Below, one piece after another: positions 1 to 64,000 of a DNA stretch of 64,000 nt. This DNA comes from Bacteroidaceae bacterium (GTDB lineage: Bacteria; Bacteroidota; Bacteroidia; Bacteroidales; Bacteroidaceae). The notes under the pieces were generated by a model that worked only from the letters and a program-made list of their open reading frames with translations, did no database searches and had not been told where the DNA came from. Location: assembly GCA_017557635.1 (NCBI GenBank), contig JAFYYH010000022.1, positions 1 through 64,000 on the forward strand. The letters are read 5' to 3'. The position numbers were made by a program, and so were the translations under genes. The first letter of the stretch is position 1, and each line of letters begins with the position of its first letter.

Positions 1-242
1 ATAAGGATCAACAACAGCAGGATCAGCAGCAACAGCAGCAGGATCAACAGCAACAACAGCAAGATCAGCAGGATCAGCAGCAACAGGAACAAGAGCAGCA
101 GGAACAGCAACAGGATATGTCGCAGGAGAATGCCGAGCAGATTCTGGAAGCTGCCATGCAGGACGAAAAAGATGTTCAGGAACGCGTTCAGGAACAGCTT
201 ATGAAGGTCCAGCCTAAGAAACCGTTGGATAAAGATTGGTAA
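1..242 (+). CDS. batC: BatC C-terminal fragment (aerotolerance TPR protein), 5' end outside window
   Basis: The frame open from the window edge and ending at TAA 240-242 encodes a very glutamine-rich stretch (CAG/CAA codons interspersed with Asp and Glu) followed by a charged helix-like segment and the ending KKPLDKDW. A Q-rich linker followed by a short acidic/basic tail is how Bacteroidetes BatC TPR proteins end, and batD follows after only two bases. Bat proteins are associated with aerotolerance and contain von Willebrand A, TPR and BatD modules in the envelope. Only the last 80 codons or so are visible, so the TPR part cannot be checked; the identification leans on the batD-batE context. 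The Q tract is coding low complexity, not a separate repeat element. Confidence 0.75.
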   Translation, partial: KDQQQQDQQQQQQDQQQQQQDQQDQQQQEQEQQEQQQDMSQENAEQILEAAMQDEKDVQERVQEQLMKVQPKKPLDKDW

Positions 243-244
243 TT

Positions 245-2107
245 ATGAATATACTCAGAAAGACAAAAGGACTGTTACTTGCGGCCGCACTCATCATGCT
301 GGCCGGAGTAAGAGCAATTGCCCAGGACGTCTCATTTACCGCTCAGGCCCCGCAGGCCGTAGTTGTGGGTGAACGTTTCAGAATCACATACAAGGTCAAC
401 ACACGCGACGCCAAGGAGTTCCGTGCGCCTGACATGAAGAACATCCAGATTCTCACAGGCCCGGCAACCTCCACATCATCCAGCACAACCATCATCAATG
501 GCCAGCGCACCGACAATACGACCATCACATTCACCTATACTGCAGTTGCATCCGAGGAGGGTGAGGTTGAACTTGACGGCGCCACCATCAAGGCTAACGG
601 CAAGCAGGTCACATCCAACAAACTGACCATCAAGGTGCTGCCGCCCGATCAGGTACAGCAGGGCGCACAAGGGCAGGGAAGACCCCAGACCCAAGGCGGA
701 CAACAGTCAGCACAGGGTTCGCAGGCAGTAGGGGCCGATGACCTCTTCATGCTGGCAACCGTTGACAAGACCACCGTATATGAGCAGGAGGCCCTATTGC
801 TGACATACAAGATCTACAAGCTGCCGTCAGTTGACCTGCAGCGTATGAGCAACGCCATGCCTGACATAAAGAACTGTCATGTTCAGGAGGTGGAACTTCC
901 GTCACCCAAGGAGTTCAATCTGGAGCATTACAACGGCCGTAACTACCAGACAATGGTCTGGACACAGTACGTGCTCTTCCCGCAGCATTCCGGCGAGCTT
1001 GAAATACCCTCAATTCCTTTCGAGGGCGTGATCGCCCAGCGCGTAGAGAACAACAGCGGAGATATCTTTGACATGTTCTTCAACTCCTCCAGATATGTGG
1101 AGGTCAAGAAGGACCTTACTTCACGTGCAATCAAAATCAATGTCAAGCCGCTGCCTCAGGGCAAGACCAGCGCATTCTACGGCGGTGTGGGAGACTTCAA
1201 TATCAGTTCGTCCATAAGCAGTACGGATGTTACTGCGAATGATGCCGTTACCGTCAGGGTGATACTGTCAGGTACAGGTAACCTCAAACTGGTCAAGACC
1301 CCCGAGATGAAGTTCCCGCAGGACTTTGACATCTATGATCCTAAGATAGATAACAAATACAGCATCAAGGGCGGTCGCCAGACAGGTAATAAAGTCTATG
1401 AGTATCTGGTAATTCCGCGTCATGCAGGACAATACACGATACCGGCTCTGGAGTTCCAGTATTTCGATCCCAAGAGCGGCTCATACAAGACCGTTAAGAC
1501 CGATGAATACACACTGAACGTAGCCAAAGGGCAGGGTGGAGGCGAATCCCAGGGATCCGTATCTTACGTAAACAAGGAGGATCTCAAGTTCGTAGGTCAG
1601 GATGTACGTTTCCATGCTACTCCTCTGAAACTCAAGTCTGACAGTTCCCAGTTCTTCGGATCGCTGCTGTTCTGGCTCTGCATGGCATTGCCGCTTGTCA
1701 TTCTGATAGTGTCAGTTGCCATATCCAGAAAACGCATCGCCGATAATGCCAATATGGCCAAGGTACGTGCCGGAAAGGCAAATTCAGTGGCAGTGAAACG
1801 ACTCAAGGTGGCCCGCAAACTGATGAAGGAGAACCGCAAGGATCAGTTCTATGACGAGATGATGCGTGCTCTTCTGGGTTATTTCGGCGACAAACTCTCA
1901 ATTCCTGTCGCAGATCTCTCAAAAGAGAACATTGAAGCCGAACTCAAACGCAGGAATGTGCCTGAGGAACCTGTCAAGCAGGTAATCGGCCTGTTGGATG
2001 ACTGTGAATTCGCCCGTTTCGCTCCCGGAGACGACACAGGACGCATGGACCGACTTTACGATGAGGCCGCCAAGGTTATCGGTCAGATTGAAAACACAAT
2101 TAAATAG
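245..2107 (+). CDS. batD: BatD aerotolerance membrane protein
   Basis: 620-residue protein. An N-terminal signal peptide (about residues 1-27, ending AIAQ) is followed by a long beta-rich periplasmic region typical of the BatD/oxygen-tolerance family, one membrane segment at about 470-495 and a cytoplasmic helical tail. I place the start at ATG 245: a TTG at 236 in the same frame would overlap the batC stop and puts MVI before a normal MNILRKTK signal start. It sits 2 bases after batC and 8 bases before batE, so the three genes are almost certainly one transcript. The residue 138-165 region is a Gln/Gly-rich linker. BatD is thought to work with the VWA-domain proteins BatA/BatB in envelope stress or aerotolerance; the molecular function is not settled. 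Confidence 0.9.
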   Translation: MNILRKTKGLLLAAALIMLAGVRAIAQDVSFTAQAPQAVVVGERFRITYKVNTRDAKEFRAPDMKNIQILTGPATSTSSSTTIINGQRTDNTTITFTYTAVASEEGEVELDGATIKANGKQVTSNKLTIKVLPPDQVQQGAQGQGRPQTQGGQQSAQGSQAVGADDLFMLATVDKTTVYEQEALLLTYKIYKLPSVDLQRMSNAMPDIKNCHVQEVELPSPKEFNLEHYNGRNYQTMVWTQYVLFPQHSGELEIPSIPFEGVIAQRVENNSGDIFDMFFNSSRYVEVKKDLTSRAIKINVKPLPQGKTSAFYGGVGDFNISSSISSTDVTANDAVTVRVILSGTGNLKLVKTPEMKFPQDFDIYDPKIDNKYSIKGGRQTGNKVYEYLVIPRHAGQYTIPALEFQYFDPKSGSYKTVKTDEYTLNVAKGQGGGESQGSVSYVNKEDLKFVGQDVRFHATPLKLKSDSSQFFGSLLFWLCMALPLVILIVSVAISRKRIADNANMAKVRAGKANSVAVKRLKVARKLMKENRKDQFYDEMMRALLGYFGDKLSIPVADLSKENIEAELKRRNVPEEPVKQVIGLLDDCEFARFAPGDDTGRMDRLYDEAAKVIGQIENTIK

Positions 2108-2115
2108 CATTAGGT

Positions 2116-2916
2116 ATGAAAAAGATAATAGCTCTCTTAATTGCGATTGTTCCTGTCCTGGCATTTGCACAGGAGGAAGAGGGAATGACAAGTCTTGTCG
2201 CTGATTCAGCCCAGATTTCATACGTTCCCACATTGTCCGATGCAGACAGCGCATATATACAAGGTGATTACCTGACCGCTATCCGCATGTATGAGTCAGT
2301 TATTGAGAATCAGGGCGTTAATGCCACCTTATATATGAATCTGGGTAACTGCTGGCTCAAACGAGACGAGATTGCCAAAGCGATACTCAACTACGAGCGT
2401 GCATACCTGATTGATCCGTCAGATCCGGATATAAGATTCAACCTGGAGTTGGCCCGCACTAAGACAGTCGATAAGGTAAATCCTGTAAATCAATTGTTTA
2501 TAGTTGTCTGGTTCAAGAAACTTCTGGCAGTCCTGGACGTTAACGGATGGGCTGTCCTGACAGTGATTCTGTTTGCTTTGACAGTAATTCTTGTCGGAAT
2601 ATTGCTCTTCTCAAAGAAATCAGGCATCAGAAAAATATCTTTTTCTTTTAGTGTCTTTTTCTTGCTTTTATCCATTTTATCTTTTATCTTCGCTACAACG
2701 CAGATGGGAAATCTCAAAGAGCGTGACACCGCAATCATCATGTCACCGAGTGTTACGGTCAAGAGTACACCCACCAGCGCCGGTACAGACCTGTTCATCA
2801 TTCATGAAGGACGAAAGGTTAAGATTCTGGATTCTTCCATGAAAGAGTGGGTTGAGATAAGGCTTGAGGACGGCAATACAGGTTGGATACCGGTAAACGT
2901 TATGGAAATCATTTAA
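2116..2916 (+). CDS. batE: BatE: TPR and SH3-like membrane protein
   Basis: 266 residues: signal peptide (1-19, LAFAQ), TPR-like helices at about 45-115 (the segment LYMNLGNCWLKRDEIAKAILNYERAYLIDPSDPDIRFNLELA is a textbook TPR pair), two hydrophobic segments at about 140-195, and a C-terminal bacterial SH3-like domain ending in GWIPVNVMEII. This architecture matches BatE, the last gene of the Bacteroidetes bat operon. It lies 8 bases downstream of batD on the same strand. The SH3 end probably faces the periplasm and may touch peptidoglycan; that is inference from the fold. Confidence 0.88.
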   Translation: MKKIIALLIAIVPVLAFAQEEEGMTSLVADSAQISYVPTLSDADSAYIQGDYLTAIRMYESVIENQGVNATLYMNLGNCWLKRDEIAKAILNYERAYLIDPSDPDIRFNLELARTKTVDKVNPVNQLFIVVWFKKLLAVLDVNGWAVLTVILFALTVILVGILLFSKKSGIRKISFSFSVFFLLLSILSFIFATTQMGNLKERDTAIIMSPSVTVKSTPTSAGTDLFIIHEGRKVKILDSSMKEWVEIRLEDGNTGWIPVNVMEII

Positions 2917-2927
2917 TCGGAATATGA

Positions 2928-3638
2928 ATGACTGAGTTACAGGGTCTCATAGAGACAGACAGATTGGCCACGCTGTCAATTAATGGCAGCGAATCCCTTT
3001 TCTGGGATGGTGTGGCCAATATATATACCTCAGCCATAGTGTGGATTCCGCTTGCTTTGTTTGCTATCTTACTGTTAATCAGAAATATAAACCCCAAAAA
3101 GTTGCTTCTTGTACTGATCATGGTGGCAGTCACCGTCGCATTGTGTGACCAATTGTCATCATCGGTCTGCAAACCGCTTTTCCATAGGTTAAGACCCACA
3201 CGTGATCCTTATATATTAAATATGGTGGATACCGTAAATGGCTATCGTGGAGGACTTTACGGGTTCTTTTCAGGACATGCGGCCAATTCTTTCGGCCTGG
3301 CATCTCTGTTTATGTGGCTCGTAAGGGACAGATGGTTCAGTCTTTCTGTCGGAATTTGGGCTATAATCAACTCGCTTATAAGAACTTATCTGGGCGTACA
3401 CTTTGCAGGAGATATCCTCGTAGGCGCCATTGTAGGCAGTATTATAGGCAGTCTGATGTATTGGATATATTACATGATCTCACGCAAGGACCGCAGCCGC
3501 CGCAACGTACATGATTCGAGTCTTTTATATACAAGGACCGGATTCATGCGCAGCGACGTATTCGTGTTCATGTGCGTGCTTTTCGGTACATATACGGTAA
3601 TTATGATAAGTTCCTGTATAACGCAGGGCTTGGCATGA
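2928..3638 (+). CDS. PAP2-family membrane phosphatase
   Basis: 236-residue integral membrane protein with the three phosphatidic-acid phosphatase type 2 signatures: K82-x6-R89-P90, S115-G-H117 (as FSGH rather than the usual PSGH), and R152-x5-H158-x3-D162. H117 and H158 are the expected catalytic histidines. Substrates of related enzymes include undecaprenyl diphosphate, phosphatidylglycerophosphate and lipid A phosphate; the sequence does not tell which. The start is ATG 2928; an ATG four bases earlier is in a frame that closes after three codons. It follows batE by 11 bases and may be co-transcribed with the bat genes, a context that fits envelope maintenance. Confidence 0.88.
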   Translation: MTELQGLIETDRLATLSINGSESLFWDGVANIYTSAIVWIPLALFAILLLIRNINPKKLLLVLIMVAVTVALCDQLSSSVCKPLFHRLRPTRDPYILNMVDTVNGYRGGLYGFFSGHAANSFGLASLFMWLVRDRWFSLSVGIWAIINSLIRTYLGVHFAGDILVGAIVGSIIGSLMYWIYYMISRKDRSRRNVHDSSLLYTRTGFMRSDVFVFMCVLFGTYTVIMISSCITQGLA

Positions 3639-3702
3639 TATTTGTTTTACGAGAATTGAATATTTACAAACTGATTTAGAATAACACCTAATTTTAATGC
3701 TT

Positions 3703-3957
3703 ATGACCAGATTAATCACATTCAATGAGCTGCGCCAGATTAAAGCGCAACTTCCGGAGGGCAGTATTCACAGAATTGCCGACGAGCTGAATCTTGACGT
3801 AGAGACAGTAAGAAACTTCTTCGGAGGTACAGACTACAAGAAAGGTTCAGCAGTAGGTTTCCATATAGAGCCGGGACCAAACGGCGGATGCGTTGTACTG
3901 GATGATACGACAGTTCTTGACAGAGCCCTTGAAATTATTGCAGAATCCAAGAAATAA
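3703..3957 (+). CDS. Small conserved Bacteroidetes HTH-like protein
   Basis: 84 residues (86 if the ATG at 3697 is used; I prefer 3703 because the family I recall begins MTR-I-T-F-x-E-L). The N-terminal half (RIADELNLDVETVRNFFGG) reads like a short helix-turn-helix, and the middle has a conserved-looking Gly/Pro motif (FHIEPGPNGGCVVLDDTTVLD). I recognise this as a widespread small Bacteroidetes protein of unknown function usually annotated hypothetical or DNA-binding. It has its own strong terminator just downstream and is the last plus-strand gene before the dif-like site. Function not known. Confidence 0.75.
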   Translation: MTRLITFNELRQIKAQLPEGSIHRIADELNLDVETVRNFFGGTDYKKGSAVGFHIEPGPNGGCVVLDDTTVLDRALEIIAESKK

Positions 3958-4009
3958 GACAAGGATACAGATTTAATTCAAATATTGGATTCTCAGAGAG
4001 AATAGAAGT

Positions 4010-4045
4010 AATAGCCGGCAGCGAAAGCAGCCGGCTATTGCTTTA
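4010..4045 (+). terminator. Intrinsic terminator after the small HTH-like gene
   Basis: Perfect 10-bp stem (4010-4019 with 4030-4039) whose loop contains a further GC pair closing a GAAA tetraloop, followed by a short T-containing tail. It lies 53 bases after the stop at 3957 and should end plus-strand transcription before the dif-like site. Confidence 0.7.
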
Positions 4046-4072
4046 TAAGCCCCCTCGTCAAGATTGTGCCAA

Positions 4073-4100
4073 AATTTGCATAATAACTATTATGTTAAAT
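4073..4100 (+). other. dif: Candidate XerCD dif site (chromosome dimer resolution)
   Basis: The 28 bases divide into an 11-base left arm (AATTTGCATAA), a 6-base centre (TAACTA) and an 11-base right arm (TTATGTTAAAT). The right arm is identical, 11 of 11, to the XerD-binding arm of Escherichia coli dif as I remember it; the left arm shares 7 of 11 with the XerC arm, including the whole inner GCATAA; and the 6-base spacer is the exact length XerCD needs. It lies in a non-coding gap between convergent genes with terminators on both sides. Genes to the left run towards it, and most of those to the right also point to it. Neither the xer genes nor ftsK are in the window. Confidence 0.75.
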
Positions 4101-4124
4101 AGCAAATATTGAAGCACACCACAC

Positions 4125-4159
4125 TACAAATAGAAAGACCCTCGGCGAACCGAAGGTCT
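4125..4159 (-). terminator. UUCG-loop terminator of the gyrA-TPR transcript
   Basis: On the minus strand a 10-bp stem (4150-4159 with 4136-4145, one U-G pair) closes a UUCG tetraloop and is followed by TTTCTATTT. It lies 31 bases after the stop codon of the TPR gene. Confidence 0.75.
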
Positions 4160-4190
4160 CTCAATTCTGAATTCTCAATTCTCAACTTGA

Positions 4191-5474
4191 TCAGAGCATT
4201 CCTTTCTCCTTCATGCGAGCCTCAACCTCGTTGAGTTCCTTAGACATATCAAGCTGATAGTAGATTGTCTGCAGAGGAATTGCCCACTTGTCAGTAGCAG
4301 TTGCTTCAAGTTCTCTGTACTTGAGGAAATACGGAAGAGCCTTCTTGTAGTAGTTCTTCTGCTCCTTAACGGCATCCTTGTAAGCCTTTGAACGGTAGTC
4401 AAGGTTGCTCTTTGAATCCATGTAGTCAGAAGCCTGGAACATGATGCAAAGACCAAGGTTGAAATATGCGTCTGAGAGTTTCTCATCCTTCTCAATTGCA
4501 GTCTCATACTGAGCGATGGCTGCGTCATAATCCTTGTTCTGCTGAGCTACATAACCCAGAACGTAATAGTTGTAAGCCTTGTCAGGATCAATCTCGATCA
4601 TCTCCTTAACGAAGTTCTCAAGCTCTGACATATCGTTCTTGAGGTTGTAGTAGTTAAGCAGCTTACCATAGTAGTACTGCTCTGTCGGGTACTTTACAAG
4701 GCCCTTCTTAAGAGTCTCAAGCCATGCAACGGTATCCTGGAGGTTTCCGTAAGCGTCGCACATCATCTCAGTAGCGGTCTCACCTACCTCCTCGTCAGCT
4801 GTAGCAACCTCGGCATACTTCAGAACGTCGTTCCATTTCTCAAGGTTGTAAGCTGCAAGAGCGGGATAATATGAGTAGATGGGCACATACTTCTGGAAGA
4901 TTGTATCTCCTGAGGTCAGTTCCTGAAGCATCGGATGGTTGGCAACTGAGAAGTATGTATCGAACAGCTCATAAGCCTTCTGGAAATCCTGGTGGTCATT
5001 GAAGTAGAAAATACCGCCGCGGATCAGATCGCTCATTGTTCTGTGGATCTCTCCTGCATGTTTCTTTCTGGCCTCGTCCGATGTCTTACCCTTTGCATTG
5101 GGTACCTGCTGGATTGAATCGGCCTTCATAGCGAACTTATACCAGTCTGTGAGCAACTTGTACATACCAACGGTATCATAAGCCTGGGTATATGACTTGG
5201 TATTCTCCTGATAATAGAAGTGCTGGTAAATATCAGCGGCAACAAGCCATGTCTGATCCCAATTCTGGTTGAGTTCGTTCTTCATAGCCTGGTCGATGAG
5301 ACGCTTAGCACCTCTCTTATCCTGAACGTCATCTCTTTCAAATTCGTTCTTAGCCTCCTTTACCTCTTTCTGAGCGGCTTTGGTGGCCTTCTTGAGCTCT
5401 TTCTCAGTCATCTGGGCGTATGATGTGCATGACATTCCCAGTGCTGCAATCAAAACAAAAATAAGCTTCTTCAT
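4191..5474 (-). CDS. Secreted TPR protein downstream of gyrA
   Basis: 427 residues. The signal peptide is residues 1-20 (MKKLIFVLIAALGMSCTSYA, then Q). The SC at 15-16 could also be read as a weak lipobox, but the SYAQ cleavage site looks better. A Lys/Glu-rich helical segment follows, then many tetratricopeptide repeats; the clearest is YVLGYVAQQNKDYDAAIAQYETAIEKDEKLSDAYFNLGLC near residues 307-346. TPR arrays mediate protein-protein contacts, so this is probably a periplasmic scaffold; the partner is unknown. It follows gyrA by 60 bases on the same strand, an adjacency I recall from other Bacteroidales, and shares its terminator. No enzymatic motif is seen. Confidence 0.85.
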   Translation of the reverse strand: MKKLIFVLIAALGMSCTSYAQMTEKELKKATKAAQKEVKEAKNEFERDDVQDKRGAKRLIDQAMKNELNQNWDQTWLVAADIYQHFYYQENTKSYTQAYDTVGMYKLLTDWYKFAMKADSIQQVPNAKGKTSDEARKKHAGEIHRTMSDLIRGGIFYFNDHQDFQKAYELFDTYFSVANHPMLQELTSGDTIFQKYVPIYSYYPALAAYNLEKWNDVLKYAEVATADEEVGETATEMMCDAYGNLQDTVAWLETLKKGLVKYPTEQYYYGKLLNYYNLKNDMSELENFVKEMIEIDPDKAYNYYVLGYVAQQNKDYDAAIAQYETAIEKDEKLSDAYFNLGLCIMFQASDYMDSKSNLDYRSKAYKDAVKEQKNYYKKALPYFLKYRELEATATDKWAIPLQTIYYQLDMSKELNEVEARMKEKGML

Positions 5475-5534
5475 TTTGAATTAGTTTAATAGGTTTTACA
5501 TTATTAATATATTATAAATTTCTTCTGGTTAAAG

Positions 5535-8108
5535 TCACTCGGTTACAGGTGCCTCTGGAGCGGTCTCAGGAGCGGTTTCCTCCCCACCCTCAACCGGAGT
5601 CTCGTCAATGGGTTCGCTGTCAACCTTGCAGATTGAACCGATCTGGTCGTTGCGCTTCTCCAGGTTGATGAGCCTTACGCCCTGTGTGGCACGTCCCATT
5701 ACGCGGAAATCGGCAACGCTTACGCGCAGAGTAATACCTGATTTGTTGATGATCACCAAGTCGTTATCATCGGTAACTGCCTGAATTGAAACGAGTTTGC
5801 CGGTCTTGTCCGTAATGTTCAGGGTCTTTACACCCTTACCGCCACGGTTGGTCTTGCGGTAATCCTCAATCTCAGAGCGCTTGCCGTAACCCTGCTCTGA
5901 AACCACCATGATGGTCTCCTCGGGCTGCTCGTCGACTGCAATCATGCCTACTACCTGATCCTCGCCGTCTTCATCAAGGGTCATGCCGCGTACGCCGGTT
6001 GATGTACGACCCATTGAACGTACAGTGCTCTCGTTGAAGCGGATGGCACGTCCGTTGCGGTTGGCAATGATAATCTCCTTGTTGCCGTCTGTGAGCAGAA
6101 CGTTGATTACCTTGTCACCCTCATTCAGATTGATGGCGTTGATACCGTTCTGACGAGGACGTGAGTAATCCTGCAGGATTGTCTTCTTGATTACGCCGTT
6201 CTGTGTGCAGAATACAAGGTAATGGTTGGATGTAAACTCGACATCACCCAGGTTCTTTATTGCTATGTAAGCGTTTACGGCATCATCAGGCTCAATGTTG
6301 AGCATGTTCTGGATGGCACGGCCCTTTGATGTCTTACCGCCCTCAGGAATGTCATATACCTTGAGCCAGTAGCAACGTCCCTTTTGTGTGAAGAAGAGTA
6401 TGTAATTGTGTGTCGTAGCTGTGAATATGTGCTCGATGAAGTCCTCGTCGCGCTTGTCGCTGCCGCGGGATCCTACTCCACCCCTGCCCTGCAGACGATA
6501 CTCTGTGAGAGCGGTGCGCTTGATGTATCCCAGGTGTGACATTGTAATGATCATGGGCTCATCGGCATAGAAGTCCTCGGGATTGAACTCCTCGCTTGCA
6601 TATACGATCTCGGTCTTGCGCTCGTCACCGTACTTGTCAATGATGGCCTGCATCTCATCCTTGATGACCTGCTTGCACTTCTCGGGATCATCCAGAATGC
6701 TCTGGAGTTCCTCAATACGGGCCATAACCTCATTGTACTCCTCATGCAACTGATCCTGCATAAGTCCTGTGAGCTGGCGCAGACGCATATCTACGATGGC
6801 CTTGGCCTGGATCTCGTCCAGTCCGAAACGGTCCATAAGGTTCTGGATGGCATCATTCGGGGTCTTGGCCTTCTTGATGATCTGGATTACCTCATCGATG
6901 TTATCGGAAGCAATGATCAGACCTTCCAGTATGTGAGCACGCTTCTTAGCCTCCTCAAGGTCGAACTTGGTGCGGCGTATTACAACCTCGTGGCGGTGCT
7001 CGATGAAGCACTTGATGAGGTCACGCAGATTGAGGCATTTGGGGCGTCCCTTGACAAGGGCGATGTTGTTTACGCCGAATGATGTCTGCAGGGCGGTCAT
7101 CTTGAACAGTTTGTTCAGAACCACACCGGCGTTGGCGTCGCGCTTAACGTCAATGACTATACGCATACCCTCGCGGTCTGACTCGTCATTTACGTTGCTG
7201 ATACCCTCAATCTTCTTATCTGTAACAAGTTCTGCAATGAACTTGATGAGTTCGGCTTTGTTTACTCCGTAAGGAATTTCGGTTACAACGATCTTGTCGT
7301 GCTGCTCACCGGCCTCGATCTCAGTCTTGGCACGCATGATAACACGGCCGCGTCCGGTCTCGTAAGCCTCGCGAACGCCGCTTATACCGTAAATGTATGC
7401 ACCAGTCGGGAAATCAGGAGCCTTGATGTACTGCATCAGTTCGTCCACTGTGATGTCGGGGTTGTCAACCATTGCCATGCAGCCGTTCAGAACCTCTGTA
7501 AGGTTGTGAGGCGGCATATTGGTGGCCATACCTACTGCGATACCGGATGAACCGTTTACAAGCAGATTGGGGATGGTTGCCGGAAGAACCGTAGGCTCCT
7601 CCTCCTTGTTGTCATAGTTGGGAACAAAGTCAACGGTGTTCTTATTGATGTCCTGCATCATCTCCTCACCCATCTTGCGCAGACGTACCTCGGTGTAACG
7701 CATGGCAGCCGGGCTGTCACCGTCAATCGAACCGAAGTTACCCTGGCCGTCAACGAGCGGATAACGCATTATCCAATCCTGTGCCAGACGTACAAGAGCA
7801 CCATATACTGAAGAGTCACCATGAGGATGGAAATGTCCGAGCACATCACCTACGGTACGGGCCGATTTGCGATAGCCCTTGTCGGATGTGTTGCCGTCGC
7901 GCATCATGCTGTAAAGTATGCGGCGGTGTACCGGCTTGAGGCCGTCACGTGCATCCGGGAGTGCTCTTGCCACGATGACTGACATTGAATAGTCAATGTA
8001 TGAGGACTTCATCTCCTCCTCAATGTTCACCTTGATAATTCTGTCCTGGTTTTCCAATTTTGTCTTGTTTTTTATGTCTTCTACAATACCTTTACGGACT
8101 ATTGCCAT
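5535..8108 (-). CDS. gyrA: DNA gyrase subunit A
   Basis: 857 residues, full length. The N-terminal breakage-reunion domain carries the catalytic Tyr138 (in [12 protein letters not shown]), and the C-terminal domain is a beta-pinwheel, including the GyrA-box-like segment [11 protein letters not shown] near 540. The tail is Glu/Pro/Thr-rich. GyrA with GyrB introduces negative supercoils using ATP. In the quinolone-resistance region ([17 protein letters not shown]) Ser99 corresponds to E. coli Ser83 and Gly103 to E. coli Asp87. ATG 8108 fits the family start and lies just downstream of two promoter-like boxes. Confidence 0.97.
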
Positions 8109-8116
8109 AAAGCACT

Positions 8117-8135
8117 CAAAAGTACTTCAAAAATA
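8117..8135 (-). promoter_or_regulatory. gyrA promoter: two tandem -7 boxes
   Basis: On the minus strand TATTTTTG (8128-8135) and TACTTTTG (8117-8124) both match the Bacteroidetes -7 consensus TAnnTTTG and sit 11 bases apart. The distal one would give a leader of about 12 bases before the gyrA ATG; the proximal one is so close that a transcript from it would be nearly leaderless. Confidence 0.55.
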
Positions 8136-8285
8136 CTTTATAAGCAACTTTACGCGCGTATTTTTAATAAGGTGTTAATAAGTTTTAGTACTACCCGTTC
8201 GGACTTTATGGCATAAGTTGATGAATGGCATGTGATTTGTTGATATCTTATTGGAAAAACAGGTATTAACGGCCCGAAAACCGAT

Positions 8286-8293
8286 TATCTTTG
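8286..8293 (+). promoter_or_regulatory. clpC promoter -7 box
   Basis: TATCTTTG is a perfect match to TAnnTTTG, 38 bases before the ClpC ATG at 8332. Because it lies downstream of the TTG at 8251, it argues against the longer upstream reading of ClpC. Confidence 0.65.
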
Positions 8294-8331
8294 CATTACA
8301 TCGGCCCCGTGGCCCAATTAAAAGGAAAAGA

Positions 8332-10851
8332 ATGGAATATCGACTGTCAGATAAACTGAATACCATAATATCACTCTCCAAAGAGGAAGCCGAGCGTCTC
8401 ATGCACTCTGAGGTAACAGCCAATCACATACTGCTTGGCATGCTCAGGGACGGTGAGAACAAGGCTGTACGCCTGCTGACGGAGATGGGCGTTGACCTGA
8501 ACGAACTGCGTATGCGCCTTGAATCCGTCCAGATGCCTCAGGAGACCGTTACGGACAAGGTTCCCATTGAGAAGATCGCACTGTCAGTAGCAGTCACCCG
8601 CCTGCTCAAGATCAGCATGCTGGAGGCCAGACTTCAGAAAAAGGAGGAGGTTGAGGCCGAGCATCTCCTGCTCGCCATAGCACGCGACAGGTCAAGTTCA
8701 ACTGCAGGCATACTGTCACAGTACAATGTTGATTACCGCAGTCTGCTGGCACAGCTCAACGGCACTTCAACCGAGATTCAGATGGGTATGGGACTGGACA
8801 GTGACGAGGATGACGATGAGGATGAACCCATGTCATCCGATAAGGGCGCACAGAAGCCTTCAAGAACTGCTACAGCCGCAAAATCAGGCAGTAACACCCC
8901 TGTTCTGGACAGTTTCAGCACCGATATGACCCAGGCTGCCATGGACGGCAAACTGGATCCCGTCGTAGGACGTGAAAGGGAGATTGAGCGTCTGGCGCAG
9001 ATACTTACCCGCCGCAAGAAGAACAACCCTATCCTCATAGGTGAACCCGGCGTCGGTAAATCAGCCATCGTTGAGGGTCTTTCACAGCGTATCGTTAAGC
9101 GTAAGGTTTCACGCATGCTGTTCGGCAAGCGCATCCTCGCTCTCGATATGGCGGCTGTCGTAGCCGGTACCAAATACCGCGGACAGTTTGAGGAAAGACT
9201 CCGTTCAATAATTCAGGAACTCAAGAAAAATCCTGACATCATTCTCTTTATTGACGAGGTGCATACAATTATCGGCGCAGGTTCGGCACCAGGTTCCATG
9301 GATGCCGCCAACATGCTCAAGCCCGCCCTGTCACGCGGCGAGGTTCAGTGCATCGGCGCCACAACCGTTGATGAATACCGTAAGTCGATCGAGAAGGACG
9401 GAGCCCTGGAGCGCCGTTTCCAGAAGATACTGGTTGAACCCACTACGGCCGATGAGACCCTCCAGATTCTGGAGAATATCAAGGACCGTTATGAGGAACA
9501 TCATAATGTAACCTATACCGACGATGCCCTCAAGGCATGCGTCACCCTTGCACAGCGTTACATAACCGACCGTTCATTCCCTGACAAGGCCATCGATGTT
9601 ATGGATGAGGCCGGCTCACGCACACATCTGTCCAATCTTTCGGTTCCCAAGGAGATTGAGGATAAGGAGCGTCAGATAGACTTTACCCGTGAAGGCAAGA
9701 ATGATGCAGTGAACCGTCAGGACTTTGAACTGGCCGCCCGTTTCCGCGATCAGGAGAAGGTTCTTGAGGGTGAACTCGAGCAGATGCGCAAGGATTGGGA
9801 GAAGTCACTCAAGAGCCATCGTGAGACCGTCGACGAGGAGAGCATTGCAACTGTCGTTTCAATGATGAGCGGCATCCCCGTTCAGAAGATTGCCCGTGAA
9901 GAAGGCGAGCGTCTGAAAGGCCTGGCCCCTGCCCTCAAGTCAAAAGTCATTGCTCAGGATTCGGCCATCGACCTGCTTTCAAGAGCTATACGCCGCAGCC
10001 GTGTCGGACTGAAAAATCCTAACAAACCCATAGGGTCATTCCTGTTCCTCGGACCTACCGGTGTCGGTAAGACACTGCTTGCAAAGGAACTTGCCGAGCA
10101 GATGTTCGGAACTAGCGACGCCCTCATACGAGTTGACATGAGTGAGTTCATGGAGAAGTTCGCCGTGTCACGTCTGGTCGGAGCGCCTCCCGGATACGTA
10201 GGATATGAGGATGGCGGCCAGCTGACCGAGAAAGTACGCCGTAAGCCCTACTCCATCATCCTTCTGGATGAGATTGAGAAGGCGCATCAGGATGTCTTCA
10301 ACATTCTGCTTCAGGTAATGGATGAAGGCCGTCTGACTGACAGCGAGAGCCGTACGGTGGATTTCCGCAATACCATAATAATAATGACCTCCAACCTGGG
10401 TTCACGCCAGATTCAGGAGTATGGCCGCGGAATAGGATTCGGCACATCCGATGCAGGAACCGAAATGGCCCGTCAGGATATCATACGCAAGGCTTTGAAC
10501 AAGTCATTCGCGCCTGAGTTCATCAACCGCATCGACGAGATCATCACCTTCAACCAGTTGGACCGTCAGTCTGTCGGAAGCATTGTGGGTATAGAACTCG
10601 CACAACTCACAAAACGCCTGGAAGATATGGGCTACACCCTGGCTGTAACCGATTCCGCCAAGGAATTTCTTGCCGACAAGGGATATAGCCGTGAATACGG
10701 AGCACGTCCCCTCAAGCGCGCCATCCAGACATACGTCGAGGATAAACTGGCCGAGGTAATGATTGACGGAGAATGCCCTGAAGGATCTCTCCTGACCGTT
10801 GACGCCACTCCTGAGAAAACGGACCTTGCAGTTACTGTAAGCGCAAAATAA
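8332..10851 (+). CDS. clpC: ATP-dependent Clp protease ATP-binding subunit ClpC
   Basis: 839 residues from ATG 8332. Order of domains: Clp N-terminal double repeat (about 1-145), an acidic linker (155-170), AAA-1 with Walker A GEPGVGKS at 237-244, a central coiled-coil M/UVR-like region (about 410-480), AAA-2 with Walker A GPTGVGKT starting at 574, and the ClpB-D2-small domain. This unfoldase feeds substrates to ClpP and is expected in the cytoplasm. The frame stays open upstream to 8251, but that extension (rich in Arg/Pro) does not look like a Clp N terminus and would begin upstream of the promoter box. Confidence 0.95.
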   Translation: MEYRLSDKLNTIISLSKEEAERLMHSEVTANHILLGMLRDGENKAVRLLTEMGVDLNELRMRLESVQMPQETVTDKVPIEKIALSVAVTRLLKISMLEARLQKKEEVEAEHLLLAIARDRSSSTAGILSQYNVDYRSLLAQLNGTSTEIQMGMGLDSDEDDDEDEPMSSDKGAQKPSRTATAAKSGSNTPVLDSFSTDMTQAAMDGKLDPVVGREREIERLAQILTRRKKNNPILIGEPGVGKSAIVEGLSQRIVKRKVSRMLFGKRILALDMAAVVAGTKYRGQFEERLRSIIQELKKNPDIILFIDEVHTIIGAGSAPGSMDAANMLKPALSRGEVQCIGATTVDEYRKSIEKDGALERRFQKILVEPTTADETLQILENIKDRYEEHHNVTYTDDALKACVTLAQRYITDRSFPDKAIDVMDEAGSRTHLSNLSVPKEIEDKERQIDFTREGKNDAVNRQDFELAARFRDQEKVLEGELEQMRKDWEKSLKSHRETVDEESIATVVSMMSGIPVQKIAREEGERLKGLAPALKSKVIAQDSAIDLLSRAIRRSRVGLKNPNKPIGSFLFLGPTGVGKTLLAKELAEQMFGTSDALIRVDMSEFMEKFAVSRLVGAPPGYVGYEDGGQLTEKVRRKPYSIILLDEIEKAHQDVFNILLQVMDEGRLTDSESRTVDFRNTIIIMTSNLGSRQIQEYGRGIGFGTSDAGTEMARQDIIRKALNKSFAPEFINRIDEIITFNQLDRQSVGSIVGIELAQLTKRLEDMGYTLAVTDSAKEFLADKGYSREYGARPLKRAIQTYVEDKLAEVMIDGECPEGSLLTVDATPEKTDLAVTVSAK

Positions 10852-10887
10852 TTTGACATAGAGTCACAGAAAGACTCCTGTTCAGCC

Positions 10888-10921
10888 AAAATGTCAGTCG
10901 GATACCCGTCTGGCATTTTTG
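10888..10921 (+). terminator. Terminator after clpC
   Basis: A 10-bp stem with one G-U pair (10888-10897 with 10910-10919) is followed by a short T run. It separates clpC from htpG, so htpG probably has its own promoter. Confidence 0.65.
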
Positions 10922-10966
10922 TTGTATTATACCGGTCAGAAAGAACAAATAAAAACAATATAAGTT

Positions 10967-13015
10967 ATGCAGAAAGGTACAATTGGGGTAACCACCGAGA
11001 ACATTTTCCCCGTCATCAAACAGTTCCTGTACAGTGACCGCGAGATATTCCTCCGCGAGATAGTATCAAATGCAGTCGATGCAACCCAGAAGCTCAGGAC
11101 ACTGGCCTCCAAGGGCGATTTCAAGGGCGAGATGGGCGATCTGACGGTTCATGTAACCGTCGGCAAGGACACCATCACCGTAAGCGACCGCGGCATAGGA
11201 ATGACTGCTGCCGAGATTGACAAGTATATCAACCAGATAGCATTCTCAGGAGCCAATGATTTCCTTGAGAAATACAAGAACGACGCAAATGCCATCATCG
11301 GCCATTTCGGACTTGGATTCTACTCCGCTTTCATGGTTTCAAAGAAGGTTGAGATCATAACAAAATCCTATCAGGAGGGCGCTCAGGCTGTAAAATGGAG
11401 TTGTGACGGTTCTCCTGAATTTGAACTGGCCGATACCGACAAGGCCGACCGCGGAACCGACATCATTCTCTATCTGGATGATGACAGCAAGGAGTACCTG
11501 CAGGAGACCACCATTCAGGGACTGCTCAAGAAATACTGCCGTTTCCTGCCCGTGCAGATTGCCTGCGGCAAGAAGAAGGAGTGGAAAGACGGCAAGGAGG
11601 TTGAGACTGCCGAGGACAACATCATCAACAACGTAGAGCCGCTCTGGACCAAGACCCCGAGCGAACTCAAGGATGAGGATTACAAGGGATTCTACCGCGA
11701 ACTCTATCCCATGCAGGACGAACCCCTGTTCTGGATACATCTGAACGTGGATTTTCCGTTCCATCTGACCGGTATCCTCTACTTCCCAAAGATCAAGACC
11801 AACCTGGATCTCCAGAAGAACCGCATACAGCTTTACTGCAATCAGGTATTTGTAACTGATTCAGTAGAGGGAATCGTCCCCGACTTCCTCACCCTGCTTC
11901 ACGGCGTGATTGACTCACCAGATATACCTCTGAACGTATCCCGCTCATATCTGCAGAGTGATTCAAACGTCAAGAAGATATCCGGTTACATCACCAAGAA
12001 GGTTGCCGACCGTCTGAGCGCCATCTTCAAGAACGACCGCAAGGAGTTTGAGCAGAAATGGGACGATGTAAAGCTCTTCATCAACTACGGAATGCTCACA
12101 GAAGAGGATTTCTACAGCAAGATGGAGAAAGTAGCCCTCTTCAAGGATACTGACGGCAAGTACTTTACCTTTGATGAGTACAAGAAACTCATTGAAGGCA
12201 ACCAGACCGATAAGAACAAGAACCTGATATATCTGTACACCACCAACCGTGAGGAACAGTACGGATACATCGAGGCCGCAAAGAACAAGGGTTACAGCGT
12301 TCTGGTCATGGACAATCAGCTGGATGTTCCCGTAATCGGCATGCTCGAGCAGAAGTTCGGCAATGACAGCCGTTTCCAGAGAGTTGACAGCGACTCCATC
12401 GACAATCTTATTGCAAAGGATGACGTAAAGAACGTGGATCTGCCTGCTGGCCAGCTGCGTATGCTCACAAAGGTATTCAGCAGCCAGATGCCCAAGATCG
12501 AGAAGGCCGATTTCCATGTCGACGCACAGTCACTCGGTGAGTCTTCACTGCCCGTCATGGTAACCTGCAGCGAATATATGCGCCGTATGAAGGACATGGC
12601 AGCCATACAGCCGGGAATGAACTTCTATGGCGATATGCCCGATATGTACACCTTTATCCTGAATAAGGATCACAAACTGATCAAGAAGGTGCTTGAGGAG
12701 GCCGGTGCAGCATGTGACGCCAAGATCAAGCCTGAGGATGACAAACTGAATTCACTTAAGGACCGTCAGGCTGAACTCCGCAAGGCCCGTGAAGGAAAGA
12801 AGGACGAGGATGTACCTCAGGCCGAGAAGGACGAGATGACTGAGATCAACTCTAAGATTACAGACGCAGAAAACACAATATCAAGTATTTATACTGAATA
12901 TGCCGCTGGCAATAAGATCGTCCATGAACTTATAGACCTGGCTCTGTTACAGAACGGTATGCTGAAGGGTGAAGCCCTGGCAGCATTCATACGCCGCAGC
13001 GTCGATCTTATTTGA
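10967..13015 (+). CDS. htpG: Molecular chaperone HtpG (Hsp90)
   Basis: 682 residues. The N-terminal GHKL ATPase domain shows the expected signatures: REIVSNAVDA (N box, residues about 25-34), the DRGIGM motif and GHFGLGFYSAFMV (the lid/G2 region). Middle and C-terminal dimerisation domains follow. Bacteroidetes HtpG carries this length. It is a cytoplasmic ATP-dependent chaperone. The pairing with clpC upstream groups two protein-quality-control genes, though a terminator lies between them. ATG 10967 is the only sensible start; no upstream in-frame extension is available. Confidence 0.96.
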   Translation: MQKGTIGVTTENIFPVIKQFLYSDREIFLREIVSNAVDATQKLRTLASKGDFKGEMGDLTVHVTVGKDTITVSDRGIGMTAAEIDKYINQIAFSGANDFLEKYKNDANAIIGHFGLGFYSAFMVSKKVEIITKSYQEGAQAVKWSCDGSPEFELADTDKADRGTDIILYLDDDSKEYLQETTIQGLLKKYCRFLPVQIACGKKKEWKDGKEVETAEDNIINNVEPLWTKTPSELKDEDYKGFYRELYPMQDEPLFWIHLNVDFPFHLTGILYFPKIKTNLDLQKNRIQLYCNQVFVTDSVEGIVPDFLTLLHGVIDSPDIPLNVSRSYLQSDSNVKKISGYITKKVADRLSAIFKNDRKEFEQKWDDVKLFINYGMLTEEDFYSKMEKVALFKDTDGKYFTFDEYKKLIEGNQTDKNKNLIYLYTTNREEQYGYIEAAKNKGYSVLVMDNQLDVPVIGMLEQKFGNDSRFQRVDSDSIDNLIAKDDVKNVDLPAGQLRMLTKVFSSQMPKIEKADFHVDAQSLGESSLPVMVTCSEYMRRMKDMAAIQPGMNFYGDMPDMYTFILNKDHKLIKKVLEEAGAACDAKIKPEDDKLNSLKDRQAELRKAREGKKDEDVPQAEKDEMTEINSKITDAENTISSIYTEYAAGNKIVHELIDLALLQNGMLKGEALAAFIRRSVDLI

Positions 13016-13039
13016 CAAGTTACTTTTTATATTAAAAAG

Positions 13040-13070
13040 GGCACTGAGAGTACATCAGTGCCTTTTTTTT
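13040..13070 (+). terminator. Terminator after htpG
   Basis: Perfect 8-bp stem (13040-13047 with 13055-13062), 7-base loop, followed by eight T residues: a classic intrinsic terminator. Confidence 0.85.
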
Positions 13071-13073
13071 ACA

Positions 13074-13081
13074 TATATTTG
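13074..13081 (+). promoter_or_regulatory. Promoter -7 box of the patatin-barrel gene
   Basis: TATATTTG matches TAnnTTTG exactly, 19 bases upstream of ATG 13101 and directly after the htpG terminator. Confidence 0.65.
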
Positions 13082-13100
13082 CAATAACCGTATTGCAGAT

Positions 13101-15416
13101 ATGTTTAAAAGGGCATATATATCATTGATTGTCATACTTTTGTCGTTCTCTACAACACTGAACGCACAAAAGGTGGGCCTTGTGCTCAGCGGCGGCGGAG
13201 CCAAAGGCATGGCGCATATCGGTGTCATACGTGCCCTTGAGGAGAACGGAATCCCAATTGACTACATAGCCGGTACATCCATGGGTGCCGTCATCGGATC
13301 CCTTTATGCCATGGGTTATTCCCCGGATGAGATGCAGACCCTTATCAGTTCCGATGACTTCAAGAACTGGTATATGGGTGCCAAGGACATGAATTACCAG
13401 TTCTACTTCAAGCAGAACCCTCCCACTCCTTCAATCATATCGGCTCAGGTGGCCATCAGGGACTCCATGACAGTGATACGTCCTACCATCAACAGTCTTG
13501 TCGATCCCCTTCAGATGAATCTGGCCTTCCTGGACATATTCTCAGGCGCATCGGCTGCCTGCGGCAACAACTTCGACAACCTGTTCGTCCCCTTCAGGGC
13601 AGTCGCATCGGACGTATTCAATAAGAATTCAATCGTGCTGTCAAAAGGAACGCTCGGTGATGCGGTACGTGCTTCAATGTCCTTCCCGTTCGTGTTCCGC
13701 CCCATTATGATAGACTCCATAATCGCCTATGACGGAGGTATTTATGACAATTTCCCCGTAGACGTCATGGTCAACGATTTCCATCCTGACTTCATCATCG
13801 GAAGTTTGGTGGCAGTCGCTCCGGGTGAACCCGAGATAGAGATTCCCGATGAATTCGACATAATGGGCCAGGTAACCAGCATGATCGTCCAGAAGAGTGA
13901 TTACAGCTTGGATCCCAAACTTGGCGTAAAGGTGGAATTTGACCTTACCAGTGTAGGACTTCTGGATTTCCACCTCATCAATGAAGTATCGGCCCTGGGA
14001 TACCGCAACACCATGCTCCTGATGGATTCCATCAAGTCCAGGACATCGGCCCGCAGGGACTCTTCGGATGTACAGAGCCGCCGCGCCGAGTTCAAGAAAC
14101 GCATTCCTGAACTGAGGTTCAGTGACATCCATGTAAGCGGTGTGAATCAGGCACAGCAGCGTTACATCAAGAAGGAACTCAACGCAAACGACAATGATTT
14201 CACGTTTGACGACTTCAAATACGGCTATTTCAAGCTTCTGTCCGACGACGCTATCAGTGAGATCATACCTACAACGGATTTCGTTGAAGCGGATTCCTCG
14301 TTTGACCTGAAACTCAATGTCAAACTGGATGATCACCCCACCTTCAGTTTCGGAGGCGGTCTTTCCACATCCGTGTCCAGCCAGTTGTACGCATCGGTTT
14401 CATATAGCCATATCGGTGAGGTATCAGAGTCATATCTGATCGAAGGACAGTTCGGAAGATCTTACAACAACGCCCAACTCACTACGCGAATAGACATGGC
14501 CGTTGACATTCCCATGTCACTCTCCATCCAGGCGGGATATAACAATATGAACTATTTCCGTTCCGGTGCGTTCATCTTCTATTCCGATAAATTCAACCCG
14601 GCTGTCAACAAGGCCATTGAGTTCTTCGGCAAGTTCAAACTCTCCCGTCCGTTCCTGAACAACTACAAGACCGTATTCTCAATCGGAGCGGCCCATCACA
14701 AGGACTATTACACACAGGACAATGACATCAACTTCCGTTACTTCAGATATGACTGCAGCCGTCATAACATATTCGGAGGTTCCATCATGTTTACCGGCAA
14801 CACCCTGAACGCGCTCCAATATCCAATCAGCGGACGTTCAGAGACAATACGTGCGTTCATCGGCACAGAGAATGACCTGTTCCGCCCCAAGAATATCTAT
14901 ACTCCTGAGATACACTCAGTTGACCGCTCATGGCTGCAGATATCCGCACACCTTGAGCACTACCTGAACTTCACTCCGCATTTCACCCTGGGAACTCTGT
15001 TTGAGGCCTATTACTCATCCAGAAACTTCTCAACCAACTATCATGCGTCAGTGATGCAGGCCGGTCATTTCCGTCCTACAGTAAACAGCAAGTTCGTATT
15101 TGATCCGGATTTCACGGCTAATTCATTCTTTGCCGCCGGCCTCAAGCCAATCTGGGTCATCAACAGCATATTCCATCTCCGTTCTGAGATATATATCTTC
15201 CAGCCTACACGTCCCATCATAAACGTAGAGGGTAAGGCAGCATATGGCAAGCCTCTCCGTGGCACGCAGGTTATGGGTGAGCTCAACTTCGTGGCACAAT
15301 ACCAGAGAGTATCCATGAACGCTTTCGTGGACCTGTCAACGTCCAGCAACAACGCATCGATGTTCGGATTCACACTTGGAATACTCATGCCTAACGAATG
15401 GTTCCTTGAATACTAA
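13101..15416 (+). CDS. Patatin-like phospholipase with C-terminal outer-membrane beta-barrel
   Basis: 771 residues. Signal peptide 1-23 (TTLNAQ), then a patatin domain with oxyanion loop GGGAKG (31-36), the nucleophile elbow GTSMG with Ser60, and the catalytic Asp211 in DGG. A POTRA-like segment (about 330-390, ...IHVSGVNQAQQRYIKKEL...) and a barrel of the Omp85/surface-antigen type fill the rest, ending in aromatic FLEY. This is the PlpD-like type Vd arrangement: the barrel can anchor the lipase at the outer membrane. I chose ATG 13101 because the frame is open upstream into htpG but the 44 extra residues are not signal-like and would precede the promoter box. Substrate unknown; a lysophospholipase or phospholipase A activity is inferred from the family. 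Confidence 0.9.
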   Translation: MFKRAYISLIVILLSFSTTLNAQKVGLVLSGGGAKGMAHIGVIRALEENGIPIDYIAGTSMGAVIGSLYAMGYSPDEMQTLISSDDFKNWYMGAKDMNYQFYFKQNPPTPSIISAQVAIRDSMTVIRPTINSLVDPLQMNLAFLDIFSGASAACGNNFDNLFVPFRAVASDVFNKNSIVLSKGTLGDAVRASMSFPFVFRPIMIDSIIAYDGGIYDNFPVDVMVNDFHPDFIIGSLVAVAPGEPEIEIPDEFDIMGQVTSMIVQKSDYSLDPKLGVKVEFDLTSVGLLDFHLINEVSALGYRNTMLLMDSIKSRTSARRDSSDVQSRRAEFKKRIPELRFSDIHVSGVNQAQQRYIKKELNANDNDFTFDDFKYGYFKLLSDDAISEIIPTTDFVEADSSFDLKLNVKLDDHPTFSFGGGLSTSVSSQLYASVSYSHIGEVSESYLIEGQFGRSYNNAQLTTRIDMAVDIPMSLSIQAGYNNMNYFRSGAFIFYSDKFNPAVNKAIEFFGKFKLSRPFLNNYKTVFSIGAAHHKDYYTQDNDINFRYFRYDCSRHNIFGGSIMFTGNTLNALQYPISGRSETIRAFIGTENDLFRPKNIYTPEIHSVDRSWLQISAHLEHYLNFTPHFTLGTLFEAYYSSRNFSTNYHASVMQAGHFRPTVNSKFVFDPDFTANSFFAAGLKPIWVINSIFHLRSEIYIFQPTRPIINVEGKAAYGKPLRGTQVMGELNFVAQYQRVSMNAFVDLSTSSNNASMFGFTLGILMPNEWFLEY

Positions 15417-15442
15417 CTAACAAAACATAACTGACTGACAAT

Positions 15443-17089
15443 ATGGAGAAATATCCACATTATCTCGAAAGGCTTCAAGCCGCAACGCGCAAGTATTGGG
15501 ACAAGCCCGCATTGAACAACATCGGCGGTGAATCATTCACATATGCCCAGATGGCGCGTTCCATAGCACGTTTCCATATCGTATTTGAATATGCCGGAAT
15601 CAAGAAAGGTGAACGCATAGCGCTGTGCGCCCAGAACGGCGCCCGCTGGGGATTCTCCTATCTGGCTGTAAATACTTACGAGACCGTAATCGTGCCTATC
15701 CTGGCCGATTTCAAGCCCGAGAGCGTAATGGGACTGGTAAACCACTCCGGAAGCATAGCCCTCTTTACCGATGTCGAAAAATGGTCCAAGATGGATATCT
15801 CCAAGATGCCCGATGTACGCGCCGTATTTGATGTTAATACCCTTCAGCTGCTCTTCTGCAAGGATGAGAAGATACAGTATGCCTTTGACCATCTGGATGA
15901 GCTGTTTGACAAGAAGTATCCTAACGGATTCGGACCGGACGATGTGGTATTCCCCACCGATAACTGGGATGACCTCTCTACAATCAACTACACATCAGGC
16001 TCTACCGGTGATCCCAAGGGTGTAATGCTCACATACCGCAACTTCTCGGCAAACGTAGACTTCAGCCAGCGCCACGTGCCTGCAGGTGACAAGATGGTTT
16101 CAATGCTGCCCATGGCTCACATGTACGGCCTTGTAATTGAGTTCCTCTATCCGCTCAGCAACGGTACGTCAATATACTGGCTCGGAAAGGCTCCCACTCC
16201 GGCAACCCTGATGAAGGCGTTTGCCGATGTCAAGCCCTATCTGCTCATTACCGTTCCGCTGGTAATGGAGAAGATCTACAAGTCCAAGATCAAGCCCATG
16301 ATTGACAAACCATTAATCAAGTTCTTACTTCATATTCCGATCATTAACAGCATCATTTACAAGAAGATAAAGGACGGACTCGTAACTGCTTTCGGCGGAA
16401 ATTGCGAGGAGTTCATCATGGGTGGAGCCGCACTCAATCCCGAGGTTGAGCGCATCTTCAAGAAGATCAAGTTCCCCTATCTGGTAGGTTACGGAATGAC
16501 CGAGGCCTGCCCTCTCCTGGCCTATGAGCACTGGACCAAGTATGTGCCCGGTTCATGCGGCAAACCCGTGGATGTGGCTGAGGTACGTATTGATTCCGAT
16601 GATCCCCAGCACACTGTAGGTGAGATTCAGGCCCGTGGCGAGAACATTACCATCGGCTACTACAATAACCCTGAGGCTACAGCCAATGCCTTTACCGAGG
16701 ACGGATGGCTCAAGACCGGTGACCTGGGTATCATGGACGCTGAGGGCAACATATTCATCCGCGGACGCTCCAAGAACATGATCTTAGGTCCTTCAGGTCA
16801 GAATATCTATCCTGAGGAGATTGAGGCTGTGGTAAACAACCAGGATTATGTTGTTGAGTCAGTTGTAGTTGACCGCGGCGGCAAACTGGTTGCCCTGGTA
16901 TATCTTGATGAGCAGGCCATTGCCAAGGCTCTTCTGGATGATGAGGCCAAGGACGGCATTCCTGAGAACATCCGTCTGGCTTCAAACCGTCAGCTCCCCG
17001 TTTACAGTCAGCTGGCCAAGGTCGAGATTCAGGCGGTTCCGTTTGAGAAGACTCCCAAGATGTCAATCCGCCGTTTCCTTTACAAGTAA
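15443..17089 (+). CDS. AMP-dependent acyl-CoA synthetase / long-chain fatty acid-CoA ligase
   Basis: 548 residues with the ANL superfamily motifs: the P-loop-like NYTSGSTGDPKGVMLTYRN (about 182-200), the GYGMTEACPLL substrate/AMP motif, the hinge GWLKTGDLG, and the C-terminal catalytic-lysine region ending TPKMSIRRFLYK. It activates a carboxylate with ATP and joins it to CoA or to an acyl carrier protein; a fatty acid is the most likely substrate. It starts 26 bases after the patatin-barrel gene, so fatty acids freed from phospholipid and their re-activation may be linked; that is inference from order only. Confidence 0.9.
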   Translation: MEKYPHYLERLQAATRKYWDKPALNNIGGESFTYAQMARSIARFHIVFEYAGIKKGERIALCAQNGARWGFSYLAVNTYETVIVPILADFKPESVMGLVNHSGSIALFTDVEKWSKMDISKMPDVRAVFDVNTLQLLFCKDEKIQYAFDHLDELFDKKYPNGFGPDDVVFPTDNWDDLSTINYTSGSTGDPKGVMLTYRNFSANVDFSQRHVPAGDKMVSMLPMAHMYGLVIEFLYPLSNGTSIYWLGKAPTPATLMKAFADVKPYLLITVPLVMEKIYKSKIKPMIDKPLIKFLLHIPIINSIIYKKIKDGLVTAFGGNCEEFIMGGAALNPEVERIFKKIKFPYLVGYGMTEACPLLAYEHWTKYVPGSCGKPVDVAEVRIDSDDPQHTVGEIQARGENITIGYYNNPEATANAFTEDGWLKTGDLGIMDAEGNIFIRGRSKNMILGPSGQNIYPEEIEAVVNNQDYVVESVVVDRGGKLVALVYLDEQAIAKALLDDEAKDGIPENIRLASNRQLPVYSQLAKVEIQAVPFEKTPKMSIRRFLYK

Positions 17090-17119
17090 ACCTATAAACC
17101 TTAACCAATTATTGAATCA

Positions 17120-17770
17120 ATGGAAGAATTAAGAAAAAGTGCCAAAGATCTGGCATTTGTGAATTTGTTTGTACCGCTGTTGATCATGGCAATGGCACTG
17201 TTTTCATTGGGAACCCTGGCTCCCAGGATTGACGGAATCAAATGGCATGTGTTTTTCATGACAATGATTCAGTTCGTTGCATACCTTCCGTTTTTCCTGT
17301 TGTGGTTCCGTTTCCTGGATGCCCTCAAGAACAGTTATCAGAGCAATGAGACTATTGTAACAGCCGTCAAGTTAGGCAAGGCAGCCATGATTATCAGAAT
17401 CATAGCCATTGTCATAGGTGTTATTGCATCAATCGCTGCAGTTACTTCAAGATCCATGTTTGCAGGTTCTGTAAACATGAAGTTCATAGGAATGTGTCCC
17501 AACAGCAGAGTGGAATTTGTATTTGAGGCTTTCTCACTTCTGAGCTTTGTCATTATTGCAGTCATGTATCTGCTGCTCAGCGAGAACACTGAGAACAAGA
17601 GCGGCATGAAATACATCACTCTGGCACTGGCTGCTCTCCCCATAGTAGCGTATATCACAGTATCACGTGAAGAAGCATCTTTCCTTTGGAGTATCGTTCA
17701 GATGGCATACTATCTGATTGAGTTCCTCTTCCTTTACAGGATCTATAAGGGCTATGAGTTCAAGTCCTGA
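17120..17770 (+). CDS. Hypothetical polytopic membrane protein
   Basis: 216 residues with roughly six hydrophobic segments: about 15-35, 42-62, 85-110, 135-155, 165-185 and 190-210. I do not recognise a catalytic or transport motif. It begins 30 bases after the acyl-CoA synthetase and is followed by a terminator, so it is likely the last gene of that transcript. Base composition is like its neighbours. Function unknown. Confidence 0.75.
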   Translation: MEELRKSAKDLAFVNLFVPLLIMAMALFSLGTLAPRIDGIKWHVFFMTMIQFVAYLPFFLLWFRFLDALKNSYQSNETIVTAVKLGKAAMIIRIIAIVIGVIASIAAVTSRSMFAGSVNMKFIGMCPNSRVEFVFEAFSLLSFVIIAVMYLLLSENTENKSGMKYITLALAALPIVAYITVSREEASFLWSIVQMAYYLIEFLFLYRIYKGYEFKS

Positions 17771-17796
17771 ACGTAGAACAAACAGATAAAACAAAA

Positions 17797-17825
17797 ACAG
17801 GCATCTTTCGATGTCTGTTTTTTTT
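17797..17825. terminator. Bidirectional terminator between membrane protein and tRNA-Arg
   Basis: A 9-bp stem (17797-17805 with 17810-17818, one G-U) with a TTTC loop is followed by eight T residues on the plus strand; on the minus strand it is followed by TTTTTGTTTT. It can end the plus-strand transcript and also the tRNA transcript arriving from the right. Confidence 0.75.
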
Positions 17826-17901
17826 GGTGATTCCGCCGAGATTCAAACTCGGAACCTTCTGATCCGTAGTCAGATGCTCTATTCAGTTAAGCTACGGAAC
17901 C
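17825..17901 (-). tRNA. tRNA-Arg (anticodon ACG)
   Basis: 77 bases including the encoded CCA. The acceptor stem GGTTCCG pairs with CGGAATC (one G-U), the anticodon stem TCTGA pairs with TCAGA around the loop CTACGGA, giving anticodon ACG (probably modified to ICG, reading CGU/CGC/CGA), and the T stem is CCGAG/CTCGG. It stands alone between the acyl-CoA synthetase transcript and the end of the trp operon. Confidence 0.95.
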
Positions 17902-18002
17902 ATCCTTTTGATAGGCTTTAATCTCTTAAAGCGGTGCAAAGATACTGCTTTATTTCTACACTCGTATGCTTTGAGGCCTAATTTTTGCAAGAAATAACGT
18001 TT

Positions 18003-18776
18003 TTATTTCTGCAGAGCCTCCTTTAGAGCACCAAATGCATCCTCTGCGTTGCCAAACTGCTCCAAAAGCTGAACAAACTTACTGCCGATGATACATCCTG
18101 CGGCGTTTGCCTGAGCGCTTTCAAGAGTCTGCTTGTTGCTTATTCCGAATCCGATCATGCGCGGATGCTTCAGGCCCATGTTGTTCACGTGGTTGAAATA
18201 CTCCTGCTTGCGCTGGTCAAACTCCTTCTGAGCTCCTGTAGTGGCGGCGGAACTTACCATATAGATGAATCCGTCAGTATTCTCATCGATAAAGCGTGTA
18301 CGCTCATCGCTGGTCTCAGGAGTAATGAGCATGATGATACGCACGTCATACTTATCGGCCACGGGCTTTACCTGACTCAGGTAGTCGTTGAACGGCAGAT
18401 CAGGTATGATTACGCCGTCAATGCCTGTCTCCGCGCACTTTTTGAAGAATGCGTCGTAACCATACTGGTAAACCGGATTCAGGTATCCCATCAGTATGAG
18501 AGGCATCTTGACGTCCTTGCGGATGTCTGAGAGCTGCTCAAACAGCAGATTCAGTGTCATGCCGTTACGCAGTGCCTTGGTGGCGGCATCCTGGATTACA
18601 GGACCGTCGGCCATGGGGTCGCTGAACGGAATGCCCACCTCTATCATATCCACGCCGTTCTTCTCAAGGGTGCGGATTATCTGCGCGGTGCTGTCCAGTG
18701 ACGGGTGTCCGGCGCAGAAATAGAGTGACAGAATGCCGGTTTTCTTATCGGCGAACAATTTATTTATTCTGTTCAT
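18003..18776 (-). CDS. trpA: Tryptophan synthase alpha subunit
   Basis: 257 residues, TIM barrel. It carries the active-site Glu in MIEVGIPFSDPMADGP and the Asp in IIPDLPFNDY, and the phosphate-binding GFGISN. TrpA cleaves indole-3-glycerol phosphate and passes indole to TrpB. It is the last gene of the trp operon and its start overlaps the end of trpF by 17 bases, so the two are translationally coupled. Confidence 0.96.
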   Translation of the reverse strand: MNRINKLFADKKTGILSLYFCAGHPSLDSTAQIIRTLEKNGVDMIEVGIPFSDPMADGPVIQDAATKALRNGMTLNLLFEQLSDIRKDVKMPLILMGYLNPVYQYGYDAFFKKCAETGIDGVIIPDLPFNDYLSQVKPVADKYDVRIIMLITPETSDERTRFIDENTDGFIYMVSSAATTGAQKEFDQRKQEYFNHVNNMGLKHPRMIGFGISNKQTLESAQANAAGCIIGSKFVQLLEQFGNAEDAFGALKEALQK

Positions 18777-19389
18777 AATTACGTATGTTATTGATAAATA
18801 GACTCAGTTTTGAAATATCTTTAAGTGCGGGTTCAGACTCGAACCGGCTGTTCAGGTCAATGCCGTGAAACCTTGGGTGGCGAATGCTCATGATGCGCTC
18901 CTCACTTCCGGGGCCGATGCCTCCGGCCAGGATGAACGGCTTGTTACCGGTATAGCGGTCCAGTAGGCTCCAGTCAAACTCCTGGCCGCTGCCGCCCCAC
19001 CCGCTGCTCTTGGTGTCAAACAGCAGTATGTCAACGGCTTTCTCCTGCTCATACTGGCTGCAGGTCTCAAAATCCTTCTCAGTTTCAATTGAGATGGCTT
19101 TTGTCACAAGCAGTCCCGTTGCCTTGTAGACACTGTGGCAGAACTCGGCTGATTCCGTGCCGTGCAACTGTATGCGGTTAAGGCCGTATTCCTTGACCTT
19201 TGATACCACATCGTCAAGCGTAGGATTGACAAACACCCCTACTCTGTACAGTTTTGGCAGATAATCCGGTTTCTCAGCCACATAACGCTTGCTTCCGCTC
19301 CAAAACATGAAACCCATCATATCGGGATGCAGTTTCTCAACCTCCCTGATATTACGGCCCTCACGCATTCCACAAACCTTGATTATCAT
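18760..19389 (-). CDS. trpF: Phosphoribosylanthranilate isomerase
   Basis: 209 residues, TIM barrel. The N terminus MIIKVCGMREGRNI contains the catalytic Cys of the KxCG motif; the general acid Asp is in LLFDTKSSGWGGSGQEFDW, and the phosphate-binding LAGGIGPGS follows. Converts N-(5'-phosphoribosyl)-anthranilate to CdRP. Overlaps trpC by 4 bases (ATGA) and trpA by 17. Confidence 0.95.
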   Translation of the reverse strand: MIIKVCGMREGRNIREVEKLHPDMMGFMFWSGSKRYVAEKPDYLPKLYRVGVFVNPTLDDVVSKVKEYGLNRIQLHGTESAEFCHSVYKATGLLVTKAISIETEKDFETCSQYEQEKAVDILLFDTKSSGWGGSGQEFDWSLLDRYTGNKPFILAGGIGPGSEERIMSIRHPRFHGIDLNSRFESEPALKDISKLSLFINNIRNYEQNK

Positions 19390-20177
19390 ATCGCTTCAAT
19401 GAATCTTTTCAGGGCCATGCCCGGATCCTGTTCCTTCATAAAACACTCACCCATAAGGAATCCGCGGAAACCTGCCTCGCGCAGACTGCGTACCGTATCA
19501 GGATTGCTTATGCCGCTCTCGCTTACTTTAACGGCCTCTGTAGCCATTTTCTCCGCCAGGCGGAAAGAGTTGGCCACATCGGTATGAAAAGTGCCCAGAT
19601 TGCGGTTGTTTATGCCAGCCATGTCCGGCTCACACTCCAGATAATCAAGTTCCTGCTCACTGTGCATCTCAAGCAGTACCTCAAGTTTCAGCTCATGAGC
19701 CGTACGCGTAAGTGTGCGGCACTCCTCCTTGCTAAGGTCTGCAGCAATGAGCAGGACCGCATCGGCACCTGCGTTACGGGCCTCAAACAGCTGATACTCG
19801 TCAATGATGAACTCCTTGCGCAGAATGGGTATATCGACCGATGCACGAACCTGCGGAATAAAGTCCAGAGTACCGCCAAAGTACTTGTTATCCGTAAGAA
19901 TGCTCAGGGCCGATGCACCTCCGGCTGCATACATGGGCACCACATCCATGGGCTTGACATCCTGATGGATCCAACCTTTTGAGGGGCTCTTGCGCTTGAA
20001 TTCGGCAATGATTCCATAGGGGCTGTCGGCCAGTGAACGGCTCATGCTGCGGGCATTGATGCCGTCGGCCATAAGACGTTCCACCCTGGCATAGAGGTCT
20101 CGGGGTGAAACAACCTGTTTCTGCTGCTCCACCTCAATCCTCTTGAAGGCCACTATTTCCTGCAGTATGTCTTGCAT
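19386..20177 (-). CDS. trpC: Indole-3-glycerol phosphate synthase
   Basis: 263 residues. Conserved TrpC features: IIAEFKRKSPSKGWI (catalytic Lys), ILTDNKYFGGTLDFI, LRKEFIIDEYQLFEARNAGADAVLLI, GINNRNLGTF and SESGIS. Converts CdRP to indole-3-glycerol phosphate. Stand-alone, not fused to trpF. Its ATG shares a base with the trpD stop, an operon-tight arrangement. Confidence 0.96.
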   Translation of the reverse strand: MQDILQEIVAFKRIEVEQQKQVVSPRDLYARVERLMADGINARSMSRSLADSPYGIIAEFKRKSPSKGWIHQDVKPMDVVPMYAAGGASALSILTDNKYFGGTLDFIPQVRASVDIPILRKEFIIDEYQLFEARNAGADAVLLIAADLSKEECRTLTRTAHELKLEVLLEMHSEQELDYLECEPDMAGINNRNLGTFHTDVANSFRLAEKMATEAVKVSESGISNPDTVRSLREAGFRGFLMGECFMKEQDPGMALKRFIEAI

Positions 20178-21172
20178 TACTGATTGATTTCTACGAATTT
20201 ACGGAATGTTGCAAGGGCGCGTCCGCTCTCCAGTGACTCGCGCGCTGCTGCAACGCTGTCCTCAACGCTGATGTTGCGGTCCATGATACCTATACCGCAG
20301 GCTGCGTTGGCAATGATAACGCTCTTCTGGGCCTCGGTTGCCTTACCCTCCAGTACATTGTCAAAGATGGCCTTGGCATCGGCTGTTGTATTGCCGCCGA
20401 ATATGTCTGACGGTGAAACGTAGTCCAGACCCATATCCTTGGGAGTGAACACCTTCTCAAAGAAGTTGGTCACGAACTTGAATCCGCTGGTCAGTGAGAT
20501 CTCGTCATAACCGTCGTAGCTTGTAATGACGCCGAAGTTGTCACCTATGCGCTGGTGAATGTTCACGTAAAGGCGCAACTGAGCCTGTGTAGCGGTTCCG
20601 TGCAGTGAGTTCTTGGGATGGCAGGGATTTACGAGCGGTCCCAGCAGGTTGAAGCATGTGGGAACTCCCAGAGCCTTACGTGTCGGGCCGACAGACTTCA
20701 TACCGTATGCGAACAGAGGTGCATGGAAGTAGCATACACCGCACTCGTCAAGTGAACGGCGCAGTTTGTCTACATCATCAGTGAACTTAACGCCGTGCTC
20801 CTGAAGTACGTTGCTGGCACCGCTAACGCTGCTGCTGCCGCCGTTTCCGTGCTTGGTAACCTTGTAGCCTGCACCTGCAATTACGAAAGCAGAGCATGTG
20901 CTGATGTTGAAGGTGTTCTTGCCGTCACCGCCTGTACCAACAATGTCCAGGGTGTTCTCATCATCAAAATCAACGCGCTTGCCGGTCTCCAGCAGTCCCT
21001 GACGCAGGCCAAGGAGTTCGTCAACTGTCACGCCACGGGTCTGGATAGCCATCAGAAGTGCTGCAATCTGCTGATCGTTGTACTTTCCGTCAATGATGTT
21101 CAGCATGATGGTGTGTGCCTCCTCCTGAGTGAATGTGGCACCCTCAATCAGTTTCAAAAGATACTCTTTCAT
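20177..21172 (-). CDS. trpD: Anthranilate phosphoribosyltransferase
   Basis: 331 residues. Motifs: DIVGTGGDGKNTFNIST (PRPP/Mg binding) near 80-96 and KHGNGGSSSVSGASNVLQ near 107-124. Transfers phosphoribose from PRPP to anthranilate. Not fused to the glutaminase (trpG is separate, 13 bases upstream). Confidence 0.96.
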   Translation of the reverse strand: MKEYLLKLIEGATFTQEEAHTIMLNIIDGKYNDQQIAALLMAIQTRGVTVDELLGLRQGLLETGKRVDFDDENTLDIVGTGGDGKNTFNISTCSAFVIAGAGYKVTKHGNGGSSSVSGASNVLQEHGVKFTDDVDKLRRSLDECGVCYFHAPLFAYGMKSVGPTRKALGVPTCFNLLGPLVNPCHPKNSLHGTATQAQLRLYVNIHQRIGDNFGVITSYDGYDEISLTSGFKFVTNFFEKVFTPKDMGLDYVSPSDIFGGNTTADAKAIFDNVLEGKATEAQKSVIIANAACGIGIMDRNISVEDSVAAARESLESGRALATFRKFVEINQ

Positions 21173-21185
21173 AATGTATTTGTTT

Positions 21186-21752
21186 TTAATGATTTAACCA
21201 GTTGTTGATGATTGCCTTACCATCGGGGGTAAGTACGCTTTCGGGGTGATACTGAATGCCGCGAATGTCATACTCCTTATGGCGCATTGACATGATGTAT
21301 CCGTCATCGCTGCGGCCGGTAACCTCCAGACATGCGGGAAGGTCCTTGTCATCGACCACCCATGAGTGGTAACGTCCTACCTCAAGGTCTGCGGGCAGTC
21401 CCTTGAAGATGTAATCATCAGCTGTCAGATGTGCCGGTGTAGCCACTCCGTGAACCACATTGCCTATGTTGAGCAACTTGGCGCCGAATGCCTCGCCGAT
21501 AGCCTGATGACCCAGACAGATGCCCAGAATGGGCTTGCGTCCTGCATAGGCCTTGATAACCTGAGGCATAAGTCCTGCCTCGCTAGGTATGCCGGGACCC
21601 GGTGAGAGCACGATCTTGTCATACTTCTCCAGATCCTCTATCTTGAACTTGTCGTTACGAACTACGGTCACATCGGCCCCGAGTTCCTTGAGCAGGTGGC
21701 TCAGGTTGTATGTGAATGAGTCGTAATTATCTATTATTATGGTCTTTATCAT
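21186..21752 (-). CDS. trpG: Anthranilate synthase glutamine amidotransferase component
   Basis: 188 residues, class I glutaminase. The nucleophile Cys lies in GICLGHQAIGEAFG and the His-Glu pair in QYHPESVLTPDG. It supplies ammonia to TrpE. In some bacteria the same subunit also serves PabB for folate; the operon position suggests the Trp role here. Overlaps trpE by 4 bases. Confidence 0.95.
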   Translation of the reverse strand: MIKTIIIDNYDSFTYNLSHLLKELGADVTVVRNDKFKIEDLEKYDKIVLSPGPGIPSEAGLMPQVIKAYAGRKPILGICLGHQAIGEAFGAKLLNIGNVVHGVATPAHLTADDYIFKGLPADLEVGRYHSWVVDDKDLPACLEVTGRSDDGYIMSMRHKEYDIRGIQYHPESVLTPDGKAIINNWLNH

Positions 21753-23149
21753 AGTTTCTCTGCCATTATTATAGCCTTGCGCAGGGCGCCCAGCTTGTTG
21801 TTAACCTCCTGTAATTCATACTCCACGTCGCTTTTGGCAACTATGCCGCCGCCTGCCTGGAACCAGAGTTCGCCGTTACGGCTCACAAAGGTGCGTATGG
21901 TGATGGCCTGGTTCAAATCACCGTTAAAGCCTATAAAGCCGATGCATCCGCCGTAGGCACCGCGGTTGTGCGGCTCATACTCGCTGATAAGCTGCATGGC
22001 ACGTACCTTGGGGGCGCCGCTGAGTGTACCGGCCGGGAAAGTGTCGATGAATGCCTTTACAGGGTCGGCATTATCGTCCAACTCTCCCGATACCCGGCTT
22101 ACCAGGTGAATTACATGGCTATAATATTGCATATCCTTATAGAAATCTATGTGAACGCCGTGGCAGTTGCGGCTCAGGTCGTTGCGGGCCAGGTCAACCA
22201 GCATCACGTGCTCGGCGTTCTCCTTAGGATCATTCTTCAGGTAAAGTGCGTTCTCACGGTCCTGCTCGGCGTTTCCGGTACGCTTGGTGGTACCTGCAAT
22301 CGGGTCGATGTATGCCTGACGGCCTGCTATCCGGCAGTGAGTCTCGGGGCTTGAACCGAATATGCGGAAACCTCCGAAGTCAAAGTAGAACAGGTACGGA
22401 CTGGGATTGATGCTCCGCAAGGCACGGTACAGCTGGAAGTCATCACCGGTGTATGACTGCTTGAAACGTCTTGAAAGTACAATCTGGAATACGTCACCGC
22501 GCTTGCAGTGTGCAATTCCGCGGCGTATGTTCTCACGGTGCTCATCATCGGTAAGGGTGCTGGTGCACTCGCCTACTGCGCGGAATGCGAATGTGTGGTA
22601 TGTGGGAGCGCTCAGTTCATGCTCAAACTTGTCCAGGTTTCCGGCTTCGTTATCGGCCAACAACTCAATCAGAGTCAGTTCGTTACAGAAGTGATCAAAC
22701 ACCGCGATGCTCTTGAAAAGCGTGTACTGCATATCGGCTGCATCGTTCTCGGCCTGCGTCTCATCCTTGATCTTTATGTTCTCAAAGTAACGTACGGCGT
22801 TGAATGTGGTAAAGCCGTACAGACCGCAGTAGTTGCTGCCCTCGCCCTCTATGCTGAAATGGCCCAGAAACTCATTGATGAGCTTTGCTGCGTCGTAATT
22901 GGCATCAATCACATGTTCTACGGTCTTTCCGTCGGGCAGAAGCATGTAACCCTTGCCGTGTGCTATGCTTACGGTTGCAATCGGGTTGATGGCAATGAAT
23001 GACTTGGAGTTCTCACCGCCATGGTAATCAGAACTCTCCATGAGTACGCTCTGTGCGTAGAGATCGCGTACGTTCAGGTACGCAGTCACGGGAGTGAGCA
23101 GGTCACCCGGGGTCTTCTTACTGATTGTATGGTATTTAAATTGCGTCAT
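21749..23149 (-). CDS. trpE: Anthranilate synthase component I
   Basis: 466 residues of the chorismate-binding family. The catalytic part shows the conserved [47 protein letters not shown] and [11 protein letters not shown] segments. Near the N terminus is [10 protein letters not shown], corresponding to the LLES tryptophan-binding motif, so feedback inhibition by Trp is likely. Converts chorismate and ammonia to anthranilate. Overlaps trpB by 14 bases. Confidence 0.96.
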
Positions 23150-24338
23150 AGTTGATTTCGTCTTTGTGTTTGAGGTATGTGTTCAGGTCCTTGTCGCCGC
23201 GTCCGCTGACGGTCAGTACCACTACATCGTTCTTACCAAACTTCATTTTGGGCAGCATAGCCAGCGCGTGGCTGCTTTCCAGAGCCGGGATGATACCTTC
23301 CAGCCTAGTCAGCTCAAAAGCGGCCTGGAGAGCCTCATTGTCGTTCACAGCCATTACCTGTGCGCGGCCCTGTTTGTAGAGATTGCAGTGGATGGGACCT
23401 GTACCGGGGTAATCCAGACCGGCCGATATTGAATAAGGCTCGATGATCTGGCCGTCAGGGGTCTGCATCACCATGATGCGGCTTCCGTGCAGGATTCCGG
23501 GAGTACCGATCTCCATTGATGCGGCTGTCTGCGGGGTATCCAGACCCATACCGCCGGCCTCGCCAAGGACTATCTTAACTCTCTCATCATCAATGTAATG
23601 ATATATTGTTCCCGCAGCGTTGCTGCCACCGCCTACGCAAGCCATCAGATAGTCGGGATAGTCACGTCCCTCCTTCTCCATGAGCTGCTCCTTTATTTCG
23701 GCCGATATCACACTCTGCAGTCTTGCAACCATATCGGGATAAGGATGCGGGCCTACTGTGCTTCCGATGATATAGAAGGTATCGGAGGGATTGCAGCACC
23801 AGTCACGGATTGCCTCGTTGGTGGCGTCCTTAAGTGTCTTGTTACCGCTGTGAACCGGCATTACCTCGGCACCCAACATACGCATACGCTCCACGTTCAC
23901 TGCCTGGCGCTCCACATCCAGAGCACCCATGTAAACCCTGCAGGGCATATTCATAAGGGCGCATACGGTTGCTGTGGCAACGCCGTGCTGTCCTGCACCG
24001 GTCTCGGCAATGATGCGGGTCTTACCCATACGCTTGGCCAGAAGAATCTGACCTATTGAGTTGTTGATCTTGTGTGCGCCTGTGTGGTTCAGGTCCTCAC
24101 GCTTCAGATAGAGCTTACAGCCGTATTTCTCACTCATGCGTGATGCATAATAAAGAGGACTGGGACGGCCTACATAGTCACGCAGCAGTGCGTGGTACTC
24201 TTTCTTGAAATCCTCGCTCTCAATAATGGGCAGATAGCTCTCTTTTAGTGTCTCGACGGTTTTGTAGAGTATCTCGGGGATGTATGCACCTCCGAACTCT
24301 CCGTAATAACCGTTGCTGTCAATCTGATAATTATTCAT
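23136..24338 (-). CDS. trpB: Tryptophan synthase beta subunit
   Basis: 400 residues, PLP enzyme of the TrpB1 type. The PLP lysine lies in [18 protein letters not shown] (about residues 83-100), and the phosphate-binding GGGSNAAG follows later. Condenses indole with serine. It is the first structural gene of the operon, giving the order B-E-G-D-C-F-A characteristic of Bacteroides-type trp operons, and directly follows the leader attenuator. Confidence 0.97.
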
Positions 24339-24361
24339 TGTTTTTTGTAGTTATAATCATG

Positions 24362-24437
24362 AAAAAAGGCCCTTCGTGAGTACCGAAGAGCCTTTGTATT
24401 ATGTTTCATTTATGGATATATGGCTTCTACCTCACGA
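24362..24437 (-). promoter_or_regulatory. trp attenuator: terminator and competing antiterminator pairing
   Basis: On the minus strand a 12-bp stem (24384-24395 with 24365-24376, one U-G pair) with a 7-base loop and a run of six T residues (24362-24367) forms an intrinsic terminator 24 bases before the trpB ATG. Upstream, TCGTGAGGTA (24428-24437), which contains the leader-peptide stop codon, is complementary to TACTCACGA (24374-24382) in the terminator loop and 3' arm (9 pairs, one bulged G). The two pairings are mutually exclusive. Stalling of the ribosome on the Trp codons just upstream would leave the first segment free and favour read-through; a ribosome at the stop codon would cover it and allow termination. 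Folding was judged by eye. Confidence 0.8.
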
Positions 24438-24488
24438 TTTTATGTATCCTGAGTTCTGCCACCACCAAAATGAAAGATGCATTGTCAT
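24432..24488 (-). CDS. trpL: trp operon leader peptide with three consecutive Trp codons
   Basis: An 18-codon frame, MTMHLSFWWWQNSGYIKS, lies between the trp promoter and the attenuator terminator. Codons 8-10 are TGG TGG TGG. Trp is the rarest amino acid, so three in a row in so short a frame exactly upstream of a trp operon is unlikely to be chance. The ATG is about 20 bases after the -7 box; a second ATG at codon 3 could also serve. It acts in cis as a sensor of charged tRNA-Trp rather than as a functional protein. Confidence 0.88.
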   Translation of the reverse strand: MTMHLSFWWWQNSGYIKS

Positions 24489-24507
24489 TTTTATGCTATT
24501 TGTGCTG

Positions 24508-24538
24508 CAAAGGTAGACAAAAGTCAATATAATCCAAA
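24508..24538 (-). promoter_or_regulatory. trp operon promoter
   Basis: On the minus strand TTTG (24535-24538), a 19-base spacer and TACCTTTG (24508-24515) match the Bacteroidetes consensus TTTG-N19-21-TAnnTTTG without mismatch. Transcription would begin near 24500, about a dozen bases before trpL. Confidence 0.8.
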
Positions 24539-24559
24539 CAAATGGCAGATTATTATTGA

Positions 24560-24567
24560 TATATTTG
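24560..24567 (+). promoter_or_regulatory. -7 box of the beta-helix lipoprotein gene
   Basis: TATATTTG, a perfect TAnnTTTG, 22 bases before ATG 24589. Its -33 region would fall on the -33 box of the divergent trp promoter, so the two promoters may interfere. Confidence 0.55.
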
Positions 24568-24588
24568 CAAAATACAGAACCGATGGTT

Positions 24589-25821
24589 ATGAAAAGAATC
24601 CTTTATCAAACAACTTTATTATTGTTGACCATAGTTGTGGCTTCATGTTCCGATTTTGATATAAAAGAAAGAGGAACAGCAAGTTACGCTGCTTCAGATC
24701 TATATGTAGTGAGCGGTTATGATGTAGACAGGGAGGCTCCGGGATATGACAGCCTTTACATACCGGATCTGGACCTGAGGATTTATGCTGAACGGAAAAT
24801 CTTCCCGGAACTATCCAATGATGCATTCAGTACCGTTATCTACTTTGGGCATAAAGGCAATATTAATCGTGATTACGGCTTTTTTATTGGTGACAGCACA
24901 CGTAAGCCCTGCCTTTTACGAATTGACAATGATTCCATAAACATTGACTTATTCGAACAATTCCAGACAGCCCCTCTTCATAGTTTTTGCCTGGATATGA
25001 ACGGACATATCAGTTTTACCCCCAAAAGGAGTCAGAATATTAAAGAGACCTGGTTATTCAACAACTGGACATATGATCTGAATCTTCTGACATCTGACTG
25101 GACCGCTAAGGATGACATAACCATTACAGGTACAACGGGACGACGTATAAGGATTGCAGATGGTGTAACCCTTACTTTAAATAATGTGGCAATTTACAAT
25201 AGTTTTGTTTGTAACGGAAATGCCACTATTGTACTGGCTCCTGATTCAAAGAATCTGGTAAGGGTAAGTACAGACTATACCCACGGATTTATGAATGGAG
25301 GTCAAGGAACCACCCTTATTATAGAAGGATCGGGGGAATTGACGGCCGATATGTCCAGTGACAGGGACAGAGCAGGTATTGGCGGAAACAACGGGGATAT
25401 TATCATAAAAGGAGGAACCATTACTGCTTTGGGAGGCGACGGAGGTGCGGGTATAGGTGCCAGCCGTACCGGCACAACAGGCAAAATCACGATTGAAGGC
25501 GGCAATATAACTGCCATAGGCGGTTTTAATTCCGCAGGAATAGGAACTGGTGACTGTTGGTGGTACAATGATATTGGTGAAGTATCAAGCCATTGCGGAG
25601 ACATAAACATAACAGGTGGTGCTATAATTGCCCGTGGTGGCTATAATGGTGCGGGTATTGGTACCGGATATCACTCCATATGCGGTACAATCACCATAAG
25701 CAGCAGTGTAGACAGTGTAATAACCTATAGAGGATATAATGCCAACAGCATTGGATCCGGTAACGGCGGAACCTGTGAGGCGGTTATTATTGAAGAAGGC
25801 GCTAAAGTAATCCAGAACTAA
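24589..25821 (+). CDS. Lipoprotein with glycine-rich beta-helix repeats
   Basis: 410 residues from ATG 24589 (ATG 24583 would add two residues). Lipoprotein signal with lipobox VVASC, Cys20. The first half has no motif I recognise. The second half (from about residue 190) is built of repeats such as ITITGTTGRRIRIADGVTLTLNNVAI, GGTITALGGDGGAGIGA, GGNITAIGGFNSAGIGTG and GGAIIARGGYNGAGIGTG, the pattern of a right-handed parallel beta-helix seen in surface carbohydrate-binding or adhesin-like proteins. Its base composition is visibly more AT-rich than both neighbours, which suggests recent acquisition or different selection. Its stop overlaps the convergent HAD gene by 20 bases. Function unknown; surface exposure is inference. 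Confidence 0.75.
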   Translation: MKRILYQTTLLLLTIVVASCSDFDIKERGTASYAASDLYVVSGYDVDREAPGYDSLYIPDLDLRIYAERKIFPELSNDAFSTVIYFGHKGNINRDYGFFIGDSTRKPCLLRIDNDSINIDLFEQFQTAPLHSFCLDMNGHISFTPKRSQNIKETWLFNNWTYDLNLLTSDWTAKDDITITGTTGRRIRIADGVTLTLNNVAIYNSFVCNGNATIVLAPDSKNLVRVSTDYTHGFMNGGQGTTLIIEGSGELTADMSSDRDRAGIGGNNGDIIIKGGTITALGGDGGAGIGASRTGTTGKITIEGGNITAIGGFNSAGIGTGDCWWYNDIGEVSSHCGDINITGGAIIARGGYNGAGIGTGYHSICGTITISSSVDSVITYRGYNANSIGSGNGGTCEAVIIEEGAKVIQN

Positions 25822-26419
25822 ACAACCTGTCCAACAGGGGAATCAGTTCTTTGGCACTCCCGGTATAAACTATCCCACTCATTCCCAAGCGGATAGCTGT
25901 ATCGACATTATCCTTACGGTCGTCAATAAAAACACACTCCTCAGGTTTGAGATTATACTTTGAAAGTAGCAACTCGTATATGGCGGGTTCGGGTTTAGCT
26001 AGTTTGACGTGGCTGGAGACTACTATGTTGTCAATGCTGGCTATGGTTTTGAAACGACGGCGAGCCTCATCAAAGGTCTCGGCGGGCCAGTTTGTAAGGC
26101 CGTATACCCCCACTCCTTTCTTCTTAAGGTCCTGGATTATCTCAAGCATACCGGGTATTTCACCGTTGCACATCTCAAACCAGCGGTCACGGAATGCGGC
26201 TACGGCATCGGCATACTGAGGATATGTCTCCTGGAGTTCGGCTACGCACTGATCCATGTCTTCACCGCGGTCCATGCGGGTGAACCATTCACGGTTGCAT
26301 ACATTATCGGTAAAGAACCTGCATTTCTCCTCATCACCACCAAAATAAGGCAGGAAAAGGTAGGCCGGATTCCAGTCAATCAGTACGTTTCCAAAGTCAA
26401 AGATTACGTTTTTAATCAT
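25802..26419 (-). CDS. HAD-superfamily hydrolase (YihX-like, subfamily IA)
   Basis: 205 residues. Motif I is FDFGNVLIDWNP with nucleophile Asp8; motif II is the Thr/Ser in YGLTNWP; motif III Lys lies in VSSHVKLAKPEPAIYELLL; motif IV is VFIDDRKDN. This is the YihX-type sugar-phosphate phosphatase group (related to alpha-glucose-1-phosphatase); the true substrate cannot be told. It lies 4 bases downstream of the M23 peptidase gene and is the last gene of the ligA-dapA-M23-HAD series. Confidence 0.9.
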   Translation of the reverse strand: MIKNVIFDFGNVLIDWNPAYLFLPYFGGDEEKCRFFTDNVCNREWFTRMDRGEDMDQCVAELQETYPQYADAVAAFRDRWFEMCNGEIPGMLEIIQDLKKKGVGVYGLTNWPAETFDEARRRFKTIASIDNIVVSSHVKLAKPEPAIYELLLSKYNLKPEECVFIDDRKDNVDTAIRLGMSGIVYTGSAKELIPLLDRLFSSGLL

Positions 26420-26423
26420 TTGA

Positions 26424-27682
26424 TTACATGTTTCTTATGGTATCAATCTGCAAGCTGTCAGATACACTGAGACCAACCATCTTCATATAACCGCTTACAG
26501 CCTTCAGATACTCCGGCATATCCTCCTCCTTGATGGGATCAACTGCCGGCAGGTCCATGCGCAACGGGTCAATGGCGGTGCCGTTCTTGAATACGCGGTA
26601 ATCCAGATGAGGACCTGTTGCGGTGCCTGTCATACCTACATAACCTATCAACTGACCCTGTGATACATGAGTACCCACGCTTATACCCTTGGCAAAACCG
26701 CGCAGATGCATGTATTCGGTAGTATATGTAGAGTTGTGCTTGATCTTGATATAGTTGCCGCCGCCCTTGTTATCCCATGCACGGGCTGTCACAACGCCGT
26801 CACCCACAGAATAGACCGGTGTACCGGACGGTGCAGCGTAATCTACGCCATGATGGGCACGTACAATCTTCTTGATGGGATGCAGACGGGCCTCTGAGAA
26901 CTTGGAGCTAATGCGGGTATAACTCAGCGGTGCCTTCAGGAAAGCACGCCTAAGGCTGGTTCCCTTCTCGTCAAAGTACTCGCCGCGCTCATTGTGATAT
27001 GTGTAGCGGAATGCGTAGTGATCGGCCCCTAAAGTGATGAAATTGGCTGCCAGGATATGGCCTGTGGCCACACGCACGCTGTCTGCATACATCTCCTGGT
27101 AATAGACTGAGAACGAGTCACGCTTCTGGATTCCAAAGAAATCTATGGTCCATGAGTAGATATCGGCCAGCATACCGGCCAGGTCGGGGGCTGCCCCCTG
27201 TTCTATCATGGCGTTCCAGAGTGATGACTCGATACTTCCGCTTATGTAGTTCAGCACAGTATCAACCTCTATCGACGCGGTGTAACTGTAAATGCTGTCA
27301 CTGAGTGAATAAACTGCATAATCGGTCTTGTTTATATCATAGACAAAGAACCTTGCTGTAGCTATTGAGTCACGGTCACGCAGAATGTGGTAAGGCTTTC
27401 CGGATTGTATCTTGCGTACGCTCCAGGTCTCCTGTGACGCCTTTTCCAGATAGTAGATGGTCTGTGACGATACTCCGTATCTGTAAAGTATGGTGGAAAG
27501 CAGCTCGTTACGGCCGATAACACCGTCAACGATATCAAGGCTGTCAATGTTTATGCCCCAACGATATACGGGCTCAGGAGCAAAGTATTCAGCCTCGGGT
27601 TCAGGTTCTGACACAACGGTGCTCTCTTTGCAGGATACTACAAACAGTACAAGGATTAGAATGAACAAACCTGGCAGTCTCT

Positions 27683-27686
<4 letters not shown>
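26424..27686 (-). CDS. M23-family peptidoglycan endopeptidase, lipoprotein
   Basis: 420 residues. Lipoprotein signal with lipobox VVSC (Cys19), a long N-terminal region, and a C-terminal LytM/M23 domain: HHGVDYAAPSGTPVYSVGDGVV (H-x3-D zinc ligands) near residues 270-290 and GPHLDYRVFKNG (HxH-like HLD) near 370. The zinc residues look complete, so it is probably an active cell-wall hydrolase anchored in the outer or inner membrane facing the periplasm. It overlaps dapA by 4 bases; dapA makes a precursor of diaminopimelate for the same wall. Confidence 0.9.
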
Positions 27687-31354
<3,668 letters not shown>

Positions 31355-31367
31355 CACCCCGCTCCTT

Positions 31368-32300
31368 ATGAAACCCAGACTCCGCACGTTCTTAGGTTAT
31401 GACGACACCTATAGCTTACGGGGTATTGCCATGCTGATGATCATCATCGGCCATGCATATAACGGCTATCCCAAGACCGATGCCGGATACTTCTATCCGG
31501 ACTGGCTTGACGGCCTTCATATGGAACTGTGGGCAGCCATGGGAGTGGCGGTATTCCTGTTCCTGTCCGGTTACGGAATGTTTCTGGCCCTAGACAAACG
31601 TCAGGGCTCAATAGACCTGAAATATGTCCTTTCAAAGGTGAAACGGCTCTTTGTGCCGCTTCTGGTCTACTGGGCAGTCGAACTCATAACACTCCTCATA
31701 TTCAACCGCCAGGAACTTACCACACACATATTCAGGGAGATAATTACATTCTCCATGCATCCTGACGTTGAGAACTGGTTCTTCAAGGTGATTGTTCCCG
31801 CATATGTCATCATGTTCGGCCTCTTCATGACCAGAATTCCGAATTCGATCAGGGTGAATCTGTTGTTTGCAATCTCATTTACTTACATGCTGACAATCAG
31901 GAAAGCAGGATTCGGCTCATGGTGGTACGACACCATCATAGCCCTCCCGTTAGGCGCACTGGTGGCTTACCGCAGGGATGTGTTTGAAAAGATGCATCCG
32001 CTTATCACCTTTCCGATATGCCTTATCTGCATGGCATCAATATTCCTGTTCCACTACAACGCAATAGTATTCAATGCAATAGCCCCGTTCATGTTCATCT
32101 TCCTGATACGGATTGTCAATATAAACAACAAGCTGCTGAACTTTATCGGGTTCAACAGCTTCCTGTTCTATTTCATTGAATGTCCGGTACTGGACGAGAT
32201 CGTAAAGTTCTCTTACTGCAACTTCCCGCTCTACTGCCTTCTGGCAATATGCGTCACATACCTGCTGACCAAGATTGTCAAACTTGCAGTGCTCCGATAA
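31368..32300 (+). CDS. Acyltransferase-3 family membrane protein
   Basis: 310 residues with about ten membrane segments. Near the N terminus is the family signature [17 protein letters not shown] with the active-site His, followed by [11 protein letters not shown]. Such enzymes O-acylate (often acetylate) surface sugars, peptidoglycan or small molecules. The acceptor is unknown. It follows trmD closely and converges on pyrD with a 23-base tail overlap. Confidence 0.82.
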
Positions 32301-33189
32301 TATCCTGTACGGAGTTGAAACCGTGACGCTCCAGGTAATCGGCTATTCCGTCAACCACCTTCTCTGATATTGAAGGATCAATAAAGTTGGCTGTACCTAT
32401 CTGTATGGCCGATGCACCCGCAAGCAGGAACTCAATTGCATCAGTTGCGCTGCAGATACCTCCAAGTCCGATTACGGGAATCTTCACGGCTTTTGCAGTC
32501 TGCCAAACCATGCGCAGTGCAACGGGCTTTACGGCAGGACCGCTCATGCCGCCTGTGACGGTTGAGAGTATCGGACGGCGCTTCTCGGCATCGATTGCCA
32601 TTCCAAGCATGGTGTTTATGAGTGATACGCTGTCAGCGCCTGCACCCTCAACGGCGCGTGCTATCTCGGTGATATCGGTCACATTAGGTGAAAGTTTTAC
32701 TATCAGAGTCTTGTCATAGGCCTTACGTACGGCGCTTACAACCTGGGCGGCGCTTTCAGGATTGACTCCGAACGCCATTCCGCCCTGCTTTACGTTGGGA
32801 CATGATATGTTCAGCTCTATGGCAGGTATGCCATCAAGAGTGTTTATGATGCTGGCTGTCTGAACGTAATCATCAATGCATGAGCCTGATACGTTTACGA
32901 TAATGGCTGTGCCTATCTTCTGAACCTCGGGATAGATATGGTCCACAAAGTAGTCCACACCCTTGTTCTGCAATCCTACAGCATTCAGCATGCCTGAAGG
33001 GGTCTCAGCCATACGCGGATATGGATTACCCTGACGCGGCGCAAGAGTGGTACCCTTGACAATAATGGCGCCCAGACGGCTGATATCCATGAAATCAGCA
33101 TATTCCGTTCCGTACCCGAATGTACCTGATGCGGTCATTACCGGGTTCTTGAGCTCAAGTGAGCCTATCTTAGTGCTTAATTGAACCAT
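32278..33189 (-). CDS. pyrD: Dihydroorotate dehydrogenase B, catalytic subunit
   Basis: 303 residues, FMN TIM barrel. Conserved segments: [12 protein letters not shown], the NVSGS loop, [13 protein letters not shown] with Cys as the class 1 catalytic base, [10 protein letters not shown], and [11 protein letters not shown]. Being of class 1B it needs the PyrK subunit, which is encoded directly upstream and overlaps by 13 bases. Oxidises dihydroorotate in pyrimidine synthesis, passing electrons to NAD. Confidence 0.95.
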
Positions 33190-33956
33190 TTCAGTCTTTC
33201 TATTTCAAAAACGGGACCCTCTTTACATACACACACGTTGCCCTGATCGGCCGTATCCTCAACGCAGCACAGGCAGGCGCCTATACCGCAGGCCATACGA
33301 TGCTCCAGAGAAACCTCACAGGCAATCTCATGCTCCTTAGCCCAATGCGCAACAGCCTTAAGCATGGGTGTGGGACCGCAGGCATATATCCTGTCAAAGT
33401 GCTCACTGTCAAGCAGAAGGCTGTGATTGGTCACAAATCCTTTCTCGCCGGCCGATCCGTCCTCGGTTGTCATGAACAGGTCACCGTACTTCTGGAACTC
33501 CTCCTTGCGCAGGATAAGAGCCTCTGTACGGCCTCCAAAGAGAAAAGTGGGACGTATTCCGTGCTCGGCAAACTCCTGTCCAAGGAACAGAAGCGGTGCT
33601 ACACCTACTCCGCCGCCAATAAGCAATGGCTTGGCAACGTGAGTGCTGCGGTAACTGAAACCGTTTCCCAACGGCAGCAGGACGTTTACTTTCTCTCCTG
33701 CCTTTATATCTGCAAGTGACTGGGTTCCTTCACCTACTATCTGGATCAGGAACTCTATGAGATTGTTCTTACGGTCAATGGAATGAATTGAAATAGGTCT
33801 GCGCAGCAAAACCTTGGCCGACGGTACCTGCAACTCGGCAAACTGTCCTGCCACCATGTCCGGAAGTTCACCCGGATACTGCAGGGTCAGAAGCGTTGCG
33901 GAGGGACCTGCCATGCGGTTATCGGCCACAATCAGATCCAACTGGAATTTCTTCAT
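33177..33956 (-). CDS. pyrK: Dihydroorotate dehydrogenase B, electron transfer subunit
   Basis: 259 residues from ATG 33956. FAD domain ([10 protein letters not shown]), NAD domain ([18 protein letters not shown]), and a C-terminal [2Fe-2S] cluster with four Cys in [27 protein letters not shown] prefer this start to the earlier in-frame ATG at 34001 because that one lies in the terminator of the upstream gene. Confidence 0.94.
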
Positions 33957-33987
33957 TATATAGCACTTATTTACGGCGCGAAGGTAA

Positions 33988-34019
33988 TAAAAAAGGTGCA
34001 ACCCCGAAAGATTGCACCC
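33988..34019 (-). terminator. Terminator of the LRR lipoprotein gene
   Basis: On the minus strand a 7-bp perfect stem (34012-34018 with 33995-34001) with a 10-base loop is followed by six T residues. It separates the LRR gene from pyrK-pyrD. A near-consensus -7 box, TACCTTCG, lies at 33979-33986 for pyrK. Confidence 0.75.
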
Positions 34020-34043
34020 TGGTTAGTTATAGGTTATTCTTAA

Positions 34044-34970
34044 TTAGTATTCCTGAACGTTCTTGAAGTCTCTCCACTCCAGGGTTCTTCTGTATCTCAT
34101 CATCTGACCTCTGGGGATGTACAGTTTTGCACTTGCCTTAACCTCATCATCAAATACTGTGGGGCTGCAGTGAGGCGGCCACATGCCGTGAGAGTTCACA
34201 AGCATCAGTTTGGGGCAGTTCTTGAAGGCATCAACACCCAGAATTCTGGTATTGCCACCCAACTCAACCTCCTCAAGTGATGTGCAGTTCTTGAATGAAT
34301 TGTCACTGATAGCGGTTACAAAGTTTCCGATGGTGATTTTCTTAAGGAAAGCGTTGTCCATGAATGCCTCAGTGCATATTACAGATACATCCTCTGAGAT
34401 AACGAATTCAGCAGTCTCCTTCTTGGCCGGATACTTGATAAGCATCCTGTTGTCCTTACTGAAAAGAATGCCGTCAACATCCTTGTAAGACTGATTGTTC
34501 TCATTTACAGTGAATTTCTGCAGGCCTGAGCAACCTCTGAAGGCATCATTCAGGATACGAAGGACGCTGTATGGAAGGTCTATTGAGGTTACTTCGGAGC
34601 AACCGTAGAATGCATTCTGGTCTATTTCCATTACTCGGAAGGTAAAGTCATTGTCCTCACCTGTAGTAATGAAAGACGGAATGCTGATATCACCCTTATA
34701 TGCGCTGGGACCGTCATCAAAGTTCTTGCGGCCATTTGTTCTGTCCCATGTCAGGGTAACATTACCGAAGTTGTCCAGAATCTTATAACACAAGGTGGTA
34801 CCATTGTTGTAATTTACTGTAATGATCTGGTCCTCGACCTTTGCGTCAAGCTGCTTAACCAACAGAGTCTGCCAGACTTCCTTCTGGTTCGTTTTCGATG
34901 CCTCCTTGCTGCTGCGGCATCCAGCCAGCACAAATGCTGAGATAGCTAAAACAAATAGATATTTTCTCAT
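34044..34970 (-). CDS. BspA-type leucine-rich-repeat lipoprotein
   Basis: 308 residues. Lipobox LAGC with Cys18. After a region with some beta character, the middle carries BspA/LRR_5 repeats: NAFYGCSEVTSIDLPYSVLRILNDAFRGCSGL, EAFMDNAFLKKITIGNFVTAISDNSFKNCTSLEEVELGG, DAFKNCPKL. The end (ASAKLYIPRGQMMRYRRTLEWRDFKNVQEY) is a typical BspA tail. Such proteins are surface or periplasmic and may bind host or partner proteins; the ligand is unknown. Single gene with promoter and terminator. Confidence 0.85.
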   Translation of the reverse strand: MRKYLFVLAISAFVLAGCRSSKEASKTNQKEVWQTLLVKQLDAKVEDQIITVNYNNGTTLCYKILDNFGNVTLTWDRTNGRKNFDDGPSAYKGDISIPSFITTGEDNDFTFRVMEIDQNAFYGCSEVTSIDLPYSVLRILNDAFRGCSGLQKFTVNENNQSYKDVDGILFSKDNRMLIKYPAKKETAEFVISEDVSVICTEAFMDNAFLKKITIGNFVTAISDNSFKNCTSLEEVELGGNTRILGVDAFKNCPKLMLVNSHGMWPPHCSPTVFDDEVKASAKLYIPRGQMMRYRRTLEWRDFKNVQEY

Positions 34971-34998
34971 AGCTGTAATGTGTTTGTCCTTGTATCAG

Positions 34999-35006
34999 CA
35001 AATATA
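34999..35006 (-). promoter_or_regulatory. -7 box of the LRR lipoprotein gene
   Basis: TATATTTG on the minus strand, a perfect TAnnTTTG, 28 bases ahead of the ATG at 34970. Confidence 0.6.
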
Positions 35007-35039
35007 AATATCAAATTTAAAAAAATCAAAAAAACCGTA

Positions 35040-35519
35040 TTATTTTTTTAAATCCGATGAAAATTTCTGATAAGTGCCGTCTGCAAAGAACACTACAACC
35101 TCTTTTATCCTCTTATCCTTATATGAAATATCCCCCTCTGAGACCGGCTCAACGTCCTTATTATTACGTCTTTTACGTTGTTTCGGCGGGTTATCTTCCC
35201 CTCTGAGAATTGAATTTTCGGGAGAATTCCGTACATCATCCTTAAAAAACAGACTCTCCATGCCAGGCAAAAGGGGATAATCATCCTTCTCGGGTTCATT
35301 CTGCTGCAGTTGAGGTATAGCAGATCCTTTTCCGTTCAGGAGCCATTCCAGTTCAACATCCGGAAAACTGGAGTGAATAGCCATGATAATCTTCAGACTT
35401 GGCTCATTCCTGCCACTTAGTATATGTTGAAGCGTCGCACGCTGTACTCCGATGGCATTTGCAAACTGAGTGGGATTCAGATTCAACAGTTGCATCAATT
35501 CTTCAAGTCTCTCTCTCAT
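35040..35519 (-). CDS. XRE-family HTH transcriptional regulator
   Basis: 159 residues from ATG 35519. Residues 1-65 are a Cro/CI-type helix-turn-helix domain (LEELMQLLNLNPTQFANAIGVQRATLQHILSGRNEPSLKII). The rest is polar, has a basic patch (PPKQRKRRNNKD), and ends in a short predicted strand region (KEVVVFFADGTYQKFSSDLKK). The frame is open upstream to 35630, but a good promoter lies at 35549-35579, so the upstream 37 codons are probably not translated. I recall similar XRE proteins as single genes in Bacteroidales. Targets unknown. Confidence 0.85.
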   Translation of the reverse strand: MRERLEELMQLLNLNPTQFANAIGVQRATLQHILSGRNEPSLKIIMAIHSSFPDVELEWLLNGKGSAIPQLQQNEPEKDDYPLLPGMESLFFKDDVRNSPENSILRGEDNPPKQRKRRNNKDVEPVSEGDISYKDKRIKEVVVFFADGTYQKFSSDLKK

Positions 35520-35548
35520 AAGAAATGTGTCATTTTTTGTTGTCGTTA

Positions 35549-35579
35549 CAAATGTATCAATCATTTTTGGCATTTGCAA
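35549..35579 (-). promoter_or_regulatory. Promoter of the XRE regulator, with clustered ACATTTGT repeats
   Basis: On the minus strand a TTG (35577-35579), a 20-base spacer and TACATTTG (35549-35556) resemble the Bacteroidetes promoter. The -7 box itself is part of the sequence ACATTTGTAA; further ACATTTGT copies on the plus strand lie near 35598-35605 and 35610-35617. They could be operators for autoregulation. Confidence 0.5.
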
Positions 35580-35852
35580 TAGTAAATTATTATCAAACAT
35601 TTGTATGCAACATTTGTAAATGGGAAACATCTGTCAACCTTCACTTTGTATTTCGCATATATCCATAGGAATGCTCGGGATTTTACTTGGAATTTACTTT
35701 GGATAATTCGCGTAAAGTACTGAAAATTCACAACATATAATCAGCCACATATACGTAGAACGCGCATTTTGACCGTTTTGTATAATCCGCTCTCAAGCTC
35801 TGCTCAATAAATTCAAGAATCAATATATAACATATCTCATTTTCAGTAAGTT

Positions 35853-36018
35853 ATGGTAAAATATCAAACTTGTATAGTGTTTTGCATAACTGTTATGCGT
35901 GGATATTGCCCCTATCCGAATACCGATTACATCCTGTTGGACCAAAGCTGTTCGCGGTGCAAATAACACCTATTACAAATGGAAATATCGACCCATTTGT
36001 TACAATTGTAATGGTTAA
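35853..36018 (+). pseudogene. Possible frameshifted zinc-ribbon microgene
   Basis: This 608-base gap between the XRE gene (start 35519) and holA (stop at 36128) has no intact gene, but one frame from ATG 35853 (or ATG 35895) encodes a peptide ending MRGYCPYPNTDYILL then DQSCSRCK and a stop at 35964-35966. A second frame continues as GANNTYYKWKYRPICYNCNG to TAA 36016-36018. Joined, the two would give CSRC-G-x(13)-CYNC, a plausible two-CxxC zinc ribbon. Loss of one copy of a duplicated GGTGC at about 35956 would explain the shift. A hairpin follows at 36027. No homologue is recognised and no clear promoter is seen. Confidence 0.35.
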
Positions 36019-36026
36019 TAAAAATT

Positions 36027-36051
36027 AAAGGCCATCTTTGGGATGACCTTT
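36027..36051. terminator. Hairpin between microgene and holA (terminator-like)
   Basis: A 10-base stem (36027-36036 with 36042-36051) and 5-base loop. On the minus strand all ten pairs form (one U-G) and a T-rich tail (TTTAATTTTTATT) follows, which fits a holA terminator 77 bases past its stop; on the plus strand one A-C mismatch remains. Confidence 0.5.
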
Positions 36052-36127
36052 TGTATTCATGTTTTGCGAGATTTCAAAATTTGGAAGAAATCTGCACTAC
36101 AGTCCGAAAAATTGAAATTTTGGATTC

Positions 36128-37174
36128 TCAGTGAAGAATGATATAAAGCAGCTCCTTCAGTAAGCCCTCCCCTGTATTGCCTGTAGCATCCACACCTTTT
36201 GACTTGCCGTCATATCTGCGTATTGCATTTATGATCTGCATGGTCTGTGTGGCGGTGTAGTTACGCATTCCGGTTGTGTAGTCCCTCACTCCCCAGGTGC
36301 TCTTAAGATCCAACTGCTCTGCTATGCCGCTGTCTGTCTTGTCAGGAGCGTAAAATGCAAGCATCAGATTGGAGAAATACGGGAATATGGCCGCTGTAAC
36401 CAGTTGTATGGGGTATGTTTTGGGGTTATTCTCGTAATATGCGGCTATCTTGTTTGCCTTGAGGATGTTCTTATTGATGATAGCGTCGCGGAATTCATAG
36501 ATATTGTAGTCCTTGCTTATTCCCACATGCTCCTCGATGAACTCCGGAGTGATCTCCTTTTCGCCCTCAGGCAGTGCTGTAATCAGTTTTTCAAGCTCTC
36601 CGTTCATGCGGCAGAGGTCTGCACCTACAGACTCGCTCATCATGGATATGCTCTTGGATGACATCTTGAGACCATGCTCATTCAGGAACTCCTCGACAAA
36701 CTGAGGCAGGTCCTCATCCCTAACCTTCTTGGATTCAAACAGCAATCCGGCCTTCTCTATTACGGCTACAATCTTCTTACGCTTGTCAAGAGAGCCGTTT
36801 TTGTGGCAGAATACCAGCACTGTGCTGGGCTGAGGCTGCTGCAGGTATGCGCTGAGTATGTCCGATGCACTGCCGCCTGACTCGGAATCCTTCTTCATCA
36901 GATGCTGCGCCTCCTTTACAATGATTACCTGGCGGTCGGAGCCCATAGGATATGCTCTGGCACGCTGTACAACCTCATTCATCGAGGTCTCATTACCGTA
37001 CAGCACCAACTGGTTGAAATCCCTGGCCTCCTCAGGAAGAGCATGCTCCCTGATGTAATCGGCTATGGAATCAATGAAGAACGCTTCTTCACCCATAAGG
37101 TAATATACGGGCTTGTATTTACCTTTTTCCAGTTCTTTCAGTACCTGACGATACGCAGTTCCCGCTGTTGCCAT
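36128..37174 (-). CDS. holA: DNA polymerase III delta subunit
   Basis: 348 residues. The N-terminal AAA-like domain begins YKPVYYLMGEEAFFIDSIADYI, and the pattern VIIVKEAQHLMKK and VLVFCHKNGSLDKRKKI is typical of HolA; the C-terminal part is the helical clamp-loader collar. Delta opens the beta sliding clamp. ATG 37174 is well supported. The gene is transcribed divergently from the HsdR_N-like gene with start codons 41 bases apart. Confidence 0.92.
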   Translation of the reverse strand: MATAGTAYRQVLKELEKGKYKPVYYLMGEEAFFIDSIADYIREHALPEEARDFNQLVLYGNETSMNEVVQRARAYPMGSDRQVIIVKEAQHLMKKDSESGGSASDILSAYLQQPQPSTVLVFCHKNGSLDKRKKIVAVIEKAGLLFESKKVRDEDLPQFVEEFLNEHGLKMSSKSISMMSESVGADLCRMNGELEKLITALPEGEKEITPEFIEEHVGISKDYNIYEFRDAIINKNILKANKIAAYYENNPKTYPIQLVTAAIFPYFSNLMLAFYAPDKTDSGIAEQLDLKSTWGVRDYTTGMRNYTATQTMQIINAIRRYDGKSKGVDATGNTGEGLLKELLYIILH

Positions 37175-37215
37175 TTCAAATCCTAATTATTAACTTCGCT
37201 GTGTTTTACAAAGAT

Positions 37216-37668
37216 ATGACAGACAATTTGAATTTGCCACCATTTGAGCCAAAAATATCCGAACAGGGAGGAAAAACCGCAGTTTGGGACCCCGTTCGCA
37301 AGCTCTGGACACCCCTCACCCCCGAGGAACACGTCCGCCAGGCCTTCATATCGTATCTTGTAAATTATAAGGACTATCCAATATCTCACATAGCTAACGA
37401 GCAAGCCATATCGCTCAACTCCATGTCCCGCCGCTGCGATTCCGTAGTCTACGACAAGACTGGTCAGCCCAAAGTTATAGTGGAATACAAGCGACCTACA
37501 GTCACAATCACCCAGAAAGTCTTCGATCAAATAGCCCGCTACAACCTAGTCCTCCACGTAGACTATCTGATAGTCAGCAACGGCCTCAAACATTACTGTG
37601 TCCGCATGGACTACAACGCAGGTAAATACACATTTCTCCAAGACATTCCCCAATACGCAGAACTCTGA
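37216..37668 (+). CDS. Orphan HsdR_N-like PD-(D/E)xK nuclease-fold protein
   Basis: 150 residues from ATG 37216 (an upstream ATG at 37168 lies inside holA and gives an implausible N terminus). The core RRCDSVVYDKTGQPKVIVEYKRP supplies Asp75, Glu90 and Lys92 of a PD-(D/E)xK nuclease fold, matching the N-terminal domain of type I restriction HsdR subunits. No HsdM, HsdS or helicase part is nearby, so it is a stand-alone protein, a form common in Bacteroidetes next to holA. TAACTTCG at 37191-37198 is a near-consensus -7 box. A role in DNA repair rather than restriction is possible but unproven. Confidence 0.82.
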   Translation: MTDNLNLPPFEPKISEQGGKTAVWDPVRKLWTPLTPEEHVRQAFISYLVNYKDYPISHIANEQAISLNSMSRRCDSVVYDKTGQPKVIVEYKRPTVTITQKVFDQIARYNLVLHVDYLIVSNGLKHYCVRMDYNAGKYTFLQDIPQYAEL

Positions 37669-37776
37669 AAGAGCCAATGGGGACGGTTCTCTTTGGCACT
37701 ATTTTCCATGCCGATAAAGATCCGTCCCCAAATGTCATAAAATAGAGCCAAAGAGAACCGTCCCCAATGGCTCTTT
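37668..37776. repeat. Inverted-repeat (REP/MITE-like) element A between convergent genes
   Basis: Two 30-base arms (37668-37697 and 37747-37776) are inverted copies with a single A-A mismatch; each holds the core GGGGACGGTTC. A third, partial copy of the core (as CCGTCCCC, 37731-37738) lies between them. The element fills the whole gap between the HsdR_N-like gene, whose stop codon supplies its first base, and the zinc-ribbon gene, whose stop lies 2 bases beyond. A strong hairpin in RNA from either strand would form, so it may end both transcripts. It shares its core with element B at 57914. Confidence 0.8.
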
Positions 37777-37778
37777 TG

Positions 37779-38606
37779 TCACTCTTCCTCTGCAGCAGCC
37801 TTGCGGGTTCTTCTCTTGGGAGCCTCTACCTTCTTAACCTCTTCCTTTACTCCGGCCAGCTCGGGATCGATCATGATGCGACCGCAATACTCGCAAACGA
37901 TGATTTTCTTGCGCATGCGGATATCAAGCTGACGCTGGGGCGGAATCTTGTTGAAGCAACCGCCGCATGACTCACGCTGTACATATACGATACCAAGACC
38001 GTTGCGTGTGTTGTTGCGGATACGCTTGAATGACTGGAGCAGACGGGGCTCGATGTTCAGTTCAAGGTTCTTGCACTTCTCGCGCAGTCTCTCCTCCTCC
38101 TGACGGTTCTCCTCAATGATCTCCTGGAGCTCAGACTTCTTAACCTCAAGATCCTGCTTCTTCTCATCAACCAGGGCCTTGTTGCTCTCAATCTCCTCCT
38201 TCTTGGCGTTGATGGCCTGTGTGAACTCACGGATACGCTTCTCAGCAAGCTCAACCTCAAGGTTCTTGAACTCAATCTCCTTGTTGAGTGAATCGAACTC
38301 ACGGTTGTTGCTTACATGATCCTGCTGCTCCTGATACTTAGCGATCTGAGCCTTTGAAACCTCAATGGTGTTCTTGTTCTCGGTAACGCCCTTGCTCATT
38401 TCAACAACGTCTGAGCTGGCCTTCTCGATACGAGTGGTCAGACCGGCAATCTCATCCTCAAGGTCCTGAACCTCAAGAGGAAGTTCACCACGAAGTGTCT
38501 TGATCTTGTCAATCTCGGTCAGCATTGACTGAAGCTGGAACAGAGACTGGAGTTTCTCTTCTACAGAGTACTCTGACGGGTCTTTCTTAATGTCTTTTGT
38601 TGCCAT
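37779..38606 (-). CDS. Coiled-coil protein with C-terminal C4 zinc ribbon (COG1579 type)
   Basis: 275 residues. Residues about 15-190 are a long Glu/Lys-rich coiled coil; the C-terminal part has ESCGGCFNKIPPQRQLDIRMRKKIIVCEYCGRI, a C-x2-C...C-x2-C zinc ribbon; the tail is Lys/Arg/Ala-rich. This matches the conserved COG1579/CT398-like family of unknown function, often proposed to bind nucleic acid or secretion components. It follows the Nif3 gene by 2 bases, a pairing I recall as conserved in Bacteroidetes. Confidence 0.88.
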   Translation of the reverse strand: MATKDIKKDPSEYSVEEKLQSLFQLQSMLTEIDKIKTLRGELPLEVQDLEDEIAGLTTRIEKASSDVVEMSKGVTENKNTIEVSKAQIAKYQEQQDHVSNNREFDSLNKEIEFKNLEVELAEKRIREFTQAINAKKEEIESNKALVDEKKQDLEVKKSELQEIIEENRQEEERLREKCKNLELNIEPRLLQSFKRIRNNTRNGLGIVYVQRESCGGCFNKIPPQRQLDIRMRKKIIVCEYCGRIMIDPELAGVKEEVKKVEAPKRRTRKAAAEEE

Positions 38607-38608
38607 AG

Positions 38609-39385
38609 TTATATGTAATAATTTATCGGATTCGTCTTGTTTGCAGTCTTAAGCACTCTCAGTTCGGGGAATGATTCCTTAAGTATATCGGCAATCAGGT
38701 CAACCGTAAACTGCTCACTCTCAAAGTGACCGGTCTCAATCAGCTTGATTACGCCGTCATAGCCAAAGAAACGGTGATAACCTATCTCACCGGTCATGAA
38801 GGCATCGGCCCCCTGCTCCACTGCTTTTTCTGTCAGGAACGCGCCTGAACCGCCGCATACAGCCATCTTGCGTATCTTGCGGCCAAGTTCACCGTTATGA
38901 CGGATGCATGCCACGCCGAACTTATCCTTAATGCGTGCCAGCAGTTTCTCCTCAGTCATGGAATCTTTAAAACGGCCGATAATACCGGCGCCGTTACCAT
39001 CGGCATGCTCATCAAGCGGCTTGACATCGGTCAGGCCCAGGATGTTTGCTATACGCATATTGACGCCCTTTGAGGCATTGTCAAGGTTGGTATGGCTGGC
39101 GTAGATGGTTATTCCCACTCTTACGGCACTCATCACGATGCTGCCGATGTTGTCATCGGTCAGTTTCTTTATGGGACGGAAAAGCAGCGGATGGTGTGAA
39201 ATGATCAGGTTGCATCCGTTGTTGATGGCCTCGTCAACAACCTGACGGGTCACGTCCAGACACAATAAAACCCCTGAAACTTCGGTCTCTGTAGTTCCAA
39301 CCTGCAAGCCTGAATTATCGTAATCATCCTGCAGTGGCAGAGGCGCGAATCTCTCAAGGGCATCAATTATTTCCCTGATGTTCAT
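38609..39385 (-). CDS. Nif3-like dinuclear metal-centre protein
   Basis: 258 residues from ATG 39385; a GTG directly before it is in frame but unnecessary. Typical Nif3/YbgI features: the start IREIIDALERFAPLPLQDDYDNSGLQVG, metal ligands in NLIISHHPLLFRPIKKL, ASHTNLDNASKGVNM and the C-terminal GEIGYHRFFGYDGVIKLIETGHFESEQF. The family forms hexameric rings with a two-metal site; proposed roles include GTP cyclohydrolase-like chemistry, but the substrate is not established. Promoter box TATCTTTG at 39410-39417. Confidence 0.92.
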   Translation of the reverse strand: MNIREIIDALERFAPLPLQDDYDNSGLQVGTTETEVSGVLLCLDVTRQVVDEAINNGCNLIISHHPLLFRPIKKLTDDNIGSIVMSAVRVGITIYASHTNLDNASKGVNMRIANILGLTDVKPLDEHADGNGAGIIGRFKDSMTEEKLLARIKDKFGVACIRHNGELGRKIRKMAVCGGSGAFLTEKAVEQGADAFMTGEIGYHRFFGYDGVIKLIETGHFESEQFTVDLIADILKESFPELRVLKTANKTNPINYYI

Positions 39386-39409
39386 CACCTTCTATCGTAA
39401 AGTGCGATG

Positions 39410-39417
39410 CAAAGATA
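39410..39417 (-). promoter_or_regulatory. -7 box of the Nif3/zinc-ribbon pair
   Basis: TATCTTTG on the minus strand, a perfect TAnnTTTG, 24 bases ahead of ATG 39385. Confidence 0.6.
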
Positions 39418-39422
39418 CAAAA

Positions 39423-39456
39423 AATAATTGAGAATTGAGAAGTGAGAATTGAGAAT
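39423..39456. repeat. Short GAATTGAG-type tandem repeat in an intergenic gap
   Basis: Imperfect repeats of TGAGAATT (three to four units, one varied to TGAGAAG) lie between the pncB stop and the Nif3 promoter. A related run in the other orientation (TCTCAATTC units) occurs at about 4157-4184, just after the TPR gene. The same 8-base unit in two unrelated gaps suggests a dispersed low-complexity repeat. Confidence 0.6.
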
Positions 39457-39459
39457 TAC

Positions 39460-40656
39460 TCAAATCAGTCCCAGTATTACTTTGTATGAATGTACTTCAT
39501 CGGGATCACCAAGCTCCTTGCCCGGGGTGTCAGACAGTTTTACGCAGCGGTATACGTGCTGACGGGGGTTGACCTGGAAGGTTTTGAGCTTCATCACGAT
39601 GTTGAGCGGATCAACGGTACCTACATCGTTGGTCAGGTTGGTGCCGATGCCGAATGATACCTTTATCCTACCCTCAAAGTACTTCTGGATGGCCAGAGCG
39701 CGGTCAAAGTCAAGTGCATCGCTGAATACGATTGACTTTGTCATGGGGTCTATGTGGTAAGACTCGTACTTGGCAATGATTTTGTCACCGAACTCGAACG
39801 GATCACCGCTGTCGTGACGCACGCCGTCGTACAGTTTGGCCATATCCAGTGAGAAGTTACGCAGGAATACGCGGGTTGTAAAGCAGTCAGGCAGCATTGT
39901 ACCCATGTTTCCGCCGTAGATCTCAGCCCAGTGACGCATCACATAGTAATTTGCCTCCTTGGGACCCATGAATGCAGCTGTAGCCATCATAAGTTCATGA
40001 GCCATGGTGCCGATAGGCTTCAGGTCCGGACGAATTGACTGGTATTTCATGGCAAAATAGACTGTTGATGAGCCGATGAAATACTTGGCGTTACGTGTCA
40101 GATACTCGGTTACATGATCCTCAACCTCGCGTGAGTAGCGGCGACGCATACCAAAGTTGGCAAACTTGAGCTTGTTCTCGTTTGATATGGCCACCTTCTT
40201 CTCAAGCTGGCTGTCTATGTATGCCCAGTCGGGTTCCGTTTTCTCGTAGATCTTGTAATATACCTCCGATACGGTACTCAGAATGGGTATTTCATACAGT
40301 GTAACCTTGTAGATAAGGTCCTTGGCCTCAATGTGCAAGTGGCCCTCCTCATCAAGCGAAATGTCAATGATATCGGCGTTGAATCGGAATCCTTTGAGCC
40401 ACTCGAAATAGCACTGAGGTATGAAATAGATATTGGAGAGGCACCAGTTGAACTCTTCATCGGTAAGGGCCAGAGACTCCAGTTTCTTGAACTCCTGACG
40501 CAAGAGATTGACAAACTCCGGCGTGAACTTCATGCCGTTGCGGTCATTGAAACTGAATGTGCCTATACCCTCCGGAGTTGTCCGTTGGTAGTAGTATGAC
40601 ATGGAGAATTTGTAGAGGTCATTCTCCAGCACACTTCTTACAATAGTGCTCTCCAT
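39460..40656 (-). CDS. pncB: Nicotinate phosphoribosyltransferase
   Basis: 398 residues. Family marks: NDLYKFSMSYYYQ at the N terminus, the phosphorylated-His region GVRHDSGDPFEFGDK, and FGIGTNLTNDVG binding the phosphoribosyl group. Converts nicotinate, PRPP and ATP to nicotinate mononucleotide in NAD salvage. It starts 7 bases after the nicotinamidase-like gene, which makes its substrate, so the two form a salvage operon. Confidence 0.95.
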   Translation of the reverse strand: MESTIVRSVLENDLYKFSMSYYYQRTTPEGIGTFSFNDRNGMKFTPEFVNLLRQEFKKLESLALTDEEFNWCLSNIYFIPQCYFEWLKGFRFNADIIDISLDEEGHLHIEAKDLIYKVTLYEIPILSTVSEVYYKIYEKTEPDWAYIDSQLEKKVAISNENKLKFANFGMRRRYSREVEDHVTEYLTRNAKYFIGSSTVYFAMKYQSIRPDLKPIGTMAHELMMATAAFMGPKEANYYVMRHWAEIYGGNMGTMLPDCFTTRVFLRNFSLDMAKLYDGVRHDSGDPFEFGDKIIAKYESYHIDPMTKSIVFSDALDFDRALAIQKYFEGRIKVSFGIGTNLTNDVGTVDPLNIVMKLKTFQVNPRQHVYRCVKLSDTPGKELGDPDEVHSYKVILGLI

Positions 40657-40663
40657 AAAATCC

Positions 40664-41302
40664 TTATTTATAAATCTTTATATTGTTCTCGTTCATGTAG
40701 GTAACCAGAGGATCGTTGCTCTCGATTGATGCTACGCCCTCCAGATAAACTGAGAGTTCAAAACCTACCTCCTTGCTCAGACGAACCAGATTCTTGAGTG
40801 TCTCCAGAACGCAGTACTCGGCAGCGATACCGCATACTACAACCTTGTCACCCTTTACAAAAAGGTCCTGATCATCGGCCTTGGTGTTCTCAAACTGACC
40901 GTACTCCTCCTTGTCCTGAGCCTGGCCCTTGGGCAGGAAACGTACATTGTCAATGTTCAGATTGTCCAGAATGCCGTCAGGAAGTGCTGCACCAACGGTA
41001 TAGCGTACGCAGTGCTGCGGCCAGATACCGCCGTTGTCCTTGAATGAGCAGTGATTCCATGGATGCCAGTCAAGAGTGAAATAGACTCTGTCAAATGCGG
41101 TGAGCTTGGACTTGATAGGCTCAACAACGCGGGTACCGTCGGTTGCAGGAAGATTTCCGTCAATGAAATCCTTCTGGAGGTCAACCACTACCATAATGTT
41201 TGCGGGTTCACGGTCTGTCATTTCTTTCTGTGTTTTGTTTTCTGTGCAAGCCACCATAGCCATAACCATGGCTGCTGCGGCAAAAATCTTTAATGTTTTC
41301 AT
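40664..41302 (-). CDS. pncA: Nicotinamidase (isochorismatase fold) with lipoprotein signal
   Basis: 212 residues from ATG 41302. Residues 1-19 are a lipoprotein signal (MKTLKIF...MVAC, Cys19). The body is a PncA-type cysteine hydrolase: catalytic Asp41 (VVVDLQKDF), Lys125 (FLPKGQ) and Cys164 (GIAAEYCVLETL), with metal ligands Asp78, His80 and His84 in DWHPWNH. Expected reaction: nicotinamide to nicotinate and ammonia. Nicotinamidases are normally cytoplasmic; the signal would place this one in the periplasm or at a membrane. A cytoplasmic form could only start at Met28, just ahead of the domain. The in-frame extension to 41320 adds six residues and is unlikely. Confidence 0.88.
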   Translation of the reverse strand: MKTLKIFAAAAMVMAMVACTENKTQKEMTDREPANIMVVVDLQKDFIDGNLPATDGTRVVEPIKSKLTAFDRVYFTLDWHPWNHCSFKDNGGIWPQHCVRYTVGAALPDGILDNLNIDNVRFLPKGQAQDKEEYGQFENTKADDQDLFVKGDKVVVCGIAAEYCVLETLKNLVRLSKEVGFELSVYLEGVASIESNDPLVTYMNENNIKIYK

Positions 41303-41334
41303 TTCAATAACAAATAACAAATCATTTCAAGGCG

Positions 41335-41366
41335 CAAAGGTAGAGGTTTTTTTTGACGTAGTCAAA
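41335..41366 (-). promoter_or_regulatory. Promoter of the nicotinamidase-pncB operon
   Basis: On the minus strand TTTG (41363-41366), 20-base spacer, TACCTTTG (41335-41342): full match to TTTG-N19-21-TAnnTTTG, 33 bases before the ATG. Confidence 0.78.
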
Positions 41367-41373
41367 AGTACCC

Positions 41374-41889
41374 TTATCTTTGACTCATTCCCTCGTTGAA
41401 TTTCTGCTGCAACTGCTTTGCAAGAGCATTGTCCGGATTCAGTTTAAGCGCCTTCTCAAAGTCACGCATCACCTCCAGGTAATACTTGGGGCCGTTCTTT
41501 GCAGGATCCTGTACTATGCGGACCATGTAGAAAAATCCTTTCATCGTGCATACGTCGGACTCATCGGCCCCGGCAAGTTCATCCATCTTCTTTATGGCCT
41601 GGTCTGCCTCGGCCATAAGGGTCTCGGTCTGCTCGTCATGGGGATTCGTAACCGCAAAATTGAGGCTCTGAAGCGCTGTGTAATACTTTGGCGCAAGGCT
41701 GTCGGGATACATCGCATCGATGCGTTTAAGTTCTGCCACACAGTTGGTTACCGACTCGGCCGTAGGTTCCTGAATCTTGGCCATGGACTTGCCTATCAGG
41801 GCCATCATCTGGTTCTGGGCACTGCACACACTGATAACTGCCATAAATACAATGGCTAACACGCTTTTTTTAGAAATTAGAGATGTCAT
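41374..41889 (-). CDS. Small secreted TPR-like protein downstream of TonB receptor
   Basis: 171 residues from ATG 41889, which overlaps the end of the TonB receptor gene by 20 bases. Signal peptide about 1-25 (VLAIVFMAVISVCSAQ). The remainder is helical, and the C-terminal part (LEVMRDFEKALKLNPDNALAKQLQQKFNEG) reads as one TPR unit. An upstream in-frame ATG at 41988 lies deep in the receptor gene and gives no signal peptide. Function unknown; the overlap suggests co-translation with the receptor. Confidence 0.78.
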   Translation of the reverse strand: MTSLISKKSVLAIVFMAVISVCSAQNQMMALIGKSMAKIQEPTAESVTNCVAELKRIDAMYPDSLAPKYYTALQSLNFAVTNPHDEQTETLMAEADQAIKKMDELAGADESDVCTMKGFFYMVRIVQDPAKNGPKYYLEVMRDFEKALKLNPDNALAKQLQQKFNEGMSQR

Positions 41890-43927
41890 AAGCTTTATTG
41901 TTTTTAAGTGAGATGAATATTCCAAAGTAGATGAAACTGTCGCGGCTTGAAGTAACCTGTGAACCGTCCGGATCAATGCGGTAAACATTCCTGCGTCCGG
42001 TAATGTTATTCACTGATCCATAGATGATTACCTTGGGATGAGCCAGATAGGTCACATTGGCGTCAATACTGCTGTAATACGGCGTTTTACCGGCCTTATA
42101 GCAGCGCCCGCTGGCATATGATTCAGCCATACCCACCACGAACTTTCCGAATGCGTATTTCACTGACATTCTCAAGTTGTGCTTTGAGGCATATTCCGGG
42201 GTTCCGGGAGCATCATAATCAAGGTAAAGACGCTCTGAGTTATTGTATGAATATGAAGCACTTAAGGTAAGGTTGCTCAACAGTGAGCAGTCCTCGGCAA
42301 AGATGTCCAGTCCGCTGCTTTTTCCGTAGCCGTTTGAGGTATATACGCCACCCTCCAGCAGGGGCAGATTATGGTAACGCTTATAGTACGGCTCAACCTT
42401 GATCAGTCTCTGTCCGTTGCTGTACTGAAAACTCATTATTGCATGGTCGGCAGTAGTCTGACGCAGGCCTTCACCGCTTCTTGCAATGTAGTCATCATCA
42501 GCACATTGACTGTATCGGCCCAGCATTACCGATGCCTGGAAATGATCACCCGGGAAACAGGTCAGAGCTGCCCTTGGCATGAGCATCCACTCCCCGCTGT
42601 AACTCACGTACTCATCCCTGAGAGATGCTGTCAGGAACACACGCGGAAAGAGTCTTACCTGAGCATCAAGATATGCTGCGGCAGTGTTGTAATCCAAGTC
42701 ATAACCATCACTGTTGTAACGCTTTACACTGTTTCTGATGTAGTCCTCCATTCCGGCCGACAACTTGAAGGCCGATGTAAAACTCCTGCGTACCCCACCC
42801 TTAAGATGAACCTCATTGCGGATGTTATGATATCTGTCACCCTGAACCAGAGCGCCGTCAATGTCATTCAGGACACATGACTCTGCCACACCGGCAAACA
42901 GCGAATAACCTGATTTCAAAGAAGTATTGAGTGTGACATTGGCAAACATGTTATGCTCATTCATCTGCAGGTTCCTGCCGCCGGTAATAAGGCCTACATT
43001 GGTCAGATCATAGCCTGCATAGCTTTTCAGAGTGGTTACGGACGATATTTCAGCCTTGTACTGGGCCTCTCCGGAGAGTTTCCCGTAAGGACGTGTCCAG
43101 TCACCGCGGTCCGGAAACAGTTTGTCGTAGAGTTCCAGACCTGTATAATCGGCATTGAATGATAGACTGCTCCTGTCAAATGCCTTGGTTCCGCCCAGGT
43201 TCCAGTCCACCAGCGATGCACTTACGCCCAGTTTATCGGCCGTAGCGGCATCGGTAGTCTCCATGGGCAGGACCGATGAGAGCGCCTGACCGTACTCACC
43301 GCTGTATCCGCCAAGCGAGAAACTCATTCCCTTGAACAGGAACGGCGAGAAACGCCCTCTGTTGGTCTGTCCCTCAACATTCGTGCTGTAGGGCACCAGC
43401 ACGTGCATTCCGTTTATAAAGGTCTGACACTCATTGCTCTCGCCTCCTCTAACGTACAGTTTGCCGTTCTCTGACACCTTCTGAGTACCAGGCAGCATCT
43501 GCAGTGCAGCAACCAGATCGCCGCATGAATTGGCCGACATGACCACGTCCAGCGCATCCAGCGACTTGAACTGATCCAGTTTGCCTATCCTGAACGAACT
43601 GGCCGATATGCACACCTCATCAATTGAAAGCGGTTTCTCGCGCAGCGTTATCTCAACATACGCAAGTTCTGAGGCATCGGCCGTAACCTTATACTCGTCA
43701 TAACCAAGGAAAGAGGCGCACAGGGTGACCTCACCTGCCTCATCGGTGGTAAATGAGAACATACCGTCGATATCGGTCATGGCACCGTCTATGGTTCCTA
43801 CTATATAGACATTAACACCGGGAAGCGGCTCGTACTCATCGGAAACCTTTCCCTTAATCTGTGTCTGTGCCGTTGCGCTGAACACGCTCATGAGCACCAG
43901 AATCAAATGCAGCAATCGTTTTTCCAT
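41870..43927 (-). CDS. TonB-dependent outer-membrane receptor
   Basis: 685 residues. Signal peptide 1-20, a carboxypeptidase-regulatory-like (CarboxypepD_reg) domain at about 22-105 (IKGKVSDEYEPLPGVNVYIVGTIDGAMTDIDGMFSF), a plug domain (VVMSANSCGDLVAALQMLPGTQKVSENGKLYVRGGESNECQTFINGM), then a beta barrel. Shorter than SusC-type receptors (about 1000), closer to siderophore/vitamin-type receptors. No SusD partner follows; instead a small TPR-like secreted protein does, and a LytTR regulator lies upstream on the same strand. Substrate unknown. Confidence 0.9.
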   Translation of the reverse strand: MEKRLLHLILVLMSVFSATAQTQIKGKVSDEYEPLPGVNVYIVGTIDGAMTDIDGMFSFTTDEAGEVTLCASFLGYDEYKVTADASELAYVEITLREKPLSIDEVCISASSFRIGKLDQFKSLDALDVVMSANSCGDLVAALQMLPGTQKVSENGKLYVRGGESNECQTFINGMHVLVPYSTNVEGQTNRGRFSPFLFKGMSFSLGGYSGEYGQALSSVLPMETTDAATADKLGVSASLVDWNLGGTKAFDRSSLSFNADYTGLELYDKLFPDRGDWTRPYGKLSGEAQYKAEISSVTTLKSYAGYDLTNVGLITGGRNLQMNEHNMFANVTLNTSLKSGYSLFAGVAESCVLNDIDGALVQGDRYHNIRNEVHLKGGVRRSFTSAFKLSAGMEDYIRNSVKRYNSDGYDLDYNTAAAYLDAQVRLFPRVFLTASLRDEYVSYSGEWMLMPRAALTCFPGDHFQASVMLGRYSQCADDDYIARSGEGLRQTTADHAIMSFQYSNGQRLIKVEPYYKRYHNLPLLEGGVYTSNGYGKSSGLDIFAEDCSLLSNLTLSASYSYNNSERLYLDYDAPGTPEYASKHNLRMSVKYAFGKFVVGMAESYASGRCYKAGKTPYYSSIDANVTYLAHPKVIIYGSVNNITGRRNVYRIDPDGSQVTSSRDSFIYFGIFISLKNNKAYDISNF

Positions 43928-44040
43928 GCCGCAAAAATGATAATAGGAAAATTGCCCGCCAAATTCCGCTGACAGACAGCTAGAAATGCGGACGAATAAC
44001 TAAGAGCCCTGACGAACGGAGAGCCCCGAATGACGAAATG

Positions 44041-44865
44041 CTAAGCTATGAACGACTTGAGTTTACCCACAAAAGAGCGTGATACGGGCACTGTGGCAAG
44101 CCCTCCGCCCAGTTCCATGGTATAGCCGTTGGAGTTTCCGTAAGCCTTGGTGATGCTGTTCAGATTCACCACGAATGAGCGGTGGCACTGGAAGATATTA
44201 TCGAATTCACTAAGGTCATTCAAAACAGCGGAAAGTGAAGTCTGGATCTCATCCTTGTGCAGTTTGCCATCCTTTATATACCCCACCACCACATTGTTCT
44301 TCTGAGCCTCAATGTACAGCAGGTCATTGATGGGCAGGGTCACGTCATTTCCGCGCACACGGGTATCGTGAATGGTAACCTGTATTCCGGTCTGCTTATC
44401 GGTTGTCTTGTCCAATAGAGCGTTCAACTGCCCTCTCAGATAGCGCTGGTATGACATGAACGTGGACAGTACTGATATGAAAAAGCCTATAATGAATGTC
44501 CAATACACGAACGTGATGCACAGATCAAGCCTCAACGGATAATGGAACATGAAGGTAAACAGCAGGAAGTTGCAAAGGCCTATGAACAGCACCATCAGGA
44601 AAATATTGACAGTCTCATGCCATATGCGCCAAGTCTGCACGCGTTTCTTTACAGGCATGGCCACCAGATATCCGTAAACCATACAGCATACGAACGTTAC
44701 GCCCCCGAACAGCAGTGACACCAACAGTTTGTTGCACGGGTACATACTCAGTCCGAACGGCTGAAGCAGATATAGAATCAGAAATACTATAACGCAGTAT
44801 ATGAGGCAATCTTTAATCCAGTTGCCATCCCTTTGGAAAGGATATTTACGAGTGAGAATAGACAT
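44041..44865 (-). CDS. LytTR-family regulator with N-terminal membrane domain
   Basis: 274 residues. Residues about 20-150 form four membrane segments; the C-terminal 100 residues are a LytTR DNA-binding domain (LPINDLLYIEAQKNNVVVGYIKDGKLHKDEIQTSLSAVLNDLSEFDNIFQCHRSFVVNLNSI). It lacks a receiver domain, so any signal is presumably sensed by the membrane part. It precedes the TonB receptor and the small TPR-like protein by 113 bases on the same strand and may regulate them. A -7 box TACTTTTG lies at 44889-44896. Confidence 0.88.
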   Translation of the reverse strand: MSILTRKYPFQRDGNWIKDCLIYCVIVFLILYLLQPFGLSMYPCNKLLVSLLFGGVTFVCCMVYGYLVAMPVKKRVQTWRIWHETVNIFLMVLFIGLCNFLLFTFMFHYPLRLDLCITFVYWTFIIGFFISVLSTFMSYQRYLRGQLNALLDKTTDKQTGIQVTIHDTRVRGNDVTLPINDLLYIEAQKNNVVVGYIKDGKLHKDEIQTSLSAVLNDLSEFDNIFQCHRSFVVNLNSITKAYGNSNGYTMELGGGLATVPVSRSFVGKLKSFIA

Positions 44866-44888
44866 GAATGTTGCAAACCAGTACTTTG

Positions 44889-44937
44889 CAAAAGTAACAA
44901 TAAAGACCCACTTATGTGGCGAAAAGTATTATTTTTG
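44889..44937. promoter_or_regulatory. Divergent promoters of LytTR gene (-) and M3 peptidase gene (+)
   Basis: TACTTTTG on the minus strand (44889-44896) and TATTTTTG on the plus strand (44930-44937) are both perfect TAnnTTTG boxes, 24 and 20 bases from their start codons. The gap between them is only 33 bases. Confidence 0.6.
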
Positions 44938-44956
44938 TAAGACCAAAAGAAACAAT

Positions 44957-47053
44957 ATGAACAAATCAGTAATTGTGGCTGCGGTAGCAGCGGTTTTGTG
45001 TATGTCGTGCAGTGAAAACAGAGTAAACCCATTCTTTGAGGAGAGTAAGTTACCTTACGGTGCAGTAGAGTTTGACAAGATTCAGACAACAGACTATATG
45101 CCCGCCTTTGAGGAGGGATTCCGTCAGTTCAAGGCCAATATCGACAAGATTGCCGCCTGTGCCGATGCACCCACGTTTGAGAACACCATAGAGCCGCTTG
45201 AGTTGTGTGACGACCTGCTTTCAAGGGTAAGCAGCGTCTTCTACAACCTTATGGAGACCGATGCCGACGACATCATGAAAGAGACTGAGGAGAAGGTCAT
45301 CCCCATGGAGACCGAGTCCAATTCATATCTTTACATGAATGATGTTATCTTTAAGAGAATCAAGACATTATACGATACTCAGAATGAGATTGGCCTCACC
45401 ATTGAGCAGCAGAAAGTGCTTGAGAAATACTACCGCCGTTTCGTAAAGGGCGGCGCCCTGCTCGATGACAAGGCAAAAGCCCGTTTCGTTGAGATCCAGA
45501 ACCGCATGGGTGAACTCCGCATCAAGTTTGCCAAGAACAACCTTGACGAGAGCAACGCCTACGTGCTTAACGTAACTGATATCAAGCGCCTTGAGGGACT
45601 CAGCCAGGACCAGTTGGAGGCTGCGGCCGCACGTGCCAGGGAGAAAGGCCTGCAGGGATGGGCATTCAACGTACAGAAACCCTGCTGGATACCTTTCCTG
45701 CAGACATGTAAGGACCGCGACCTGCGCAAGCAGATGTATAAGGCATACTACAGCCGCGGCAACAACAATAACGAGTTTGACAACAAGGAGATAGTAAAGG
45801 AGATGCTCGCCCTGCGTCTGGAACTTGCCAATCTGCTTGGTTATGAGACATTTGCCGACATGCAGCTGGAGGACCGCATGGCCAAGACACCCCAGGCAGC
45901 CTATGACCTGCTCATGGAGATATGGAAATACGCACTCCCGCAGGCCAAGCGCGAGCGTGACGAGATGCAGAAGATCATTGACGCCGAGGGCGGTAAGTTC
46001 AAGCTGGAGGCATGGGACTGGTGGTACTACGCCGAGAAACTGCGCAAGCAGAAATATGACCTGGACGAGTCACAGTTAACCCCCTACTTCAGCCTCGACA
46101 ACGTACGCAAGGGCTCATTCATGGTAGCCGAGACCCTCTTCGGCATCAAGTTCCAGAAGGTTGACAACCTGCCCGTTTACCATCCCACAGTCGAGACCTG
46201 GGAGTGCCTGGATGCCGACGGCAGCCACCTGGCATACTTCTACACCGACTGCTTTGTACGCCCCACCAAGCGTCAGGGCGCATGGATGACAAACTTCACC
46301 AACGAGTATAACTTTGCAGGAAACAGCCAGCGTCCCACAATCGTAAACGTATGCAACTTCTCAGTTCCTACCGATACCCTGCCCTGTCTGCTCTCCATTG
46401 ACGATGCCCGCACCGTATTCCACGAGTTCGGACACGCCCTGCACGGCATGCTCACACAGTGCCACTACATGACCGTAGCCGGCACAGCCACACCCAATGA
46501 CTTTGTTGAGATGTGCTCACAGATCATGGAGCACTGGGCAATCGAACCTGCCATCCTCAAGCAGTACGCATTCCACTACAAGACCGGTGAGCCTATCCCC
46601 GACAACCTGATTGAGAAGATGCAGAACGCCGGCCACTTCAACACCGGATTCGAGACCGTAGAGCTTGTAGGAGCCGCCCTGCTCGACATGGAGTACCACA
46701 TGCTCACCGACTACAGTAACTTCGATGACCAGAAGTTCGAGGATGAGATATCGGCCAAACTGGGTATGATACCGCAGATAGAATACCGTTACCGCGGCAC
46801 ATTCTTCAACCACATATTCAACAACGACTATTGCGCCGGCTACTACAGCTACCTCTGGGCCGAGGTTCTGGACTGCGATGCATTCCAGTGCTTCAAGGAA
46901 GAGGGCCTGCTCAACAAGGAGACCGGCATGCGTTACCGCAAAAACATACTTGAGAAAGGCGGCAGCGATGACCTCATGAAGCTCTACCGCCAGTTCCGCG
47001 GCAGCGATCCCCAACCCGAGGCAATGCTCCGTAACCGTGGACTAATTAACTGA
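44957..47053 (+). CDS. M3-family zinc metallopeptidase (Dcp-like), lipoprotein
   Basis: 698 residues from ATG 44957. N terminus MNKSVIVAAVAAVLCMSCSEN with a lipobox-like MSC; helical body of the oligopeptidase type; active site HEFGH at 489-493 with downstream Glu in EMCSQIMEHW. Related enzymes (Dcp, OpdA) trim dipeptides or small peptides. The signal suggests periplasmic digestion of imported peptides. The frame is open upstream to 44801, but that would start upstream of the promoter and inside the divergent gene. An EamA transporter follows after 6 bases. Confidence 0.92.
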   Translation: MNKSVIVAAVAAVLCMSCSENRVNPFFEESKLPYGAVEFDKIQTTDYMPAFEEGFRQFKANIDKIAACADAPTFENTIEPLELCDDLLSRVSSVFYNLMETDADDIMKETEEKVIPMETESNSYLYMNDVIFKRIKTLYDTQNEIGLTIEQQKVLEKYYRRFVKGGALLDDKAKARFVEIQNRMGELRIKFAKNNLDESNAYVLNVTDIKRLEGLSQDQLEAAAARAREKGLQGWAFNVQKPCWIPFLQTCKDRDLRKQMYKAYYSRGNNNNEFDNKEIVKEMLALRLELANLLGYETFADMQLEDRMAKTPQAAYDLLMEIWKYALPQAKRERDEMQKIIDAEGGKFKLEAWDWWYYAEKLRKQKYDLDESQLTPYFSLDNVRKGSFMVAETLFGIKFQKVDNLPVYHPTVETWECLDADGSHLAYFYTDCFVRPTKRQGAWMTNFTNEYNFAGNSQRPTIVNVCNFSVPTDTLPCLLSIDDARTVFHEFGHALHGMLTQCHYMTVAGTATPNDFVEMCSQIMEHWAIEPAILKQYAFHYKTGEPIPDNLIEKMQNAGHFNTGFETVELVGAALLDMEYHMLTDYSNFDDQKFEDEISAKLGMIPQIEYRYRGTFFNHIFNNDYCAGYYSYLWAEVLDCDAFQCFKEEGLLNKETGMRYRKNILEKGGSDDLMKLYRQFRGSDPQPEAMLRNRGLIN

Positions 47054-47059
47054 TAAAAA

Positions 47060-47974
47060 ATGACTTTAACCGGAATTCTGTTTCTGATCATTGCGACTGT
47101 ATGCGCCGCAATGTTCTCTGTTGCGTTCAAGATATTTCATCGCAAGAACATCGATTCACATCAGGCAATATTCTTCAATTACCTGACAGCCTTTGTGATG
47201 GGTCTGCTGTTCTCACTTCACGGTGAGGTTGTTGTCAACCCCCTCAAAGCCAGTTGGCTGGCGCCCGTAATCATACTGGGATTCATTTTCATGGCCGGCA
47301 TGGTTCTGCTCTCTGAATCCACCCGTCGCGTAGGTGTAGCCATCTCCACAGTATGCAGTCGTGCATCGATGGTAATACCCATCATCGTATCTTATCTGAT
47401 GATTCAGGGCAGTGACAAGCCCAAATGGCTGCTTATATGCCTGGTTCTGGTTGCCATGACCCTTACCGTATGGACCGGAAAGCAGGAAAGCGGACACAAA
47501 ATAACCCTAATGGACATCCTGGCACCGCTTTCCGTATTCCTTGTATTCGGCGCCAGCAACTCGTTCCTCAAGGTGCTTCAGCATAAGGTAACTGTGGCCG
47601 ATACAGCCGCCGGACTCTCACAGCAGGCCATCAACAGCGAGTTGTCGCTGGTTACCGCATCGGTATTCTTTGTGGCCATGGTCATTTGCTCCTACTCATT
47701 CTTTACCAAGGACGAGAGCGGCAAGCGTACCCCTATCCAGTTCAAGAACATCCTGGGAGGCGCGGCATTGGGCCTTATCAACTATTTCTGCACCTACACT
47801 CTTATGCTGGCCATGAAGACCATTGACTCCTCCCTGCTCTTCCCGCTCCATAACATCGGAATAGTAGCCATAGGAGCACTGGTAGGCATGTGGGCATTCC
47901 AGGAAAAGATGAAACCGCACCAAATACTCGGAATGGTACTTGCTGCGGTTTCAATAGCTCTGCTTTGTATTTAA
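47060..47974 (+). CDS. EamA/DMT-family transporter
   Basis: 304 residues with ten hydrophobic segments in two five-helix halves (the EamA repeats), for example LIIATVCAAMFSVAFKIF in the first and LGLINYFCTYTLMLAMKTIDSSLLFPLHNIGIVAIGALVGMWAFQEK in the second. The substrate cannot be read from sequence; DMT proteins move amino acids, sugars, nucleobases or, in the RibN group, riboflavin. It follows the M3 peptidase gene by 6 bases, and its stop overlaps that of the convergent FMN-riboswitch-controlled gene by 4 bases. Confidence 0.85.
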   Translation: MTLTGILFLIIATVCAAMFSVAFKIFHRKNIDSHQAIFFNYLTAFVMGLLFSLHGEVVVNPLKASWLAPVIILGFIFMAGMVLLSESTRRVGVAISTVCSRASMVIPIIVSYLMIQGSDKPKWLLICLVLVAMTLTVWTGKQESGHKITLMDILAPLSVFLVFGASNSFLKVLQHKVTVADTAAGLSQQAINSELSLVTASVFFVAMVICSYSFFTKDESGKRTPIQFKNILGGAALGLINYFCTYTLMLAMKTIDSSLLFPLHNIGIVAIGALVGMWAFQEKMKPHQILGMVLAAVSIALLCI

Positions 47975-50900
47975 TCAAATATCAGCTTTACGCCCAGCTG
48001 GAGGTACCAGCAGTTGGAATTTGACTTATCCATATCGAAGGTCTTGGAAACAAGGCCTTCGTTGTTTTTTACCATCGTGAACTGAGGACGGCCCTCGGTA
48101 TCTGTACCCTTGTACTCCAGAACCTTTGCGTTGTTGCAGGCCGAAGGTGTCTGCATTACACCCCAGCTGCTGTTCAGAAGGTTGCCAACGTTCATGATAT
48201 CGAGTGATAACTGAAGTGTCTCGTTGCTGCGCTTGGAACCTCTCAGGGCGCCTACATTGAAGTTCTGGGCCAGGTGCAGGTCAAAGCGGTTCAGCCAGGG
48301 CATACGGGCTGCGTTTGCATCGGCATACTCACCCTTGTGGCTGCTCAGGTACTTGTCCTGGTTTACAAAGTCCCAGAAAGCCTGCTGCTGAGCGGCTGCG
48401 GTGATTGTACCGTTGTCAACGAACTGAATATCCTCCTTGTTGGCGGGAATCCAGATCAGGTCATTGGTTATACCGTCACCGTTCATGTCATTGGTATAGG
48501 TGTAACTGTATGTTCCTGCTGTGTATCCGGTATAGAACAGACCAATCTCAGTGCTCATGAACTTGTTCTTGGCATATCCCAGACGGTATGTGGCCATAGC
48601 AGTCAGCTTATCAGGAATTACATAGGCCGATGGGCGCAGAACCTGCTCGTTGGGGCTGTTCACGTTCACATCGTTGCTCCATGCTGAATTCAGGGCCGAG
48701 CCCTTCATATCCTGTACTGACATTGAAACCTGATGAATGTATGAGAACTCAGTCTTGAGACCGTATATGGGCTCAGCCTTAAGAGTTCCGCCCAGAGACC
48801 AGCTGTAACCCTTGTCGGTATTGCTGATAACCATGGCGCCGCCAGACTTGGATACTGTTGAATGAACAGATGCTATTCCGTTGTAATTCACTCTGTTATC
48901 AGCTCCGGCAAAACGTCCTGCAGCATCGTCGTGAACCTGGTTGTAGTTCTCAATATATACGGCGTTTATATCCTTGTTGTATATACCCTCAACCGATACT
49001 GCCAGCGGGAATGCCAGGTCATCGGGCTCATAGTCAATTGCCAGGGATGTCTTGAACACCTGCGGCAGTTTGAAATTATCCTGAATACCGGTTATTGATG
49101 CACCCTTGAGCACCGGATTTGGATTGGCGGTCATGGGCAGACCCTGCTGGACCAGATAATTACGCAAATCAGCCTCTGTATAGAGGAAATTGCCCTGCAG
49201 ACCTGTCAGGAAGGCATCGCCTTCCGTTGGGAACATTACAGTATTCTGCAGCATACCGCTGCTGTTGGGTATTGTGGCAAAGAAAACCAGAGGAATACGG
49301 CCTGTAAACAGACCTGCTCCGCCGTGTACTGTCAGCGTACGGGCATCGTCCACATCCCAGTTGAATCCTACTCTCGGTGACAGCTGCACGTTTGCCTTGG
49401 GCCACTTGCCGTTGTCTATCACGGGAGCCTGATAGCCTGAGGGAGCCTGACCGGGAGCATAGAAGTGGTTTGTCCAGTCAAGAGCCTTGAATGACTCATT
49501 GGTCTGCAGCGGCTCATAATACTGCATATGGTCTGCTCTGAGTCCGTAAGTAACAGTGAAATTGTCTGTTATATGTGACTCAGCCTGCAGGAATGCGGCG
49601 GTCTGACCGAACGATGTACGTGACGCCGGGTCATCGATTCCATCATATGTGTAAGTCATTCCGAATGCAGCGGGAGCAGCCTGGTTGATGAAATCATCCA
49701 GTGAGTTGTATCGGTAGTAACCTGTTCCGTACATGCGGTAGTTGGTGGCACCCTTCTGATACTGGTAACTGAAACCTGCAGTAATGGTGCTGTGAGCCAA
49801 TGTCCAACGGATATGGTCACTGAAACTGTATGTACGCACGTAGTTTCCGGTACCGTTTGAGAATGCCTCGTAGCCGCCGCTCATGAATGCGTCACCGTCC
49901 TTGCGGATATCGATATGCGGGAACCATGCCGATTCCGAGCCTCTCAGATTGCTTACGTCCGAAACGCTTGCAGACAGTTTGTTGCTCATCTTTCCGCTAA
50001 GACGGCTGTTGAGCTCAGCCACTGCCGACCATGCGTTATCATTGATACTGAAGCAGTTATTAAGGAATGCATACGAATTCTTTGATATGCGGTCCGATGC
50101 AGCCTTGGCACCTACTGTGCTCTTGGCATTGGGAGTGTTCCACTGCTTGTTGCCGGTCCAGTTGTAACGCAGCATCAGGTTGTGGTTGTTGTTGATGTTC
50201 CAGTCCAGACGTGCCAGAACCTTGGTATTGGTCTGGTCACCGTTGGTGAGGTCATATCCGCCTGCATCATAACCGTATGCCTTGAGTGCGGCGGCAAACT
50301 GGTCCATATCGGCTGCCGTAACGCGGCTTATCTTAGCGGCATCGTCACCCACGCCGTCCTGTGAAAGCTTATACTCGGTTATCGGACCGGGTGTGGTAAC
50401 ATACTCAGCATTAACAAAATAGAACAGCTTATCCTTAAGTATCGGACCACCCAGAGTGAATCCCACCGTAGTATGACTGTTGCTAACCCTGTCGCCCAGA
50501 TCCACGCCGTCAATACGGTTGCCGCGCATCTTCTCATTATGGAAATAGGTGTAGGCAGTGCCCTTGAAAGTGTTTGTACCGGACTTGGTGATTACATTGA
50601 TTCCACCGCCGGTAAAGTTGCTCTGACGTACATCGTAAGGCGCAATTGCCACCTGCATCTCATCGACTGCATCGATAGAAATAGGCGTTCCGCCGCCGGG
50701 CAGATCGGCCGAAAGACCAAAGCTGTTGTTCAGCACGGCGCCATCTATTGTGAGTGTGGTTCCGCGGCCGTCCCTACCCGCCATGGTGTTCTCAATGCCG
50801 CTGTAGGGCGACAAACGGGTGTAATCTAGCATGCTGCGGTTAACTGACGGCAGCATCGCCATGCTCTCACGGTTCAGGTTGTATGTCTGGCCGGTACGGG

Positions 50901-51399
50901 TCTCATTGAAATGCGTGCTCTCACCGCGTATGGTCACGGTGGGGATATTAAGCGTCTCCTCCTTAAGTATCACATTGAAATTGTAATCCTTACCCATAGA
51001 GAGCACTATGTTGTCATATGCCACATCCTGATAACCCAGGAATGACACCGTAACAAGATACTTGCCGGGCTTAAGTCCCGACAGAGAGAATACGCCGAAC
51101 TTATTGGCTACAGCGCCATAGAAAGCGCCCGTCTCATTGTTGGTAACCACCACGGCTGCTGCCTGGAGAGGCTCACCGTTGGAATCTTTCACAGAACCGC
51201 TGATAGATGCGGTAGTGTTCTGGGCCGATGCCTCCGCCCATGCAAACAACAACAGGAAAAGACACGCAAACCTGAAGAGTCTGAATGACATACTGCCGGC
51301 CTTAGCCGAAAATCTGAACTCGGATGTCTTGTTCATGCCCTTGGCACAAACAAGTTTTGCAGGCGCGATAACGCCTGACAGGACTGTTTTGTTTTTCAT
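47971..51399 (-). CDS. Oar-like TonB-dependent outer-membrane protein under FMN riboswitch
   Basis: 1142 residues if translated from ATG 51399, the first in-frame ATG after the riboswitch aptamer. A normal signal peptide (MSFRLFRFACLFLLLFAWAEASAQ) only begins at ATG 51291, so the true start may be there; a third ATG is at 51336. An ATG at 51414 lies inside the aptamer and can be discounted. After the signal come a CarboxypepD_reg domain (ASISGSVKDSNGEPLQAAAVVVTNNETG), a plug (SMLDYTRLSPYSGIENTMAGRDGRGTTLTIDGAVLNNSFGL... INVITKSGTNTFKGTAYTYFHNEKMRGN) and a large barrel ending LQLGVKLIFD. This is the Oar/TonB-receptor group. The riboswitch suggests a flavin or flavin-linked substrate. Confidence 0.88.
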   Translation of the reverse strand: MKNKTVLSGVIAPAKLVCAKGMNKTSEFRFSAKAGSMSFRLFRFACLFLLLFAWAEASAQNTTASISGSVKDSNGEPLQAAAVVVTNNETGAFYGAVANKFGVFSLSGLKPGKYLVTVSFLGYQDVAYDNIVLSMGKDYNFNVILKEETLNIPTVTIRGESTHFNETRTGQTYNLNRESMAMLPSVNRSMLDYTRLSPYSGIENTMAGRDGRGTTLTIDGAVLNNSFGLSADLPGGGTPISIDAVDEMQVAIAPYDVRQSNFTGGGINVITKSGTNTFKGTAYTYFHNEKMRGNRIDGVDLGDRVSNSHTTVGFTLGGPILKDKLFYFVNAEYVTTPGPITEYKLSQDGVGDDAAKISRVTAADMDQFAAALKAYGYDAGGYDLTNGDQTNTKVLARLDWNINNNHNLMLRYNWTGNKQWNTPNAKSTVGAKAASDRISKNSYAFLNNCFSINDNAWSAVAELNSRLSGKMSNKLSASVSDVSNLRGSESAWFPHIDIRKDGDAFMSGGYEAFSNGTGNYVRTYSFSDHIRWTLAHSTITAGFSYQYQKGATNYRMYGTGYYRYNSLDDFINQAAPAAFGMTYTYDGIDDPASRTSFGQTAAFLQAESHITDNFTVTYGLRADHMQYYEPLQTNESFKALDWTNHFYAPGQAPSGYQAPVIDNGKWPKANVQLSPRVGFNWDVDDARTLTVHGGAGLFTGRIPLVFFATIPNSSGMLQNTVMFPTEGDAFLTGLQGNFLYTEADLRNYLVQQGLPMTANPNPVLKGASITGIQDNFKLPQVFKTSLAIDYEPDDLAFPLAVSVEGIYNKDINAVYIENYNQVHDDAAGRFAGADNRVNYNGIASVHSTVSKSGGAMVISNTDKGYSWSLGGTLKAEPIYGLKTEFSYIHQVSMSVQDMKGSALNSAWSNDVNVNSPNEQVLRPSAYVIPDKLTAMATYRLGYAKNKFMSTEIGLFYTGYTAGTYSYTYTNDMNGDGITNDLIWIPANKEDIQFVDNGTITAAAQQQAFWDFVNQDKYLSSHKGEYADANAARMPWLNRFDLHLAQNFNVGALRGSKRSNETLQLSLDIMNVGNLLNSSWGVMQTPSACNNAKVLEYKGTDTEGRPQFTMVKNNEGLVSKTFDMDKSNSNCWYLQLGVKLIFD

Positions 51400-51400
51400 A

Positions 51401-51511
51401 AATTCTTCTTCCATCCAGACTTTACTGTCGGTACCGTAGTTTCAACGGTTCAACCTTTCGGCTCGCGGACTGTACCGCCGGTCGAGGAATTTCACCTCAC
51501 CCTGAAAAATT
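51401..51511 (-). promoter_or_regulatory. FMN riboswitch (RFN element)
   Basis: The minus strand carries the RFN signature in order: GGTGAAATTCCTCGACCGG then CGGTA, GTCCGCGAGCC, GGTTGAACCGTTGAAACTACGG-type stem, CCGACAGT, AAAGTCTGGATGGAAGAAGA. Only small changes from the well-known consensus (GGGTGAAATTCCCGACCGGCGG, CCGCGAGC, CCGACAGT, GTCCGGATGG) are seen. The closing helix P1 pairs 51504-51511 with 51401-51408 (one U-G), and its 3' strand ends one base before ATG 51399. The aptamer senses FMN and normally represses when bound. No separate terminator or anti-Shine-Dalgarno platform was found between aptamer and gene. Confidence 0.93.
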
Positions 51512-51518
51512 ACGGATG

Positions 51519-51545
51519 CAAATTTCCGCTTTCTGAGTGATTCCA
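51519..51545 (-). promoter_or_regulatory. Likely promoter upstream of the FMN riboswitch
   Basis: On the minus strand TTG (about 51547-51549), a spacer of about 20 bases and GAAATTTG (51519-51526), one mismatch from TAnnTTTG. The start point would fall at or just before the aptamer's first helix. Confidence 0.4.
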
Positions 51546-51581
51546 GCAAGGAAAAATTGCTAAAAAAGATAAAATGGAAAG

Positions 51582-51616
51582 GCAAAAAGAAACCGCCCTG
51601 ATCATCTCAGAGCGGT
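51582..51616 (-). terminator. Terminator of the 177-residue hypothetical gene
   Basis: On the minus strand a 10-bp stem (51607-51616 with 51592-51601, one U-G), 5-base loop, then TTCTTTTTG. It insulates the riboswitch transcript from the gene upstream of it. Confidence 0.75.
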
Positions 51617-51629
51617 GTATATAATTACA

Positions 51630-52163
51630 TCAGAATGAGAAAGACAATGTAGCGCCAAGCCCGATGTCTCTCTGTGCTGTCAGCATCAGTGAAGGTGACA
51701 GACCAACTCTGGACGCTGTGCTCTTACCTTCGTTATAGGTATCCTTGACCCATTCCATGCGCCCCTTGCCAATACCTCGGAACACGCATCCCAGACAGAT
51801 ACCTACATCTGCACCTAATTCTAAGATAGTTGCCATGTTTGCATATAAAACTCTGTCTTCATACCTCATATTATCTTGGGAGGCAATAACGAGAGTAGCG
51901 ACCGCCGATCCAGCACACACCAGTCCCAAAGTAAGCCAACCCTTACCCTTATTGAATTGTTTTTGTGCACTTTTATAGGTTGAATATAACTCCATGTCAA
52001 GAATGGAATGACACTCATCATCAGTCAGTTTGACATTATTGTCAACCCAATAATAACTGTCACCGTGTCTATCAATCTGTCTTAACTGATTCTTGACGGA
52101 TTGAGCCGATAATGACGCACTTAGAAAAATTAAACAGGCAAACAAACAAGTAATTCGTTTCAT
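51630..52163 (-). CDS. Hypothetical secreted/membrane protein
   Basis: 177 residues from ATG 52163. Signal peptide 1-21 (CLFACLIFLSASLSAQ). One or two hydrophobic stretches at about 75-95 (WLTLGLVCAGSAVATLVIA) and 105-125; the C-terminal part (ASRVGLSPSLMLTAQRDIGLGATLSFSF) ends like an outer-membrane or OmpA-type strand with a terminal Phe. No family recognised. The frame stays open to 52235, but the promoter box TATATTTG at 52196-52203 and the signal peptide favour 52163. Single gene with its own terminator. Function unknown. Confidence 0.72.
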   Translation of the reverse strand: MKRITCLFACLIFLSASLSAQSVKNQLRQIDRHGDSYYWVDNNVKLTDDECHSILDMELYSTYKSAQKQFNKGKGWLTLGLVCAGSAVATLVIASQDNMRYEDRVLYANMATILELGADVGICLGCVFRGIGKGRMEWVKDTYNEGKSTASRVGLSPSLMLTAQRDIGLGATLSFSF

Positions 52164-52195
52164 AGGAAAATGACTATTAAGTAAACTAGTATCGG

Positions 52196-52203
52196 CAAAT
52201 ATA
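52196..52203 (-). promoter_or_regulatory. -7 box of the 177-residue hypothetical gene
   Basis: TATATTTG on the minus strand, a perfect TAnnTTTG, 32 bases ahead of ATG 52163. Confidence 0.55.
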
Positions 52204-52212
52204 ATACTTTTC

Positions 52213-52249
52213 AATAAAAAAACCGCTCCAAACATAGTTCAGAGCGGTT
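52213..52249 (-). terminator. Terminator of the AsmA-like gene
   Basis: On the minus strand an 8-bp perfect stem (52242-52249 with 52221-52228) with a 13-base loop is followed by seven T residues. Confidence 0.8.
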
Positions 52250-52266
52250 AATTAATGATTTTTCTA

Positions 52267-55200
52267 TCAATCTTCAGGTCTTACGTGTTTGGCCGATGAC
52301 CGCGGTCGTACATTGGCCCGGCCGGCTTCCATGATTGCGTTCTTTCGACGCATGATAGCCTCCTCGGCCTTACCCTTCTCAGGACTGTACAGCTTGTCAT
52401 ACTGAGCACGTCCTACCTTGACATGACGTACCGGGAACTCTGCTATATCGTTCAGAGGACCGCTGATGGTCACACCCAGACGGATGGGCAGAGGACACTT
52501 TACAAGTGATATGTTGTAGTTGCAGCTCAATCCGGCATCAATGTTGTGACGGCCGCTCAGGATAGCCTCATAGCGGTCCATCTTGATGCGGGTTGGATAA
52601 ACGTCAACCTTGCCGTCAAGTACCTGCAATTCAACATCCAGGCTGTCGATAATGGGCTTGGCATCCTTGCTCATGAGCAGCTTGCGCTTGATCTCGTCAA
52701 ACATCTCACAGTCAAGAACCTGGAGGTTGGCACCCTCAATCACAGCATTGCTGATAAGCGTGAACATCTGCGGATACAGAGGTCCGTAGGTTACGTAATC
52801 AGGCTCCAGATAGGTCTGGGCGGCAAAGTGGAACTGTGCCTTGCCTGAGAATGCTTTCAACATAGGCATGATGGAGTCAACGGCAGGAATGATGTCGATG
52901 AGTTCATCAATCTCGATGTCCAGCAGGTGGAAGTCAAGTTCCATGAAGCGGTCCTCGACATTAGGCGTCTTATAGATGGCAGTCAACTGCATCTCGGCAG
53001 CCTTTGATGAGAAACCTAACTCCTGCAATACCATGACACCGTCCTTGATTGAGATGTCACCGCCTACGTTGTTGAAGGTGTGCTCATTGAACTCAACCTC
53101 ACTCAGGTTGGTGTAGAGTGTAAGATCAATGCCCTTAGGAATCATGATAGGACCGGTGCTGATGGTATCCTGGCCCTCTTCAATATCCTGAACCACCTCC
53201 TCGGCAGCTTCCTGTTCCTCTTCATCGCCGGTAAGTGCCATGAGCCTGTTCAGGTTCATGTGGTCAGACTCCAGTGAGAGTTCACCGGTAAGCAGACCCT
53301 TGCCGTCCATGAATTCACCTATGTTATAGATGTCACCCCACAACTGGATATCTGAATCGTCAATCTCGGCACGGCAGTCGTTGATGTTGAATCGGCCAAG
53401 CGAGAAGTCAAAGTCAAGAGTCTTGAGGAGGATTGGAGAGGCTAACATATCAACCTCACCGTCCTTAAGAGTCATCTTAACCTGAGGATTCCACTGGTTA
53501 AGTATCTCAGTCTTGGTGGAGTCATACTGTGCCATAGCCTGCAGTTTGGTGGCACCCAGCATTGCTGAGAGGGTGCTGCCCATGCTGGCTGCAAGTTCAT
53601 CGAATCCGATATCGGCCTTCATGGCGATAGTACCGTCGGCAGGTGCCATGTTGAGAGCTATGGCGGTGTTCTTAAGGGTTCCGAATATGGTGTCCATATC
53701 GGCCTCAAGACTGCCTACGTTGATGCTTACCTGAGCATTCATCTTGTCTACGTCTTCATCCAGACCGGCCACCGATGCGCTCAGATTGAGTTTTTCAAGT
53801 GATGCGTTGATGGTGGTGGAATCAATCATTGAGACGTCAAGGTCAGTTGCGGTGATATTGACATCGGCTGTCTGACGTTTCTTATCAACGGCTACGCGGC
53901 TGGGATAGACTGCCTCAAGCTGCAGTTTGCCCGATGCAGCCTTGAGCGAGTCATTCATGCAGGCGTCAAAATTCCTGAGTGAGATCTTGGCCGATGCATT
54001 ATCCAGAACGGGGCCGTTGTCTGCCAGGGCACCCTTGACGTTGACATCCAGTCCTACGGTTCCGTGAACGTCAATGCCCTCAAGAGCATCGGCATAAGCC
54101 TCAGGAATCATGGAGATGAGTCGGTCTATGTCAAGGTCACGCGGGGTACGGATTCTGGCACGTCCTGCAACTGTCTGCTGGCCGCCCAGTGTACCGTTGG
54201 CGTTGAATGCAATCTGCTGGCCGTCTATGCGGATGTTTGAGCCCTCCTTGACGTTGAAACGGGTTATGTCCCTGTTGGTTTCAACGGGCAGGGTGAATCC
54301 GAATGACCATCCGGGAACAAGCAGGTCACTGTCCATCTCAATGCTGATGGACGGGGTGTTGAACTCGGTAAGGAGCGCAATGTCCTGACCCTTGATGGTG
54401 GCATCGGCCTTGAGTGAGAGTTCATCGGTGATGACATTCATGGGATCCTCACCGCCCTGATTGTACTTTGTTCCTTCCACGTCTATGGCAAGACTGGTGT
54501 TGACATCGCTCAGGTCAAGTTTCAGGGCACCTTCCAGGCCTAACAGCACCTTTGCTATCTCGGCCTTGGTGATGGTTCCGATTGAATCCTCGAGTGTGAG
54601 TGAGATGTCGCGTGAATCAAAGGTGAATCCCTGTACATTGGCGCTGTCGCCTGCAAGGACGGCCTTATCGGCCTTCATCAGAATGTTTCCGGTCTCGGTC
54701 ATCATGCCCTCCGATGAGTATGAGAGGTCTGATGCGGTGATGCGGAATCCGGCCATGAGGTCACCCAGGCCTTCACTGCCTAATGAGGTGCTTACATTGC
54801 TCACAACCAGTTTAAGGTTGTTCAGGTTGGCCTGGATATCATCCATGGCGGCCTGTGTCTCCTTGAGGTTGAGAGTAAGGTCTGCAGCGACATCGTCATT
54901 GTACTTGGCGAGCACGGCGTCAAGGTCTATGTCCTTGAGGTATGCGGCAACGTCCATCGAGTCAGTCTTGATGGCTGCACCAACCGATGCCAGTTTAACG
55001 CCGGCCTTGGCATCCAGGCTGTCGTAGTTGAGCAGTCCCTTCAACTCTATGTCAAGACGGTTGATGCCGGCGTCGATACCCGACGAGAGATCCTTGTAGG
55101 AGGCGTTGACGTTCTTGACCGATATCTTCTGGAGGTCGGCATAGATGTCCATGCCGCTGTCATCATCCTTGGGTGTCTCTTCCTCCTCGGATGTGCCGAA

Positions 55201-55620
55201 CACATCCAGGTTCGATGCTCCGTCGGCCGCAGTATAGAGGTTGGCGGCCACACCGTTTATGAAGAGGTTGGTCAGGATGATCTTTTTCTCCTTGTAGAGG
55301 GTCTTGAAATCAACGGTCACCGTGAATTCGTCAACAGCGGCGAGTGTATCGTACGGAGATGTCTCCATGTCATCATACACTACAAGGCCATTCAGACGGA
55401 ATCCCAGGAAGGGATAACTACCCACAAGAGTCAGATCCACGTCATCAATCTTGGCGCGGGCGGGAGAATACTTGTCGATGGCTTTCTCCGCAATTTTGGT
55501 CAGGCTGGATGATGAAAATACCAACCAGCATGCTACCAGAATCAATATGAGGACCAGTCCGATGAGTGATCCCAGTGAGATTCCGGTAATCTTGAGGGCT
55601 TTTTTGACTTTTGGTTTCAT
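52267..55620 (-). CDS. AsmA-family inner-membrane protein
   Basis: 1117 residues. One N-terminal membrane segment at about 14-36 (ISLGSLIGLVLILILVACWLVF), then the AsmA N-terminal signature KIAEKAIDKYSPARAKIDDVDLTLVGSYPFLGFRLNGLVV. A long repetitive beta region follows, with many DLDVSM/LSLEDS-like strands, and the AsmA C-terminal domain IEGANLQVLDCEMFDEIKRKLLMSKDAKPIIDSLDVELQVLDGKVDVYPTRIKMDRYEAILSGRHNIDAGLSCNYNISLVKCPLPIRLGVTISGPLND. AsmA-like proteins resemble bridge-like lipid-transfer proteins and influence outer-membrane lipid supply. The lipocalin-like gene abuts it upstream (stop and start codons are adjacent). Confidence 0.9.
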   Translation of the reverse strand: MKPKVKKALKITGISLGSLIGLVLILILVACWLVFSSSSLTKIAEKAIDKYSPARAKIDDVDLTLVGSYPFLGFRLNGLVVYDDMETSPYDTLAAVDEFTVTVDFKTLYKEKKIILTNLFINGVAANLYTAADGASNLDVFGTSEEEETPKDDDSGMDIYADLQKISVKNVNASYKDLSSGIDAGINRLDIELKGLLNYDSLDAKAGVKLASVGAAIKTDSMDVAAYLKDIDLDAVLAKYNDDVAADLTLNLKETQAAMDDIQANLNNLKLVVSNVSTSLGSEGLGDLMAGFRITASDLSYSSEGMMTETGNILMKADKAVLAGDSANVQGFTFDSRDISLTLEDSIGTITKAEIAKVLLGLEGALKLDLSDVNTSLAIDVEGTKYNQGGEDPMNVITDELSLKADATIKGQDIALLTEFNTPSISIEMDSDLLVPGWSFGFTLPVETNRDITRFNVKEGSNIRIDGQQIAFNANGTLGGQQTVAGRARIRTPRDLDIDRLISMIPEAYADALEGIDVHGTVGLDVNVKGALADNGPVLDNASAKISLRNFDACMNDSLKAASGKLQLEAVYPSRVAVDKKRQTADVNITATDLDVSMIDSTTINASLEKLNLSASVAGLDEDVDKMNAQVSINVGSLEADMDTIFGTLKNTAIALNMAPADGTIAMKADIGFDELAASMGSTLSAMLGATKLQAMAQYDSTKTEILNQWNPQVKMTLKDGEVDMLASPILLKTLDFDFSLGRFNINDCRAEIDDSDIQLWGDIYNIGEFMDGKGLLTGELSLESDHMNLNRLMALTGDEEEQEAAEEVVQDIEEGQDTISTGPIMIPKGIDLTLYTNLSEVEFNEHTFNNVGGDISIKDGVMVLQELGFSSKAAEMQLTAIYKTPNVEDRFMELDFHLLDIEIDELIDIIPAVDSIMPMLKAFSGKAQFHFAAQTYLEPDYVTYGPLYPQMFTLISNAVIEGANLQVLDCEMFDEIKRKLLMSKDAKPIIDSLDVELQVLDGKVDVYPTRIKMDRYEAILSGRHNIDAGLSCNYNISLVKCPLPIRLGVTISGPLNDIAEFPVRHVKVGRAQYDKLYSPEKGKAEEAIMRRKNAIMEAGRANVRPRSSAKHVRPED

Positions 55621-55989
55621 TTATTTCTTCTTAGTGAAGACGATGATTGTCTTAGACTTGTCTTCCTGGTCGTAAACTTCCATCTTGGTCTCGTTGAGTT
55701 CCTGGATGATGAATACGGTGAATGTTACAATCTGAGACTGTCCTTCTTCATATTTATCGAACTTGAGTTCCAGCTCATCGCCGTCCAGACTCCATGTAAA
55801 GGTCTGAGTCCTGCCAGCCTGGGAGCGTGAACCGGTATAGTCATCGTTGAAAACGTAACTCCAGCTGCTTGTAGTCCATGATCCGATAAGCAGATCTTCA
55901 TCATAGTCATCTTCCAGAAGGCTACAACCTGTAAACACAAACAGAACGGTTGCGAGCACATAAGAAAAACGGGCAAGTTTCTTTTTCAT
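55621..55989 (-). CDS. Small lipocalin-like lipoprotein
   Basis: 122 residues. Lipobox FTGC with Cys22 (VLATVLFVFTGCSLLEDD). The mature part is all-beta: GSWTTSSWSYVFNDDYTGSRSQAGRTQTFTWSLDGDELELKFD...IVTFTVFIIQELNETKMEVYD, the pattern of lipocalin-like Bacteroidetes lipoproteins (GxW near the start of the mature chain, strands alternating). It abuts the AsmA gene with no gap, so translation is probably coupled. A lipid ligand is speculation. Confidence 0.7.
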   Translation of the reverse strand: MKKKLARFSYVLATVLFVFTGCSLLEDDYDEDLLIGSWTTSSWSYVFNDDYTGSRSQAGRTQTFTWSLDGDELELKFDKYEEGQSQIVTFTVFIIQELNETKMEVYDQEDKSKTIIVFTKKK

Positions 55990-56129
55990 AAAGCAATTTA
56001 ATTAGGTTAATACCTTTAATAATATAGTTTAGTTGAGGCGAAGTTAAGCAATTTTTACATATGCTGTAATCAGAGTGCCGTAAAGAACAATTCAAACGGG
56101 AATAATATACAGTTATCAAACAAAAAAGG

Positions 56130-56137
56130 TAAATTTG
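56130..56137 (+). promoter_or_regulatory. aspS promoter -7 box
   Basis: TAAATTTG, a perfect TAnnTTTG, 24 bases ahead of ATG 56162. Confidence 0.65.
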
Positions 56138-56161
56138 CAGGTCTTTTTAAGGAATTGACTT

Positions 56162-57919
56162 ATGTTCAGATCAAAAACATGTGGAGAACTCCGTCTGGCC
56201 GATGCAGGCACGACCGTAACATTGGCAGGATGGGTTCAGAGAGTTAGAAAAATGGGTGGTATGGTCTTTGTTGACCTGCGTGACCGCTACGGCATTACCC
56301 AGCTTGTGTTTGATGATGCTACCGACGCCGCTCTCTGCGAGCAGGCCAGCCGTCTGGGACGCGAATACGTGATCCAGATTACCGGTAAGGTAAGCGAGCG
56401 TTCAAGCAAGAACTCCAAGATTCCCACAGGTGACATCGAGATCCTGGTAAATACCCTGAATGTCATCAATGCGGCAGATACGCCTCCCTTCACAATCGAG
56501 GATGAGACCGACGGCGGTGATGACCTGCGTATGAAATACCGCTATCTTGACCTGCGCCGCCAGTGTGTCCGCAAGAACCTGGAACTGCGCCACAAGATGG
56601 TTATGGAGATCCGTAAGTTCCTGGATGATTTGAACTTCATGGAGGTTGAGACCCCTATCCTTATCAACTCCACTCCTGAGGGTGCACGTGACTTCGTGGT
56701 TCCTTCACGCATGAACCCCGGTCAGTTCTACGCTCTGCCTCAGAGCCCCCAGATCCTCAAGCAGCTGCTTATGGTATCTGGTTTTGACCGTTACTTCCAG
56801 ATTGCCAAGTGCTTCCGTGACGAGGACCTTCGCGCTGACCGTCAGCCTGAGTTCACTCAGATTGACTGCGAGATGTCATTCGTGGAGCAGGAGGATATCC
56901 TCCAGATCTTTGAGGCAATGGCCAAGCATCTGTTCAAGAGCATCCTTAACATAGACTTTACAGAGCCCTTCCAGCGTATGACCTGGCAGGACGCTATGAA
57001 ATACTACGGCTCAGACAAACCCGACCTTCGCTTTGACATGCACTTTGTTGAACTGATGGATGTCCTGAAGGGTTACGGATTCGGCGTATTTGACGGTGCC
57101 GCTTACATCGGCGGTATCTGCGCTAAGGGTGCTGCCACATACACACGCAAGCAGATTGACGCTCTTACAGAGTATGTAAAGCGTCCTCAGATAGGCGCCA
57201 AGGGTATGGTTTATGCCCGCGTTGAGGAGGACGGCAGCGTTAAGTCATCGGTCGACAAGTTCTATAGCCAGGAGGTTCTGCAGCAGCTTAAGGCTGCCAT
57301 GAACGCTGAGGCCGGTGATCTGATTCTGATTCTGAGCGGTGATGACGCCATGAAGACCCGCAAGCAGCTCTCAGAACTGCGTCTTAAGGTGGCCGATGAG
57401 CTTGGTCTTCGCGACAAGAACAAGTTCAAGTGCCTCTGGGTCATCGACTTCCCCATGTACGAATGGTCAGATGAGGAGAACCGCCTGATGGCTATGCACC
57501 ATCCGTTCACAAGCCCCAAGCCCGAGGATGTACCTCTGCTGGATACTGATCCTGCAAGCGTTCGCGCCAATGCATACGATATGGTAATCAACGGCATTGA
57601 GGTCGGTGGCGGTTCTATCCGTATCCACGACAGCAAACTTCAGGCTACCATATTCAAGATTCTGGGTTTCACACCCGAGCAGGCTCAGGCCAAGTTCGGC
57701 TTCCTGATGAACGCCTTCAAGTTCGGTGCACCTCCTCACGGTGGTCTGGCATTCGGTCTTGACCGCTTTGTCAGCATCTTTGCCGGTCTGGACAGCATCC
57801 GCGACTGCATAGCATTCCCCAAGAACAACTCAGGTCGCGACGTAATGCTCGATGCTCCCGGTCCTCTCGACCAGTCCCAGCTCGATGAGCTTCAACTGAA
57901 AGTTGACGTCAAAGCGTGA
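56162..57919 (+). CDS. aspS: Aspartyl-tRNA synthetase
   Basis: 585 residues, class II. N-terminal OB-fold anticodon domain ([30 protein letters not shown]), motif 1 around [14 protein letters not shown], motif 2 [23 protein letters not shown], the bacterial GAD insertion domain (about 285-420), and motif 3 [16 protein letters not shown]. Charges tRNA-Asp. The last two codons, GCG TGA, fall inside the left arm of inverted-repeat element B. Confidence 0.97.
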
Positions 57920-58037
57920 CAAAGGGGACGGTTCCGTTTGGCACGCTAAAAAACAATCCCATCTGCGCTACAGTATGCTCAGATGGGATTTTTGTATTAA
58001 ATGGGCGTGCCAAACGGAACCGTCCCCTTTGTCACGC
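57914..58037. repeat. Perfect 33-bp inverted-repeat element B with internal terminator
   Basis: Arms at 57914-57946 and 58005-58037 are perfect inverted copies (33 of 33), each with the core GGGGACGGTTC as in element A. Between them is an 11-bp hairpin (about 57956-57966 with 57980-57990) followed by five T residues, a working-looking terminator for aspS. Each outer end supplies GCGTGA: the last two codons of aspS on the plus strand and, by symmetry, the last two codons of the Na/Pi cotransporter on the minus strand. Probably a non-autonomous mobile palindrome (REPIN/MITE type); no transposase is in the window. Confidence 0.85.
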
Positions 58038-59783
58038 GTTCAAGCCGACCAGGGCTTGGGAGATGTTGATCATGAAGTCTCCCATCGTTTCAAGTTCCTG
58101 AATCAGATCGAAGTAGTAAACGCCGGCGGTGTAGTCGTAGGATTTGACCTCCATGTTCTTGAGGTGCTCCTCACGCAGCGCATCACGCATGTCGTTGATG
58201 GCATCCTCGGCGCTGTAAGCGTTTGAAATGTCAGTTACGTTGGCTTCGGCCAGGTTGGCGTTCATCACGTCATAGGCGTTCTGCATGGTGTCAAGCATCT
58301 CACCTATACGCTTGCGCATAAGGTCGTTGAACACCTTGTTATGATCGCGCTTACGCTGCAGCAGACGTGAAATGGCCTCACCTGAATCACCCAGCGACTC
58401 CATCTCGCCGATGATCTTGAAATAGGCCTTGACCTGCATGCGTGCCTGGTCCGATATCTCATTCTGGCTCACCTGGTTAAGGTATGTGGCAATCTCAAAC
58501 TCAATGCGGTCTGTAATCTCCTCATACTTGACCAGTTTGTCGCGGAACTCATCGAATTTGTCGGTCTCAGACTCCTGAATGGCCTGACGGACATATCCGA
58601 ATCCCTTTGCGCATATCTCACCAAAGTGGTTGATCTCCTTGCGGGCCTCGGTAATGGACAACTCAGCCAGGTTGGCGTTACCCTTGCCGATATAAACCAG
58701 ATGGAATACCTCTTTCTCCTCCTCCTTGTTGGGAACCATCTTCATAACCAGCTTCTCCAACTGCGGTATGAACCATACCAGGATAAGGGTTGTGATGATG
58801 TTGAACAGAGAGTGAACTATGGCAACGCTGTACGGCAGACTGCTTGCAAGGCTTGTCTGAGCCTGCAGGGCCTCACCGGTAAGACCGGTCTGTGACAGCA
58901 GCGTGAAATCACAAGTCAGAGGATTGGGGAATCCCAGAGCCTCAACGATATAGGCGTTCAGACGCATGTAAGGCTGGAACAGTGCAATAACCAGGATTGA
59001 ACCGAACAGGTTGAATACCAGGTGTGCGCGGGCCGTACGCTTTGAACTGATGTTTGTGGATGTTGCAGCCAGGTTTGAAGTGATTGTGGTACCGATGTTC
59101 TCACCCAGGATGAACGCTACCGCATTTGGGAAGGTAATCACACCGCAGGCCAGCAACAGCATCGTAATACTTGTTGCGGCGGCCGATGACTGCAGGCAGA
59201 AGGTCATTACAGCACCTATTATAATGAACAGCACTGTGCTCAGACCCATATCGGTTATAGGAGCCAGGAAGTTGCGTACGCCCTCGCTTGAAAGCAGCGG
59301 ATAAGATGTATCCTTAAGCATGCTCAGACCCAGGAACAGGAATGCAAATCCAATCAGGAATGAGCCGAAATCCTTGGTTTTCTGTTTCTTGAAGAATGAT
59401 GAGAGCACAAATCCAACGAATATCAGCGGAATGGCAATCGCACCAAGGCTGAATGATCCGTCCATCGATACGGCAAACAGCCATGCAGTTACCGTTGTAC
59501 CGATGTTTGCACCCATGATAACTCCGATTGCACTGCGCAATGTCATAAGACCGGCGTTCACAAAGCTTACCAGCATAAGTGTCGTTGCGGTCGATGACTG
59601 TACGAGTACGGTCACTAAAAAACCGGTAAAAAGGCATTTACCGGTGTTCGAAGTCATCTTTTCAATAAAGGAACGCAGGCCCTTACCTGCAAATCTCTGA
59701 AGGCTGCTGCTCATGAGGTTCATTCCGAAAAGGAACAACGCAAGACAGCCTAACATCTTGAGAATCTGATAAATTGTATCCAC
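58032..59783 (-). CDS. Na/Pi-cotransporter family protein with PhoU-like tail
   Basis: 583 residues from GTG 59783 (VDTIYQILKMLGCLALFLFGMNLM, matching the family start). The membrane part has the two QSS repeats (VQSSTATTLM near 60 and LQSSAAATSIT near 200) with paired GANIGTTVTAW and GENIGTTITSN motifs, as in NptA-type sodium:phosphate symporters; the C-terminal 200 residues are helical and PhoU-like. A longer reading from TTG 59819 is possible but would include a leader hairpin in the coding region. Promoter box TACCTTTG at 59850-59857. Phosphate is the family's usual substrate. Confidence 0.92.
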   Translation of the reverse strand: MDTIYQILKMLGCLALFLFGMNLMSSSLQRFAGKGLRSFIEKMTSNTGKCLFTGFLVTVLVQSSTATTLMLVSFVNAGLMTLRSAIGVIMGANIGTTVTAWLFAVSMDGSFSLGAIAIPLIFVGFVLSSFFKKQKTKDFGSFLIGFAFLFLGLSMLKDTSYPLLSSEGVRNFLAPITDMGLSTVLFIIIGAVMTFCLQSSAAATSITMLLLACGVITFPNAVAFILGENIGTTITSNLAATSTNISSKRTARAHLVFNLFGSILVIALFQPYMRLNAYIVEALGFPNPLTCDFTLLSQTGLTGEALQAQTSLASSLPYSVAIVHSLFNIITTLILVWFIPQLEKLVMKMVPNKEEEKEVFHLVYIGKGNANLAELSITEARKEINHFGEICAKGFGYVRQAIQESETDKFDEFRDKLVKYEEITDRIEFEIATYLNQVSQNEISDQARMQVKAYFKIIGEMESLGDSGEAISRLLQRKRDHNKVFNDLMRKRIGEMLDTMQNAYDVMNANLAEANVTDISNAYSAEDAINDMRDALREEHLKNMEVKSYDYTAGVYYFDLIQELETMGDFMINISQALVGLNA

Positions 59784-59801
59784 AGTTGTGAAAAATTTCG
59801 A

Positions 59802-59818
59802 TGCACCCGTTTGGTGCA
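59802..59818 (-). other. Small hairpin in the leader of the Na/Pi cotransporter
   Basis: On the minus strand TGCACC-AAACG-GGTGCA, a 6-bp perfect stem, lies between the -7 box (59850-59857) and the GTG start at 59783. Possible translational control element; no known class recognised. Confidence 0.4.
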
Positions 59819-59849
59819 ATAGTTTAGTTTAACCTCTTATTATCGGTAC

Positions 59850-59857
59850 AAAGGTAA
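59850..59857 (-). promoter_or_regulatory. -7 box of the Na/Pi cotransporter gene
   Basis: TACCTTTG on the minus strand, a perfect TAnnTTTG. It lies between the cotransporter and the stop of the MBL gene at 59872, so the cotransporter need not be co-transcribed with murB. Confidence 0.6.
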
Positions 59858-59871
59858 TAATTTTTCAATTA

Positions 59872-60633
59872 TTACAAATTTTCAAGCACAAGTCCGTCAT
59901 AAGCAAACTGAACATGCTCGGGGAACTTTACGTTCATGATAGCATGCATGCCTGCACGATGGCTCATATGGACGAAATACGTCTCTTTAGCCCCTGTTTT
60001 CTCGGCAAACAGCACAGCCTGACGCACGTTCTGGTGCGTTGGATGTTCCTTGGTATGCAGAGCGTTAACAATCAGAGTCTCAGTCCCTTTTATCATCTCA
60101 TAAGACTCTTCGTCAATGGATTTCATATCTGTTATGTAAGTCAGATTTCCTATTCTGAAGCCCAGGATGGGCAGGCTGCCGTGCATGACGCGTATGGGCA
60201 GTATCTCCAGGTCACCCACCGTGAATTTCTCAGCAGGACGTATCTCACGCAGTTCCATATGAGGCACACGCGGATTGACGGTTTTGCCGAAACAGTACGG
60301 CATGCTCTGAACTATATGGTCAATTACATTCTTCTCGGCATAGATGGGAATGGTGGTCGTGGTGCAGTAAGGACGCAGGTCATCAAGGCCTCCGATATGG
60401 TCATAATGCTCATGCGTAACTATCACAGCATCAAGTTGTTCTATGCCAGCAGTTAAAGCCTGCTGACGGAAGTCCGGACCGCAGTCAATAATGATTTTCG
60501 TGGTGTCTGTTTCAATCAGGGCCGATGTGCGCAGACGCTTGTCATGCGGGTCAGTTGACATGCATGTCTGGCAGTGGCAGCGCATCTCAGGCACGCCTAT
60601 TGATGTTCCGGTTCCAAGGAATGTCAGTTTCAT
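59872..60633 (-). CDS. MBL-fold metallohydrolase (PhnP/RNase Z-like)
   Basis: 253 residues. Start MKLTFLGTGTSIGVPEMRCHCQTC is typical of PhnP-like phosphodiesterases and their zinc-Cys loop; the metal motif is THEHYDHIGG (HxHxDH), with further ligands in MHG, ITDMKS and MSHRAG. Family members hydrolyse cyclic ribose phosphates or lipoyl/octanoyl-like esters; the substrate here is unknown. Overlaps murB by 4 bases. Confidence 0.9.
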   Translation of the reverse strand: MKLTFLGTGTSIGVPEMRCHCQTCMSTDPHDKRLRTSALIETDTTKIIIDCGPDFRQQALTAGIEQLDAVIVTHEHYDHIGGLDDLRPYCTTTTIPIYAEKNVIDHIVQSMPYCFGKTVNPRVPHMELREIRPAEKFTVGDLEILPIRVMHGSLPILGFRIGNLTYITDMKSIDEESYEMIKGTETLIVNALHTKEHPTHQNVRQAVLFAEKTGAKETYFVHMSHRAGMHAIMNVKFPEHVQFAYDGLVLENL

Positions 60634-61628
60634 ATGTAATTCACCTCGGTCGAGAGGGTGATTCCGAATTTCTGTTTTACATCTGCTATGATGGTGTCAG
60701 CCAGGCGTTTGACATCGGCCCCGGTGGCCCCACCCTTGTTCACGAGCACCAGTGCCTGCTTCTCATAAACGGCTGCAGGACCCAGTGAGCGGCCTTTCCA
60801 GCCCGTTTTCTCAATCAGCCAGCCGGCAGGAACCTTCACGCCTCCCGGTGCGGTATATGAAGGTACATCAGGATAGTTGCTCCTTATTATACTGAACTCC
60901 TGCTCTGATATGACGGGATTCACAAAGAAACTTCCGGCATTGCCAAGTACCTTGGGGTCAGGCAGTTTGCTCTCGCGAATGGCAATCACGGCCTGTCTGA
61001 TGTTAGCCAGCGTGGGACCGCCCAGACGCACCACCTCCTGCTCCAGCGCACCGTAACCTAATTTAGGCTGCGGGACCTTGGAGAGCGTATATATCACGTA
61101 TGCAACGGCATACTGGCCTTTCAGTTCGTTCTTGAAAATGCTCTGACGGTATGCGTAGTTGCACTCTGCGTTGCTGAAATCACGTTCGCTGCCATCGGCC
61201 AGGCATATGGTCTGAACGGTATCTATAACGTCCTTTGCCTCAACGCCGTATGCGCCGATGTTCTGGACCGCGCTTGCTCCCACCTCACCGGGAATGGCTG
61301 ACAGGTTCTCAACGCCCCAGAAACCGTTTACGGTGCACCAGGCAACGAAATCATCCCATACCACACCTGCACCCACCTTCACATGAACGTGGTCATCGGT
61401 GCTTCCTATTATCTCTATGGATGAAATGGTTGAGTGCAGGACGGTGCCCTTGAAATCCCCCATGAACAGCAGATTGCTGCCTCCTCCTATCATCAGAACG
61501 GGCTTCTCAATATCGTGCAGGGCGTTTTTCAGCTCATCGGTACTGGCCCAGTCAATCAGGCTGTCAGCCCTGACATCCATACAGAAAGTATTCCTGTCCG
61601 CGAGTGAACAATTGTCTCTTATTGTCAT
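60630..61628 (-). CDS. murB: UDP-N-acetylenolpyruvoylglucosamine reductase
   Basis: 332 residues, type I. FAD-binding pieces: LMIGGGSNLLF and SAIPGEVGASAVQNIGAYGVE; substrate part: YRQSIFKNELKGQY and VLGNAGSFFVNPVI with the catalytic Ser; C terminus GWLIEKTGWKGRSLGPAAVYEKQALVLVN. Reduces UDP-GlcNAc-enolpyruvate to UDP-MurNAc. The ATG lies only four bases after a TATTTTTG box (61633-61640). Confidence 0.95.
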   Translation of the reverse strand: MTIRDNCSLADRNTFCMDVRADSLIDWASTDELKNALHDIEKPVLMIGGGSNLLFMGDFKGTVLHSTISSIEIIGSTDDHVHVKVGAGVVWDDFVAWCTVNGFWGVENLSAIPGEVGASAVQNIGAYGVEAKDVIDTVQTICLADGSERDFSNAECNYAYRQSIFKNELKGQYAVAYVIYTLSKVPQPKLGYGALEQEVVRLGGPTLANIRQAVIAIRESKLPDPKVLGNAGSFFVNPVISEQEFSIIRSNYPDVPSYTAPGGVKVPAGWLIEKTGWKGRSLGPAAVYEKQALVLVNKGGATGADVKRLADTIIADVKQKFGITLSTEVNYI

Positions 61629-61649
61629 GCTGCAAAAATACTCATTCTA

Positions 61650-61681
61650 GTTGGTGTTCCACTCATTTTTTGCTAATTTTG
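61650..61681 (+). promoter_or_regulatory. pheS promoter
   Basis: GTTG (61650-61653), 20-base spacer, TAATTTTG (61674-61681), 23 bases ahead of ATG 61705. The divergent murB -7 box lies 10 bases away at 61633-61640. Confidence 0.7.
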
Positions 61682-61704
61682 CACTCCGAAAAACAGTAAC
61701 CGCG

Positions 61705-62724
61705 ATGTTAGAGAAGATTGAACAGTTAATCGCCGAGATAAACAATCTCAAGGTTCAGTCAGCCGAGGAGCTGGAGGCCCTGAGACTCAAGTATTTAAGC
61801 AAGAAAGGCGCCATCAATGACCTTATGGCCGATTTCCGTAACGTCCCCAATGAACAGAAACGTGAGATCGGACAGAAGCTCAACGAGCTCAAGAACCTTG
61901 CACAGGATAAGATCAACAGCCTTAAGGAGGCATTTGAGGCCAAGAAAGCCGTTGATGAGAAGCCTGACCTTACCCGTACCGCCTATCCCGTAGAACTCGG
62001 TACCCGCCACCCTCTGAACATTGTCAAGAATGAGATTATCGAAATATTCTCACGTCTTGGTTTCGTTCTGGCCGACGGTCCCGAAGTCGAAGATGACTGG
62101 CACGTATTCTCAGCCATGAACTTCGCCGAGGATCACCCCGCACGCGACATGCAGGACACTTTCTTTGTAGAGGCACATCCCGACATCATCCTGCGTACCC
62201 ACACATCATCCGTTCAGAGCCGCGTAATGGAGGTTTCAGAGCCCCCTATCCGCATCATCTGCCCGGGTCGTGTTTACCGTAACGAGGCCATAAGTTATCG
62301 CGCACACTGTTTCTTCCACCAGGTTGAGGCCCTCTACGTTGACAAGAACGTAAGTTTCACAGACCTCAAGCAGGTACTGCTCTACTTTGCACAGCAGATG
62401 TTCGGTCCCGACACCAAGATCCGTCTGCGCCCCAGTTACTTCCCCTTCACAGAGCCTTCAGCTGAGATGGATATCAGCTGCAACATCTGCGGCGGCAAGG
62501 GTTGCCCCTTCTGCAAGGGTACCGGTTGGGTAGAGATCCTGGGGTGCGGTATGGTACATCCCAACGTGCTGGAACTGAACGGCATAAACAGCAAGGAATA
62601 CACTGGTTTCGCTCTCGGTATGGGTATAGAGCGTATCACCAACCTCAAATACCAGGTCAAGGACCTGCGCATGTTCTCAGAGAACGACGTCCGCTTCCTC
62701 AAGGAGTTTGAGGCAGCCAACTGA
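61705..62724 (+). CDS. pheS: Phenylalanyl-tRNA synthetase alpha subunit
   Basis: 339 residues from ATG 61705; the frame is open upstream to 61651 but that lies upstream of the promoter box. N-terminal coiled coil (about 1-85) binds tRNA; the class II core has HPLNIVKNEIIEIFSRLGF, RTHTSSVQSRVME, GRVYRNEAISYRAHCFFHQVE and GFALGMGIERI. A Cys-rich insertion (ISCNICGGKGCPFCKGTGWVEILGCGMVHP) is characteristic of Bacteroidetes PheS and may bind zinc. pheT is not in the window, so the two subunits are encoded apart. Confidence 0.96.
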   Translation: MLEKIEQLIAEINNLKVQSAEELEALRLKYLSKKGAINDLMADFRNVPNEQKREIGQKLNELKNLAQDKINSLKEAFEAKKAVDEKPDLTRTAYPVELGTRHPLNIVKNEIIEIFSRLGFVLADGPEVEDDWHVFSAMNFAEDHPARDMQDTFFVEAHPDIILRTHTSSVQSRVMEVSEPPIRIICPGRVYRNEAISYRAHCFFHQVEALYVDKNVSFTDLKQVLLYFAQQMFGPDTKIRLRPSYFPFTEPSAEMDISCNICGGKGCPFCKGTGWVEILGCGMVHPNVLELNGINSKEYTGFALGMGIERITNLKYQVKDLRMFSENDVRFLKEFEAAN

Positions 62725-62736
62725 TAACACTTCCCT

Positions 62737-63372
62737 ATGAAAAAGAGGGAACTATATGATTTATGCAGCCAGAGGCTGGCCAAGGAGTATCCCCACGCCG
62801 CCACCGAGCTGCATTTTTCATCTCCCTACGAACTGCTTGTAGCCGTCATGCTGTCAGCGCAGTGCACTGACAAGCGTGTCAACATGGTCACCCCGGCCCT
62901 GTTTGAGGCATTCCCCACCGTCCAGGACATGGCCGCAGCCACTCCTGAGCAGATATTTCCCTACGTAAAGAGCGTATCATATCCCAACGCCAAATCCGAG
63001 CATCTGGCTCAGATGGCCCGCATGGTATGCGACCGTTTTGACGGCAAAATACCTGATACAATGGAGGATATGGTAACCCTGCCCGGTGTAGGACGCAAGA
63101 CCGCCAACGTAATGCTTGCAGTAGCCTTTGGAGGTCAGGCAATGCCTGTGGACACCCACGTCTTCCGTGTAAGCCACCGCATCGGCCTCGTACCCAAGCG
63201 CTGCACCACTCCGTTAAGCGTTGAAAAAGAGCTGGTTAAGTACTTTGAACAGAACCTCTTGTCCGATGCCCATCACTGGCTGATACTTCACGGCCGATAT
63301 GTCTGTACCGCCCGCGCACCAAAATGCGCAAATTGCTGTCTTAATGACATCTGTAGCGGTATTAATAAATAA
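62737..63372 (+). CDS. nth: Endonuclease III
   Basis: 211 residues. Helix-hairpin-helix LPGVGRKTANVML with catalytic Lys121, catalytic Asp139 in PVDTHVFRV, and the [4Fe-4S] cluster Cys190, Cys197, Cys200, Cys206 (C-x6-C-x2-C-x5-C). A bifunctional glycosylase/AP-lyase that removes oxidised pyrimidines. Follows pheS by 12 bases, so probably co-transcribed. Confidence 0.96.
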   Translation: MKKRELYDLCSQRLAKEYPHAATELHFSSPYELLVAVMLSAQCTDKRVNMVTPALFEAFPTVQDMAAATPEQIFPYVKSVSYPNAKSEHLAQMARMVCDRFDGKIPDTMEDMVTLPGVGRKTANVMLAVAFGGQAMPVDTHVFRVSHRIGLVPKRCTTPLSVEKELVKYFEQNLLSDAHHWLILHGRYVCTARAPKCANCCLNDICSGINK

Positions 63373-63379
63373 TATTTTG

Positions 63380-63387
63380 TAATTTTG
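63380..63387 (+). promoter_or_regulatory. cysE promoter -7 box
   Basis: TAATTTTG, a perfect TAnnTTTG, 18 bases before ATG 63406, preceded by a similar TATTTTG at 63373-63379, the same doubled arrangement as at trmD. Confidence 0.55.
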
Positions 63388-63405
63388 CGCTCAATTTCGC
63401 AGCAC

Positions 63406-64000
63406 ATGGAACAGAAAGACATATTTGAAAGCATCAGAGACGTAAAAAAGTCCTTGCAGAAAGCCGATAAGAACATTCCCAAGGTTGAGGAACGCTCCAT
63501 AGACCGTGCCGAGATCAAAGAGGCCGTAAAGCTCTTCCGTCACGTCGTATTCGGCAACTATTTCGGTGCAGTGGACCTGTCAACATCACTCAGCCGCCTC
63601 TACACAATCCTGTCACATCAGATTGATTACATAGGCCGCATCTTTCATGAGCCCCTTCCATGTAGCGCCGAGGACATTGCACAGCAGTTCATTGAGAGCA
63701 TACCGGAACTTCGCCGTCTGCTCGGAACCGATGTCAAGGCCATCTTTGACGGTGACCCCGCTGCCGTAAGCCACGAGGAGGTAATCCTGTGCTATCCTTC
63801 ACTGGTAGCCATGATACACTACCGCATGGCTCACAGCCTTCTCAAGCTGGGTGTGCCTATCCTGCCCCGTATCATCACTGAACTTGCCCATTCACTCACC
63901 GGAATCGACATTCATCCGGGAGCACAGATCGGCGAGTATTTCAGCATAGACCACGGAACCGGCGTGGTTATCGGCGAAACTGCAATAATCGGCAATCATG
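63406..64000 (+). CDS. cysE: Serine O-acetyltransferase, N-terminal part (cut by window edge)
   Basis: The frame from ATG 63406 is open to the end of the window (198 codons). It encodes an N-terminal helical region (MEQKDIFESIRDV...) and then the start of a left-handed beta-helix: YPSLVAMIHYRMAHSLLKLGVPILPRIITELAHSLTGIDIHPGAQIGEYFSIDHGTGVVIGETAIIGN, which is the serine acetyltransferase signature including the catalytic His in DHGTGVVIGE. The long N-terminal part is like the EpsC-type enzymes. Makes O-acetylserine for cysteine synthesis. The 3' end lies outside. Confidence 0.93.
   Translation, partial: MEQKDIFESIRDVKKSLQKADKNIPKVEERSIDRAEIKEAVKLFRHVVFGNYFGAVDLSTSLSRLYTILSHQIDYIGRIFHEPLPCSAEDIAQQFIESIPELRRLLGTDVKAIFDGDPAAVSHEEVILCYPSLVAMIHYRMAHSLLKLGVPILPRIITELAHSLTGIDIHPGAQIGEYFSIDHGTGVVIGETAIIGNH

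Follow-up and report, generated by a model that had tools for sequence, protein, structure and literature searches.

Known systems and the present locus

The described riboflavin transport systems RibU, RibN, PnuX/RibM, RfnT, ImpX, RibZ, RibXY and RfuABCD are, to our knowledge, all inner-membrane systems. The thiamine system OMthi/PnuT of Bacteroides is under TPP-riboswitch control. Excerpts of the pertinent report describe it as an outer-membrane, TonB-dependent uptake system for a B vitamin in Bacteroidota (PMC6977713); both the vitamin and the protein differ from those considered here. The Escherichia coli btuB gene, which encodes the TonB-dependent transporter (TBDT) of vitamin B12 under an adenosylcobalamin riboswitch, shares with the present locus a vitamin-cofactor riboswitch at the translation start of an outer-membrane vitamin transporter and a putative attenuator at the coding start (excerpts of PMC11162775). 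Unlike btuB, our locus has an FMN aptamer, an Oar-like protein, an ATG abutting the P1 helix, and three covarying hairpins plus a candidate anti-aptamer strand within the gene. Riboswitch-controlled vitamin TBDTs are already known (btuB); the FMN/Oar pairing, the exchange of receptors and the RNA inside the gene set the present locus apart.

Among riboflavin transporters, ribU, pnuX and ribXY are reported to be FMN-riboswitch controlled (excerpts of PMC3766115), and RibU and RibXY occur in auxotrophs as well (excerpts of PMC6593275). As far as the excerpts of PMC4418817, PMC6593275 and PMC3766115 extend, their lists of transporters say nothing on the passage of riboflavin across the outer membrane. 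The terms "TonB" and "outer membrane" are absent from the main text of PMC3766115, a word search of the main text of PMC4418817 returned none of TonB, outer membrane, porin or Bacteroid-, and the excerpts of PMC6593275 mention no outer-membrane riboflavin transporter. The 2013 survey, which covered 11 Bacteroidaceae genomes, reported no FMN riboswitch or regulon in this family (excerpts of PMC3766115), and the Oar protein of Myxococcus serves protein secretion (excerpts of PMC6434023). A search of openly licensed papers, which leaves absence in print unproved, found neither an outer-membrane flavin transporter nor an FMN-riboswitch/TonB pairing.

The window analysed here is a stretch of 64,000 nucleotides from the genome of a Bacteroidaceae bacterium. 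Based on the position of the aptamer, the auxotrophy of the genus, an order-wide split according to ribH and the swap of receptors at the locus, the Oar-like gene probably encodes an outer-membrane, likely TonB-driven importer of riboflavin (or FMN/FAD) in a riboflavin auxotroph. TonB dependence, the flavin substrate, the direction of control (by analogy with known FMN riboswitches) and the anti-aptamer mechanism are what we infer.

An FMN aptamer abutting the start codon of an Oar-like gene

The features of the locus are as follows.

51518-51552, minus strand: promoter-like TTG ... AAATTTG just 5' of the aptamer (by eye; similar in many genus sequences)
51399-51513, minus strand: FMN riboswitch aptamer (RFN element; cmscan, RF00050), with the P1 3' strand GAAGAAUU immediately 5' of the ATG
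51412-51421, minus strand: aptamer core AGUCUGGAUG, which would pair with the candidate anti-aptamer strand
51397-51399, minus strand: start codon, one base past P1
51360-51377, minus strand: HP1, hairpin in codons 8-14 (CAGGCGU/GCGCCUG; covariation, RNAalifold)
51328-51354, minus strand: HP2, 12-bp hairpin in codons 16-24 (CUUGUUUGUGCC-AAG-GGCAUGAACAAG; covariation, de novo prediction)
51296-51309, minus strand: HP3, 5-bp hairpin (UCGGC-UAAG-GCCGG; covariation, de novo prediction)
51278-51287, minus strand: candidate anti-aptamer strand CAUUCAGACU, 10/10 complement of the aptamer core (minimum-energy fold)
47971-51399, minus strand: Oar-like outer-membrane protein, 1142 aa (ORF from the abutting ATG; Pfam domains)
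47060-47974, plus strand: EamA-family transporter, convergent neighbour of the Oar-like gene (Pfam EamA; synteny)

The cmscan analysis of the window detected a complete RF00050 (FMN/RFN) element, covering model positions 1-138 at 51513-51399 on the minus strand with 104.2 bits (E 3.8e-23), well above the gathering score of 66.2; this is the single RF00050 match in the source genome as assembled (2.44 Mb, 24 contigs, 89% complete). The match is thus full-length, above the curated score and endowed with a conserved core, most positions of which are invariant in an alignment of 24 genus sequences. Based on this conservation, the aptamer would be expected to bind FMN and to control expression. The last base of the model is the A of the ATG at 51399 and the P1 helix stops two bases sooner (51401), which confirms the first-pass description of a complete RFN aptamer one base ahead of the first usable ATG of an Oar-like protein. 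In the genus, 20 Oar-type and 5 plug-type sequences were read, and in all 25 the ATG lies at most 2 nt from the end of the aptamer model. The interval given in the first-pass annotation, 51291-51511, corresponds to the aptamer plus 36 codons, 51291 being a Met (Met37) that precedes a signal peptide of ordinary appearance. The ATG next to the aptamer is more likely the true start than Met37, because two genus sequences (L114, L054) have none of ATG, GTG or TTG at the Met37 position; in the window itself initiation at Met37 is less probable but conceivable.

Bacteroidota promoters follow the consensus TTTG / TAnnTTTG. A scan for sigma-70-type promoters returned no site at 51518-51552, where the promoter-like motif was noted by eye.

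RFN elements of other Bacteroidales belong to the same aptamer family and precede ribD, ribB/ribBA or receptor genes, but the gene mostly starts tens to ~175 nt downstream, whereas the window gene has no spacer. A strict scan of those spacers found a G+C-rich hairpin followed by a U-run in 13 of 36 loci; by eye, many are GCCCUGA...UCAGGGC-like. L009 (G115) and L087 (G198), which belong to a different family of the order, likewise have a plug-type receptor gene whose ATG directly adjoins the RFN aptamer (offsets of 2 and 0); the layout without spacer therefore also exists outside the genus of the window.

The predicted protein consists of a 36-aa N-terminal extension, a signal peptide (Met37 at 51291, by eye), a CarboxypepD_reg domain (PF13620, 1.7e-19) and an OMP_b-brl_4/TBDT barrel (PF25183, 6.8e-43); the TonB_dep_Rec barrel PF00593 reached 29.5 bits against a curated cut-off of 27. 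The combination of an N-terminal carboxypeptidase-regulatory-like domain and a large TBDT-type barrel, which we take to be the mark of Oar-like proteins, is present in the window protein. Pfam reported no Plug domain (PF07715) at E<=0.001, no NCBIfam model matched at the same threshold, and a PDB sequence search gave no match. The inner-membrane domains of the described riboflavin transporter families (RibU, RibN, PnuX, RfnT, ImpX, RibZ, RibXY, RfuABCD) are absent, the Pfam matches being to outer-membrane barrel and carboxypeptidase-like domains only. The closest named relatives come from uncultured Bacteroidales/Bacteroidaceae, with several titles mentioning ruminant reticulum, omasum or horse faeces.

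RibN is also a member of the EamA family, and the convergent EamA transporter (47060-47974) is a possible candidate for the inner-membrane partner of the receptor. Elsewhere in the window, a gene for a carboxypeptidase-regulatory-like-domain protein stands beside a putative regulator gene on the same strand (41870-43927 and 44041-44865, minus strand); by eye the regulator is presumably of the LytTR type.

Conserved RNA within the first codons

The first ~123 coding bases form a conserved RNA with three covarying hairpins, which comparison of genus sequences supports well. In the 24-sequence alignment, 100% of the HP1 cells were paired, with changes on both sides in 3 of 7 pairs, and 88.9% of those of HP2, with compensatory changes in 9 of 12; restricted to 17 distinct Oar-type rows, HP2 was paired in 96.1% with compensatory changes in 6/12, and among the Oar-type rows HP3 was paired in 95.3% with double changes in one of its five pairs. 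HP1, HP2 and P1 together contained 51 double-changed cells vs 15.5 in shuffles (0/500 as high) in the 24 sequences, in which the outer four pairs of P1 were poorly kept and the inner four firm. RNAalifold, without a given structure, predicted HP1, HP2 and HP3 from an alignment of 18 Oar-type leaders, of which 17 are distinct and which did not include L054 and L055. In the Oar-type leaders 97.1% of cells pair and 26 were double-changed vs 7.3 after shuffling (0/500), and one of five measures, the number of further pair types, was not above shuffles (379/500).

Among 11 close sequences, synonymous divergence per site rose from 0.076 over codons 2-36 to 0.281 over the signal peptide and 0.470 over codons 61-300. 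Conservation of the leader as a peptide was rejected, as codons 25-36 diverge less at synonymous (0.024 per site) than at nonsynonymous sites (0.053), pointing to constraint on the RNA; codons 8-24 show the usual order (synonymous 0.121, nonsynonymous 0.040 per site) and some peptide constraint is possible there. A pairing of the HP1 3' arm with the aptamer 5' strand, visible by eye in some sequences, is lost where HP1 changed and was dropped.

The first ~60 nt of the Oar-like and plug-type genes can be aligned (24 genus sequences, L055 left out). A covariance model of the leader, built from 12 Oar-type leaders which match it by construction, detected among sequences outside it the Oar-type L054 (1e-7) and the plug-type L124 (3e-6), L057 (2e-5), L063 (0.011) and, weakly, L062 (0.3). 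No match was obtained in L055, L056, five RFN-less Oar-like loci beside aspS, G293/G331 or the sister-genus loci. In whole-genome searches the model matched 21 of 37 genus genomes at one place each (in G556 on two contig pieces), each listed place being the start of this receptor gene; it missed 5 of the 26 aptamer-bearing genomes (G362, G432, G486, G510, G521) and matched no aptamer-less one.

When 247 nt around the start were folded (z -2.8) with a program that models neither FMN nor loop-loop contacts, the aptamer core GUCUGGAUG paired with CAUUCAGAC of codons 38-41, and the start region together with HP1-HP3 came to lie inside this pairing. The start region is single-stranded in the centroid fold and partly paired in the minimum-energy fold. 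Of the 19 Oar-type sequences used (L059 excluded), 14 have a complement of at least 9/10 core positions between +113 and +125: 10/10 in ten near sequences and, with different letters, in L068, and 9/10 in L122, L058 and L114. The chance of finding such a complement in 41 positions is 0.00-0.14 for each of the 14, near sequences not being independent. The complement fails in the Oar-type L061, L117, L060, L054 and L055 and in four of five plug-type sequences, and in 16 of 25 sequences a duplex-energy scan of 584 positions located stronger sites in other parts of the ORF. We hypothesize that the expression platform would lie within the gene, with the anti-aptamer strand competing with the FMN aptamer.

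Known FMN riboswitches shut expression when FMN is plentiful, and the same direction of control is assumed here. With plentiful FMN the aptamer would close, and P1, whose 3' strand ends just before the ATG, would hide the start so that little protein is made. With scarce FMN the aptamer would open, leaving the start region single-stranded between the aptamer and the three hairpins of the first 36 codons, and the importer would be produced; this open state may be locked by codons 38-41, where a strand would pair with the aptamer core. Riboflavin brought into the cell would then be phosphorylated by RibF.

Two roles are conceivable for the in-gene hairpins, namely keeping the open form in place or attenuation of the btuB kind. 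In the latter case a hidden start would leave HP1-HP3 untranslated, the hairpins would form and transcription would stop, directly or through Rho; this concerns the RNA step alone and not the role as importer. In btuB the putative attenuator at the coding start is needed for transcriptional repression, with Rho-dependent termination when longer coding stretches are present (excerpts of PMC11162775), and HP1-HP3 are similarly placed. Behind HP1, HP2 and HP3, however, no conserved U-run is seen by eye, and we regard the attenuator as a possible alternative to the anti-aptamer platform, though less likely than not. An intrinsic terminator as expression platform of this gene was rejected for the same lack of a U-run together with the missing spacer between aptamer and ATG, although related loci frequently contain one.

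Aptamer target and capacity for riboflavin synthesis

The order sample comprised 247 genomes, including the source genome, and 59 of them carry an RFN element. The gene that follows is ribD or ribB/ribBA (identified by eye from sequence) in 33, an outer-membrane receptor alone in 25, and unreadable in one (G227, contig end); the 25 include the genome of the window, and in one of the remaining 24 (G246) the aptamer is a sub-cut-off fragment at a contig start. Lumazine synthase (ribH) was found in 203/247 genomes. It was present in none of the 25 genomes with an RFN-linked receptor vs all 33 with an RFN-linked rib gene (Fisher 5.7e-17; no strict probability, as the genomes are related, the 25 spanning 16 families). 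Apart from the window protein there are 24 RFN-linked receptors. Pfam Plug was detected in 23 of them, 11 of which are truncated where the sequence read stops; the last one (G133) is a 168-aa fragment at a contig end with a carboxypeptidase-like domain only and 32% identity to the N-terminal part of the window protein. Nineteen ribH-less genomes (G003, G013, G030, G043 and others) lack RFN, and a receptor-type RFN is present in 25 of the 44 ribH-less genomes sampled. The ribH-positive G190 (L095), counted among the 33, has a second RFN ahead of a receptor gene (2821-3390, minus strand) that stops after 190 aa within the Plug domain, which looks like a decayed importer in a B2-maker.

In the genus of the window, lumazine synthase and RibD_C were detected in 0/37 genomes and the flavokinase RibF in 36/37, and the lumazine synthase and RibD_C searches were positive in 14/14 control genomes. 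By these two markers the genus is a riboflavin auxotroph. Many genus genomes are 62-90% complete and 8/37 reach at least 90%; with a loss uniform in all 37, these eight included, incompleteness is therefore no explanation.

Within the family sample, 23 of 301 genomes have RFN, 17 of which are among the 21 sampled members of this genus. In the sister genera, RFN precedes a receptor in species without ribH (G247, G275, G251, G277) and ribBA in species with it (G297, G349), two of the four ribH-less genomes being merely 79 and 83% complete; one genus contains two receptor-type and two ribBA-type species, and the other genus the remaining two receptor-type species.

The first-pass annotation had read the gene as a flavin importer made under FMN scarcity, and had advised a search for RFN-linked homologues in genomes lacking riboflavin synthesis genes. 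This reading is supported by the distribution of ribH in the order and by the absence of both markers from the genus: RFN-linked receptors do occur in genomes without rib genes (in the order, all 25 lack ribH). A complete lack of RFN at homologues, which had been named as evidence to the contrary, is excluded by its presence at 21 Oar-like genes of the genus, that of the window included.

A cargo other than free flavin that is of use at low FMN, for example iron linked to FMN or a protein or peptide that carries flavin, for which the aptamer would only report need, has also to be considered, given that TBDTs take many cargoes, that the Oar-like protein is large (1142 aa) and that one studied Oar handles a protein (excerpts of PMC6434023). 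We consider it unlikely: the link to loss of riboflavin synthesis is complete in the 58 readable RFN genomes (G190 classed by its first aptamer), the Oar-like gene replaces a smaller plug-type receptor, flavin itself is the simplest cargo, and the retention of RibF in nearly all genus members fits the arrival of riboflavin in the cytoplasm.

Import of free flavin is proposed for this locus and not for Oar-like proteins at large. A role of the family as general flavin importers was ruled out: the aptamer accompanies 5 of 79 relatives fetched, all five with at least 59% identity (the pattern scan used recovered 52 of 53 known aptamer loci; some relatives' loci are cut by contig ends), and relatives at no more than 48% identity sit, aptamer-less, in ribH-positive riboflavin prototrophs. 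Because few relatives have the aptamer and many occur in ribH-positive genomes, the flavin role would belong to the window locus and is rejected for the family as a whole.

Exchange of receptors at one locus

The Oar-like gene was detected in 31 of 37 genus genomes (E<=1e-30) and a plug-type receptor (L057 as query) in five, with no genome having both and G460 neither. Both types are mostly found between aspS (or other upstream genes) and an EamA transporter gene: an EamA match lies near the receptor gene, of either type, in 24 of 33 loci read, and in most of them aspS either adjoins the gene or lies upstream at a distance of a few kb. Contig ends cut several of the loci. In G293 and G331 the Oar-like gene is elsewhere, with neither neighbour. 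The mutual exclusion of the two types may come partly from the single shared locus instead of a shared function. In L124 (G559) the plug-type gene (4210 onward) is interrupted and reads as two ORFs, owing to decay or an assembly error.

Aptamers of 93-113 bits were found in 26/37 genomes, 21 Oar-type and five plug-type; in G556 the aptamer and leader are on a separate contig piece from the Oar-like gene. No aptamer was found in G293, G313, G331 and G460 by whole-genome search or in G547, G550, G551 and G552 within the locus, and G544, G548 and G553 are counted with neither group. Since all of these eight but G460 have an Oar-like gene, that is, seven genus members have it without an aptamer, FMN control of the gene is, on this comparison, dispensable. 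In L109, L112, L113, L115 and L116 the aptamer-less Oar-like gene begins at or within ~60 nt of the end of aspS, and the two apparently share one operon.

On a RibF tree of 36 genomes the plug type stands in three places and requires three changes, of which starred branches force two. The tree is based on one gene, carries long-branch warnings and has G556 entered as aptamer-bearing. The plug type is probably the older form at the locus, because it is also the RFN-linked form in both sister genera. Homology of the two receptor types was not detectable by profile comparison (probability 1.2). Given the similarity of their 5' coding regions, the Oar-like gene appears to have acquired the beginning of the older gene and to have retained it as an extension at the N-terminus, in front of its own signal peptide.

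That the aptamer is a mere passenger from the replaced plug-type gene, without useful control of the Oar-like gene, could be argued from this shared start and from the seven aptamer-less members, but is very improbable given aptamers of such scores in 21 Oar-type genomes, a core invariant at most positions, and an adjoining leader whose compensatory changes and low synonymous divergence indicate an RNA under selection together with the Oar-like gene.

Taken jointly, these observations lead us to propose, tentatively and as a reading that could nearly as well hold as fail, that an in-gene platform (the first 41 codons, in which three hairpins and an anti-aptamer strand would hold the start open) serves a cassette with repeatedly exchanged receptors, in which the newer gene inherited the older start as an RNA-constrained extension, and that RFN-controlled receptors would constitute an outer-membrane flavin uptake system.

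Significance

In the layout described here, regulatory RNA shares part of its sequence with the coding region. Candidate outer-membrane flavin importers can be recognised by the FMN riboswitch in 16 families of the order, and within the sample the gene that it precedes tells auxotrophs and prototrophs apart. The target of the RFN element can in this way be read from genomes as a marker for dependence on vitamin B2 in gut communities, and it supplies candidate genes for uptake of the vitamin.
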